A DNA stretch of 64,000 nt. Source: Paramacrobiotus metropolitanus. Lineage: Eukaryota > Tardigrada > Eutardigrada > Parachela > Macrobiotidae. Every line of letters begins with the position of its first letter. The first letter of the stretch is position 1. Both the position numbers and the translations under genes were made by a program. The stretch is taken from the NCBI RefSeq assembly GCF_019649055.1, contig NW_026570434.1:62001-126000 (forward strand). The letters are read 5' to 3'. The notes beneath the pieces are model-generated. The model saw nothing but the letters and a program-made list of their open reading frames with translations. It did no database searches and was not told where the DNA came from. Shown piece by piece: positions 1 to 64,000 of this stretch.

Positions 1-638
1 AGAGCTCCCGGTTTGAAATTCCTTAAACCCTTTGGCATAAATCACATGATCATCGTTTCTCCAGAGAAAGCGATCTCCGAAGTCGCCCGGCATGGCCAGA
101 AATTTTACGTAACATGGAAAACGGGCGGTGCCACCCACTCTGACAGTCACGTTGGGCATCGGTGGCCTAAAAATTTGAGACGCCGTGATCGTCGGACTGA
201 CGAAAAATGTTTGGGTGGTCAGAAAGTCGCTGCCGTTGTACTGTACACATTCGTATTTCCCGGCATGGGCATGGGAAAACTCCCGTAAATCAGTAATCAG
301 TTCTCCCGTAACTGGGTTACTTTCGATAAGGCTATAATTGCTATGAATTCGCGCAGCTGCCGACTCAACGAGGCAGCTGCATCGGTGCATCTCGAACGAC
401 CTGCTCTCTGATTTCGAGACGAACAATCGTCTTCCATTTAACCAGAGCTGCGGTCTTTCCTCTTGTCCCGCCGGCACCGGCTTACCGCCTTTGCAATGTA
501 TTCTCGCTGTTCTTCCCTCCGGTGCCCTAATAATGCTATCTGCTGGCCGAATCTCCACTGGATCACTGATTGAAGATTGTTTCAAATGGACAATATCATT
601 CTTTGCGCTGCGGATTGCTTCGTCCAAGTGTCCATTAA
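1..638 (-). CDS. Ig-domain protein, exon running off the left edge
   Basis: One open frame runs on the minus strand from a good acceptor (TTTTATTAG, intron side at 639-640) to base 1. It encodes one whole and one partial immunoglobulin fold. The first has Cys in RIHCKGG, Trp in LWLNG and the closing Cys in GKYECVQY. The second has Cys in ARFPCYVKF and Trp in RFLWRNDD before the window ends. This pattern is typical of I-set/V-like domains in secreted or cell-surface receptors. Signal peptide, membrane segment and remaining exons are not visible, so the receptor class cannot be named. The first Ig domain has an unusually long C'-E region with an extra CSC motif. A degenerate copy of this exon lies at 63390-63808. 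Confidence 0.7.
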
Positions 639-860
639 CTAATAAAACCAATGCAAGATTAAAGATTTGCGCACCTTTTTTTGTGGCATATGTACTGTGT
701 TTCTTTTTGTGGCATTTCTTTCAAGCGTTTGTTTTTCTTTACAAACTGACTTGCGATGGCAAATCTGGCCGCTAAAGGGTATCGAACGATACGTAGACAT
801 GAAAGTTTGGTTCAGTGTATCGGACTAGTGAACTCGACAGAGTAAGAAGTTCGTAAAGGT

Positions 861-1126
861 TTACGCGGTTATTATAATTATAGTGAAGTGATGGTGATAC
901 TTGTACTCCTTATACATTTTTAAACAACAGACAAATCCTTTCCTTTTTCCGCGATACCCAAATAACCACGAAAAAACTAATCCCAATAAACTGCCGATAA
1001 CGATAGTTACGGCGGAATGCTTTAAACCCTCACGTAAATCCCGGATCGATACCGAGTAATTCACAGTCTTATGTTCGTCCACTGACCAGTTAGTGCAAGC
1101 TATGAAGGTAGTATCCACTACTGTAT
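861..1126 (-). CDS. C-terminal exon with a transmembrane segment
   Basis: A strong acceptor (CCGTTTTTTTAG) opens a frame reading TTFIACTNWSVDEHK, then YSVSI, followed by a hydrophobic stretch (SAVTIVIGSLLGLVFSWLFG), a basic stop-transfer cluster (YRGKRKG) and a stop. The order of an extracellular beta-rich piece, one membrane helix and a short basic tail is that of the end of a type I membrane protein. The FIAC...YSVSI piece could be the last strands of an Ig domain, so this may be the 3' end of a second Ig gene lying just upstream of the exon at 1-638. Upstream exons were not found. The exon may be real or a remnant. Confidence 0.4.
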
Positions 1127-1334
1127 CTAAAAAAACGGCGACCTGCTCACTCGTTTGTCAGTGCAAAAGATCATGAAGGCGGCTGGTCACCTGCGTTGTA
1201 AATGTTGAGTATAGAATTCAAGTTCAATACACGCTGAATTTTCCGACTAGGGATTGCTACTGAGCTATAGCATCTAGGCCACCCTTGTACTTGATGCTGT
1301 TAGCAGGCTGGAATATAAAATATAGCCCGGGGCC

Positions 1335-1524
1335 GGGGAATTTAACTGCGGAGGCCAGCACCCCTGTACTTGTTGCCGTCACCCGCCTGGAGTGTGACCT
1401 TACAGCAATACATACGGTTAAACCAGGCGCGGTACATAAGCACCATGTTTAGCCACAACGTAAAACTCCAGCCGGCTGACGGCAGCAAGTACAGGGAGTG
1501 CTGGCCTTAGCAGTTGAATTCCCC
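1335..1524. repeat. Inverted-repeat (foldback/MITE-like) element
   Basis: Bases 1335-1400 and 1460-1524 are imperfect inverted copies of about 62 bp. Both contain GGGGAATT, AACTGC, GGCCAGCAC and CCTGTACTTG, read on opposite strands. A partial third copy of the CTTGTACTTG..GCAGGCTGGA part lies just left, at 1281-1320. No coding potential. Probably a small non-autonomous DNA transposon or foldback repeat. Confidence 0.6.
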
Positions 1525-1625
1525 TTATATAACGTTGTGGCGATACATGGTGCAGTGGTGCATATCATTCTGTCGTGCCAGATTTAGCCAGTAGTGTGTC
1601 GCAGGGTCGTTCTCGGCGCCATATA

Positions 1626-2004
1626 CAGTAAAACCTGTGACTTTGAACACTCGCGTAAATTGAACACTGGTGTACATTGAACGGTCATTACGGAACCGGC
1701 GCGTCTCGTAGACTATAACACAGGGGGGACCTCGCGTATATTGAACATCTCTCTAAAGTGTGAACATTGAACAAATTAGCTGGAACGAAGCTAATTATTT
1801 ACTAATATTTAGCCCTTTCGAAAATGAACAAAGCGCCAGAATCTGGTTTTGGGAGCGAAAAAACACAAGAAAAGCGGTCAACGGACCAGAGTTCACTAGC
1901 CATTCGCTTGTTCCAACTTTAACACCACACGATTTTTGATTTGTTGAACGAAATTGAGCGAAAAAGCTGGAACCGCAGGTGTTCAATGTACGCAGGTTTT
2001 ACTG
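1626..2004. mobile_element. Tc1/mariner (pogo/Tigger-like) MITE
   Basis: The 12-bp termini are perfect inverted repeats, CAGTAAAACCTG at 1626-1637 and its complement at 1993-2004. Both are flanked by TA, the expected Tc1/mariner target duplication. CAGT(A)AAACC is the typical start of pogo/Tigger terminal repeats. Short TTGAACA words recur just inside each end (for example 1641, 1659 and 1676 on the left). No transposase frame is present in its 379 bp. Confidence 0.7.
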
Positions 2005-2006
2005 TA

Positions 2007-5000
2007 CTGGGATTGCTCAGAAGCACTACTGACATCCCGTCGTATTTCTCGTATGTGTATAAAATTACAAATTCACCAGAAACCAATGCAAAAGGATGAA
2101 ACAGGTTTAGGTATATGCACTGAGACAGCTGTAAAGATACTTATGGCAGAAATAAACTACGAAAATAAAAGTTTTTTGAGAAAATTACGAACGGACTTAT
2201 AATTCCCGCTTCTCTAAGATTTAGTCTTTTGGCCGCAAATGTGACTATCACTCTTTCTTCGCTGCATTCAACGGAAACGCTATTCAGTGAACTGAGTGAA
2301 GGAGACTTCCGAGAGTATCATGCAGTACGTACAGTCACACCGTTATATTTGTGCCGTCTTTCAGTGCACAATGTAAAAAATTTCAGTGAATGTTAAAATC
2401 TCGTTACATTATACTGTACTAGCAGACCCCGCGCAAACTGCGCGGAAGAGATTTAATGAACTACTGTATAACAGTGTATACATATACTATATAAGTGGTA
2501 TAACTTACCTTACCTACTTACTACAGACTACTTGCGTCACTGAAAAGACTATTTTCTAACTGATTTCTAAGCGTATTCAGGGATGCTTCTATACTTAATT
2601 TTTACAATAAATACGTATGACGCTTAATTCGGATTAAATGATGTTCTGTCCAAACTGCATGTTTACATTTAAAATGTACAGTACCATAATAACATTAATT
2701 TTCATGCACTCCAGTAAAAGCTGTTACTCTACCCGCCATACCCGGTGCCATAGTTCATGATAGCTGTAAGTACTACGGCGCGACTCAAGTTTACGTAACG
2801 TTTTTCGCACAATTTTTTACCTCTACCACCTTGTTGAAAAACGCTAGAGTAACCGATTTGTTACAACCCTATATCCCGCAAACGTAGCACAAAGCCCAAC
2901 CTCACCTTATAAAATTAAATTTTAATTATTTTATTTAAATTTAATTTTTTTATTGTTTTCTATGGTGTCGGCCTGTCCCGTATGAAACGTCTTCCGATTC
3001 CCATCCCTTGTAACAAAAATTGCTAACAGCCCAACCGCCCCCGCCCTTTTAAGTTACGTAATATTTAAATCGCGGCAATGCCTGTTTTCTATAAATTGCA
3101 TAAGCAGATTGCACGTTATATTCTGGACCACGTCGGACACTCGGACTTGTATTCTTATTCATTCTTTTTTTACCCAGAAACTGGACGTTTCGCTTGCTGC
3201 TCCGCGAGCTCCGCTCGCGCCGCAGCTCGGCGTCGCCTGCGGCTCCGCCTTCGGTTAATTGTCTACAAATTCTCAACTGTGCTTTCTAAATCTTTAGCCT
3301 TTACGTACTTAACTAAATAAAGTCATTAAATTTGAACAAACGATAAGAATGCGAAGTGTGAGAGATAGAACTTCGTTCACGCTCACAGGATAGCCGCTTT
3401 CTCCTGCAGCAGCCCCTTGCAGTTGAACAGTAAATGCTGTCCTACCCCATGGACAGGCTGATACGTTTAATTCAAGCATACCACTCCTGAAGGCAGTTAC
3501 TTTACCACCCCCTGGTTTCGGAGTCCTTTCCGATTTTCCTGATTGGCTGTTGCAATGTTCCGTAGACTTTGTATAGTAAGGTTTCCCAGAGTTTCTTTAA
3601 AATGTATTCGCTTTTTCAGATCAAACTGATTTCGTAAAAACCAACCAAATTAGGGCTATCGAATAATATATAGAGCTAAAAGATTGATCCATTGGGTCGC
3701 TCGGGATGGATGCGCAGACACGATGGCCACACCTCCTCTTAATCTTTTATTATAAAGGATGAAACATTTCCCTTCTGCAATAATTTGGTTGAATGACATG
3801 TTATCAGCACAGGTACTGTAATATATATTTCTGTTTTCTTTATAAAATTAATTATAGCTGCACACCGTGAATCCACAACCATCTATGTTGCTGTCGATAA
3901 CTAAAACTGCCACCTTTACGCACTAGGCACTGCTAAAGTTATCAACCTGGTGGCTCTCGATTCAATAATATTTCTCTGGGCAATGCAGACACGTCAGCAC
4001 AGCGACGTAGAAAAACGGTCAACATAACATCGCACTACAAAGAATCGGCAAAATAATTATAGCTTCTATTGTAGCATACATCTAGGACATCATAATTATG
4101 TGCAATGTGCAATAATATGGCCTGAGAACAAACAGAAACCCAGCTGATTTGTTTCCGGTGAAGCTGTTCTAATCTGTCGCGGATCGAATCAAGCGAAGTG
4201 CACACAACGAGTAGCGACATAACGATTGCGTATAACGACAAGGGAAAACAATACGGTGTAGTTGTAGCAATTAAATTTCTTTCAGTTATCTACTCGCTCA
4301 GTGGTGCCCACTCCGCGGCATTGCTGCCGGATTACCTGGTTAAATTCTAAAGGCATTAAGCGTTCTTGGACAGAACGTAGTACTGTAATTCAACCGCATA
4401 TTCGGATCTCCTAAAAGCAGAGATATTGCACTGGATTTCCGAATTCCCACTTACGTATGTACAATGGACTTCGAAATGGTGTTACAACATTTCCATTCAT
4501 GTTCACATACATATAGGTTGTGAGAGTAGCATTTTTATGAAGTCCACAGTTTGAATTTTTCGTGGCGGATTACTTTAATCGCTACCGGGTAGTGTGAATG
4601 AACAAAAGGGAGCGGGCAACGCTGTGTACAATTGTGCAGTACACTCCTATCAGTAAAGCAACCTCCGATCTGAGTGCTCGTTCCTCGAAGGTCACAAAAG
4701 CGGCAACTGACCGCCTGCTGTCGAAAAAAATGTTAATACAGCGCATTAAAATTCAGTTTACTTTAAAACTGCATTAACCTTTAACACATAAAAATGGAAT
4801 AATAAAAGCAATTTCAAGATTAGGCTTTTTCTATGGTTGGGCTTCAACTATAGTATCAGTACACTGTTACAACGGTCAAACCCCTTCGCTTGTCATCTAA
4901 AATTGTTTCTAAAAAAAAAACACGGGCTTCCTCAGTTTAACAGAGTGCAGTAATAATGCACATAACTAAACACTGCAGTACTATTGTTACAGCGGTCGTT

Positions 5001-8000
5001 TGTTCGTCCGCTGCGACAGAGATGATTGTCGTTGTCCAAGTTGCTGATGCAGAACACTGCACACAATTGCAACACCAAGTGGCAACCTCATCGTCTCGCT
5101 TGCTGGTTGGGTGCGTCCAGGCAACTGAGGCAAGCACTTCCGCACGCGCACCAGGTGATGGAAAACACAAAGAACAAGCGCAAAAATCTGACAGCTCGTT
5201 CCATTTTACTACTAGTACCTCTGCATTTATCTGCTCCAAAAAGTGCTTTCTTTGTTCCTATGCACTGCACGTAAGTCGTGCTTTACTTCGTAAGTCGTGC
5301 TCGTAAGTCGTGCTGACGTGCCAAGTTCTCGCGCAACCTTTTTGTGTGCTTGTAAAGCTCATATATAAACTACGGAAAGAGAGATACTCAATCAAAACCG
5401 TTTTAATGGAATTTTCTTTAGGTTTAAAACGAATAAAATAAATTCAATTCATAAAGCTTTAAAACTTCTGTACAGACCTACCATAAGTACTGTACGAATA
5501 CGAGTACTCGTACTACGGTAACTGCACTTAATCATTGAATCATGAGCAGCTTATTATACTTATCTAATTTTACTTTAATTCAAATCAGAGCTGGCAGCCC
5601 TTTTCCTGCTAAGATGACAATCTAGCCTATGATTTTTATCCTGGCTGGTGAACGCTGAAAAGGAAAAACATGGAGATCAATGTACATTGTACGGTAGAAA
5701 TGATTAAAAGCCCACACTGAACACAGCACAATCGACAGACCCAGTTCTGCAATTTTGTAACAAAAAAAAACACATCACCAGACGGGCATCATTCATTTAA
5801 AAAATCAACCCAAAAGAAGGGAACTCTAGGATAGTGCTGCCGCAACGGTTAATCTTATCCAAAAGCTTACTCATGATTCTCCATGCTAACGTTGTTTCCC
5901 ACATTTGGATGCCGCACTGGTTTGATGGTCAGCCGACCAGCGATGCGCAAACTGTATGACTTTCTTTTCTTGTTAATCCCGATCGTATCCAGTATTTAGG
6001 AGGGCATGTTTAAAGCCCCAGAATGTTCAATCTTGCTGCTCTGATGGTTGTGTAGCCAGATGGCATCTTCTTAACTTAAGTAATGTTCTTTTATTTAGGG
6101 TTATCCTGATCAGCAGTTTTATTTAGTATCATTTATTTTTAATAAATACAGATATATGTGTGGGCAACCTCTAAAATATTTCTAAATATTTAGAACTGTT
6201 TTGAAAGTGTAGAAATGCGCAAATATAGAGGTCGAGAGTTTGTGAACGACTGTGCCGAACTAGCCTTTTTAACTGCTGGCTATTCTAATATTAATAGAAA
6301 ATCTGTAAGGTTTTTCAAAGTAAGTGTCACGTACAGTTACGTTAGATTAAGTGACAAGTATCTGTACAGTTAAGTTAGGCTTGCCTTTTGCACTATTTTT
6401 CCGCTTAAGCATACAGAGTATTTGTATATGGTGAATAAAGAAATCGTTGTTTTGATTGCAGTTTTTGATTATCGTCAGCTTATATTTTGCTAGCATTGCC
6501 GGTTCTTTGATTTTTACCGTGATCAGTGCACATTGAGGTGCACCGGTGCGATTTTAGCGAAAAATCGCACCGCGGCTGCTCCCCACGGCGCCAAAATCCA
6601 CCCTTAAAACACTACTTTACGCTGAGTTCCGTGCACAATTGTTTTTCGATACAAATTTTCACTCCGCACGCTGCTTCCACTGGCTAACCCAAACCGGTTC
6701 CATTTATATAATGCTTGAATTCCGTCGCACGAATAAAGATCCTTCCTTATGTAATAAGTTTTGTAAATGTTTCCGAAATCGCTGGTACTTCCAGTAAACC
6801 GCCGCATAAAACATTTCTTGTGGCGCAGCTGTGAGTTGCCACGAACAAATGCAGGGATGAATGCGGTGGTTTGTTATCAAAACTACAGCATAAAATATCA
6901 AAGCTGTGCACTGTGCACAGTAAAAAATCTGAGAAATTTTTGGCAGTTGTGCAGTTGATTTCCCATTCCCACACTGAAATACCATTTCCATAATGAAACG
7001 CAACCCCGTTACCATTCGCATTCCCAGTTTCAGTTCCCAGTACCAATTCCCGATTCCCCATCCCAGCTTTTATTGCTGTCACGGTACCGGTTGTAATAGC
7101 GGCGCAGTTGAAGAGAGTACTTTTACGACATAAAAATTAATATAGATATGTGTACTCGTACTCAAAGGTGTACATAATACCATTAAGTAGAAATCATGTT
7201 AAGGAGCGCGGCGTGCCGGCACCATCAGCTGCTTAGCCTTGGTAAAGCAGGGCTCCATAATAGCCTCCATTATCAGTGACCACGCTACAGGCGCCAAAAT
7301 AAAGACTGAAGGTTGATGGCATCAAAGTTGTGGTTAATGCATAGGGATATGGGTGTATTTCATTTCCTATCTTTTTTCGATCGCGCTATATTATTATTAT
7401 TATTATTACATCAAGGGCAGACAACCCGATTAACGGGACTTCAACGTCTGATCACTGCAATAACAACGTTAAGATTACGGCAGATCCACCATTCTGAGAG
7501 CAAATTTAAATCACACTATCTCTTTTTCTCACACTACAGAGCGTCTTTCCGTCCAACCATTTTCTAAATTACAGCCAGCTTGTTATCGCCTCTGATTGGC
7601 GGGAAAAAGGAGATAAAACGTTCGCATCGACGAAGAACGGATATATTCATAAACAAGTGCATTAATACATAGAACATAGCACTAACATGGTGTCGCCTGT
7701 CATACTTTCGCTCGCCTTTGCCGGCGATCCTGGTGACTGGCCTAATAAATAACTACGAAAAACAGTGTTCACATATGATTATTTTATCGAATTTTGCTGC
7801 ATCTTCTGGTTGCTAATAACAGTGAGCTCACTGAACCGCATGCGAACTCAAACAGCAAGCCGAAAAATAAAAACAATATAACCGGCATATTATCATGTGC
7901 TTTAATACCTAGAATCTGATGCTTAGTAGTTAGTAACGATACTCGTATAGTCTGTAATGTGGCGCATTAAGTAAGTATTTATCATGAAATCACTACAACT

Positions 8001-10050
8001 TCCTCACTGTGCTCAATAAACAGTTAAACTTATATACCGTATTAAGCTTAATGTGTCATTAACAAGAACCACTCACAATGTTTTCGCTATGTGCTCGCTG
8101 CAAACCAGCAACGGCTTTAAACCTTTCGTACTGAGACTGACAAAATTGATATCAATGAATTTTAATACTTCGGCACTTGTTGACAACCCGTCATTCTCAC
8201 TTTGCAATTCAAACACCCGGTCACCAGCCCCCACCATTGTGACGTTTCGGAATGATGATTAATTGCTGACCGCAGTTGCAATAACGTGCAGAATTCAAAA
8301 TGCATAATAAAATTGGGTGTTGAGAAATATCGAATTACTCGCTCGCGTCTCCATACACCTGTCAGTGCGTCCACTACTACTTTACGGTATTCAAGGCATT
8401 AATAGAAGTATGCAGTAAATACCGTCTTCGTAGTAATAACACATTGTTCATAGTGGTTAGACGAAAACTACTACTTAAACATAAGTGCCAGAATTTTCTT
8501 TTTCCGGGACTAACTTCTCTTCCCCCTACATAATACCCATAAAATAAAGTGTGTTAACATTTTTTCAATGCAACGGGCAACACAGAGGGCCACGATTTTC
8601 GATTATGCCATGATAAAATAATTTAAAATAAAAAATCAAGGCTAATCTTTACAGACTAGAAATTATTATTTCAAGAAACACAAGGTCACCGAAGAGCTTA
8701 AAATCGAATCACGTTGAATAACTCGAGCATTGAATGATTATACTATGAGTATACCACAGCGATTGATTATACGTCTACGGCGTAGCTCGAGTTCAGAAGT
8801 TTGACTTTATCACGGCTGACTCTAATTACTGGGCACTGGGCTGTGACCTTTAACTTCCAGCATACGATATCGGGTAGTTACTCGTTACTTTGTACTTCAC
8901 ATAATAAAAATCTGTACACATTTTCGTTTTCAACGTTTAAGTTTCGAGATTTAACGTGGTAATGCTCAGAGCGTTCTGGGAGCTGTTCATTGTTATTTTA
9001 ACTGGAAAGGAGTTCTAATTTAGAACATGTAAAAGCAAGACGTTGTCGCTTGTTAAGTACACTGAATAAAGGTTTGTTACATGATGATATTATTCTTAGT
9101 TCGGCGATTCGAATAGTTACTTATTCAGCGGTTCAATAAAAATCCACAGAGGAGTAATAAGTGCGTAAGTATTTACGGTAACGCACACGCGGTTTGTAAA
9201 CCCAAAGGCACGGCTAATCTCTGAGCATTCAAACACAGATTGAATGTTACCATCAGATTTGTACAGTTTTTTTCCAACAATGCTGTTTTTTTTCGATAAT
9301 TCTATAGCTACCGACGTTTTGAAAAATACGCATTAAAAAACGGTATGAATAATAATAAGCCAAAATATGGATGTATACTGAGCTTTAATCGTGCTCCTAG
9401 AAACTGGTCCATCGAAAGGTTTGCGATGTTACGCTTGCCCCGTCGATTTACGAGTACAGTGCACCTGGGTATAAAAGGTACGCAATTTAATTAATTCTTA
9501 CTAAGTTCTCGGGTCAATCCGGCCTGTTTTACTGGACATGGTAATGAACTCTGTAGTACCAGGACCACGGAGAGCACCAGGTGCAGCATATCCAAAGCGG
9601 TCATCTTCAAAGTTACTGGGTTCCTTGGCAACAAAAGCTTTGTATTAACGGTTCACAACGACAAATTGATTTACTTTAACTGTAAATTCCCCGATGGCCG
9701 ACAGTTGTGCAAGTATCCAAAATAAAGCACTTCCTAAATGATAGCGCTTAGATACTTCGGCGTAAGCGTTTGATGAACAGCTGGCCGGGCAATGGTGCGT
9801 GGCTTTTGATCATCACCATTCAACAGGCAAAACACTAAAAGCTGCGTACATCACCAGTCTCGTCCGATTGGCAGTGGTACGCGTCTCCAGCAAAAGAGAA
9901 TCCACCCACGCACGTGGCTTTGTGCAGTAATTCTCGTTCAACGCTACAATACAACAACAACCAGCGTTCAAATTAAATTCAATCTAGTTAGTCTAACTTC
10001 GTAAATTGTAATCATGCAGATTGGAGACTGGCCGAAAAGTATGCATGTCA
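2007..10050. other. Gene-poor, AT-rich intergenic region
   Basis: Frames here are short and lack convincing splice structure or family motifs. Visible structures: a GC-rich palindromic patch at about 3190-3255 with nested CGCGAG/CTCGCG and GGCGTCGCC dyads; a hairpin at 6545-6571 (GGTGCGATTTT, 5-bp loop, complement); a stretch rich in TTCCCATTCCC-like words at 6958-7065; and an (ATT)n microsatellite at 7389-7408. I recognise no gene. Confidence 0.5.
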
Positions 10051-10056
10051 CAGTAC

Positions 10057-10654
10057 TGATATCAGAAGTTGATGCAACACGCAAAAGCTTTTCGATGCCG
10101 TAAATTGCTAGCTAACAGCGCAGCTAGATGACGTAGTGAGATCGAACCTTGAATGAGGTCGTTGGTGCGCTGCCGGGACGCAGCGATACATGTACGTGTT
10201 ACGGCAGCGCTGAACGCACCGTATAACCCAGACGTAGCACCACTGCCCGATCCGGCAGCTTCCTTCTTCCTGCCGGGCACAGCCCACGCTTCATCGAACA
10301 GCTCATGTAGTGCTTTTTCGGTGCGCCACACGCTGGTACAGCTTGATCGGGCAGCAACAATAAACGATTCCGATATAAAATGCAGGGAGAAGGAAGCGGC
10401 CGGATCGGACAGTGGTGCACCTGGATCGTCTGGGTTATACGGTGCGTTCAGCGCTGCCGTGACACGTACATGTATCGCTGCGTCCGGAAGCGCATCAGGT
10501 TCAATCGACGACATCTAGCTGCGCTCAAGACGCTCATAAAGGTCGCATCAATCTCACATTTACGATGCGGCATGCACTGTACGACTGAGCAAATATCACA
10601 GTGCTGCAGTAAAATGCTTATGCTATGCTTTATATATATCAACTCCTGATATCA
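10057..10654. mobile_element. Long-inverted-repeat foldback element
   Basis: The ends are near-perfect inverted copies: TGATATCAGAAGTTGAT at 10057-10073 and its complement with one change at 10638-10654. Long inner arms also match: 10170-10270 and 10380-10500 are inverted copies of more than 85 bp. This explains why long open frames with the same peptide (for example IHVRVTAALNAPYNPD) occur on both strands; I do not regard them as genes. The loop and arm tips differ by indels. Likely a non-autonomous foldback transposon. Confidence 0.65.
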
Positions 10655-10660
10655 CTGTTA

Positions 10661-10803
10661 CTGTATTTACACAAGTTTAAGAGCCACCAAAATGGCGGAA
10701 TCCGTAAACAATAGCGCGCGGCTTCTTTGAAGTTCAAAAAAGCCGTCGGATATTCTGCGCACACCCGGACTTTTTTGAGGCTCTTAAACTTGTGTAAATA
10801 CAG
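10661..10803. mobile_element. 143-bp MITE with TA target duplication
   Basis: Terminal inverted repeats of 25 bp start CTGTATTTACACAAG (10661-10685) and are mirrored at 10779-10803. TA flanks both sides (10659-10660, 10804-10805). It lies 6 bp from the foldback element. Its length, the CTGTA start and the ACAAGTT word match the MITE at 27477-27618, so the two probably belong to one family. Confidence 0.7.
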
Positions 10804-10832
10804 TACATGCTTATAAAAGTAACTACAGTATG

Positions 10833-11046
10833 TGCGACTCGCCCCGACGGTGATCCGCGTCGGGAAATTCCGCATGCATGTCGTCTCCAGGATGACATCG
10901 TCGTCGTCCGTCGAATTGCTGGGGTATTGCCGCAATGACGTCCCGGAAGCGGCAAAACGGAACTGGACATCTGATTCCATGGCGTGCCATGCAGCTACTC
11001 CGCTCGCTTAGCCACAGCGGAAAAACACAGTTTGGCTCAGGGTCAA
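10833..11046 (-). pseudogene. Broken copy 1 of the DUF7045-type exon
   Basis: The minus strand carries a close copy of one exon of the gene at 13910-21176, the exon with the MESDVQFRFAASGTS stretch. A 5-bp insertion after the SERSS-coding part breaks the frame. Only this exon is present. At about 11040 the copy runs straight into the next copy's exon-8 sequence, so the junction records a partial duplication or deletion. No function expected. Confidence 0.7.
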
Positions 11047-12045
11047 ACTACACATGTATCCGCTCGAGCTACACGAAAAAATTCGTTTCGTTAATAAGAA
11101 TTCGCAAATTTGTGGTTCTATCTGTACCATCCGCGAGTGGCAAACATGACGGCTTTAAACGACTCCCCGACGGTGATCCGCGCCGGGAAATCCCGCATAC
11201 ACGTCGTCTCCAGAATGACATCGTCGTCGTCCGTCGAATTCCCGGTGTACTGCCGCATTGACGTCCCGGAAGCGGCAAAACCGAACTGGACATTCGATTC
11301 CATGGCGTGCCAGCTTCTCCGCTCGCTCAGCCACATGTACAGCGGAAACACACAGTTTGGTTGGGGTTTATTTTCTATAACAGGAAATACAGTTGTAATT
11401 AAGCCACTTGTTTCCCTCACCTTTTTACGTGTGCGAATTAATCGGGTAAATCAAAGTACAATAAATGTTTTAGAAATTTAATATTTTACTGCTATTTTTG
11501 TTTTTTTTTACCTGGTGTCAGTGTTAACGTCTGCGGTCCTTCCTGTGGGGAAAACAGTGCATTACATGTTGCGTCGACCGACTGCGCCAATTGAACTCCA
11601 GCGTCCGTCATCTTATACAACTGTACAATAATTTGTCAGATATAAAATAACCTTTACGTTTCGACGACAATTATCCCGTATTCTTACAAAGCAGCGAAAC
11701 TGTTGGCCACGGTATGTGTGATGCGACCGATAAGGTACCGGTTCACTCCGTTGCGCCACGATCCCAAACACTCCAGTCTGACATCTGTATTGCAATAAAA
11801 ATACATAAAAATGAATTAATCGCGCTAAAAAAACAACGGAAATAAAAATCATTCGAGTCTTCGTCGGCTCTATCAATCGTACTGCGTTCTTCCGTGGCAT
11901 CCGGGCAGGATTTATAATCCAGCATCATCTTCGAGTCAATAACAAGAGGTTTCCGTCTGCGGCACCAGGTTGCTGCGTTTCGTGGGGCCTTGTTTGTACG
12001 TGAGAGAATACCGTCCATTAAAGGGACACTGTTCCGGTTCCACAA
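11047..12045 (-). pseudogene. Broken copy 2 of the DUF7042-family gene, exons 4-8
   Basis: Homologues of five exons of the 13910-21176 gene lie in the same order. From high to low coordinates they are: the CPFNGRYSLTY exon at about 11880-12045; the LECLGSWRNG exon at about 11690-11785; the QSVDATCNAL exon at about 11510-11625; the WLSERRSWHAMES exon (11126 to about 11370); and a piece of the next exon near 11047-11066. Frame breaks are visible. A one-base insertion in the first leads to TGA after ETSCY, and a 13-base deletion in the second removes the end of the ANSNEE-equivalent part. In contrast, its copy of the exon-7 DUF7045 frame is open. It is a decayed tandem duplicate downstream of the parent gene. 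Confidence 0.75.
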
Positions 12046-13909
12046 ATCATAACAAAAATAATATCATCTTATTTCCTATAATATTAACAAGTGGGAGAAA
12101 CGAAATTTTAATTTACAAAAGCAAAAATATAATTGAATCAATATTAATAAATTCGAGGGTTCCATACAGGATTAAACCAAGTACTTACTACTTATTGTTA
12201 GGATTCGATTCTGGTATCAGAGACAATGCCCTAAATATAAAGCTATTTTATGCATAAATTAAATTAAAAAAATTGGTTACAGCTCGGAAAATAACAGATT
12301 CAAATGCACAAAATGAGAATCAAACCTAGTATAGTACGTGACTTCTTTGCAGATGTCTTACTAGTTCTTAGCTTGGTCCTGTTTGCATGGGACGGGGCAG
12401 GTTGGATTGGTCCGGAATCCCTTCGAATACATAAAATGCAGAACCAAGACAGCACATCCAAAACAGATTTTAAATCCGAAAATAATTTTCAAAATTCTTA
12501 CAAGACTTCACAGTGCTGTAAGCTGCATTAATAATTCAAAATCCAAAAAAATGTACAGTACTTCAAATTAGTACTGTAATTGTTTTTATTTGCTGTTCCG
12601 TGTTTACGCGATATTAAGGGAAATCGAACCGCACTTCGCGTCGCGCTTCGTTGATACTTGTGCCAAGGAACCGACGCCCGGGCGCCTGCGGGCAGTCTAC
12701 GGGGATTCATTATTTCTTTATATTACTTATTGATAATGGTATGAGATGGTTAATATTATTTACTAAAGATTTAATATCTTGTACATACCGTGCAGCCATA
12801 AATGCTGAATCTGCCGTGAGCCATTAGATAGTCTGTTACATCGTAGTTAGTGCTTGATGCAGCACTCCTTCGACGGCATTTGGAATTATATAACTTTTCA
12901 CGATCGCACAGATTACGATAAATCAAGTTGAAAGATCTAACACATACTGCGGTACTCCTACAAACAGTTAGATACATTTTTCAATCGCTTCTTTGTCAAA
13001 GCCTGCAATACAGAACTTCTATATAGCGCAACATCGAACGTTCACACGCACAAAAACACCAGTTTTTAATATTTTTCCTTTACCCTCCTTGTTGTTTTTT
13101 GTCCGCGATGGTTAGCAGAACAACCTTGTCGAAAAATTAGGATAGTGCTGCATTCTTGCTAAATCAAGAGACAAATTCTAGACCCGCGTTACAAGGTGTC
13201 CCTTTGGATGCCAAAACAGTCGAAAAGGCGGCGTCCATAATTCTGCGCAGAATCGCTGTTGAATGTGTCCGTAAATCAATTATTTTTCGATTAACTGATC
13301 ACGGCATCGTTACTGATGCCCTTTACAGCAATTATACAATAAAAGGCGCAAAACAAAAAAAAACGTACGCAATGGCGAATACAGTCGGATGATGTTACCT
13401 TGTAAGTGGCTGCAATGTAGACATGATGCGTGACACCACTGGCAATCAACAGGTGATACTAATAACGACCTACCGGAAAGTATAACTCTGCAGATATAAT
13501 TCTCGCAAGTACTGCACCTGTAAGTAATTTTTTGTTATTGTTGTTTTTAGTATTAATAATATACATGGCGGAAGAGTGCGCAACTCTACAGGATACATGA
13601 AGTTTTCTTGAGCTCGTGTAGCGGCGTTCACTGAGCACCAGATCTAACTACAGCCTGCGGTCGTTGTAATATGCGTATGTTGTTCCGGGTTCCCAGTACT
13701 GCGTAGTAAATTTTTTATGACCAACGTAAAAAAATGGAAACTGATCCGCCACGCTTCACCAAACATAAAAACCTGCCATTCACGTCTATATCACAGCTCA
13801 ACAAAAATCTCCAATCAAAAACGCAAAACAACCGCAGACTATTGAGAATGTTGGATTTGGACTCTTTGGTAAGCAAACTGAGCACTCCTCACAATTTTTT
13901 TGCCGGGTA
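12046..13909. other. Intergenic spacer between the DUF7042-family gene and its broken copies
   Basis: AT-rich sequence with no recognised gene. A plus-strand frame at 13156-13392 (about 78 codons, with LRRIAVECVRKSIIF) has no family match that I know and no clear splice partners. Confidence 0.4.
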
Positions 13910-16900
13910 TCATCTCCTTCCCGCTCCCAGCAGCAGCGAAGAAAAGATGATAGAGAGCAGGCCGACGACAAGATGAAAAATGGACGACACCGAGTTGGCG
14001 GCGGACGCTGTACATTCTGTAAACTTGGTCACGTTGAAGAGGTCGTTCTGTGGATTGATCAGATTGGGACAGCGCTGCGGGATGCTGCTGATGCGGACGG
14101 ATCCACTCTCGGCTTGATACATCTGCAAAACAGTTCACTTTCTAATTTTCACATAGGTAATTTCGAATAAACTCAGATACTTACGAAGCAGTATCGTGCT
14201 GAGTAATTTTTTCTATCACTGGCAATGAAAAACGAGATTTCGTTCTCCTTCCAGTGTCCGTGGCAGACGAATTCCACTACATAGGTCAACGATTATCACC
14301 ATTGCTCAATTCTAGCAATTACTTATTTATTCGCAGCATTTCGGTCCTGTTTCTTACTTAGGTTGATCTCTTCAACCGGTTTCGGGCATTGTACGTTGCC
14401 GTCCGCCGCTGTCGGCTGAAAGCGTACAAACGAATCCCGAGCGCATCCAATGGAGATCTTGGTTCCTTGCCGGCATTTTGGTTCCACGTTGTTGACGGGA
14501 ACCGGGCCGACGACGTACTCTCCCGGAAAGGGGCATGTTACACCGGAAGCGACCGTCGGGATTAGTGTTGTCCAGTCGGTGCGGTTAACGCTGAAGTATG
14601 ATTTCGTACATGCCGCGTCCACTGTTTTCGCTAATCGTCCTACAATCAATCTTTTGTATAAATCACAAATTATTTTTACATAGTCTAATCTTTAATTTTT
14701 ATGTGCAGTACTTTGGATAATTCTGGAGTTCAGTGTACATCAATCATTTATGTTAGTATACTCGTACATACGGCTTTTGTATAATACATTTTTCCCGTAT
14801 TAGCGTAAGTGATCTTTCACTTTCACCATTTTTGTGCACCCAAACTTCTTATAAAAATTTTTTATGTAATAATTTTTCCTAGTTGGTGTGCGTGGCCTTT
14901 CAAGTGCGTATTCTATAATGGAATTCTTTCGTACCTTGGTGTAGTTGGACAATCTGGTCGTTCAATTTTATAAACTGCATACACATGTATCCGCTCGAGC
15001 TACACGAAAAAATTTGTATTGTTAATAGGAATTCTCGAATTTGTGGTTCTATCTGTACCATCCGCGAGTGGCAAACATGACGGCTTTGAATGATTCCCCG
15101 ATGGTGATCCTTGTCGGGAAATCCCGCATGCACGTCGTCTCCAGGATGACATCGTCGTCGTCCGTCGAATTCCCGGTGTACTGCCGCAGTGACGTCCGGA
15201 AGCGGCAAAACGGAACTGGACATCTGATTCCATGGCGTGCCAGCTTCTCCGCTCGCTCAGCCACAGCGGAAACACGCAGTTTGGCTCGGGGTCATTTTCT
15301 AATAGGAAACACAGTCGGGATTTCATTAAACCACTCAGTTTCCTCACCTTTTTTACGTGTGCCGAATTAACTAAGTAAATCAAAGTAAAATTAACCAAGT
15401 AAAATAATTTTTTTAGAAATTTAATATTTTATTGCTATTCTTGTTTTTGTACCTGGTGTCAGTGTTAACGTCTGCGGTCCCTCCTGTGGGGAATACAGTG
15501 CATTACATGTTGCGTCGGCCGACTGCGCCAACTGCACTCCAGAATCCGTCATTTTATACATCTGGAAAAAAGTTAAATTTCTCAGCTACAATATTTGATA
15601 ACGTTTGTTGATATTCGTTGATAGTTGGAAGAACTCCTTATCCTTACAAAGCAGCGAAAAATCTCTTCATTGCTGTTGGCCATCGTGTGCGTGATGCGAC
15701 CGATAAGGTACCAGTTCTCTCCGTTGCGCCACGATCCCAGACACTCCAGTTTGACATCTGTTGCAATAAAAACACATGAAATAAATCAGTCGCGCTAAAA
15801 CAACTGAAATCAAAATCTTTCGAGCGTTTTTCGGTTGTATCGCTCTTACTGCGTTCTTCTGTGGCATCCGGGCAGGATTTGTAATGCAGCATCATCTCCG
15901 AGTCCTTAACACAGGTCTCCGTCTGCGATACCGGATTGCTGCATTCCGTGTAGCCTTGTGTATATGTGAACGAATATCGTCCGTTGAAGGGACACCGTTC
16001 CGGTTCTGCATTAACTGCAACAACAAAATCTTTACAATAATTATACAGATAAAAATAAATTTTGACGTACGGCGAAACATTGTGAATAAATCCGCGTTTC
16101 CGGTTATCGTATCACAGAGTTCCTCAAAGGAGTATTGCTCTTCGGATGGCACACAGTAGCCTGGAAAGAATTCTCTATTGTAATTATTATCATCCCATTC
16201 AATTATTTTTACACAATCTTATTTTTACACAATCGACAAACTTAATACAAGGAGGCAAATTTGAAAAGTATTGAAAAAAAAGTTATTGAAAGAAGTTCAA
16301 CTTGAGTTTAAAACGACTTTGTGAGAAAGAACTCCCTTTTAATTAAAAGCCCATACTCTACAACATCGCACAATGCATTTTCGGTGCAAATAAGCACCGA
16401 ACGGACCATTTAAAGAACTTTGCCAGTAAAATAATCAGAGTAAGTGCTACTGCCAAATTTTTAAAAATCTCAAAGGAAAAAGTTTCAAATTATATTTTTT
16501 AAATGATATACTTACTTTCTTTAAACTGTATGACATTCGGATGCTGTTGTGGACTAGATGTGATGATACACTGACTGCAATTCTGCACTCTGCAAAAGAC
16601 AAACACAGCATCATTCAGTATTATCAACCTCATTTCAAGATTCTATTTTGTATTGATTTATTGAATACAGAAATTCGACAAAAATATGTATACGAATTGT
16701 CTGAGTAACGAGGCATCGATGGTTTGGACGATGACCTTTAATGTATGCAGCCCACTCCTGGCGCATTAGACCCTAAACGCGTAAACGGGAAAGTGTTGTA
16801 TCGCCTTCGGGCAACCGGACCCTGATTCATTCGCTCCGCATCCCCCCACTTAACAGCGGAAACACTCGAGCCGCGAAAAATCAACTCACCGCACAATGCA

Positions 16901-19900
16901 CACGGTGATGAGCTGCTGCAGTGGAGCGCGCGCACCGTAGATGCGTTAAATCAATTACAACTGACCACCGCGCGTCATGCCAAGCAAAAGATTGACCGAA
17001 GCGCCGAGTAGCGTCATTTCCATAACTAATGAAAATGTATTCATAATGCTGAATGGAAGGGGAATATTTCTGCTAAGTAGAATCGACCCCGGCACGGCAG
17101 GAGTGCACGCCGTGGTCAGCTACTGAGGCCAGCGCAATCAGTCATGTGTGAATGGGGGGAGGATGGACGCGGGATGGATGGGTATGAGCGCGAGTGCAGC
17201 AGTGACGCCCCTGTATTAACCCCGGGCCGCACTGGACAATGGACGGTCTAAATGGATGGGCACGGTGCACCACTGCACCGGGTATGGTGCGCTAATTTGC
17301 GGGCTCTGCGCCGGCATTGTGTCCTCTTTGGTAGCAAGTTTGGTAAAATATTTCTAGAAGCAACCTTATAATGCTGAATGCCCGAATACTTTTAATACGG
17401 AATAGATACGCGAAAAACTGTTTGACTTATTTTTCGGCGGACAACGCAAAATAAACATGAGTATCGCGTTTTTAAAAAAAATACGTTAAAAGAAATTTGG
17501 ATGTTGAAGATTTGCTGGAGGCAGGAGAGCCAGAATATTACAAATTTTCAGTTTTTTTTCAAAACCGAACTTTATCTTACAGTTTTCATAGCTGCGCTTA
17601 AAATTTTTTGGGATTAATGTTCCACAAAATAATTACAAAAAAAATTAAAGGTATAAATCGGTATTGCACTCAAATAACGTTCCCACGTTTCACCAGTTAC
17701 AGAACACACAGCAGGGTTGAAATAGTTTCAGTGCTTTATGCACAACTGCGTCCACTAGTGACTAGTGACTAGACTACAAAACCCTCACATGCTCCAATAA
17801 AATTTGAATCGGGAAAAAATGTAGGTAAAGGGCCACTGAAAACATAATTTGCTTCTTAGCTTATTCTTACTTAACCCGACTCCTGCGTTTGTGCTCATGT
17901 TTCTGTTTCTGAACCGGGATACATATCTCGCAAAAAATAACCGCGAAAAAGTTAAATTCTAAACCAATATTGTCTTGTGGAAACATCCTTCCCAGTTTTA
18001 AAAGAACATCACCAACGAAGCAAGCTAAAAGCTGCTGCTGCTGCCACCACATTACAACTTTGCATATAAAGAGAACTGCATGAATACACGCTGGTGTTAT
18101 TGTAGCGGCTGTTATGTTATCGCCAACACACGCCATGTTGACCATCCTCAATGGCCACACGATCCCCATAATTAAAGCAGTGTCTGTAATGTTTGTGTTG
18201 ACCATAGCATCTCGACCGTTCTAAGCCGATCACGTACACACCGCCACGGAGCGACTGACCATCCGGAATGTGATCCGAACTGTCAAACACTACAACATGC
18301 CAACTTGTCAATATTATAGACACGACGGCGAGTATTGCGTCGATCTGCGTAATGTTATCGTTAACTTCCTGCCGCGAAATGGGAAATGGCGTTGATTACG
18401 GCATCGCGCGCGCTGGTCAGCTTTCCCTGACAGATGATCGCTGCGCTTAATTGTATGCGGCAGTGTCCAGTTGGAGTTGCATATAAAATGCATAGGGTAT
18501 AAGAATTATTGTTAGCGAGAGGCTGTGACGGGCCGTTTTCGTCACGGATCATTGACTGGACGCCGGGGATCAGTGGTTACGACTGTAGGCTGAGATTGAT
18601 GGACGTGGGGCATTTTCGGATGGTTATCGCGCGTAATTTTCTCATTTATATCGGGAAATAAAATGAGGAACACTCGCGCTGCGGAAGAGGCTTAAGTTGG
18701 GACAAACACAAAGTCTGTTAAACCATCCACGAGGAATCGGGAAATAAAATTACCGAATAAAAAATATTGAAATTCCATCACTGAGAACAGCGAAAAGCAA
18801 AATTGACCGTTCTTAAAAAAGACTCCCAAGTAATTTCTTTGCTAATTTGGTCAAAATGCCTTTTCAGACTCGTCAAATACGTTTCGAAAAATTCTATTTT
18901 TTAAAAGTTTTGTTTGACTCCCAGCTGTGATTTTGCTGCTTAGACAGAACCGACCAAACCGACCTAGCAGTTTTCACTAATGCCTCTGCACTACGATTAC
19001 CAGACATTTTTCTGAACTTAAGATCTCGAACGGTTCGTAGATACCTTGTAGAAATTTAAAAATTTCAATTTAAATTATTTGCAATCACAACATGTTAACA
19101 TTATTTTGAATTTTCATTTCGAAGTACCTAAGTTTTTTATTTAAAAATTAAAAAGGCTAGTTTCAGAAATATTTTGCCAGTTAACCAGATGATCAAGCAA
19201 AGCCAAAGAACATAACACATTACAAAAGCCCTTCACTTTTGCAAATACGGTTGTACTCGTAAGTGGTACGGTATGCAATAAACTTATAATATTTTTATGA
19301 GTTTTTTAAATACATGCATATGTATGCATATTTTTAAATGAAAAACTGAAATTAAAATTGTTAAAACATAATATTTTTATATAATATGTATCACAATTTA
19401 GAGCCTAATTCCACGCTGGGAAAACGCAACAGAAAGCAGATGTGAATACGATATTAGTTTTATCTTCGAGAATTAATTCGATAAAAATAAAGTAACTGCT
19501 CTCCAAAATTCTGTCCGCACATCAAAACAATATGAAAACATATTAATAAAATTAACAATGTTTAAAATGCGTTATGTGGAGTTCTAAATATACACTGATT
19601 AATTTTCTAGTACAACAAAACTATGTATGATATAGCCGCTGAAAGAACAACAGCCCAGAACAATATTAATGAGCTTGTTATGTTAGATAACAACATCATA
19701 TGTCAATGTAGCGGAAAAGGTGGACGGCGTGCCTCACACCGGGAGTTGCCGTAATGTGGGTCAGTTGCACGCTCATCACGGCATCTGTACAGCAAGATGG
19801 ATTCTTCGCTGCGATGATTGATGCTGATGCGATCTGGTTTCTGTATAGTGTATATACCGGCAACAAAACACCGTTATTTTGTCAGCGACGCAGCCGCCCG

Positions 19901-21176
19901 CCACACCGGTCGCGTTGTGGCACGCGGCACTTATCCGTTATAGTACGGAACAAAATGATTTGTTGTTGTCGGCTTAGCAAGAATTACCGGGTTTAAATCA
20001 AGGTGAAAATGCGTAAATAATTTGTTGGACACGGACTAATAGGCAATTATGATTGTCATACGTTAGTAGCATGAATATCTGGAACAAACAGCGTATATAC
20101 GCCAGTGTCGCGTCAAAATGGATGGAAATAATTAAGTGTCAGTTATCGTTAAAGAGTAAATAAAGGGTTTGACATGTCCGTTGCCGAAAATTGCCGGTTC
20201 ATGGACACAAATGTTGCAGTTGCGCCCGGCCCCGTTGCGGCACATTCGACACTGCATGAATTAAAATGTGCAATAAATTAGCTCTGCCCCACATTGTAGC
20301 TGAAATTTACGGTGCATTAATTGATAGATATGCCGGTATTAATTATTTTCTTCGCTCTATTCTGCGATAATTACCGTGATTTCAGTTTTACTGGTTCGAC
20401 AGCGTTAAAGAAGTGCGATGCACATGTTTATGTACAATTCAAATTAATTTTAGCGCAAATCGTTAAGAAAAATCCTCTTTCCACAAATGTGATTTCTAAC
20501 GCTTTCCAGATTTTTCCCCACGGTGAAAATATACGAAAGCACAATGTTTCTTAATTCTGAAAGGTTTGAAAAGAAAACTAAAAATTTTTATGCGCTCGCC
20601 GAAAACACAATCGTTTTTTTTAAAAATGTAGGCTTATTTTACTATTTTAAGCGTTCACTTGCATTTAGTTGTGTAAAACTGATTTGTGCACCACGCGACA
20701 AAAGCCGAAGCATAGCTAGTCTTCGTAGTGCAGTGGCTCGACGACGAATGCACATTGCATAACTGTTATAGGTATTACGTCAGATTAAAATTTTAAACTT
20801 TACTGTGCTTAATATGAAATTTGAACTTTTATTTTACATTTTTGTGTGGCATGTTTTTTAGACGGTTTTTCTCTGATTCGAGCGTTTATTCAATCGATAC
20901 GGTTTGCAATTTAAGTTACTAAAGTACTAGTAAACAAACTGCATTTACATTTACATAACCTTGACACTCACCGATTATAGAGAAGAAATTTGTGGATGAA
21001 TTTATCGGACTTTTGAAGGACACACTCTCCTTTTCCGGTGATGGAATTCTGATTAATGTTGATCACACCGACCACGCCGGAAAGGAACCATTCGCCGTTC
21101 CAGGCATCCGGCAGGGCACAGTTGCCGCTGTCAGACGGCCTGTCAGCCTCCCTCGTTAGCGCCGACATGTCTGCCG
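13910..21176 (-). CDS. DUF7042/7043/7044/7045-family secreted or membrane-anchored protein, 11 exons found
   Basis: Exons, all with GT..AG ends: 20972-21176, 16516-16589, 16071-16160, 15850-16014, 15648-15757, 15453-15561, 15059-15298, 14935-14999, 14358-14639, 14185-14276, 13910-14122. In order they give the family's hallmarks: CALPDAWNGEWFLSGV, KFLLYNR, CSQCIITSS..HPNVIQFKE, YCVP, CPFNGRYSFTYTQG, YKSCPDATEER, LECLGSWRNGENWYLIG, QSADATCNALYSPQEG, a W..MES exon, GYMCMQF, a second CPFPGEYVVG..IGC unit, VCHGHWKEN..YSARYCF, then a hydrophobic C-terminus (FHLVVGLLSIIFSSLLLGAG) that could be a membrane helix or GPI signal. Related arthropod proteins are extracellular and poorly studied. All phases agree except at exon 15059-15298, which is one base short (GGACGTC where both copies have GGGACGTC). 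That is either a disabling mutation or a sequence error. Exon 1 with the signal peptide was not found. Confidence 0.8.
16590..20971 (-). other. Large intron of the DUF7042-family gene
   Basis: The 4.4-kb gap joins exons 20972-21176 and 16516-16589 in perfect phase (..YNR|VQNC..). It is far longer than the other introns, most of which are 80-360 bp. Inside, minus-strand frames at 17867-18560 look partly coding (hydrophobic runs such as ITAATITPACIHAVLFICKVV) but have no clear splice structure or family match. They could be a nested gene or a decayed insertion. A GC-rich patch lies at 16740-17340. The rest is AT-rich. Confidence 0.45.
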
Positions 21177-24100
21177 CTAGGAGAGAAGAAAGAGATCACG
21201 TCAGGTCACCCTATTGTCTCTTTGTCAGGACCATCTCATGATCATTACGCGGCTGATTGACTGTTTACCGTCTACCACCGTTCACAACCGGCATTCTCTC
21301 TTCTTTTAATACCACAGAAAGCAACAAAAACCAGCAAAACACTAACAAATCGTCTCTCTTATAAAAATAGCAATAAATTTAAATTGGTGCTTTATTTTCG
21401 TAGAAATTTTACGTTTCCTTTAACGGACATATTTGCATTTGCTCTCAGAAGTGTTTTTATGAAAACATTTAACACCAGAAAAATGCTCCCAAATTACTGC
21501 AGTTTGCAATTAATTAAATGGCAAACACAGAAATCGCTGCTCAATATGAAACAGCAAGTTTAGAACAATTTTGATAATTTTTTGTCTTATTTGTTTTTAC
21601 TTTCTGAATTATTTTTATAAGTACCTAATGTCGAAAAATCATTTTAAATATTTAGCAACCACTAATAAAATTCTTTACATATCTAATAAATTACTGATAT
21701 CCTAGAATTATTTACACACAAAATTAAACTTTGCTCCTGTCGCGAATGTATAATTTTTTGCTCGATAGTTCTGCCACGACCCTTAATTATAAAACAAATC
21801 CGTAGTTAATGGGAAAAGTTGTTAAGTATCGTTTTGCAACAAATGACAGTACAAATATTTAATCAGAAATGCATGTTTCGTGTGGACGTGAACTCCGGCC
21901 ACCCGGTGCGATTGCATCTTTGGCTGCGGATTTGCCGAGTTTCCTCGGCATGCTTAAAAAGTACAGCTGATGATTGATGAGCACTAAGCGGTTACGGCAC
22001 ACTGCACCGGCAAGAGAGTGTATTTGGTTGGATTAACTAGCCAGCAAAACAAGGCATTAATATTCTTCCGCTGAATTATGAGTGCTACTTGCCATTTAAC
22101 TCTCTCGTCTGCACAGTGCAGTGAGTGCACACACACCGGCCATGATTGGCTGTGGGCCAGCCCGATTGTTGTAGCTGATAAAATAAATGTTTTTTGGAGC
22201 AGTCTGTTGTGAGGATTTTTAATGGCTTCTTAAAGCGACATGTGAATGGCTATTTAAGCAAGATTTACGATCTATTCAGCGCTGCGCACATCGGCTTTAC
22301 ACGCACCAGTGACGGTGACAATCGTAAAAACAATCGCCACGGATTTGTGGTCGGATATCCAACGTGTACACGGGGATTTGCTCGTGCTGGTCAGTTCGGC
22401 ACCGGAAAGTCAACGTTTTCACTGAAAACACCCTGAGTGAATTTATTTATTTTTATTATTCTATTTGACATTTCTAGCAAAAATTAGCTGAACTAAACAA
22501 GAAGATGTTCCAAAAATACTCAGCAAATTTCATAAATTAATTTATTCATAGAAATTGATTTCAAAAATTTTGCCGAAGAATTACCAAAAATGTTTCCGCT
22601 AAAAGAACATTTTGCGTTTTCTCATTTCTTGGCAAAGTGTGTATAATAAGGTACAACAGTATTTATTTTCCAAACTTTATGCATATTTTGGTTGGATGTT
22701 CTTTTGGAGACTTTTGAAAAATTATGCAAAAATCATTTTTGTTCCTTCTGGATTTCGAATGTCCTAAATGATAATCGGTTTGATCCGTACTGGAAATTAT
22801 TTGTGCATTCAGACAATTCAGACAGAAGCTTTAGTTGCGCATCTTATGCACACAAATGATGTCTAATTTAATTTACAAAATTTATAACGACCTTGTAGAA
22901 CTGGCTTTTCGCTACTACCAACAAATATAATAATTCGATATAAATGCAGCCGTCTCTTACACTGATGCGGAAGTTATTGTTGTTCCCCGCTGAGAACCCC
23001 CGGGGAAATTCATTAAAACCCCAAACATTTAAATTCCTCGGCTCACTTTACACGCTACACTGCCGGTCAATCCAAATTTTTATGGGATCGTTAACCGTTT
23101 CGGATTTGCCTGATATGTCTACTAGACAGAGAGCCGGGCCGGCATGGAAAATGCGCCGTAAATTATCACAGTACAAGTTGTACAACCGCCTTAATGCGAC
23201 TTAAACAGACAACAGTGAAAACGGACAACGTTGTTAGCGGTGGTGCGGCCGGAACAATGCAAATTTAATTTCATGTCAAGTGAGCCGGTTACATTGTTGT
23301 CAGATGGATTACATGCGGTAGTCATGCGGCTGGTGGCGTTGTATTTATAGGTTAAAATGAAATTTTGTCACTCTTGTGGAAGTCTTAAGTAACTTAAGCA
23401 GTCAATCTTTTTGTAATTATTTTTTTGCAAAATTTTTTAAAAACTGCTTTCTATGCGCTTTTGTCGTTATGCAAAACTTTTCCGTCAATCAGATTTTTGT
23501 AATTATTTTTTGCATAATTATTTAAGAAAGGCTCTCTGCATTATTTGATTGCTATACATGCAACGTTTCCAGTCAATCAGTTTGTTTTTGTAATTATTTT
23601 TTGTATAGCGAACAATAATGGTTTTTCGTGATTTTACTATTACCCGAACATTTTTTATTTTTGTTTTGTAACGAATACTGTAATAATCGTTTTCCATAAT
23701 ACGGGTACTGCGCAAAACTTCCATTCGACTCATCACAATCAATAAAAAAATCTGGCAATCTACATAAAATTACCTAAATTAGTGCAGTAATATTTGTGCA
23801 TGTCACAGCGTCACCATGTATCAAGTGTTTTCTAGCGTAATTTTTATTTCAACTTCCGGCTGTTTATCTGTTGACTAAGGCACTTTATAATCGCTTGCTT
23901 ATATCGGTTTTCGATGTTTACATTTTTTTCCGTTTCATGGTCCGATCCATGTTGTTTAACATCCGCTCGTCAGAGCGCTGAGAGTCGAGTCAGTAGACTA
24001 ACATTTTCTAAAGGGAAAATTGGCTAAATCCGATCGGGGGTAATTTGACTCGACATCGAGGAATCCGATCGCGGCTTTGTGTAATAATGGTCGATTATAA

Positions 24101-25350
24101 TCACTGACATTCCAATCCCGGTAGAGACTATAGCGTGGGGGGAAAGAGAACAATTTAAAATAGGACCGTTATGTCGTCAATGTAATCCGCCTTTTTACAA
24201 GCAGAGGGCCCCGAGCGACCGGTTTTGGATTATGATTATAATATCGCACGATGCAGGCGTACGGTACTGAACCATGACCAATACTGACCATCCGGCACGC
24301 GGTCACAGTCGCTGCGCACGCACACAGACAGCCGGCTATTTGCGTTTTAAAGTGCAGCTGGGGACACAGCGCAGACAGCCCTCTCTGCTTCCTATCACTC
24401 AACTGACCAGTACGTACGGTTGCTGACTGGTCCATTGTTCCGCACTGACCACTGTGCACTGAAACCGGTTGCTGTCTCGTTATGCGGGTGAAGAGTGCCA
24501 GACAGATGTGTGCATGCTACGGACGGTACAAAGTGTGTACACCAATTGACAAAGCAATATTGGCGGATTAAGCCGGTAACAATAGATGAAGGGCCATTTT
24601 CGGTGCTTTGTCACATGCAGATGGATTATGACACGTATAGCCGGGATTTACCGTCAGGATGAATTAAAACGGGATTAGGGCCTTTTATAAGGAAAACATT
24701 TTAGTCTATCGGTGAATAGGCTACCGTTTATTGTAAGTTAAATTGCTGTCAGGAAGAATTAGACGGTGACAGTTGGGAAAGAGTAAAAGCTTATTTAAAC
24801 CCGTGATTATTTAATGTTTCCCACCCGGGAATTAAATTTCCTTTCGGGACTCGTTCATCTATTAAAATAATATTGCAAATAAATAGCTAAAAACAGAAAT
24901 AGTTCACGCTAAATCTAAAAAATCTGGAACGAGACGTAAAATTCCATTTCTAAATTTTTATTCATCAAAATTCTTTTGAGATGACGCTTGAATTGGAAGA
25001 TGATGAGAAAGTGTTGACAGAATATTTGGGTATAATTGAAAATGTCCATATCTAATGGCCGAGCTCATTACGCGGCGCACTGGAACCTTTGTGTAACACA
25101 TACCCAATTCTTGCAATGCAATGGCAGATCGACTGTCAACTGACCACTTGTTTGCCCAACTCATCGGTCATTCTACAAGAATTTTGACGTTTCAAGTGGA
25201 AACCTGTATAGAACCGCGGAATGCTGCCGCGCGTAGGCATTATATTATTGCCACGGCAATGGACATATATTAATATGCATGAAGAATGCCTCTTAGGCAG
25301 GAAAGCAGGTAGACTACCACCCGTAACGCGCCGTTTCAACAAGGGTCTGC
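21177..25350. other. Intergenic region, probably with the missing 5' exon of the DUF7042-family gene
   Basis: No frame is convincing. A degenerate tandem repeat, GTCAATC(AG)TTTTTGTAATTA-like, occurs three times at an 84-88 bp spacing (23399-23432, 23483-23519, 23571-23606). I could not identify a signal-peptide exon ending in phase 1, which is what the exon at 20972-21176 needs. Confidence 0.35.
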
Positions 25351-26043
25351 ATTTTAAAAGGATGCAAACGATGATCTCAGGGCGCTGACTCCTTCTGAAC
25401 GTGACATGTTTTCTTTGTCGCCTTTTTTTGTTACATAGAAAGAGGTGTAAGATACGTACGTAACGCAGCTGACTATCACATGCGAGACGAAGATAAGGAA
25501 AGTTTGACTAGAATTTAATAAAGACTAGACTAGAATTGTTTGACTAGGATTCTGTAATGTGCAGTGCCGCTTCGGCAATAAATATCTCGTATGCGAGTCA
25601 TGCGGCCACTCGTTACTGTTGCCGGCATCCTAGCAGGAGAACGGTTCTTTGTTTGTTAAACCCTGAGAACCGGTTCCCATGAACCCATCGCGCACAAAGT
25701 GCTGACAAAGGCAGAAGCCCGTTTTGTAAACTTCTAAAACGTGAAACGTTACTGGCGCGTTATTAAATTCCCGAGCCGCAGCTTTATTGTTAGTTGTAAT
25801 TTAGTTTTCAGATTAGGTTATGTCTTATGCTGCTTCCGGGATGACAATAGCGCTCGAGGCAAGAAAGCGATGGAAGAAGGGTTTCTCGTTGAAAAACTAG
25901 CAAGCACGTGACAGCGACTTGTTTTAAAAGCAATGGAAATTAAAGCGCATTTGCGGAACCATAGACTAAAGCTTACAAACAAGCTTCAGTATGCAAACTA
26001 TCGCCTATATTAGCTTTATCAAATCATGGATAAAAAAGCTGTT

Positions 26044-27241
26044 CTAATTGCGCGAGCCGAAGCGACCGCGTCCGTCCAAGTAGTAGTCATTGTTGTTGTT
26101 GGAGGTGGTCTGCACCGGACAGGTGCTGATGTGCCACTTAGTCCACGTGCCGCTGTTGAAGGTCCATGCTTTGCAGTCGGCTGTTACAACAGTGGCGTAG
26201 CTGGCATTGCGCACATCCAGCGTCAGAGCGTTGAGAATCGGGATCCCGTCAAAGTTGTTTGTGGCGGTGTTGAAGCGGAACACTTGACCTTTGCTGGAGA
26301 TGCTCCAAATCTCACCGTCTTCCCCGACGCTCACCCATTTGCTCGATCGGAACACTTGAACGTTGTGGTAGTGGCTGTCAATGTCTATGGTGCTCCATCG
26401 GTCGAATGCTAGGGTTCCATTAAACTGTAGGACATTTCCGCTGTCGCCATTCTCCGATTGAATTGCCACAGCTGTGTTTTTGCTCATGGCGTTGATCTAC
26501 AAAATTGGTCATTGCGATTTACGCTCAGTATAGTGCAACGACTTCAGCCGATAAGAGCAGATGTTTTCCGCATAGACGACTGTTTTATTATAGTTCTCTT
26601 GCTCGTTTACGAGAACGGGGCGTAACGCAGCTGCAATCGATCGTGTCCATATAATTTCTATTTACTTATACATTAATGGCGTGCAAGGCATATTTTATAA
26701 ATAATCAGTATTAAAGCATTAAATAGAAAGAAATTCAAAGAACTGTACTGACGGACAGTGATGAAAAATACGCCCAACAAGAGTTTATACGCCCAACAAC
26801 AGTTTGTGTTTACAAGATACGCCCAACAAGAGATACGCTCACCTGCACACAGTCGGAAATATCGTAAGCTAACTCCCAGCCATTGCTGATTGGATTAAAG
26901 CGGAAAATGTCACCAGTCTGGGTGCACATATGATGCCAGCCATCCGGACTGGCACCGACGGTAACGGCTTTGTCCGACATATATCGGGCGTTTAAGGGCC
27001 CAGTCGGTACTGATTGGGGCAATGCAGCCCATACCCCATTGACCAGACGGTGAACGATGCCGGTTCGATCGATGCCCAGGAGCTCACTGCCTTTCCCGGA
27101 AATATAGGAGAAACTAGGCGGTACACTCGGCGGGCCAGGCGGCGGCATCGGGCCAGACGGTGGCATCGGGCCGAATGGGGGCATCTGGCCTAGGACGCCA
27201 ATCACGCTGACCGACAGAATCAGGACACCTCCCACAATCAT
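26044..27241 (-). CDS. Secreted tectonin-like beta-propeller protein, copy 1
   Basis: Two exons, 26843-27241 and 26044-26496, joined in phase 0 (DCVQ|INAM), encode 283 residues. The N-terminus is a signal peptide (MIVGGVLILSVSVIGVLGQ) followed by a Pro-rich linker with repeated PPxGPMPP. The body has the short W/G-rich repeats of tectonin folds: FSYISGKGSELLGIDRTG, TVGASPDGWHHMCTQTGDIF, KWVSVGEDGEIWSIS..GQVFRFN and DGIPILNAL. It ends NDYYLDGRGRFGSRN. Tectonin repeats are used by lectin-like proteins, so sugar or microbe-surface binding is plausible but inferred. A TATA box precedes it at 27381-27388. It is intact, as is the copy at 54385-55659. Confidence 0.8.
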
Positions 27242-27380
27242 CGTTACGAGACTACGGATTGACCTTTACGGAACTCGCTCTTCATGCGTTTCGGAAAAAT
27301 GGCAGTGCCTACTAGAAGTATAGAGCGAACATCAGGTGGATGAACTACGGCTTGCGGCTTTGGTTGAACAGTGAAAGTAG

Positions 27381-27388
27381 ATTTATAA
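27381..27388 (-). promoter_or_regulatory. TATA box of tectonin copy 1
   Basis: The minus strand reads CTTATAAAT, 140 bp before the start codon. The same CAGCTCTTATAAAT context is conserved in front of copy 2 (55789-55798), supporting a real promoter element. Confidence 0.6.
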
Positions 27389-27476
27389 GAGCTGCGACAC
27401 GAAATGTAGGAATTTTATTGTAGTTGTAAAGCTATTTTGGTCTCACGGAAATCTGGGGATGAAAGAATGGAATGTA

Positions 27477-27618
27477 CTGTATCCGCCCGCACAAGTTGCT
27501 CCACTGGCAGATCCGGCCGTTGCCTTTGCCCTGCACACACTGCGCTGAAAAGCGAGCAATGTGGGTGCAAATATCCGTATACCTCACTCTGTGGGGTAAC
27601 TTGTGCGGGCGGCTACAG
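27477..27618. mobile_element. 142-bp MITE inserted 5' of tectonin copy 1
   Basis: Terminal inverted repeats of 21 bp with one mismatch (CTGTATCCGCCCGCACAAG.. at 27477-27497 and 27598-27618), flanked by TA. The paralogous block at 53755-56400 has the uninterrupted sequence (GAATGTAGCTTTACCAG), giving an empty site and confirming insertion with TA duplication. Similar in length and TIR start to the MITE at 10661-10803. Confidence 0.8.
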
Positions 27619-28204
27619 TATCATTACCAGATTCTTCGGAAAATGCTTAGACAGTCGTACTGTTAAGTTTGCAATATTCCTGTTTGTTTACGAGGTTTTA
27701 TGATATCGTAAACCCTGGATCTGCAGAAACAGGCTCGTGGAAGTGTCTTGCTTATTTACATATGACAACCTGAATTCTTCGGTTAGCATGCATTAGCACA
27801 TCAAATGGAGCTGTTTCGTATTTTTAATTGTCGAAGTCGTAAATTCTTATGAAGCAATCTAGCTCCAACTCAAATTTATTGGCCAGACGGAATGATAATA
27901 ATCCGTAAAACTGGTGTATAACTAATTTTTATCTTTTTGTGGCTAGGCATGGAAAATGTTAGCTTTTGCACTTGCGGTGTTTATGTCTAAGATTTGCTGG
28001 TCCGGCTTAACCAATACTGTCACAGCTGTACGAGCATACTGTTGCCACTCACTCACATAACAACTACGTTGCCACAGCGAAACTGATAAATTTTATGTAA
28101 CATGATGTTTGTGCGCTGTGTTTCTCACAATTTTCGGGAGGATAACACGTTAAGAAAGTCCAGACTTCCATCAGCTTAATAATTCACGTTAACGCTCCTG
28201 GGTT

Positions 28205-28612
28205 TCAGCGTATAATATTACCTTTCCATAAACTGCTTCCCGCATGTATCTGTATGTACGCGTATGTGCTCGATCGCGCACGAAAACAGTAATAAATACT
28301 GTAATTTGCACCGAGCGCGAAGCGCGAGGTGCTGCAATAAGTCATCGTCAAGAGCATAAAATTTGTCTGCAGCCACAAGGAGCGTACGTCACGCTTTTCC
28401 AATTCCACAACCCCATACCATTTCCCAGTGGTATTGGCGCTCGCCCTCGTGCAATAATGTGGTTCGCAACCACCGCTAGTTACTAGCGGGGGTTTGTTAA
28501 CCGTTACCCGGAATTTGTACATCCCACTGAAAGCGAATTGATACTGCTCGGTGCTCCTCTTTTGCAGGCTGCCATTCCTGATGCCATTCTTCGGAAGTCC
28601 GTGGATCTGCAA
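28205..28612 (-). repeat. Possible coding repeat, inverted copy A
   Basis: An open frame of about 135 codons (YQFAFSGMYKFRVTVNK, GGCEPHYC, KWYGVVELEKRDVRSLW). The part at 28310-28460 recurs inverted at 29595-29755. Each copy includes a small GC hairpin (GCACCTCGCGC..GCGCTCGGTGC in this copy). I do not recognise the protein. It may be a remnant host exon or part of a repeat family. Confidence 0.4.
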
Positions 28613-28728
28613 AGACTAGCATCCAAGCTAAGTATACTGCCTGCTCATCAGGCTTAATTTCTGCTGCGCACTTGTATTGGCGTTCCTAAAATGAACTATT
28701 TACTAGGACACTACGGCGTGTACAAAAA

Positions 28729-29536
28729 GTGTGGGATGTAGCTCTGGTACAAAAAGCTTGCCGAATTATTAAGGAAATGTTTTCTTGTGATGTCACCCAC
28801 TGTGCGCGTTTGCTTGCTGTTGCAGAGCCGGAATCTGGCAAATGGCTGAACGCTCTGCCTGTTTCTTCACTTGGAACCCTGATGTCGGACGAGTTTTCGC
28901 GTAGCAGTCGGCCTTCGAATCGGAGCAGCTATCTGCCGTCCGCACCTTTGCACGGACTGTCGTCTACCTGTGGACGAATACGGTCACCACGGCTTGTCCT
29001 GCAAAAAGAGCGCTGGGCATTTTCTTTGCCACACCGAACTGAACGAACTGATTCGGAGAAGTTTGGTTACCGCTAAAACGCCGGCTGTACTGGAACCGCT
29101 TGGAACTAATGACGAAGACGATCGCCGTCCGGACGGTGTGTCCCAAATGCCTTGGAAGAACGGTTTACGGCTAGCCTGGGACGTGACGTGTGTGGATACC
29201 GTCGCATTTTCCAACGTCATTAGCAGCAGCGTTAAGGCAGGAGAAGCGGCCCGAAAAGCAGAAGACGAAAAGCGGCGGAAATATGAATATTCAGCACCTG
29301 AGTACTATTTTGTTTCATTGGCTTTTGAAACTTTTGGCGTCGCTAGCCCTTCATGTATTAAGTTTTTGCGAGAATTACGCAGGCGGTTAAAGGATGCTAC
29401 GGGAGAGCGACGCTCTTACGAGTTTCTGCTACAGCGTATTAGCATGGAAATATCTGTACAGCGGTGGAATGCGCTGTCTGTGACTTCAACCGTACCGCAT
29501 TCTGATGGTTTTAGCGCTGTTTACTTTGCTTTTTGA
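28729..29536 (+). pseudogene. C-terminal fragment of a retroelement-type protein
   Basis: Two overlapping frames carry the familiar C-terminal module found in many invertebrate mobile-element proteins: ESGKWLNALPVSSLG; RVAVGLRIGAAICRPH with CTDC; DEYGHHGLSCKKSAG; LNELIRRSLVTAKTPAVLEP; DRRPDGVSQMPW; LAWDVTCVDT. The RPDG..WDVTC arrangement resembles a PD-(D/E)xK nuclease core; that link is inference. A frameshift near 28890 separates the first motif from the rest. No reverse transcriptase lies upstream, so this is a truncated, dead fragment. It sits between inverted copies of another repeat. Confidence 0.7.
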
Positions 29537-29594
29537 TGTTGATGTTAAAACTTTTGAACGATAAGCAAACCAATAAATTATGTAGCTTGTTAAC

Positions 29595-29755
29595 CACATC
29601 AGGGCACCGAGCGAGCGCCAGTACCACTAGAAAATGGTATTGGATTTGTGGAATTTGAAAAGCGTGAAGTACGCTCTTCGTGGCGTCAGACAAATTTTAT
29701 GCTCTAGACGAAGGCTTAAAAAGTAGCATCTCGCTAACGCTCGATGCAAATTATT
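29595..29755 (+). repeat. Inverted copy B of the 28.3-kb repeat
   Basis: The plus strand reads AAATGGTAT, GAATTTGAAAAGCGTGA and CAGACAAATTTTATGCTC, matching the minus strand of 28310-28460 with a one-base frame difference and a later stop. Followed at 29900-29990 by a purine-rich tract with repeated CAGCGCCA and AGAGAGA words. Confidence 0.55.
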
Positions 29756-29999
29756 TCAAAATGCACATTGCAAAAAGTCAAACCCTAGAGTTCGGTACGA
29801 GTAGCATTAAATACTGTCACAGTCAGTCGGAACCAGATAACAACTGGGTTCTTCTCAAGAAAAAGTCTAGCATACACTTACTCAAATGTTGGAGCCTACT
29901 TCGGCCTAGCGCCAGGGAGAGAGAGACTCAGCGCCAATCGCCAGAGAGAGATACCAAAGAGAGACTAGAGAGAGATCTAGCGCCAATCTACGAGTAGAT

Positions 30000-31104
30000 T
30001 GTCAATGTCTTTTGAGGACATCTTTTGTCTTCCTTACAGTTCCGCTAGACACCGCTTTGCACGACTGACTCACGGTCTCACGCGGATAACCAATTTATTG
30101 TAGCACAAAAATATGTAATTCTGGACCTGTGGTTACAGTTTTATCGTTAACAAGAAAGTAACAGCACTGCAACCTGCGCCGGCAATTTCTTTTTCTTGGT
30201 AATGAATAAGCAACTCCAACTTCAGCACGGAACTGCTACCGGCGACACATAATATCTTTTACCTTCTGGCTCATTTATACAAGTGTTGCGCAAAAAGTTG
30301 TATAAGCGAATAAAAGCCAACAAATCAGCAAATGCCAGTCGTGTTTTTCGGAATTTTACTTGAGATGAATGTTGGCCCTAGATAAACTTTAGAAAAAGTA
30401 ATCCTTCAAGAACGTTCTGTTTTACGCATGCTGCAAACAAGATCTTCGATTCAAGTGCTGGCGAGTTTATGCACACTTGTACCCATGCTGCTTTCACTAA
30501 TATTAATACGCTTTTAAACATAACGGACTTAACGGTTTCTCCTTCTGCGAGTCCTACGTTGTTCGGAAATACAAACACTAAAGTACAAATTATGCAGCAG
30601 AAGAAAATGACATCGACATAGGTTTTGACAGTCGCAGATGTAATATATACGCATCGAGATCAACACATTTTCGGAATTCGTGGTATTGATCCGAGTTTGA
30701 GTTTACGTACTAAGTTTTACAACCCCCGTGAAAATGTATAAGTTTTTTTGTAACAATTTTTGAACAGCAGCTATACCTTTTTGTGCCGCAAAAGTTAGTG
30801 TAGAACTTACAATTCCCAACTTAATTTGGCAGTCGTTTTTAGAAGTTTTATTGTAAGTTCCCCAGTAACACTTGTAGGTAACAGTGCAGCACATTTCGGA
30901 GACTAAAGATACAGAAAACGTACTCAAAAAGTGCATAAAAATAAAACATCGCGTGCGCTTTAGGTATTCACGTAAGGTATCAAAAATATGCTAGTGGGTA
31001 TCATAAATGCAAAACGCTAAATCGGACGTACATATTCCGCCGGTGGTAAAATAGCCAATAAAACATCATCGCGCCAAAGTTAACACTGATTTCGTAGGAA
31101 ACGC
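30000..31104. other. Left flank of the 31-42 kb element
   Basis: Mostly AT-rich. On the minus strand, frames at 30703-30936 (MHFLSTFSVSLVSEMCC, with several Cys, followed by a GTAAGT donor) and 30378-30578 could be two exons of a small Cys-containing protein, but I do not recognise it. Confidence that this is a gene is about 0.2. No clear terminal inverted repeat of the neighbouring element was found here. Confidence 0.3.
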
Positions 31105-33403
31105 TTAACCTTTGCGTGGAGTCGACTCCTTCCCATGATTGCGCAGGTAGTACAGCTTACGGCTGAAAGCGCGGATCAGCTCTGCTTCCTGGATCTTCAA
31201 CTGTTTCCCGGCCGTAGCTGGATGATATCCATTGATGTAAGCTACGACCAAAAATTTTCTATGGTGATAATGTCATAACCGGTTTTTGAAATTTCAATTA
31301 ATACCCATCAATTCGCCCATCAGATCTGTCCCCAGCGCAGATTTCAAGCCATAATGGTCTCCCCGAAAGATCCGGGTTGCCGTTTCTGTATTGCGGAAAA
31401 ACATCACCGCAAGGTTGACACCGTCCATGAGGGCATTCTTTGGCTTTAAGTGGGCCTCGAAATTGATGAACTGCCCCTTCGGCAAATACACCCCGGATCC
31501 CGGATAGAGCTCCACCTTCTCTTTGGTTTTCAATCTCAGCTGCTGCCGACAGATCTCAGCCAATTCTCTTTGCTCTTCCATGATTGCATCTAAGTGAAAC
31601 ATCAAAAAAACTTCACGGGAAAAGGTCGACCTCATCCAATAAGTTATTTAGTAAAAATTATCGAAAAAAGACCATGCTTATCTGTGCAGCATCTGTATGA
31701 AAAAGCTGAAATAGGATATGCCGCACCTTTATGTTTCGCATTCCCAGCACTTTTTGTGCCTATATAAATATGATTTTGCCGGTTACAACTGTTAGCTAAT
31801 TGTTTAATAAGTTCCTGTACCGCTAGCTTGCTTCTCCACTTTTGATGAGCCGCCACATCGCTCAGCGTCAAAATCTATGAATAAAAGAGATGCATTGAAA
31901 AATCGCGGCAAAAGCGAATGCTGAAAGTAATCAGAGCACCATATTTACATGCAAACAGTTCTGTTACCTTTCATCGGTGGAGTCGACTCCTTGCCGTAAC
32001 CTGGGTAATCTGCTTCGTCACATTTGTCGGCTCCTAAATGATACGTTAACACCGTAATAGTCAAATGCGATTATTTGGCTCTTTAACGGGTAACCTACGC
32101 ATAATCTTTTGAGGAAACAATTCTCGGGCCGCTATTGCTGGCAGTTTTGGCTTGCCCGTAGGTGGAGACAGCCTGTACCATGTATAGTTGTCACCATCAC
32201 TTCCTGCCAAGAATGTACAGTACATGTTAATGGCTCGCAGATGTATTGCTGACTTGTGGCAGTGTTCAAGCGTTCTTACGCCATCTTGAGCTCACCATAG
32301 AAAAGGTCGACCTGCTGTACTACGAAGCAATCGGAACCACTTACCATCAAATTCCTCAAATTCCTGTCGTTTCCGCTTATGAGCCGGCAGCTCTAAATTG
32401 ACTAATATTTTCAAAATAACTTAAAACAAACGGAAACAGCAACCGAGTTTCTCTGTACCTGATTGCTTTCCTTTCATGCTTCCGCTACCGGTTGCGACGG
32501 GACTACATTGTCCAACGGGCTTTCCGGTATAGGGATCAAATTTCCAGTTGCAGTTGAGATCCCGGTTGTTGCTAGCATCCGTTTTGGATTCAGGCTCTGA
32601 ACTGATTTCGTTAAGCAGGTCTTCTTGACTTTTCTTTTTAGATGGAGTCGACTCCAGCGTCCGCGCGCCCTTTCCTTTCTGCAAAATATTGCTTTGCTGA
32701 CAAACTGCTCGACGACTTTAACAGTGACGAAATACGATAATAAAAAATAAATTGTCAATAATGCACGTCTTGCAACACTATCTTACCTTTCGCGATTCCG
32801 AGTTCTTTGCAACGGAAACAGCATCTTTTTCGCTTGAAGAAATTTTAACAACCCGAGCCGAGAAGAAGCGTTGCAGAGCGTCTTGGTTCCTTGGCGCCTT
32901 CACGCTAATAATATCTCCCTCTTTCAGCAGTGCTTCATAAGTGGACATTTCTTCCAAACGCCATGCCGCGCTGCTGGACAACCGCTCCATCGAAATAATG
33001 TGAACAAGACCGTCGTCAACAAATTGAACAACACAATAATCTGCAATTTTCTTATTTTTAGTAGTAGTAGAATACGTATCCATCAACAATTACTTCCGTT
33101 ACCTTTGTCTTCTCAACTCTGTTAAAAAATAATAAAACAGACCGGAGTCGACTACTTGCAAATTTGCAAATCAAGTAGGGTTTGTTAAAAAACAGCAAAA
33201 CTGATCAGGAGTCGACTCCCAGAAATCTTTGCCGTTTTAAGTTGGATGCTACCTTTTCGAGCGGCATGTCGGGCATGAATTTCTTTCTGTTGACGCTGTT
33301 GATCATCCATTTCTATGTCGTCCTCGTTCAAGGATCCGGAAACTTTCTTCACACGCTGCGGTCTACCCTTTTGAGTAAGCGGTCTATCTTTCAGAGCTGA
33401 CAT
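31105..33403 (-). CDS. BEN-domain protein of the element
   Basis: Exons inferred: 33253-33403, a 14-nt mini-exon at about 33108, 32787-33050, 32459-32678, 32345-32401, 31968-32033, a piece near 31770-31871, 31294-31589 and about 31105-31225. The early part reads KIADYCVVQFVDDGLVHIIS and ARVVKISSSEKD, the N-terminal module common in invertebrate BEN proteins. The C-terminus (ELYPGSGVYLPKGQF, then a helical run to GTDLMGEL) fits a BEN fold. BEN domains bind DNA, in known cases palindromic sites as dimers. Three exons contain the palindrome in frame as ESTP. The phase between exons 31968-32033 and 31770-31871 does not match in my model, so one of them is wrong or the gene is damaged. Divergent from the transposase gene, with about 470 bp between starts. 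Confidence 0.6.
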
Positions 33404-33876
33404 TGTAAGCTGTAGCTGCAGAGCACCAGGAAAATAAGAAAACTAAGCTAACAAAACGAAAAATCTGGAGAATAGAGATCGTGAACCTGTTCACCGCGCA
33501 CAACTAAGAGGCTACATGCACAGGTGGGACTGAAAGAAAAAAATGCGGACGGCACGAATCGGGCGTACCGATATCATCTACGTTTACCGGGGTCGAGCCC
33601 TTCTTTTTCGATACGTACAGATAGATTTGGTAGCCATCGGCCCGCGGTGCCTATCTGTTACGAGTACAATTGTTACCGTACACAAGCAAGCGCAGTTCAG
33701 TTCAACCGAAAAAAAAGCGGAAGCCAGCGCTGCCGGCAAATTATGCGCGCGGCTTCATAAAACGAAACAACAATAGTGGCGGCGTCTTTGTCTTCTTGCA
33801 GCTACAGTTCACGCGACGATATTTTGTCTAAAATTTTTATTTTTTTAGTTACAAATTTCATCATTAAATTTCAACA

Positions 33877-36490
33877 ATGGCGGAAAAACAGCGCAAACGC
33901 CGAAAACGGTATCGATCGTACTTGTATGAAGATGGACTATTGCCGGAAACAACTCACTGGAGAAATCGTAGAAAAGTGGCCGACCCTCGAATTGTTGAGT
34001 CCAGTGATGGCGAATCGCAGCCGGACGGAGTCGACTCCTTGGTATTTTTATTTTGATTCATTAAAAATTTTAATTTATTTTGCTACGAGTGTTACTGTTT
34101 AAAAAACTGATCTTATTAACGATGTTAATTGTTCTGCGTATAAAAGGAAAATGGAAAATCATGTTTTGTCCGCTTTATCTGATATATTAATTAAATAAAG
34201 GAATTCATTGCGTTAAATTTTTTTTAAGAGCATGTCTCCTGGCGGCACCCGGGATGACGGAGCGTATGTTTCGCGAGTGGTTTCTACATCTCACGGAGAT
34301 GCCAGCTCGGATTCGTCTGAAGAGGCTGAAGGTGATTCCGGTGTCGACACCCTGGGGAATGCCATGCAGTTCGTCAGGATCTGCAGGAAACACAAAATGT
34401 CTCGCGTTCAACAAGGGGCAATGTTGCGCTTCTTCAAGAAACTACCCAAGGATACGTCGGAGTTTCCTGGAAACCTGTATTATCTCGATTCATTTCTTGC
34501 GCCTTATCTACTGAATCCGAATATTCATCATTTTTGTTATGAACATCAAAACTATATCGGAGAAGAAAACAATCTTCGGGATCCAATATGCTGTTCCAGT
34601 GCAGAATGCGGGTCGACCCATAAAACCATCAAAGACAACCGGAGGCGAGGGAGTTTTTTCCACACGTTTCCGATTGGTTGCACTGTCGAACGCTATATAA
34701 AGTCGGACAAAGGAGGCGATGTTTTTAAATTCAGAAACAGCGTTACAAATCTGGACATTTTTTGTGGGAAGGAATATCAAAGGCTCAATATAGACGGAAA
34801 AGATGTCTCGCTGACGTTTCATGTGGACGATGGACAAACGTTTGGGTTCAATGGTAGCTTAAATGGATCAATTACAGTTGTTAGTTACATAATCAACGAG
34901 CTTCCTACGCGTAAGCGCTACCGGGACCGGTTTCTATTTGCCCTTGCGGTGGGAAAGGTGAAACCGAACATGGATATTATCCTTGAGCTCCTTGCAGCGG
35001 AACTTACAGATGCGGCGAATGGGTCGACCCAAGCGGACGGAATCAGTTCGATAAAGCCGGCATTATGGGTGGCTGATACCATTGCGAGAAATGACATCTT
35101 GTGTCATGGATCTTTTGCTGGAGAATACGGATGCACTGCGTGCCTACACACAGGAAAAGTAGTCGATGGTGTTCGGGTTTACCCGTTCGATGGTGTTTCC
35201 GCAAAAAAAGATCGAAAGGAGTATATCGGCAGTGCACGGGTTGCTTTGCAGCACAGTCAACAGTGCCACGGAATAATTCGTGCAAGCCGGTTGTTTCGAA
35301 TTGCCTCTTTTAGTCCCGATGTACATTGTCCTCCTGACATTCTGCACGCCGTTGGTTTAGGAGTTACCAAAAAACTCTGCAAGTACTGGATGCAGGATCC
35401 TATGTGTTGTCTCCCTATTTACACCAATATCAGTAACCGGAGGAGGAAAATTCTGCCTGCAAATCTTCAGACTGAGGTCGACCTACGAATTTCCCGTATC
35501 AGCTTTCCATCACAATTCAGCCGCACAATTCCCCCCATATCGGAATGTTCGTCGTATCACGCCTCTGAGTATCTTAATTTTCTCATGTATGGAGCGTTTT
35601 ATGCATTGGATGGACAGTTGCCTCATGTGCTTTACAAAAATCTGTTGGATTTAGTGATGGCTATGCACTATCTCATGTTGGATTATGGAGGGTCACTAAA
35701 TAACCACGCTGCTACCGCTCATAGCCTTATTTCTCGTTATTGCCAACGATTTCAACAATTGTACGGAGAGCGTCGGATGTTGTTTAACGTTCACCAACTT
35801 ATTCACCTCTCGACAGCCCTTGAAAACTGGGGGCCCGCATATCAATGGTCGACCTTTTACTTTGAGGACTTTTTGGGTGGATTAATGAAATCGGTTCATG
35901 GCAGTACGGACGTGGCTTCACAAATTGTACGAAATTATCAACATTTAGAGGCTTCGCGCTGTCACCAGTCAGCGGCTGGCACTAGCGATGACATAAAGAC
36001 TCCCCATTTTTCGTATAAATTAACGGGTCGACCCATATATGATGCGGATTTGGCACTGCAAATTCTAGAAAAGATAGGACATTTGCAAGAAGCGCTAGAA
36101 GGTTGTCCACGGAGCTTCCGAAACCGAGTAATCCGGAGCGATGGTGTTGAACTGGAGTGTTACGGAACTAGCAGAAAAGAGCGGCGGTGCAACTACTGGT
36201 TCCAAACGGCGAATGGCGGAATAGTGAAGCTGTTAAAATTCGTTATTTTTGAATCCGTTGTGCGAAGTATTTATGTTGCTGTTGAACATATCAGAACTGA
36301 GCCGTTTAGTGCCATTACACTACCAGATGGCACAAATCCGCGTTTTATAAGAAAATGCTTGCGATTTAATTGTCAGCAATACGATGTAGTGCCTATCGGT
36401 AGTCTGTTCAGACCTGTTGTGTGTATATATGGAAAGCATAATTATCCTGAATTCTATGTCTGTATACCGAATGAGCGATTTATCATGTAA
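33877..36490 (+). CDS. tnp2/CMC-like DNA transposase
   Basis: Exon 1 is 33877-34041 (basic start, MAEKQRKRRKRYRSYL). A 187-bp intron ends in a T-rich acceptor, and exon 2 is 34229-36490, in phase. The product is about 808 residues. Family hallmarks: a Cys-rich site (DPICCSSAECG), FHVDDGQTFGFNGS, INELPTRKRYRDRFL, GSFAGEYGCTACLHTGK and CPPDILHAVGLGVTKKLCKYW, the last being this family's characteristic D.(M/L)H..GLGV.K stretch. Candidate acidic catalytic residues are the Asp pair in HVDDGQ, Asp in VADTIARND and Asp in PPDILH; which form the catalytic triad is not settled here. The frame is intact and followed by AATAAA at 36510. The protein should act in the nucleus on the element's ends. Six or seven palindromes lie inside its coding region in several frames. 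Confidence 0.85.
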
Positions 36491-36578
36491 TTAAAATCAG
36501 ATCTCTTCGAATAAATAAAACGGGTCGACCCTAGCACCGCTTTCAACAGGATGGAATTTATAAAGTAATTTTAATCAG

Positions 36579-37089
36579 TTACTTTTGTGTTTTTCTTTTC
36601 GGTAGGACCATTTCGTCTTCAAAAGCTAGACTTTCATAGTCAAAATCATCGAATTCGTCATTACTCTTTTTCGACCCGGTCGGCTCTTGATTGATAGGAG
36701 CTTCACGTTTGTGTACCTGAAATTTTTTGCATTGTATTAGTTAACAAAATAAATAGAAATTACTTAACTTTGATGATATATGGGCAACACTTATGCGCAT
36801 TTGCAGAAAATTTGTATAAACAGAACATGCATAACACCACTGCATCGTACGGGGCTTAGCTTACGCGAACAGGAAGCGCTTCCCATGTATCTTCTGGTGT
36901 ATCACATGTTGCGGTGGTAGGCGTCTTTTCTTCAGACGGAAGGTCGACCTTTTTCATCTCTTCTTTCGGTTCTTTCACAACCCTTGTGGTAGCTGTTTTC
37001 AGGGCTTCGAGGATTGCTTCTCGAGACTTGTAAGGTCGGGGATCAATTATAAAGCATCCTTCAAATAACGATTCATCATCGCTCGACAT
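36579..37089 (-). CDS. Small acidic protein of the element
   Basis: Two exons, 36865-37089 and 36579-36716, join in phase 0 at a good GTAAGC donor. The start (MSSDDESLFEGCFIIDPRPY) and the tail (NDEFDDFDYESLAFEDE, ending PKRKTQK) are strongly acidic, with a basic nuclear-localisation-like end. There is no known domain. It lies tail to tail with the transposase gene, whose 3' end is 89 bp away. A palindrome sits in its first exon (36940) and another in the region just before its start (37160). An acidic partner or regulator of the transposase is possible; this is inference only. Confidence 0.5.
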
Positions 37090-37169
37090 GCTAAAAACAA
37101 CCACTTTTTACTGTGGAACAAAAATTCGCGGCAAAACGCAGGCATTTCTTACTTGGCACGGGTCGACCC

Positions 37170-40100
37170 AGCAATAGCACCACCAAGATGAAAAGATATC
37201 AGCAAAAAAACGAAAAAAAGTTGTAGAGACAAAATTGCAAATACTGCAGATACAATTACCGATTTTTGCAAACAAGACAAAGACCGGCAGTTTTAAGCAA
37301 CACAAGGCATTTGCAAACTAAGGCTAGGTGTGGGCGTGACCAAGCTTTGCTAAATCGTACTAGACGACCGCCGTGATTCAACAATTCTGAATTGAATATT
37401 CCTATGGTATTCCTATGATTTCTTAATTTATTAAATTATTAGATTTCTTAATTAATCAGGTCAAATAGATTATTTACATTTTTTACTACATAGAATAATA
37501 CGAGTACTTAGATTTCTTAGATTTATAAAATTACTTAAACTTTTTAGATTCTTTAATTTCTTAGGGTATTTTAATCACTTAGAGCTATCGGAGGTCTTAA
37601 ATTTTTAAGATTTTTTAGATCTCTTAGATACCGCTGATTCTTAATATTTTGTCAGCAAAAATGTATTAGTTATAAGACTGAAAGTTTTAATATTTATGTA
37701 GAGATTTTACAAAATTTTGTCTTTATAAACAAAATTTTCTTTGTATTGGGTCAAACTATTTTCTGACAGCATATTCAGAATTAGCGATACCGGTTTATCC
37801 AGAAAAAGATTCGCTCATGGCGTCACTGCAACCGCCCAAAGTTATAAAGGTGCGTAAGGGACCCCGGCAGTCTAAGTTTTTCTTCCCAGAAGAATATTGA
37901 AAAATGGTTTCTGTATCGGAAAGATGTGCTGAGAATTATCCCGAAGTCAGATTTGCTCTAAAAAATGTGCCTAGGTCGATATGGGTCGCATGTAGTCACT
38001 GTCAATATTTATCGAAAATGTCATGCAGGAGTAAGAGTTAACACAAATGTAAGAGTAGGAAACGATGCTAGGAAAGGACAAACCAAACATATAAACGAAA
38101 CACGATTAAAAGTTAAACTAAACTGAAAAAAACTAAACTAAGCTCAACTGAACTAATTAATTCAATAAGAACATAGTTAGTAATGTGTGAGTAAGATGTA
38201 CTAATTATAAGTACGTATGCGTTTAATACTAAGTAATGAAGGCAAGTCAACGATAGGTAGGTGGCGCGTCAGACGGTTTTGGTAAGCCACAGTCGTGCCG
38301 CATGCGCAGACGCTGGGTTCCGACAACAGGTTTTTCCACTGAACTGTGAGATCGTTGTGCACAGAAAACTGGAAGAACCAAAAATTGCGCGGAATATTCG
38401 GGTTTTTTACTTTTACTTTTCGACGAGTAAATGCCACTGAGAACTTTTAATTTGGATAGCATCCCGGTCAACGTTTCAACCCAAAATTCTCCTGGATTAT
38501 GATTGTGTGATGCGTAGCGTTGACGGATCTAAAGAATTACAATTGTTGATCATTCCCCTTGTAACGAATATTCTCATTTTTATGGACTAGGAACTGCGGT
38601 GTCCTCTTGTTTCATATTCTCCTTATTTTGCTGAGTGCGGCGGTGTGGTGAATTGCGGTTAAGAGTCGGATGATCTGATTGTATAGTGGCGCTTGCCTTC
38701 GTGATTGGGTTTCCGTTTCTGCAGCCGAAAAAGAAGGATCACAGCCCCAACGACCCAAGTGGACGTTTATCGGTTGCGCGACGCGTTACTGATTGCCTGC
38801 CGTAGTGTAAGTGCTTTGTCCGCTGGGGGTAAATTTAATAAATAGCTGTTACGTGCGTCTTTATCGGTAGAATGCAAGACTGAAAAACCTTCAGTTTTGC
38901 GATAAACTAGGATTTTAAGTACTACTCCAAGTTTAAGTACCACCGGTAGCCCCATTGTTCGAGGAAGGTTTCGGTAAAGTTAAGGGTCTCTTGTATTTAG
39001 CATTTACGTGTTTTTCGTCATAATAATGGGTCGAAAGTACTATTAACGTTCCGCTTATGATGAGGGCTAGTTTAACTGAAACAGTTATTTTAGGACCACT
39101 AATTTTGCTTTTGTGCAGATAGCTAACCCTTCCATACAATTCGATGCACTGCTTATGGTAAATTATTGCCGGTGGTTTATCAAAAATACGCGTTTTTTTA
39201 AAAATATAATTTATTGAAATCGCGCTTTTCCATTTTTGTATTGTTTGCGTTTTTTTCTGCGACAGTTTACGCCCGGACCGGCCCGTTTAGCTGTGGGCAG
39301 GTAGTTGTTTACTTTTAGCTATTTAGCATTACTTATTTTTTCCGTTTTGCCATAACTTCACAATAAATCACTAGTAAGTAGTAGCGTTAACAATCCGTTT
39401 AACGGATTATTACTGTTTCATAAATTTATCGTGTTTTCTGCTGAAATGTGACATGTGTCAGGAGTACGCATTTAGCAAAAAAATTTCAGTACTGAAAATA
39501 CCATTTATAGGCGTGCGATTTGGGATTATTCAGCTTGAGCTTTGTGTGAAATGTAACATGATCGGAAGCATTGGGGAATTCTGAAACGTTATTGCAGTTT
39601 GTTTCCTGATTGCAGATTCTTTGGATCTCATTGTGCCCCGATTATCAGGCCGCGCCGCACAAGCCGCAGCTGCCACAGGACGGTAATACAACCAGGCCGG
39701 GATCGAAACCGGGAGATCTCTCTCACCATACGAATGTATCACAGTGTATCCTTGATTGATGCGGTGGCTTGGTACTTTCCATAATCATAACTTTTCTGGA
39801 CTGGCGTTTGGCACATTTACTTGATCGGCATTATCTATGGGTAAGTACTGTACAGTGTTGGCAGCAGACTCGCATGGCGCACCGTGCATTGTGGCCTAAA
39901 GGATTACACTGCGAGAAGGTTATAGATTATTTTTTCTTGACGGCTTTGAAGAGTTGCTTCTTTAAGTTTGAGTTTCGCGTAGAATTGCAGCCAATATAGG
40001 CAACTGAAAAGATCCCTGCTTTGAAACAGTCACACAGCAGGAATAAATGAGAACTGAAAAATTCGACTTTTCTTTGAAACTGTTGGCATGTATACTCGTA

Positions 40101-40230
40101 TCGATTTTAGTAGTAACGACTTCTCGTTTGATCGTTTGAAATCGCGGAAATACCTCTACATATGATTAATTAATGGAGGTTGTACTATATTTACCAAAAA
40201 TCGAATTTCTTGTTACAGGATTCCGCTACT
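37170..40230. other. Palindrome-free interval within the element
   Basis: Three kilobases without a single GTCGAC palindrome, unlike both sides. The left part (37370-37630) is AT-rich with repeated AGATTTCTTA words. A small plus frame at 37904-38041 (46 codons, with SIWVACSHCQYLSKM) is possibly coding. Minus frames at 38201-38471 and 38767-39139 have no recognisable family. It could be a later insertion or unrecognised cargo. Confidence 0.4.
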
Positions 40231-40249
40231 AGTGGAGTCGACTCCTAAA

Positions 40250-42044
40250 ATGGAAGATCACCGAAGAAGATTATTAGAGGCAGTATACGTAAGTTTAGCC
40301 ACCTTTGAATAACGGATTAAATGCAAAATTTAAGTCTTAAGATTTTCCAAAATTAATTCTCAACTTATCCCATGGGCATTGACGAATTGTTTTTATATTT
40401 TCCTGTTTTGTTTGCAGGAAGTGAAGAATTCCGTTCAGTGTATGATTGGCGTTGATTGTCCGTTCCACAGCCTTGTAATTTCGCCCTGCTGTAGTGGAAT
40501 AGTGTGTCATAAATGCGCAGACGAATGGATTGCACAACAGCCCGGTGCAAATGCTGACGAGAATCATGACATCGTCTGTCGTTGTCCGAATTGCAACGTG
40601 TAATACTTATATATTTTAACAGTCTATGTAGGGTCGACCCATTTTCTAACTGTAATTTTTTCTTGTTTGCAGCGAGGGGTGGAGGCTTTCTGCAGCGCTG
40701 AGATTCACTGCCATGTCGGATCTAGTGCAGAATTTAGACACCGTCGTATCGTTGGTGTCCATGGCACCAGAGATTCCTCTTCCGGGAATGAGTTCGACTG
40801 TAATCCCGCTGAATACTTTCCGCTGCGCTTTTCCAGACAGTTTTGATGGATACGAAAACAAGGGGAAGTTTTACCTGAGCGGGAATGACCTCACGCGGCT
40901 CAATATATTCGCCACGATCACGAAAGAAGTCCCAATTTTTGGGTACTGCAGAATTCCCCAGAGCATAAATAACTTGCAGTATTTGTATCTAACATAAAGA
41001 TCTGAATATTTCTTCAGTTTTTTTGCAAAATCATCATTAATCAAGCATTTGCCGGGTTTATAGAAACTCTGACATTGACTGTGAGCTGATGGGCACTGAG
41101 CTCCATAAATACATTCGTTTTTCCATGGATATGGAAAAGGCGGTCCAGGAGTGGGCGCAGTTCTTGGCAAAACACACAGGTCGACCTACACTTGCATCTT
41201 CTGCCTTCCTCCCCCGCAGTCTACAGAAGCCGCCATCCGTCAAAGACCAGGCTTCGGTGTCGTGTTATGTTTACGACTGGATTAAACCGTTCCTTTCAAA
41301 CTCGCCGGAGGTAGAGGAATTGTTCGGTTAAGTCATAATTTGTACGACTTTCAGTCACTTTATTTGCGCATTTAACAGACGGCGAAAAGTATGCTGGACT
41401 CTGTGGGACTCTGTCGCCTCGCCACCCGTCGGCTCGACCTGTCCCTGCCGCACAAGCATTGGACAGAAACTGCCACCTGCCATTGCGTGATGTGTCTGAT
41501 TAGATCGGAAGTCCGTTCTTATTTAAACCACGCTCATAAATGGTAGTTAGTTATTATTGTGTAGATTTTTTTCCATCAGTATACAGTTTGTAATGACTGC
41601 TTTAATGCAGGTCAAAGGGGGAGTTCTATTACGTCTTGTGTACCCTCTGCGGTGAGAATATCAACTGGCTGCATATTACCACGCATATGAAGAGGATTCA
41701 CGCGGTAAGAATTAAGGAGTCGACTCCAGTTCTGGCTAATAATTCTGTTTCTGATGGAAATATTTTCTCTGCAGAAAAAGTTTTACCTGAAATGCCGAGG
41801 CTGCTTCGCTCCTTTGTCTGGACCTTTTTATAAAGGTGATGTTGCACATGCAACTGAGTGCAACGCTCGGGAGTGTCCTCTGGCTTCTGGACCGCTGGCC
41901 ACGAGGGGGCGAGTGATTCCACCGCATACAATTTTTGAAATCCCGCCACTGAACATCCCGGCGACGGACGACCTGATCGAGCTGGTGACATACGAGACTG
42001 TGAAGGATGGGAGTACTCAGCTCGTCATTTTGTGCAACACGTAG
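40250..42044 (+). CDS. RING-like multi-zinc-finger protein of the element
   Basis: Seven exons with GT..AG borders and matching phases: 40250-40288, 40418-40599, 40673-40942, 41064-41310, 41379-41542, 41611-41704, 41775-42044. The N-terminus is a RING-like Cys/His cluster (QCMIGVDC, SPCCSGIVCHKCADEW, CRCPNC). Later exons hold three more zinc-binding candidates: TCHCVMC..LNHAHKW, LCTLCGENINWLHITTHMKR and LKCRGCFAPLSG..HATEC. A RING suggests ubiquitin or SUMO ligase activity and the other fingers suggest nucleic-acid binding; both are inferred. Palindromes lie before the start (40234), in two introns (40631, 41716) and in one exon (41178). The 3' leader has another intron (42051 onward) and AATAAA near 42314 and 42347. 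Confidence 0.6.
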
Positions 42045-42349
42045 AAAAGTAAGCAAAAACATATGTTTTTCCAATTTTTCTTGTCCAACTTCACTTGATA
42101 ATTTTTAATTCGCTTGAGAATATTACGTTCTTCGTTTCCAGATGTATGCTCCTTTGGCTTTGACACGCATGCCGTCGTGACCGCTGCGACTCTGGTGTTT
42201 CTGGTTAGAATTAGCCGATCGCATTTCCTCTGCCTGGATTTGTTTAAACCCTCTTCGACGATGCTCATTTCCTACAATCATCATCTTAGCCCTATTATTT
42301 TTTGCTTCGCATCAATAAATTTGTTGTTTTTCTCCTGGCTTACTTAAAT

Positions 42350-44030
42350 AAATCAGTAATTTCGGACAGACTTCAGCAAATAATTGCGACGTTCTGATTG
42401 TTTTTTTAATTTTTTTACGAATAGTATTTTGCCGCGTCTGTTCTCGATTTGTGATAATGAAAATGCTGAACTATCGTGGAAGTTTTGTGTAGCATTCAGT
42501 GTAAGTAAACAAAGATGAGAAGTTACATTAAACTTCGACATAGAATCGGCTGCTCACAAAATATTTTACAACGTTTAGTAGTAACTTCTATAGTACACGA
42601 ATTCTTCACTAGATCTTTTTTGTAACTTTCATTTTCACGAGGGCAATGGTTTTTAGAGTATAGTTATTCTTCAAGGAATCTGCACTTTCATGAAAGAGAC
42701 ATTTATAACAAGTTCCGACTGGTAAGTTTCTAATTAAAATGTGTTGTTAGGCTGGTTATATTCTTAAATTAGGTTTATTATAAAATAATATCAGCACGGG
42801 TGGTTTCTTGTATGTACCAAAACTTTTGACATTTCCACGAGGCTACTTCAGCAGGGCTTAGTTGATTTGTTTGAATGGTTTCTAGGTTTTCTTCCCATGT
42901 CATGCGGCCTTTTCAGAAAAGTGTCAGCGAGACGAGGGTCATCAGTGGTATTCGCTATAGCAGTTTTGTCCTTGCTGCAGCGTACGCGGTGTTTAAGTTG
43001 GTGGGTTATTATTATTCTGTTATATTACAGTTTAATGATGACGAACGTTGCCCTCTATTTTTGATCTGTCTACCTCATTACATGGTCAAATGGAGCACCC
43101 CAACAAGCAGCCGTAGTAAGTCAGTTTCCGGGTACTTCTTATTTCCGGGTACTTTCCGGGCACTTCTTTAAGAAGCCAGTAAATAAAAATAAAATGATTG
43201 CACCAATTACAAATTGAGCAAAAAACGTTTGTACAACATAGCAAACGCTAAACGTTATATTTATTCTTGAAAACAGCATTCTTAAATCTAAAACGTTTAC
43301 AGCATCTGTATATCTAAAATAAAACGCTGAGTGTTGTGTTTAGCATAGAAAATAGCATAACTGCAGCATTGGCACTACAAGTAAACATTTTGTATTTACG
43401 AGCGAGAAAGTTGCGATCTAGCTTGCCAACTACGTCGCCATCTTCAGCTTGAACACAGGTGTGGCCGTCCGGCCGTTCTTCTGTCGCCGACAAGAATCTG
43501 CCACCAGTAGCGTAAACAGTCGGGACGACCATCAGAGCCTGCACGGCTGCTGGTCGCCGCGGCTCTGCTGTGCCACGCAGTTTTATCCTTTGTTTTGAAC
43601 ATTATCGTTCTTCTCAATTTTCGCCAAGTTTGTCACCGTTTATAGTTGCGGTAGTTTATCGACATGGGTAATTGCGAAATAGCCTAATACTAGTACTAAT
43701 ACTAGTGAAAGCAGTTTATTTGCTTACAACACCCGTTTTGCGCTACTTCACTGTGTACTTACTGCACTTCTACTACATAGTATGCAAAGTAGTAAATTTT
43801 GCTCAACGGCAGTATAACTTCAACGACTGCTGAACATGTAGTGTAATTGTAAGCAGAACATAACAGAGCAAAGCAGATTATACTCCGAAATATAAGATTG
43901 CAAGTAGAAAAATTAGCTAATCTGTCTACATTACATTCTGCTGCTCGTGATCTTGGTGGCAGGCAAAGAGTCTTCAAGTTCGTGCAATTCTAGTGGCGAT
44001 TCAGTATTGTACATTTTCATTTTCATACGC
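42350..44030. other. Spacer between the large element and the retrotransposon
   Basis: No recognised gene. A short tandem of TTCCGGGTACTT-like units occurs at 43124-43166. The right end of the large element probably lies in the first few hundred bases, but I saw no terminal repeat. Confidence 0.4.
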
Positions 44031-47000
44031 ATGTATGTGTGTATGAATGAATGAATGAATTTATTTTCCCCAGGACACATAGTCTGGAAGAGACATCATT
44101 GTCATGATGTCGCGGGTTAGAAACAATAGAATAATAAAAGTAATGAAAAATAAATAAAAATTTGTATTAGGTAAAACATTGGAATCGTTCAGCTAAAGTT
44201 CGGCAGTAATCGTAGCGTGCCGTTGTATACATCACGAGCGTCCTTAAGGACAAAATATATAAGTTTGGTGATCCAGAACAACAACTTTTATCATCGTCAA
44301 TAATAAACACATTCTGTCTTAGGATATTAAAAAATGAGTCCTTCAGTGTCATCCATTCCGGTTTCAGGGTTTCAATATGTGACCAAATTAGTTGACGACG
44401 AGGTTCAAAAGCCGGGCACAGGAACAGACTGTGATCCTCCGTATCCACCGCCTCGCAACCAGGGCACAATCGTTCGTCGTGTATGGTCCCATCCCAACGT
44501 CCAGTTTCTATCCGAAAATGATGTCCCGAAGTAAACAACGCGAAAAGGGCCCTCAAAAGATACGTAGGGAGAGGTAGCAGCGTTACATTGAACGGCATAG
44601 TTGGGTGTACCTGTAACAAAAAAAAACGACCGCTTCGAGCGGCGTTAGCTCGCACTCGCTCTTTTAAAGCTTCCTGAAATTTTCCTTCAATCAGTGACAT
44701 AATTTTTGTGACGTTTCGTGTGACGTTTGTAACGTTTCTTAGTTCTTCTAACAGAATATCTTGTGATTTCCAAGAAAAATTAATTACTTCTGCTAGATAT
44801 TTTAACGCTCGGCGTAACCAGGTTTTTTTCCTTTTGACTGCGTTGTTTATGCTATCAATTAGTGCTGCCTTTAAAAGTGAGCCGTTCGAAAAGCGCAGAA
44901 GTTTTTTAATAAACGTTAACTGCATTTTGATCGCACGAAAGTGCAGTGGGAAAGATCCAGTGAGGTAGTACAACGCATCGTGAGGGGCGTTCGACATCAA
45001 TTTGACCTTTCCAAGATTTAAGGCGAAACTTGTTGACAGATGGGTCTGGCCCAATCAACTCGGAGCCGAAACAGCTAATACCTCCAACCGTTGCTTCAAA
45101 ATCGTTTCTGCCGTTGGAAAACCGTAACCTGGTCGTATGTTTATACTTTATCAGTTGTTGCTTCATTCTGAAATAAGCCTTTTCACAGCTTCTCAGTCGA
45201 TGTGCGGCCATTTTACTCAAACACAAATTTTCGTTAATGACAAGGCCCAAGTATTTGAACTCCTTAACCTGTTCGACCTGCTGTCCCGATACGTTAAGCT
45301 TTAGTATAAACTCACAGCGTTCAGCACCTTTAACTACCATGGTAAACGACTTATTGATGTTTAAAGTTAAGTCGAAATCGGCAGAAAACTGAGCAACTCG
45401 ATCAGCTGGTATCTGCAATTCCAACTGGCATCGGGAAATTAAAACGATGTCGTCCGCATATTTTAACAACAATATCTGCACACTTCCGATTCATATAAGA
45501 GTGATTCGGTTTCTTGCAACATAAATCGAAATCGCATCGAGATATATGATAAAAGAATCGCAGAAAGAGGATTTCCCTGCCGTACGCCGCTACGTACTCA
45601 GTGCGTATGTAGCTGACATTTTACCGCCCCATTTGATGCGGTTGGCACCGCCTTCGAACATTGCCACCAGAAACTTCCGCAGCTAAGGTGATATGCCTGA
45701 TTTTTGGAGGATTTGAAAAAGTTTATCATGGTTTACCGTGCCACATGCAGACGAATAATCAAGGAATGCGACATGAACCTCATTTCCTTGTACCAACTGC
45801 GTTTCACATATTGTGCGCAAAAACCAAGCATGGTCCGTTGATCCTCTTCCTTTTCGATAGCCTCCCGGATCTTCATTGATATTTGACCATTGGTTAACTC
45901 TTTCCGCAAGAATCATTGAAAGAATTCGCATAGGCAGTACTTCGACTACCACTGGTCGGCAGTTTTCAGCGCATACGGGTTTATCAGGTTTTGGTATCGG
46001 AGACATAGTTCCTGTTAGCCAAGACGGTGGGATCGTTGCATTATTATAGATTGTGTTAAAGTATGAACATAACACATGCAAAAATTTTTCATTTCTCATC
46101 AGCTGCTTAAAACATTCCGTTTATAAATGATATTCGCCGCTTGAAGACGTATCTGATAACCGCGATAGCGCATTCAGGATTTCGTTAGTGCTAATTTGGT
46201 CATCAAGAACTGGAAGCGAGGGAAGAGCGTCGTATGTTATCGCATAAGGAAGGTTACGCGGTTTCGGTAGGTTGGAGAAGAAAGCGAACAGCTGATTCAT
46301 CTCGATTAAATCTGCTGGTGTAGTGCTATCCGTATTGAACGATTTAAAAAAGTCCAAAAATTCTCAGCGTTCGAGTTCCGAAGCGATTCAGCTTCCTGCC
46401 ATACTTGGCGGTGAGATGCACGGTTTTTATTTCGTAATTTTTCTTGGTAGTTTTTCCGAATTGTGCAAAATGCTTCCATCAAAGATTTTTTCGTGCTTTC
46501 ATCTTTTGTTGCATTCGTTTCTTTCCATAACCGGTTTTTTTCTTGTCGTAGTGCTGTTATTTCTTTGCATTGATTGTGCGCGTCTGATTGCGACGTGTGA
46601 CCTTTTTCACTGATACCGTAATCTTGTAGTCTGTGTGCTACGATGGTGACAATGCGATACACATAACAGCTACTGTCAACCATTCTTCGCTCCTGTTTGC
46701 AAAAACTTCTTCCACGATTGTGTTCAGTAGTGTGCCGATAACGGGATATTGTGTTCGAGACGTTGCTGTTATTTGTTTTCTCTTCTGTATTCTTTTTTGT
46801 TTCGCAGATTTTGGAAGGCGTAGGCAAACCAGAAGAGGTTGGTGATCCGAAAAGTTATCCTCTGATACGAAAAAACTTTCAGAAACCAAAACGGGCTTTT
46901 GCTGTACTAACATGTAATCTACAACCGACATTCCGCAGTAGTTATGACAAGTGTATAGTTAGAGGGAAACTCTTTACCGCAAGCTCTCAGCCCATTTATT

Positions 47001-47805
47001 GGAGTCAGCAAAAAAGTACTGCACAATCGAATAATATCTTTACCTCGAGTATTACACTGATCATCTATATTTAAGATTTACCAAATCGATTTTTCCAGTT
47101 TCAAATACGTTGTTCACTTCTGATAGCGTCGGACATTTTTTTCCAATTCTACCGTTGAAAAAACGCTACATCGCTACATATCAAAAGGATTTGGTTTTCA
47201 TTTATCTGTGTTACCATTTCACCAAGGACGTCGAAATATACAGTACTGTCAGGTTGAAGACAGGAATTATTAGGCGGAATGTAAACTGCAATTAAACTGA
47301 TCTCAGTGTTTAAGAACGGGATACCAATAATTACGTTAAGTATGTCATCGTGGTCTGCAGTACAAATTTTGAGGGCTACCGTTAGCGGTTCTCTTACAAA
47401 CACCTCAATCCCACCACCACTGTATGATACTCTGCTCTTACTTATTGATCTAAAACCACCAATTCGCAGAACTGGTTCATGTTTTTTCGTACGGGTTTCG
47501 ACTAATACGATAATATCCATTTTCATAATAACTGACATGAATTCTTTGTAAAAAGTTTCGTAATTCACATTTAGGTAGATAACCCGTAAAGGATAGGATA
47601 CGCAGTTCTGTATCATTCCCGCGTTTACAGTTATATCCTGTGACTTTTCAGGTAGTGCGGCAATCAAATCGTCCTTGCCGGTACTCTGAACTGGAACGCT
47701 AGCATTACCGGTTTGGTCGTTAAGGTGCTCTATACTTGACTCTATACTGTATCTGTATGTGTGCCTTTCCACACGGCCTGCCAAAAACCTTGCGGAAAGG
47801 AGCAC
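44030..47805 (-). mobile_element. Decayed non-LTR retrotransposon
   Basis: Reading from high to low coordinates: an AP-type endonuclease (IIVLVETRTKKH..SGGGIEVFV, LNTEISLIAVYIPPN, SDHQPLLVCL); a linker; reverse-transcriptase blocks (PIPKPDKP..CRPVV, DYSSACGTVNHDKLF, LLLKYADDIVLIS, FKYLGLVINENL); then a C-terminal zinc-ribbon type motif (CPGCEAVDTEDHSLFLCP). It ends in a TTCA-type tandem tail (44044-44060), typical of several LINE clades. Stops and frameshifts split the protein into at least six frames, so it is inactive. The clade was not assigned. Confidence 0.8.
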
Positions 47806-48271
47806 TGATGAGGGTTGGCACAGACGGACGTTAGTTATTGACGTTACTATTAACTTGACCCACAGGTCTCTGTATGCATGTGATCTAAATTCACAGACTA
47901 TTCGGGCAAAGCAATGATCGCAACGGCATCATAGACTATAGCCACCGGGATAGCGGTATGCGGTAAATAAATTTACTTCAAGTCAACCCAGGAGCCAGAC
48001 TAATAACAGACCGCAAATATCGAACGCACAGACGATAAACAGACGAATAGGTTATCTAATAATTTCGGTCAGTAGTTACGGGTATTTATGGTATGTTTAT
48101 GGTATTAGCTGCGGGCCGGCTGAACGGTACCCGTACATATTTGTGCGTTTTTCTATACGTACTGTAAACCAATACCTGTCGTTGTCGGCAGCTTGTTCAA
48201 CGTATTCAACGCCGATTAATCCTACAGATAAACAACGGTAGACAACCGCTATAATTTTATTTATACAAGCT
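47806..48271. other. 5' flank of the retrotransposon
   Basis: Possibly the leader of the retrotransposon. No ORF1 was recognised. Low-complexity AT- and GTA-rich text with no other feature. Confidence 0.3.
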
Positions 48272-50158
48272 AGGGTAGTAATGTACTGTACGAGGAGGAT
48301 TATAGTTGAGTCGGTAGCGCATAGCTGCTGCGAGTTAACCCAGGAAAACCGGGTACTAGAAGGGATGGGACTACAGTTTTGAAAATTGGCAGTTCGGGAC
48401 AGAAAAATTCAATTAAGAAAAAAAATATTTTTTTCAAAATTTTAGCGACCAGAGGTCAAGCAGGAGATGACCATGTCGGCCTGACATGCATGGTAACCAT
48501 GTTGCGCCGACATGTTATCCATTGCCGTTTATAACAACTGATAAAAAAATCGCACAGAATATGTCAATAGCTCAACCGATAGATCTCAACGAGTACTTCA
48601 ATATAGGTGCATTGTGATGGTCATCGAAATGACCAGTGGTCAACAAAAATTTAAAAACTAAAAAGCGCTCAAATGCACCATTACATAAGTGCTAATTGAA
48701 CATTTCGCAGCAATTGGTCACTTCCGCTTATGTTTTGGACAACCGGTCATCAACTAAACTGTGGATCACAGTTCGAGTGACATGTACAGTGGAAGTAATA
48801 CTGGAAGTAATAAGTAATACTGCTGTATATCCGGTTGTGCAACGGAATGGGATAGTAGAGATAAAGAGCAGGGCTGGTTCCAGAAAATGATCACCATCGT
48901 TAATAGACCGGTGGTCAATTCTTCAGTGTTTTACAAGTGACCAGTTGTTAAGAAATACGGGAGTATGACTATCAAAGTCAGCAAAGTTCTGCTAAGCCTG
49001 TTTCTTGTGACTACATATTCACAAACAACAAATTTTAATATTTAGAAAGGAAGACAGGACTTCTGAATTACTTCTAATATCCATTTTATTTTCAGCTTCG
49101 CATAGATTGATTTCTACAGGTTACAAGGCATGCCGGCCGCATGAGTGCTCATAAACCGGAAGGTCCAAATGTGTACTTGATGCAAGGGCACAAGCTTTAC
49201 TATCAGAGTGTTAACGCACTAGCGCTTGATTAATAACTTTTACAGGACTTCTCACCCATTATTACTTAATTTAATTCAGATAAAATTTGCAAAGAATGTA
49301 CGCATTGCTCATGAGCAATGGAGTAGCCAGATTACAGGACATGGCATGAAACGCTCCACACACAAGCAACTGCACTGCACAGCCGAAAAATTTATTCACG
49401 CACCTAGTCCGGTGTCTCCGGTCCTACGTTGAGTCGTTTTTGCGGTTTAATATAGGTAGTACGGGTTATAGCTATTTTAAAGCTACCGAGAGCAGTCATT
49501 ACACAAATGTCTTACATTTCATTTACGCTGATTTTAATGGCGTTTAATCAAAAATTATATTTTTCGGATTTCCGGCCTGTGCTGACCAGTGGTCACTTTG
49601 CTGACCATTATGGTACAATCAGTTAATACAGCATTTTATGGGCTTTCTTTTGACTGTTTATCGTCCCGTGTACGATGCTTCTGCCCATAGATATGAATTT
49701 TTAAAGAATAATAATTAAATAGTATTATGTCCAACCGTGTCAAAGCCGACATGGTATTTTCAATTGACCAGCACTGACCAGTGAACGGTTTTTCTCTGAA
49801 CTTTGTTTCAATTTTGTATAGAGCTCAGCAATTACTTCTTTCATGATTTTTCTGGAAATTAACTGATGTGGAGGTGGCTGTAAAGGGAAGCAGGACCTCA
49901 GAGAACTCCGTTTGGTCAGTATTGACCATGTTTGGCCACTCCCTGGACTTTACGGACATGAGGGAGTTAACGGTTATACATTGTTAACTGTAGTCTAACA
50001 TCTTTTCTTTGAAATAAAACCATTAAAACCAACCTAGGACCATAGTTACGGATAAGAGAGAAGAAGTCCTCCACCATGTCGGTCTAACACGCATAGTATG
50101 GAACGGGTTAACCCGTGCGCTACCGACTCAACTATAATCCTCCTCGTACTGTTACCCT
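48272..50158. mobile_element. Non-autonomous DNA transposon with 34-bp identical inverted ends
   Basis: Bases 48288-48321 and 50116-50149 are exact inverted copies (GTACGAGGAGGATTATAG..), and AGGGTA/TACCCT lie just outside at 48272 and 50153. The inside is non-coding but rich in TGACCA/TGGTCA dyads: perfect TGACCAGTGGTCA at 48630 and 49583, GACCGGTGGTC at 48906, and half sites near 48475, 48936, 49765 and 49923. No clear target duplication was seen. Likely mobilised in trans by an unknown transposase. Confidence 0.7.
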
Positions 50159-50268
50159 GCACTTGCCGAAAGTTTCAGTGGCTCAAAACTAGACGTACGT
50201 TGTACGAGCGCGCTCAGTCACCATTCAAGGTTCACATAGGTTCAAGGTTCACTAGGCCTGCAACAGCG

Positions 50269-50457
50269 TAGTCTTGCCGTTTTGGCTTTTCGTTACTTAT
50301 CGCTCACGACCCAACGATCGGACTTTTCGTAAAATGTTCGTTTTGGAAAAAGCGGCGCAAATACGAAAACCGTTTTTAAAATATGAAAAGTCCGTTTCAT
50401 CTGGAGGTCGCACGAAAACGATATGAAAACTCACGAAAAGTCAAAACGGCAACACTA
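50269..50457. mobile_element. hAT-like MITE
   Basis: Terminal inverted repeats TAGTsTTGCCGTTTTGrCTTT (about 25 bp, two mismatches) and a perfect 8-bp direct duplication CAACAGCG at 50261-50268 and 50458-50465. An 8-bp duplication with a TAGTGTTGCC-like start is diagnostic of the hAT superfamily. 189 bp, no coding capacity. Confidence 0.85.
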
Positions 50458-50791
50458 CAACAGCGTGCAGACGGTTGTCCGAACGCAAGAGGCTTTAGCT
50501 CTCACACAGCTACAGTATCGTACAGCTCATACTGTGCAAAATTTCGGCAAGTGCATGGTAACTGTACAGTATGTTTATTATTCCTTTATGTTGGGTGTGC
50601 AGATACAGTAAACATAGACGGTAACTAGCCGCTTTCCAACAGAATACGGTTACGAGTACTTGCACTGTGACACGCTGACCGACGTGACCGTATTAAGTCA
50701 TTCTGCTCGTTATGTGTTGTTTCTGTACAGTTTACATCCAGCAAAATGCACTGCATCAGCATAAAACAATCAAGGTCGACTCGTTCTCCCT

Positions 50792-52095
50792 TTAACGTCG
50801 GTCATCGTCTTCCTCGGAGTTTACACAATCCTGCGATCGTGCCCAAGCCCAGTTTGGTTGTCGCTTATGGCGTCGTGCCACCCTTTTAAGGCTCAAGCAA
50901 GGATTAGATGATAACCATCGCGGTGTCACTGCTGTAGCCTGCGTGATAGTGGTGATAATCTGTCCAGGGTAAATTTTGACTTCTCGTCCATGTGACTGTT
51001 GCACCGGTCGGAAATTATCTACTAGCACGTTATTGGCCGCGTCACCATGTGGATGCTTCTTCAAGGTACGGAACATACTGAGCTGGGCTTGCGTGACCTT
51101 TAGCGGTTCTTTGAACGCAGTCCACATCACTGCTTCGGCGCAGGGCGGTGTTGTAAGCGAGCCGAGATAGCGGTAGTACACCGGTGAGGTCGGGATGAAA
51201 TCCTGAAGCCGGAAGTCCTTCAGGGTCACAACTTTGGCCTGACCTTTTTAAGAGAAGGACGTGTCACAAAAACCGTCAAAATATATTTTACCTACTCCTT
51301 AGTCACGAAAAGAGGGCGTCTAATTTTAGTTATGTGATACACAATATAATGTACGAGTTTCATTTTTTCATTGTTTTTTTTCTTGCTCGACAATCCTTAT
51401 AGGACCATTTTCTTTCAATAATTTGTTATTTATCTCTCACCGGGATGTGTAAGCTCCAAGAGAGCCGTGAACAACGTATTGATATGCACAAAGCGAGGAT
51501 CATTTTCATCCACAGGATTGTCTGTCAGTTCAAACATGATAGCCAACGCAGCGAAACCCGTGGAATCTCCAAGAGCTTCGTTGTCGTAGAAAATGCTTTT
51601 GCGGTGCACGATATGCAAACTGCAAAACATATTATAAAGATAATTAATGTAATTTGCCAGTCTGCCACAGGTGACGTTTACTTCAAGTGGATATCGCTAT
51701 CCGTCGATCACGTGCTCCGACCCACGGGTGTTAACAGAACCCCAGTGAAAATGGAATTGTAGGAATACATAATCATCGCCCAGGCTGCCACCACGGATTT
51801 CCGGTGCGGTTGCATAATGTCCCGTAAACTGCGCTGCAAAAACCGATTCCAGACGTGTCAAACTTTCTGCATTCACATCAATACAGTATATAAAGAATTA
51901 TTGGTAAGCCGTATTACAAACATGACCAAGGTTGACGGCCGTCCAACTATCATTCCTGGACGGAGTACCGTACCTTACGAAGGCCAACGGTTCTAAGGCC
52001 AATGGTACATTATGACTTACCGACGTCACGGCCGAACAAAAGCAGGTAGGATGACAATCGCGAACGGTCATGTTAAAACGTGCACAGTAATTCAT
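50792..52095 (-). pseudogene. Alpha-carbonic anhydrase, truncated and disrupted
   Basis: Exons: up to 52095-51918, 51682-51833, 51441-51619, 50792-51243. Active-site elements are recognisable: the His-64 equivalent in NLGH, zinc ligands in QFHFHWGS and SEHVIDG, and the Thr-199 region in LGSLTTPPC. Three defects show. A TAG stop sits where DG(K)RYPLE is expected in 51682-51833. The next exon (LHIVHRKS) starts one base out of phase. The N-terminal SPIDI region is missing, because the ANP32-like gene begins right there. The tail after the domain is basic then acidic (RRHKRQPNW..NSEEDDDRR). The enzyme hydrates CO2; this copy is unlikely to be functional unless the sequence has errors. Confidence 0.75.
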
Positions 52096-52159
52096 TGAAA
52101 AAACATTGCGTTACTGACCTTTGCCGATCTTTTTGGCTGCTTTATATATTATTCTGGGT

Positions 52160-52325
52160 ATAATCAGAAACCATTATCTTTGATGGGATAATCGATTTTG
52201 GTTACTTTAACTCGTACGTCATATAATCAGAACCGATTATACGTACTACCGTTACCATAGAGTACTAGGATAATCAGAAACGATTATCCTTCTCAAAACA
52301 AATTATCCTGTTCAGTATATAAAGG
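52160..52325 (+). promoter_or_regulatory. ANP32-like promoter with triplicated dyads and TATA box
   Basis: ATAATCAGAA(A/C)C(C/G)ATTAT occurs three times at 52160-52177, 52223-52240 and 52270-52287. The third is a longer dyad, GGATAATC-N6-GATTATCC. The second has TATAATC-N6-GATTATA, so both arms change together. Single half sites lie near 52186 and 52302. TATATAAAGG at 52316-52325 is a good TATA box, putting transcription start near 52346. Confidence 0.65.
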
Positions 52326-52399
52326 TAGAGCTGGCACTGCGTTCCTTGCAGTCTGTTTTTTCAAATTACCTGTTTTTCTTAATCGATAAATCGCTAAAA

Positions 52400-53060
52400 A
52401 TGCCTGTAACTTCTCTCGCTCACAAAGAGGTAGCTTACAGCAACTTATTTAGCAAGTTGAACCCCCAAACACCGAAAATGGTGTTCGACGGAAAACAGGT
52501 TCCGCCATCTGTCCTTCCTGGGTTCGCCAAGTTCCAGGGAATGGAAAAGCTCAGCCTTATTGATTGTAATCTCTGGTCCTTGGAGGGGATGCCACGCCTG
52601 CCCAATCTGCGCGTACTAATGTTGGGCGACAACCACCTAGAAGACCTGAGCGTCATACCAGCGTGCTTCCCCAACTTGGAGAAGTTATCCATTGTCGGGA
52701 ACAAGCTAGGGCACCGCGATGAATTGGAACCGTTGACGCGTCTTCCGAAGCTACGCGCACTGGATGTGGAAGGCAACGACCTATGCGAGATCCGCGGCCA
52801 CGATCGTTGGATGGTAGATACGTTCCCTCGGGTTAAGCAGTTCATCATCACCGCTTACGATGTCGACAGCGATGAAGACGATAACGACGACATTTCCTGG
52901 TTTCTCAGCGGTAAGTCGATAGCTCTAATTATTGTAAAATCCTTTTATTAATACTACAATTGTAGACGAAGCCATGGATGCCGATAACGAGGAAGAGGAT
53001 GAAGGCGATGCCTTTGAGGGACCTGGAGAATCGGTGCCAGAGGTCATCACAATTGATTAA
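52400..53060 (+). CDS. ANP32-like acidic leucine-rich nuclear phosphoprotein
   Basis: Two exons, 52400-52910 and 52966-53060, separated by a 55-bp intron, give 201 residues. The body is a short leucine-rich-repeat domain (MEKLSLIDCNLWSLEGMPRL, LPNLRVLMLGDNHLEDLS, FPNLEKLSIVGNKL) with the capping end FPRVKQFIITAYD, and it finishes in an acidic tail (DSDEDDNDD, DADNEEEDEGDAF). This is the ANP32 pattern; the acidic tail is shorter than in vertebrate members. ANP32 proteins act in the nucleus as histone chaperones and phosphatase inhibitors. I chose the ATG at 52400 because MPVTSLAHKE begins the conserved part. A second intron lies in the 3' UTR (53073 onward), and AATAAA is at 53244. Confidence 0.85.
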
Positions 53061-54384
53061 TGCCTGGAGACGGTAAGCGGATTTGTTTTCGCATTTTGTT
53101 GTTTTTTTTAAAAAGATTTTTTTTCTAAAAATAACTTTTATTTTTCAGGTCTCGCATTGGAATTTTTTGTAATATTAATTCCCTTGGTTTTGTTCTTCCT
53201 TATTAACCATTGTGCACTTGCTGGTCTGATATGGGTGTTGAGAAATAAAAATGAAAATATTCGATTATCGTGCGGCGACAGAGTATTACGATACAATTTT
53301 TTATTTTAATACGAGATTACGATTACCAAAAATTATAACACACACTCACACTCACATAAAAGTTGCGTTTTTTTTCTGATTCTCTTTATTATATTATAAA
53401 GTTATGCTGTGTTCGAAAAGAACCAAAACAAACTGCACTTCTAAGTGCTGAACAATTTACGTTGCCGAGTGACTGCGCAGGATACATTGTATAATATACA
53501 GTACGTAATAATATATTATAATGCCCCGGGCCTTCTTTCTCCACCCGGTCCATTAAACCACTTGGCTTATATTTGTATACCTCCGCTAGTCTTGAAAAAG
53601 TGGTCTTACCTGTTAAGAATACTACTGTAGGGTCTGCCGGACAATTCGGGTCCACAAGGGTGATAACGGCGCTGGTTACTGCCGCTAAAAAAAAAGATAA
53701 TCGTTCAAACTGTTTCATAGTAAAACTTTACAGTCTTTACCAATTAGGTTGCCCAGAATGCACACGATGAACTCAGGGCGCTGATTTCTTCTTAACTGAC
53801 ACGACATGTTTGCCTTGCCGCCCTTATTTTTGTTACAGAGAAGGAACGGCTATTAGGAACCTAACGCAGCTGACTATCATATCGAGACGAAGAGAAGGAA
53901 ATTTTCGCTGGTATTAAGAAATGTGCAGTGCCGCTCCGGCAATAAATATCTCGTAGGCGACCACTCCCTACTATCGCCGGCATGCACATGCGAGTGGCTC
54001 TTTATTTGTTAAACGCCGAGAACCGGTTCTCATGCACATATCGTGCATGAAGCACTAACTAAGGCAGAAGCCCCTTTTATTACCATCTCAAGCGTGAAAC
54101 GTTACTGACGCGTTATGAAATATCGAGCCGCAGCTTTATTGTTAGTTGTTATTTGGTTTTCAGATTAGATTATGCTGCTTCCGGGATGACAATAGCGCTC
54201 CAGGCCAGAAGGCGAGGAAAGAAGGTTTGCTCGTGTGAAAAACTGCCAAGCACGTGACGACCACTTTTAAAATCAATGCAAATCAAACCGCATTTGCGGA
54301 GCCATAGGCCAACATTTACTAATGGTAAGAAGCATCAGTAGCAAACTATTGCCGATATTAGTTTTGCCATGGATGAAAAGCTGT

Positions 54385-55659
54385 TTAATGGCGCGAGCCG
54401 AAGCGACCACGGCCGTCCAGGTAATAATCGTTGTTGCTGTTAGAGGTCGTCTGTTTCGGGCAGGTCGCGATGGCCCACTTAGTCCAGGTTCCGCTCCTGA
54501 AGGTCCACGCGTTGCAGCCGGTGGTGACGACGGTAGCGTAGCTGGCATTGCGCACCTCCAGTCGCAGGGCATCCAGAATGGGGATCCCGTCAAAGTTGTT
54601 GGTGGCGGCGTTGAAGCGGAAGACTTCGCCAGCGCGCGAGATCGTCCAGATCTCCCCGTCTTCCCCGACACTGACCCATTTGCTCCAGCGGAACGCTTGA
54701 TTGGTTCGCTGCCCGGTACCGCCCAGTTCGCTCCATGTAGGGATTAAGAGGGCCCCATTTAATTTTTGAACATCTCCATAATCCGCGGTTGGTGTTGGCG
54801 CCAGAATGTCCAGAGCGGTGTTTTTGTTCAGCGCGTTGATCTGCAATACGGTTTGAGCCACAGTTAATGCTGAACGTACTTCAACGATTATGAAGAAAAA
54901 ACTATTTTCAAATTTATGGTCGTTCCGGCAAATCTTCGTTGACACTGTTCTGATACTCGCTGTCAGGTACAGCAAAACTTTTTGGGGCAAATGGATTATG
55001 GACAGAACCGCATTTCGACACCAACATGAAAGCATGAATATTGTTAAATGGGATCTACGGTATATAATTATTATAACCTACAAAATCTTGTGCCGGATGG
55101 TCGACACAATCGGACAAACTAGAAATCAGAGGCAGGCGCAAGACTGCGCGTGCCAAAACGCTGTCCAAACACGATGCATCGCTGCAGTCTATTTGAACCG
55201 CGCCTGATCCAAACATTCGAAGAAAGGAAATACTAACATAATAATGCGGTACTACTACAGTAACGGTTGGTCTGCTAGCGAATACTCAGCACCCACGCTT
55301 ACCTGCAGACATCTGGCACTATTGAAGTACTCCCAGGCATTGCTGGTTGGATTAAAACGGTACGCCTCACCGGTCACCGTGCACATGTGGTGCCAGCCGT
55401 CCGGACTGGCGCCGACAGTGACGGCTTTGGTCGAAGTAACTCCGGGGTCAATTGGGTCAGTGAACGGCACAGGTGCGGGTAATGCAGTCCATGCCCCACC
55501 GATGAGACTGTGGACGATGCCAACTCGATCAATGGCCAGGAGCACGCTGCCTTTCCCGGAAATGTAGGTGAAATTACTGTACGGTGCACTCGGCGACGGG
55601 ATCTGGCCGAAGATGCCGATCACGCAGACCGACAGAATCAGGAGGCCCTCCAAAATCAT
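54385..55659 (-). CDS. Secreted tectonin-like beta-propeller protein, copy 2
   Basis: Two exons, 55303-55659 and 54385-54840, joined in phase 0, encode 270 residues. Start: signal peptide MILEGLLILSVCVIGIFGQ, aligned with copy 1; an in-frame upstream ATG at 55695 would add 12 residues and is less likely. The long Pro-rich linker of copy 1 is shortened to PSPSAPYS. The repeats match copy 1: FTYISGKGSVLLAIDRVG, TVGASPDGWHHMCTVTGEAY, KWVSVGEDGEIWTIS..GEVFRFN and DGIPILDAL, with the same end (DYYLDGRGRFGSRH). The frame is intact. An extracellular lectin-like role is inferred from the fold. Confidence 0.8.
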
Positions 55660-55788
55660 GGTTAGGAGACTACGGATTGACCTGTGCAAACTCACTCTTC
55701 AAACGTTCTCGGGAAAATGGCAGTGTCTGCTATAGAACGTCAGTACTTCGATGGAAGGATTTGTGGCTTTAGTTGAACAGTGGAAGCG

Positions 55789-55798
55789 CTATTTATAA
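55789..55798 (-). promoter_or_regulatory. TATA box of tectonin copy 2
   Basis: The minus strand reads TTATAAATAG about 130 bp before the start codon, in the same GCAGCTC context as copy 1. Confidence 0.6.
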
Positions 55799-56399
55799 GA
55801 GCTGCGACCCGCTGAAAATGAATTTTATTGCAGTTATAAAATTGTTTTTGTCTGGCCGAAATCTCTGGAAGAAGGAAAAGAATGTAGCTTTACCAGGGTC
55901 TTCAGAAAAATAGCGAATGTAAAAAGTAAAAATAGCCTATGAAGTTTGCAATAATTCACATTACTTGCGGGATTTTATGACATCGTAAACCCTGGATCTG
56001 CAGTAACAATTTCGGGAAAGTATCTTGCTTATTTACATATGAAAACCTAAATTCCTCACTGAGCTTGCAAAAGCACACGGAAATGGGCTGTTTCCGCACT
56101 TCATTGTCGAAAACAAAGCCGTAAACTGTAATGGAACTAGCCCGCTCCGGTTTGCCGGCCAGACGCAATGTCAACAATGAACAATCGAGTTGGTGTCTCT
56201 CTAATTTTTATCGTCTTTGTGGCTAGACATGCAAAAGGTCTGCTTTGCATATCGGTGTTTATTGCCATGATTTGCTTGTCCGGCACAAACAACACTGCCA
56301 GTACTGCGTGAACTTACTGTTGCCTTCTCCATAAAAATGCAACATTTTATGTGATTTAACGTTTGCGTGACGTGTCGCTTCGCATTTTCCGGAAGATTC

Positions 56400-58110
56400 A
56401 CGTGAAAAGATTAAAAACTTCCATCATTTTACTTTCTAAAGTAAACTTTTCTGGATCGTTGTTTTAGCGTAACGTATCAGGTTATCGCAAAGACTGTAGC
56501 ATTCACGTGTGCGCATAATTACGTAATTACGCTATCCTTTCAAAATTAACGGAGATTTTAAGCGCTAAACAAACGCTTAACTTTCAAAAAAATAAGATAT
56601 TTTATGTGTAGCAACATTCGTTTTGCTTTCCGTATAAGTATAACAGCTGCTCCCAACTTTTTTGGCTAGTTCACGTACGAGGAATAAAAATTTCGTCAAC
56701 TCGTTACATATTTCTGGGATTTAGAGTGCAGTATTAAACTTTTGCACACGTCACAGTGGCTCGTATAAGCACAAACTACAAAACGCGCACTCTGTACAAA
56801 ACATGTGCTGCGGAAAATTTGTTAGATACGTTCCGCTCTTTTCTGTACATCTAATTTAATTGTAAGGTTTCTCGTTTATAAACCTCTAATTTGCTGCTCA
56901 AAGCTAACATTGGCAACTCGTTGTCGTTGCCGGCAGTAAGCAGGCGAAAGGTTATTTTTTGTTTAAATTCTCGTTCGCTTACACCTGAATTCATGTTCGC
57001 GTATTCTGCGGAAACTCTGAAATTGTGGTCACTTACACTGAAATTCGGGCCGATCTTTTTAATGCAATCGGATCTTTCCTGGCATTGCCGGCTTCATGAT
57101 CTAGACACAAATTAGATCGTCGAAAAATATGTTCACATGGGCAAGGAGCCGCTGGTGGAAGCAGATGACGAATCCATATGGGATCGGAAACTGGTGCAAT
57201 AAAATCCTTGTATTTTAGTTTATAACTTTTTTTAGGCATGACATTAATATTCTGCGCAACAGGGAGAAGAAAAATTTCTTATATTACATATCCACTTTAG
57301 CGATCGTCTATTGCTGTTCAACTGTTGCGGACGTTTTGCATTACTTCAGCAGTAATGTCCTCAGAAACGAGTTTTATTACGAGTGTTTCTTTATTGTCAA
57401 CATGTCAACATGCATGTGTTCCTTTATTTGTCAACAAGCCACTTAGTTTAATAGTACAGTATTTCTGTTAAATGTTTCAGCTATACGCGATACTCTAAAT
57501 TTCAGCGTCTCGACTTTTATATACGTACTTTGTGCTCCGCACTACGGCCACTTTCTGAATGATCGTTTTGTCAGCGCTGGAATGTGTACAAGTACAAGTG
57601 TCTTACAAGTTACGTTAATATCCTACAGATTGTTGTATGCTATTTTCCGCTTTGAAATATTGCATGCTTTTCTCTGCTTTTTTGGTCGGTCGGTTTCGAT
57701 AACAATAACGACTAAGCTTGTCGAGAAAGCCAAAACTGGCAAAAATTAACTCTAAAATGCAACCAAAGTCGGGAATATGTGTCACTTTATGCACAAGCTG
57801 ATACATTATACAGATAAACGTTACACTTTATTAAAACTGATTTACTGATCGCTTGTCCATTCGCTGGACACAACTTAGAACATGAAAGATGTTTGCTGAT
57901 ACAGGAAAACTCCAAACGCGCGGCACATTATGTCTATAATCGACGTAAGGAATGTATATAGCAGTATGTCAGCCAGGTTGCTTTGTCGAGCTTTTAGTAA
58001 TGCGATTAAAAATTAGCTGAAGCGTTTATACAAACTTTCAAGGGCATAGGTCACTTTTAAGGGCACAAGTAGGACTTTACCCTTTTATAATTAAGCTTTC
58101 GCCTTTGTCA
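56400..58110. other. Intergenic spacer between blocks B and C
   Basis: No recognised gene. Only short frames, AT-rich text and a small palindrome (ATAATTACGTAATTA near 56516). Confidence 0.4.
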
Positions 58111-58111
58111 G

Positions 58112-58377
58112 TACTTCGCGTTGCCCATTATTTCAATCAGTACCGCTTTAGGGATCAATATATTAATCACTTTACCGAGTTGACAGACCACGGCAGACTG
58201 AAATGCAGTCTATCTCTATGCTTTACCATTCAGTCTATGCAGTAAGCAGCCTATGCAGCTTATCAGTGTGCAATCTATGCAGTAAGACCAGCACTGCATC
58301 TGTGCAGTAAAAGTGATTAATACGCGTATATTGATCCCTAAAGCGGTACTGATTAAAATAATGGGCCAAGCGAAGTA
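58112..58377. mobile_element. MITE-like element with about 60-bp inverted repeats
   Basis: 58112-58173 and 58307-58377 are inverted copies: TACTTCGC, CCCATTATTT, AATCAGTACCGC, TTTAGGGATCAATATA and TTAATCACTTT appear on both arms. The middle has repeats of CTATGCAG. TA lies at both tips. It sits just beyond the 3' end of tectonin copy 3. Confidence 0.65.
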
Positions 58378-58423
58378 TGCGTTGTAATACAGATAAATCC
58401 ACGACATGACAAAATCAAGTCTT

Positions 58424-61400
58424 TCAGTGTCGCGAACCAAAACGACCGCGCTCGTCCAGGTAATAATCATTGTTACTGGTGGAGGTTGTCTGCACCGGAC
58501 AGCCGCTGACGATGTACCATTTGGCCCATGTGCCGCTCGTGAAGGTCCACGCGGTGCAGCCCGCTGTGACGACAGTGGCGTAGCTGGCATTGCGCACATC
58601 CAGTCGCAGGGCATTGAGAATAGGGATCCCGTCAAATCGGTTCGCCGCACTGTTGTAGCGGAACACTCGCGCCCAACGCCAAAACCAAATTTGAAAAACG
58701 ATGGTGATGACCATCGTAAGACGGTATTCCACGGTATTGCAATAGTAGTTTTACACTTGTCTCAGCGACTGTGGTCGGAATACAACCGTAAAGCGACCCA
58801 TAGGAAATTTCCGAGGGTAGAACGATTGTTGGGACATTCATCGGTATTAACTACCGTAGTGAATTACGAGTCGCTACGACACTAGTAGCCCATCCGATGC
58901 AGCAACCGTAGTGGTAACCGAGGGTGAAACGACCGTCGCTGGCGGATACGGTGGTCATCGCGGCTTGGCCTAGCCGGTAGTTACCTGACTTATCTTGTTG
59001 GCGGTAAAACGTAGTTATCACCTTGTGGCGGTAGACATTGCTTTTTGCTCTCGGCCACGTTACCGGATCAGAGCTAACCGGACTGTAATAATATTCGAGC
59101 TGCATGTGTTGAAATATACGTAAACCTAAAACCACTATTTTCGAAACGCATTTGCTTAAAATCTATTAAAACTGTAACTATTTCGAATTTGGCCTGGAAA
59201 AGTTTGGAATAACTCGTAATGCTTCAAAAGACCCATACAGCTTGTGCCGGCTGGACTGGTGGCCAAAAATATTCCCGCGGACGGCGGACTGCGGCGGAGG
59301 TAAGAACTACTAAGAACTATAAGGGTAAAATTACCTTTTCGAAGTACATACCTCAAACATTGTATTGTTTACAAAAGCTTGTCAAAAACTTTATAATGCA
59401 GCAGAATATAATGCATGTTTCTGCAATAACGAGTCTGTGAGAATGAATAATTATCGCGTTATTGCTAAATAGGAGTAAAATTTAAAGTCTTTGAGAACTG
59501 CATGGACTGCAGTCACTGTGTGCAGGCTGCAAGGTTTTGAATCAATATGCATTTTGTAAAGAATTTGGAAGCGTTTAAAGCCTTCAACAGTCCTCGGCCC
59601 GAAGTTTGCAGTAGGAAAGATAAGGATTAAGTCTCGTAAGATTTCTTTTAATGATTTTTTATGCCACGAATATATACATAGGTGTGAGTCTGCCATTAGA
59701 ATCTGCCATTAGAAAAATTGTCGAACCACTCATTTACCAGATTTCCAAGTTTTTGAGACAGGTCTAAATTTGGTGTGTCGAGGTCCCCGAAACTTGTGAG
59801 CGAGTGGCTCTATAATTTTTCTGATGGCGGATTCAGAATCAGCGCACCTGGTTTGACTAGAATATGTGGTTGAAACCCGAAAAACAACATTCCCCCTGGG
59901 GCGCTATTGCGACCGCCGGAGGTGGCGGTACCGTATGGGGCGCTGGACCCCTCAGGGGCGACATTTTATTTTTCAAGGGGGGATAGTTTTTCTAGGTCAA
60001 AAAAATTCGCTGATCCTGAATCTGCAATCGGCTTATTCAAAAAACCGATTGGCGTGTGGGGTGTTGTCTAAAAAAGCCCCTGGGTGTGACTGTGACTCAT
60101 ATAATTTTCTAAACCGAGTTAAGATTGCCATCATTTTCTTCCATGTATTATGCAAGTAAAATAATAGGATGGGTGCAATATTTTCCGTCGGGTCGAACAA
60201 TTGTTATTGCCGATATTCTAAGACCTTAGTTCTCTCTTAAACCGCTGTTGTTGCAGATATCCTGAATGCATCCCAGCGACTACGCATTGACGGCGCCACC
60301 ATACATTGCCATCGCGTGACGGCAGCCACGTTCTGTCACTGCAATTGGTAATAATTTATTGACTTACCTGTCCATGTTCGCTATGTAGCATCAAGCATGT
60401 ACCAATATCTGATTTTTTCATGATTCCACCCAGACAGATTTCAAATTTCTTTGTTATTGCACTCACTTTTCTATTATGCTGACGGTTCACAGATTACTTA
60501 ATACGTTGAGGACAATGTAGTCTAATAATTACAGAATAATCATGAACTGCTGTCAATTGGTAAAGGATATTCTTAGGGTAACCAGCAGGAGATTCTTAGG
60601 GTAATCACAGGAGGTCCTCTGCACACAAAATACTCGTATACGCCCGCATAGCTTGAACTAAATCTACACGCAAAATACCTTGCTTCTGTAGTATTACTTA
60701 TATAATTTACTGAGAAAAATCACTTGCCTTACCGCACGCTATTATTTACTTAAATTAGTCGTTTTACATTTATTGACACTACCGTCTCTCGATACCCTGT
60801 GTCCAGTGTTAATTTAATTGATCCTTATTTTTACTATTTTGCAGAAATGCGCCACGGAAAAGCTCGGATGAAGGGTCGGAAACTGTCAGTCTCCCTTTAT
60901 CGGAAAATATTCCACTGACCCGGAGCAGTTTAAGCATTCCATAAAACATTATTCCTGTTTTTGTTTGCATTCATAGTTCTAAAATCCTTTCCGTTTTCCT
61001 GGCTTACTGTTTTGCATCAACTGACAGTGAGCAGAGATCTGATCTATGGACTTTTATTTTACTTTTTATTTTTATCATTAATATTGTTAGCATTTTCTTA
61101 GTGAGCTTAGTAAATGTTAAAGTTTGAGTTGAAATAAAAACTACCGTGTTACGATGGTTTTTGCCCACACAAATATAAAATAGATATACCATAGTACGGA
61201 CGACTGTATTCCCACCGTAGAATGTGTTTGTTTCTCCACCGTATTTCTACGGTAGTTACATACCACACTACGCCAACCCACTGTTTTAATTACGACGGTC
61301 TTACTACGGTTGACTTAACCATGTTACTACGGTATTAACGAAGAATCCCCGAGTGTCGCTACAACGAAGAAAACCATGGTCGTATTTTCCTCGAACGACC

Positions 61401-62625
61401 GTCGTCTTGCAACACTCGTAATACCGTAGTAACATAGTTCAAATTTGGCGTTGGGCGGCCTTCATTCGCAATAGTCCAGATCTCACCGTCCTCCCCAATG
61501 CTGATCCATTCTAGGTAGTCGAAATTATTATCCGTGGTTGCGCCTAAGAGGTTCCACGTTCCGGTTGCGAGGATACCTGTGGCTGTACAACGAAGAATTT
61601 TAAAAGTGCATCAGCAGTTTGAAATAGTTGCGATTTTGAAGACGCGGGATCAACGATGCGCATCTACAATTCTATGGGTAGCTCAAACAGAATTTTCGGT
61701 TAACCCTCCTAACCTGTATAGGTTCGTGCTACTCCCTGGTAACTCCTCGGGGCCACCAACTTGATTGCCGCAGCGTTGTCCTTGTTCCTTGCGTTAATCT
61801 AAAAGAAAAGTGCATGCAGTCCTGTTACATTCGAGGTTCCTCGTCATTCTACATGAGCAGAAGACGCAGCAACACGGTAATTTATGTACAGACCTTATTT
61901 AAACAGCAAAGGCAGTGCTCACAGACAGACTTTTAGCATCTGGATCTAGTAAGCAAAGCAGTTACCGAATTTTATCGTTTACGAACAACAATGTATCTAA
62001 TTCTAAAATCTGTAGCTGAACTAATAATCTGAACAAGTATTAATAACATGATCAGTTCCGACTATTTTCAGTTTTTACAACGTTTTATTTGGTTTTTACT
62101 TTCAAGCACTTGCATCTCTAAATTCAGTAAGTGTGAAATTACCGTAGATGTGATGGGATATAAGAAATGCACCTGCATGTTTTCGTTATTAACCGAGCTA
62201 CATGTATTAACCGTCTTTGAACCATCCAGTGGGAAGTGCGCCAATAGCGAATTGCTTCATCGTTAACATGCACTTACTTGTTTACACAAGACATTATTCG
62301 TATACTCCCACGTGTTGCTGTTTGAATTAAAGCGGGAGGGTTCACCCGTCTTGGTGCACATGTGATGCCAGCCATCCGGACTGGCGCCCACACTGCGTGC
62401 GTGTGTTGAGATCACAGGGATATCTGGATTGCCCACCAGCGTCGGCGCGGGCAGTGCAACCCACGTTGTCCCATTTAGACGATGAACGGCGCCGGTTCGA
62501 TCGATAGCCAACAGGTAACTGCCTTTCCCGGAGATGTAAGAGAAATTGCTGGCCGGCGCACTTGGCGATGGGACCTGTCAAGCCCCGGGCAAGGCCGTAG
62601 CAAACAGGGCACTTTCCAGAAGCAT
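58424..62625 (-). pseudogene. Tectonin-like gene copy 3, disrupted
   Basis: Exon 1 is 62278-62625 and exon 2 is 61714-61798. Exon 3 starts at 61576, is cut at 61458 by an inserted element and resumes at 58669 down to the stop at 58424. The pieces match copies 1 and 2: FSYISGKGSYLLAIDRTG, SVGASPDGWHHMCTKTG, ISIGEDGEIWTIANEG, then VFRYN, RFDGIPILNAL and NDYYLDERGRFGSRH. Removing the insert restores an uninterrupted frame across the site. A TGA also lies between the signal peptide (MLLESALFATALPGA) and the mature part (QVPSPSAP). Unlike its sisters it has an extra intron (61577-61713). Two independent lesions make it a pseudogene. Confidence 0.8.
58670..61457. mobile_element. 2.8-kb element inserted in tectonin copy 3
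   Basis: Ends are inverted copies CGCCCAACGCC (58670-58680 and 61447-61457), each followed inward by AAATTTGAA. Joining the flanks (CACTCG and GCCTTC) recreates the expected gene sequence with no bases left over, so no target duplication is evident. Subterminal zones at both ends are full of ACCGTAGT/TACTACGGT words (for example 58854, 58904, 61304, 61328, 61422). Inside are an inverted pair GGATTCAGAATCAGCG (59829 and about 60008-60022) and a tandem ATTCTTAGGGTAA repeat (60566-60615). I see no transposase; it is non-autonomous or of an unrecognised type. Confidence 0.75.
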
Positions 62626-62783
62626 TTAAGAGAAGATTACCGCTTGACCTTTCAGAAAAACGCTAACAGCCGCAAAATTGGAAACGTGTAAGACAGAACG
62701 GAGAAACGCAGTAGGTACACTAACGCAGAAGGAAACCTTTGGTCTTGAAACCGGAAACTGGTTTTGGCTTGCCACTTCAGCTG

Positions 62784-62792
62784 CTATTTATA
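62784..62792 (-). promoter_or_regulatory. TATA box of tectonin copy 3
   Basis: TATAAATAG on the minus strand about 160 bp before the start codon, equivalent to the boxes of copies 1 and 2. The promoter shape persists although the gene is broken. Confidence 0.5.
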
Positions 62793-63389
62793 CGCACGGT
62801 ATCCGAAAAACAGGACCATTATTTACGATAATAAAGATGTTTTCATCCTAACTGAAGTCGCGTAATAAAATCATGGAATTTTTGTTACCAGACTAAGTGC
62901 AAGGAGCCCTGCTAGCTGCACTGTGAAACTGGGAATATTGTTTTTCTATTTACGAGGCTTCTATAATGCCGTACATCGTGGTTGTGCAACGACAGACTCG
63001 TCAAATTCTCTTGTTTATTTACTTATGACAACCTAAATTCCATTGTAATGGCAGTCAGGTGCTAACGCTCGGAATCAGGCTTTTTCCGCCCATCATTGTC
63101 GAAAAACAAAGCTGTAAATTCTTGTTGGTCTATTCAACTACTAGAAAAGAAAATAATAAAAATCCATGGATATGTGGGTGTTTATCTAGCTTTTATCGCT
63201 TTCCTGGCTAGACAAACAAAAGTATGCTCCGCAATAACACCGTTGTGGAATTGGCTGTCAGGTTTACACGAATACTGCCCTGATTGTGTGCAGCATGGAT
63301 GATTCGGTATTTCTTTTTACAGAAAAATAAAAATTATTTCGGGAATGAATATAGTAAAAAATGCCTGGGTGCTGAGAACAGAGCTGCCG

Positions 63390-63808
63390 TTATACCGTAG
63401 AAACTCGTATTTCCCGGCATGAAATGAGACAGCACCAGAAAAGCAGTAATCATTTCTCCCGTAATAGGATTGCTTTCGACGAGGTTATACTTGCTATAAA
63501 AGGCGCAGTAGAAGAGTTAACGAGACACCTGCAATGCTGTATCACGGACTGAAGCATTTCGGATTTCACGGTGCATTTCCGCCTGCTGTTCCACCAAAGT
63601 TGGAGGTCTTCCTCCCTGCCTGCCCGGCACAGGCGCTCCTCCCTTGCAGTGGAGATTTGCTGTTTTTCCCTCTGGTGACCCGATAATGCTGTCCGCTGGC
63701 AATGTCTCCGCAGTCTTGCTCCTTGAAGACTTCTCCTTTCAATGCACGGTGCCGCTTTTCGCAAAACGGAGCGCGCGAGCGCATTGTCTACTCGTAGGTT
63801 TTTATTGA
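63390..63808 (-). pseudogene. Degenerate copy of the Ig-domain exon
   Basis: Starts after a T-rich acceptor (GATTTTTTTAG) like the exon at 1-638. The frame carrying PADSIIGSPEGKTANLHC and KGGAPVPG matches PADSIIRAPEGRTARIHC there, and the end (ESNPITGEMIT, then CGGGAAATACGA) matches too. Frameshifts separate these pieces, and the closing Cys codon region is lost. Paralogous remnant at the opposite edge of the window. Confidence 0.7.
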
Positions 63809-64000
63809 CTAAAAAAATCACGGCAATATCTGCATGTTCCTACTTAGGTTGTACCGGACACTACTAGGAGCTCTGACGTAGTACACTCTAACGTTGTATA
63901 AATTGCACAGCTGAGCTCCGTCTGCCCACGAACCAATCTGGCACCTTCCTGTTCTTTTTGGTGTTGTTTTAGCAGCAGTGCAATCGCGAACGAGTATGAA

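Follow-up and report, generated by a model that had tools for sequence, protein, structure and literature searches.

Results

GTCGAC palindromes cluster in one segment of the window

Why should one short palindrome recur along the body of a single transposon, and what could read it? The question arose in a 64-kb stretch of DNA from the tardigrade Paramacrobiotus metropolitanus (the window), where GTCGAC was observed 25 times against 9.3 expected, a number that none of 100 shuffles reached. Twenty-one of the 25 sites fall within 31118-41727. Each lies at the centre of a perfect palindrome, 14 bp long at one site, 12 bp at nine, 10 bp at nine and 8 bp at two, whereas three of the four sites beyond the element have no mirrored arm base and the fourth is an 8-bp palindrome. 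Among the 64 palindromic 6-mers GTCGAC showed by far the strongest enrichment, with 1.98 per kb inside and 0.075 outside. The runner-up GGATCC was found four times inside and four times outside.

These counts confirm the original prediction of about 20 dispersed palindromes in one segment, and the extent is larger than predicted. Its non-random site classes were also found again: GGA..TCC lies chiefly in the outer parts, GGG..CCC chiefly in the inner part, and AGG..CCT is scattered. The predicted segment 31118..41727 with a site every 200-550 bp held for the clustering, but the element has its borders at 30723-42643 and includes a site-free stretch of 3.1 kb (37162-40237), which has a counterpart of 2.4-3.4 kb in each of three other copies.

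The segment is a CACTA-type transposon

The borders and genes of the element, which we call family A, are as follows.

30723-42643, no strand: CACTA-type transposon, family A, 11,921 bp; borders from a four-copy alignment
30723-30736, plus strand: left terminal inverted repeat CCCCCGTGAAAATG
42630-42643, minus strand: right terminal inverted repeat CATTTTCACGAGGG
30720-30722, no strand: target site duplication CAA, left
42644-42646, no strand: target site duplication CAA, right
34232-36490, plus strand: transposase ORF, 752 aa, containing six palindromes
31109-33403, minus strand: intron-bearing gene with a conserved N-terminal domain and a C-terminal BEN-like domain; hand-read model, BEN label unconfirmed
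36578-37089, minus strand: small acidic gene, present in the other A copies; hand-read, end approximate
40250-42042, plus strand: cysteine-rich, RING-like gene with no Pfam match; hand-read, end approximate

PF02992 (Tnp2/Transposase_21 type) was present in eight of nine database homologues of the window transposase at 25-28% identity. A Pfam scan of the window transposase itself gave no transposase match, so the Tnp2/Transposase_21 assignment is by homology only. The four A copies are flanked by 3-bp target site duplications (CAA, ATA, AAT and TAT; 2-3 bp are expected for CACTA/EnSpm), and five 2-kb relatives by TTT, ATA, CCC, CGC and ACA. Termini starting with CACTA were not found at the ends of family A (CCCCCGTG/CCCTCGTG) or of a second family B (CCCTCGTC or CCCTTGTC). 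We therefore use the label CACTA-type, not strict membership of CACTA/EnSpm.

The 21 palindromes (no strand) extend from 398 bp past the left end to 0.9 kb short of the right end. They occur in open reading frames as well as in introns and intergenic stretches.

31118-31129: GGAGTCGACTCC, last exon of the minus-strand gene
31623-31632: AGGTCGACCT, intron adjoining the BEN-like exon; family B has a site at the corresponding position
31979-31990: GGAGTCGACTCC
32304-32313: AGGTCGACCT
32643-32656: TGGAGTCGACTCCA, exon of the minus-strand gene
33146-33153: AGTCGACT, decayed in the window copy; TGGAGTCGACTCCA in copy C46
33208-33219: GGAGTCGACTCC
34027-34038: GGAGTCGACTCC
34340-34351: GGTGTCGACACC, transposase ORF
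34610-34619: GGGTCGACCC, transposase ORF; homologous site in family B
35020-35031: TGGGTCGACCCA, transposase ORF; homologous site in family B
35475-35484: AGGTCGACCT, transposase ORF; homologous site in family B
35847-35854: GGTCGACC, transposase ORF
36025-36034: GGGTCGACCC, transposase ORF; homologous site in family B
36522-36531: GGGTCGACCC
36940-36951: AAGGTCGACCTT
37160-37169: GGGTCGACCC
40234-40245: GGAGTCGACTCC
40631-40640: GGGTCGACCC
41178-41187: AGGTCGACCT
41716-41727: GGAGTCGACTCC

The sites are conserved among copies and in a second family

Two checks had been proposed with the prediction, and both came out in its favour. Genome-wide, GGAGTCGACTCC was counted 74 times in 169.8 Mb and the reversed control pattern 4 times. 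The other family A copies (C46, C82 and C105) retain most palindromes at equivalent positions. The four A copies together define 24 site columns, and in every one of them, the window copy included, some cores and arms have decayed by point changes.

Family B has a transposase about 45% identical to that of the window element. Each copy has 15-18 palindromes, longer than those of family A and of the form TGNNNGTCGACN'N'N'CA. When the B copies C19 and C116 were compared, 267 of 288 palindrome positions (93%) were identical as against 1285 of 2042 flanking positions (63%). The site type is family-specific, with arms of about 2-3 bp in A and 5-bp TGNNN arms in B, around a fixed GTCGAC core. The spacing is regular at about 230-450 bp in families A and B and in the piggyBac elements described below, and in A, in B and in the 2-kb elements alike, the left end is followed by the first site after about 370-400 bp.

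The arms vary as mirrored pairs

The NNN of the B sites differs from site to site, yet it was mirrored at 17 of 17 sites in C19 (±1 to ±4). When arm symmetry was tested with 5000 shuffles per copy, no shuffle matched it in any of four B copies, and none or one did in each of four A copies. Mirroring at both ±1 and ±2 was found for 212 of 276 GTCGAC sites and for 596 of 6370 sites with the other 63 palindromic cores. The shuffles and this comparison rule out chance or composition as the source of the symmetry.

At homologous sites arm bases had changed as mirrored pairs. Evolution thus seems to keep the two-fold symmetry as such, while the letters may change. Symmetry merely inherited by recent copies is ruled out by the same changes. 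In family B the symmetry ends sharply at ±5 (pairing 0.07-0.16 at ±6), and at 18 GTCGAC sites in unrelated DNA no clear symmetry was seen (0.33, 0.39 and 0.17 at ±1, ±2 and ±3). The pairs at B sites were Watson-Crick in 84 of 85 cases in C19 and in 89 of 90 in C57 (sites of at least 12 bp only). G-U-type pairs at required positions numbered 0 of 85 in C19, 1 of 90 in C57, 0 of 48 in A_C105 and 0 of 42 in A_W. They were present at ±3 in A_W (5 of 21, G-U on the minus strand), and single ones occurred in the piggyBac elements L017 and L018.

The marks are shared with other elements

The same A-type marks were found in 2-kb non-autonomous A-type elements, with 3-4 sites each, and in piggyBac elements, which belong to a different superfamily from CACTA. 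The piggyBac identity was established by DDE_Tnp_1_7 (PF13843) matches in L018 (two ORFs) and L017, with E values of 3e-46, 2e-16 and 5e-65. Two further elements, L020 and L023, are 92-99% identical to L018, and inspection showed TTAA at both ends of all four. A tblastx comparison of two piggyBac elements with the genes of the window element gave no match.

Outside the mapped families, two A-type motifs of at most 14 bp were frequent genome-wide: GAGGTCGACCTC occurred 139 times (control, 13) and CGAGGTCGACCTCG 101 times (reversed control, 1). Of the CGAGGTCGACCTCG matches, the 50 listed were mostly isolated and lay far apart. The L013 repeat has 10 places, three of which are on contigs that the listing covers (two on C1, one on C35); each of the three is among the CGAGGTCGACCTCG matches listed. 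Two near-identical L013 copies lie 5.9 kb apart, the sole spot resembling a recent duplication.

A BEN-like gene does not predict the marks

Pfam assigned no family to the BEN-like minus-strand gene, either for the A piece (E<=1) or for the pieces from B and E and two relatives from the database (E<=10). In a profile search of solved structures NACC1 chains appeared at E 0.84 and 1.2, ranked behind unrelated chains at 0.16 and 0.8. The AlphaFold model was mostly helical with low confidence (mean pLDDT 47), and a single-sequence fold reached a pLDDT of 43. The whole hand-spliced protein found no database relative at E<=1 among 3669 candidates; a profile search found three.

We also considered the related E copies C11 and C76. 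C76 encodes a BEN-like domain yet has no palindrome system. Presence of the gene is therefore no predictor of the marks, and BEN as the sole explanation is ruled out. In C11 no match to the BEN-like exon was found within the 10 kb examined. Scans of both copies for an alternative motif (k-mer, spaced-dyad and mirrored-core) gave no comparable signal. GTCGAC was mildly enriched in the E copies (9 against 1.6 expected), and three of these sites were mirrored at ±1 and ±2. Of the interpretation first given to the segment, the multi-gene transposon and the dispersed, non-random, conserved site have stood. The element's own proteins are putative readers of it: the BEN-like gene has no Pfam match, C76 has the domain without palindromes and the two piggyBac elements compared gave no tblastx match. 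New beyond that interpretation are the variable mirrored arms, family B and the occurrence in two transposase superfamilies.

Discussion

As far as sequence can tell, our comparisons support the view of the palindromes as a DNA mark under selection that is strand-neutral, runs through the whole element and crosses transposon superfamilies. As a tentative explanation, possible rather than probable, we propose a VANC-like anti-silencing mark whose reader would be a dimer encoded by the element itself, with the BEN-like protein as a candidate. A two-fold symmetric trans-acting protein would bind every site, and no part of the element would then be far from a bound dimer. The difference between the A and B site types would reflect two diverged readers, both encoded by elements, with the BEN-like protein as the leading candidate. 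Non-autonomous and piggyBac elements would carry A-type sites to be served in trans by the reader of family A. What the element would most likely gain is continued accessibility despite host silencing, as VANC provides for VANDAL in Arabidopsis, where an element protein binds the motif and takes silencing marks away. A simple dimer leaves the mirroring of the free arm bases unexplained: half-site recognition alone would not demand mirrored arms, and a coupling of the half-sites is needed.

That mirroring would follow directly if self-complementarity were the signal, with a hairpin or cruciform (loop TCGA, stem 3-6 bp) in DNA that is single-stranded or extruded, or a hairpin in the transcript, read by a structure-reading protein. 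Five tested B sites fold as DNA at -3.7 to -8.4 kcal/mol and the B-site pairs are nearly all Watson-Crick, but for the two A-type sites examined the DNA folding energies were -1.9 and -1.2 kcal/mol, no better than those of shuffles. Against the RNA form stand the almost complete lack of G-U-type pairs where pairing is required and the location of sites in introns and between genes. Overall we regard such a structural signal as rather unlikely. Mirrored changes like those at homologous sites would also arise if the sites were plain dimer sites whose arms are kept alike by mutation and not by selection, template switching copying one arm onto the other. Decayed copies, however, gather changes in one arm only and in the core, and these remain uncorrected, the B symmetry stops sharply at ±5 and GTCGAC sites in unrelated DNA lack clear symmetry, which makes this very unlikely. 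Chance, composition or an assembly artefact has a negligible probability: nothing was found in its favour, the near-identical L013 pair being the sole spot that resembles a recent duplication, and against it stand the shuffle and reversed-pattern controls, copies at separate insertion sites and palindromes conserved above their flanks.

The sites might instead aid transposition, a protein every few hundred bases compacting or coating the element, joining its ends or shielding excised DNA from self-integration. The regular spacing across the body including the ORFs, the constant place of the first site, the retention of some sites in non-autonomous elements and the sharing between DDE elements of two superfamilies would fit. 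Self-integration of Sleeping Beauty and piggyBac, and their protection by BANF1, are on record (PMC3952818). The tardigrade case would be similar in that one DNA-coating protein, here putative, serves unrelated DDE elements. According to that source, however, BANF1 binds DNA non-specifically, so that known factor needs no sequence mark, unlike the specific conserved site seen here. Since C11 and C76 also lack the system and all four A copies have the 2.4-3.4 kb gap, we think this role improbable. About as likely is a host DNA-binding protein for which GTCGAC palindromes are the recognition sequence at genomic sites of its own, and on which unrelated transposons converged. The frequent A-type motifs GAGGTCGACCTC and CGAGGTCGACCTCG outside the mapped families leave room for such a reader, as do the well separated CGAGGTCGACCTCG places and the mark common to two superfamilies. 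But some CGAGGTCGACCTCG places belong to the L013 repeat, and A and B differ in site length and arms, contrary to convergence on one factor; a host reader thus seems improbable as well.

No described element with this architecture had been known to the original prediction, and our literature search for transposon-wide mirrored palindromes of this kind likewise found no precedent among the papers listed. In the plant CACTA elements Spm/En, TnpA binds fixed subterminal motifs near the element ends. The tardigrade element is likewise CACTA-type with a candidate accessory DNA-binding protein, but its sites are not confined to the ends and traverse the body and ORFs. The BEN-domain proteins Insensitive of Drosophila and BANP of vertebrates bind palindromes, one sequence each. 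Our element has a palindromic core and encodes a BEN-like protein whose BEN membership is unconfirmed, whereas C76 has the BEN-like domain without palindromes. Short palindromes strewn along DNA are also known from bacterial parS and matS, which are of fixed sequence and bound by dimers; we know of no mirrored variation in palindromes of this type. The nearest analogue is VANDAL/VANC of Arabidopsis. According to PMC5735166, VANC motifs are fixed, 8-9 bp long, tandem, in one orientation and mainly non-coding, and one motif also occurs in the unrelated element AT9TSD1, a precedent for motif sharing. The tardigrade marks resemble them, as a comparison of how they may work only, in a short motif repeated in copies, family-specific variants and the sharing with an unrelated element. 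They differ from that description in being single, palindromic, regularly spaced, present in coding exons and variable in mirrored arms.

Compensatory mirrored evolution is expected for RNA stems and not for protein-binding sites in DNA. Mirrored, strand-neutral sites at intervals of a few hundred bases and within the ORFs of two superfamilies would call for a symmetry-sensing reader. They may represent a new kind of DNA signal, in which symmetry around a fixed 6-bp core and not a fixed sequence is readable, kept by compensatory evolution, regular, placed within coding sequence, and serving as a common licence across superfamilies with one trans-acting factor per site type; to us this is evenly balanced between right and wrong. 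If true, it would open a direct experimental route to the ways in which animal DNA transposons mark themselves, escape silencing or protect excised DNA, and provide a case of one trans-acting service used by unrelated transposons. The P. metropolitanus genome would then be suited to finding the reader through a simple pull-down.

Borders, genes and palindromes of the window transposon

The borders of the window transposon were set by comparison with three related copies, C46, C105 and C82, which with it make up family A. Their transposases are 96%, 89% and 89% identical to that of the window, the last measured over the longest piece of a broken gene.

30723..42643, window transposon
37162..40237, site-free stretch of the transposon, 3.1 kb
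30488..30509 and 43693..43714, 22-bp inverted repeat on either side of the transposon, 91% complementary

The termini of family A are CCCCCGTGAAAATG / CATTTTCACGAGGG, and a 3-bp duplication was present at all four insertion sites (CAA, ATA, AAT and TAT). The 752-aa window transposase itself had no Pfam transposase match; of nine homologues, eight carry PF02992. We conclude that the transposon is CACTA-type, with ends other than CACTA. The 22-bp inverted repeat around it may belong to an older short element, about 1.3 kb long, into which the transposon inserted.

Further genes are a small acidic one and a cysteine-rich one, both without a convincing match in the second family, B, or in the E copies (best E-value 0.29), and an intron-bearing gene on the minus strand, modelled by hand, with a BEN-like end. 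The product of the latter matched no Pfam family. Among solved structures, NACC1 chains scored E-values of 0.84 and 1.2, ranked behind two unrelated chains, and the predicted model was helical and of low confidence. The BEN label is therefore unconfirmed.

The window holds 25 GTCGAC sites against 9.3 expected, a count reached in none of 100 shuffles, and 21 of these sites fall within 31118..41727. All 21 centre perfect palindromes (nine of 12 bp, nine of 10 bp, two of 8 bp and one of 14 bp). Among the 64 palindromic 6-mers, GTCGAC was by far the most strongly enriched in this segment. The original prediction, that dispersed GTCGAC palindromes mark this segment, was borne out.

The alignment of the four A copies has 24 site columns, with core and arms kept in most. 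Decay was seen as cores reading GCCGAC, GTTGAC, TTCGAC or GTCGAG and as arm changes on one side. A gap similar to the site-free stretch is present in the other three copies and may be an old insertion fixed ahead of the spread of the copies.

Arm symmetry in family B and in controls

Family B (C19, at locus L025, C57, C116 and C122) has a transposase 44-45% identical to that of family A. Its palindromes take the form TGNNNGTCGACN'N'N'CA, and those of at least 12 bp number 17, 18, 15 and 15 in C19, C57, C116 and C122. The same stretch holds additional GTCGAC sites with shorter or no symmetry (C57 one, C116 six, C122 two, C19 none). The NNN triplet takes 13 values at 19 site positions, one of which (TCG) was taken from copies with the core decayed to GTCAAC.

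C57 3196, GTCGAC site with short or no symmetry
C116 5367, GTCGAC site with short or no symmetry
L025:4350-4367, long palindrome without GTCGAC core in the transposase ORF, CGCATCCAGCTGGATGCG
L025:5358-5371, long palindrome without GTCGAC core in the transposase ORF, GCAGCATATGCTGC
L025 about 7440-8360, repeated, partly tandem sequence near the right part of B elements, also in C57 and C122

The two core-less palindromes are shared with C57 and C122 and absent from the C116 listing.

Counting outward from the core, the arms of C19 were mirrored, that is, complementary across the centre, at 17 of 17 sites from +-1 to +-4 and at 16 of 17 at +-5. When the right arms were shuffled among the sites, pairing was 0.36-0.47 at +-1 to +-3. 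The observed pairing total was reached by none of 5000 shuffles in each of the four B copies (C116 and C122 over a partial stretch), and pairing drops to 0.07-0.16 at +-6. In the four A copies it was 0.95-1.00 at +-1, 0.90-0.95 at +-2 and 0.54-0.65 at +-3, which 0, 1, 0 and 0 of 5000 shuffles reached. The smaller piggyBac and repeat sets allow a weaker test, with 39 (L018), 29 (L017), 137 (L013) and 231 (L014) of 5000 shuffles reaching the observed value; L015, with three sites, is uninformative (1696 of 5000).

Background GTCGAC sites (n=18) paired at 0.33, 0.39 and 0.17 at +-1, +-2 and +-3. In 338.5 kb, with related copies each counted, 212 of 276 GTCGAC sites were mirrored at both +-1 and +-2; for the remaining 63 palindromic cores the count was 596 of 6370. 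Of the GTCGAC sites, 194 of 219 were mirrored within mapped elements and 18 of 57 outside them; these 18 comprise 12 in the unmapped carriers L013, L014 and L021, three in E copies and three elsewhere.

Palindromes in other elements

Our search of the organism's own genome covered 169.8 Mb in 533 contigs. Five 2-kb elements (L015, L016, L019, L022 and L024) have A termini, 3-bp duplications and 3-4 GTCGAC sites each, with arms partly not intact; L021 holds a related fragment. The 3.35-kb elements L018, L020 and L023, and also L017, have TTAA at both ends and hold 12, 11, 11 and 9 sites. L018 and L017 encode DDE_Tnp_1_7 transposases, and palindromes also lie close to two more piggyBac loci, C153 and C195. 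By tblastx, no window-element gene was found in the compared stretches of L017, L018, L013 and L014. The L013 repeat occurs at 10 places; L013:1941-3466 and 7664-9097 are 99.4% identical stretches, 5.9 kb apart, with the same palindromes. At L021:5218-9778 a long tandem array starts about 100 bp past the element fragment, which bears a palindrome.

The B-type pattern TGNNNGTCGACNNNCA occurs 363 times genome-wide against 236 in the control, a weak excess because most matches are background. Among the first 50 places listed, 23 were mirrored when read by eye, with a chance expectation of 1 in 64. TGGATGTCGACATCCA alone occurred 31 times against 0 in the control. One repeat carries B-type palindromes with arms GAT, CAT, GCT and TCG in recurring order, about 0.3-1.1 kb apart:

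C1:1899539, C3:1969978, C4:24108, C5:2082899, C6:2995736, C7:1291653, C9:1408570 and others, B-type-palindrome repeat

GAGGTCGACCTC was found 139 times against 13 for the reversed control and CGAGGTCGACCTCG 101 times against 1, the listed ones being mostly isolated places. Part of these occurrences belong to the L013 repeat, and those outside mapped elements may be a host site.

The E copies C11 (locus L030) and C76, with transposases 43% and 42% identical, were searched and no palindrome system was found; C76 nevertheless encodes a BEN-like domain. At L030:6850, C11 keeps GGGTCGACCC at the conserved G-R-P codons of the transposase, the only E site with a homologue among the A/B sites.

Spacing of the sites

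Introns and intergenic DNA hold sites, as do exons of plus- and minus-strand genes. With sites lacking any mirrored pair excluded, gaps were more regular than random points in two B copies, two A copies, L017 and L018. The mean gap was 454 bp in C19 (CV 0.27) and 428 bp in C57 (CV 0.26, sites of at least 12 bp only), each matched by 0 of 20000 random sets. For the A copies, measured over the block to the left of the gap of 2.4-3.4 kb, it was 378 bp in the window transposon (CV 0.45, P 0.0006) and 327 bp in C105 (CV 0.37, 0 of 20000). L017 and L018 had means of 321 bp (P 0.0007) and 228 bp (P 0.0096). By subtraction, some 370-400 bp separate the left end from the start of the first site in families A and B and in the five 2-kb elements.

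Conservation and mirrored change

Between C19 and C116, 267 of 288 palindrome positions are identical against 1285 of 2042 in flanks within 60 bp, and the free NNN arms agree at 97 of 108. The 18 sites compared have the core intact in at least three of four B copies, which favours core identity and not arm identity; one, aligned 26 columns off in C116, contributes many of the mismatches. A synonymous, mirrored pair change, TGCGG..CCGCA to TGCAG..CTGCA, sets C116 apart from the remaining B copies.

Five homologous A/B sites were paired, four by codon alignment in the transposase ORF (one with the families 6 bases apart across an alignment gap) and one by position, in the intron beside the BEN-like exon. 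Three of them differ at +-1, in each case in both arms and in mirrored fashion; all five agree at +-2; at +-3 A is unpaired at four sites and B paired at all five. L017 and L018 are 53% identical over their longest match. At a homologous site they read GAG..CTC and AGG..CCA, mirrored at +-1 and +-2; a second site is at the same place with a one-base shift, and two more L017 sites and two more L018 sites in the matched stretches lack a counterpart. The conserved palindromes and mirrored changes in these three sequence comparisons argue for selection on the DNA and its symmetry, the protein also being conserved at some sites (E-V-D-L, G-R-P).

Discussion

Taken together, the sequence comparisons support a fixed palindromic core, selected mirrored arms, regular placement, two site types and sharing between superfamilies. 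At the required positions hardly any G-U-type pairs occur (0 of 85 in C19, 1 of 90 in C57), so the signal would be in DNA rather than RNA. A hairpin would best account for the symmetry but fits the A-type sites poorly. Compaction or protection from self-integration (compare PMC3952818) would account for the spacing. The factor reading the sites would couple the two half-sites; such readers appear family-specific, so they are probably element-encoded, and their service would be usable in trans.

The closest functional analogue is VANC of the Arabidopsis anti-silencing system, whose motif is likewise present in an unrelated element (PMC5735166). In the literature searched, chiefly openly accessible papers, no system of the present kind was found. 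To our knowledge, symmetry without fixed sequence, common to different superfamilies, matches no known system, and we therefore rate it new in kind. If the reading factor is VANC-like, the newness would be more modest, and the palindromes would be a variation on a known system.
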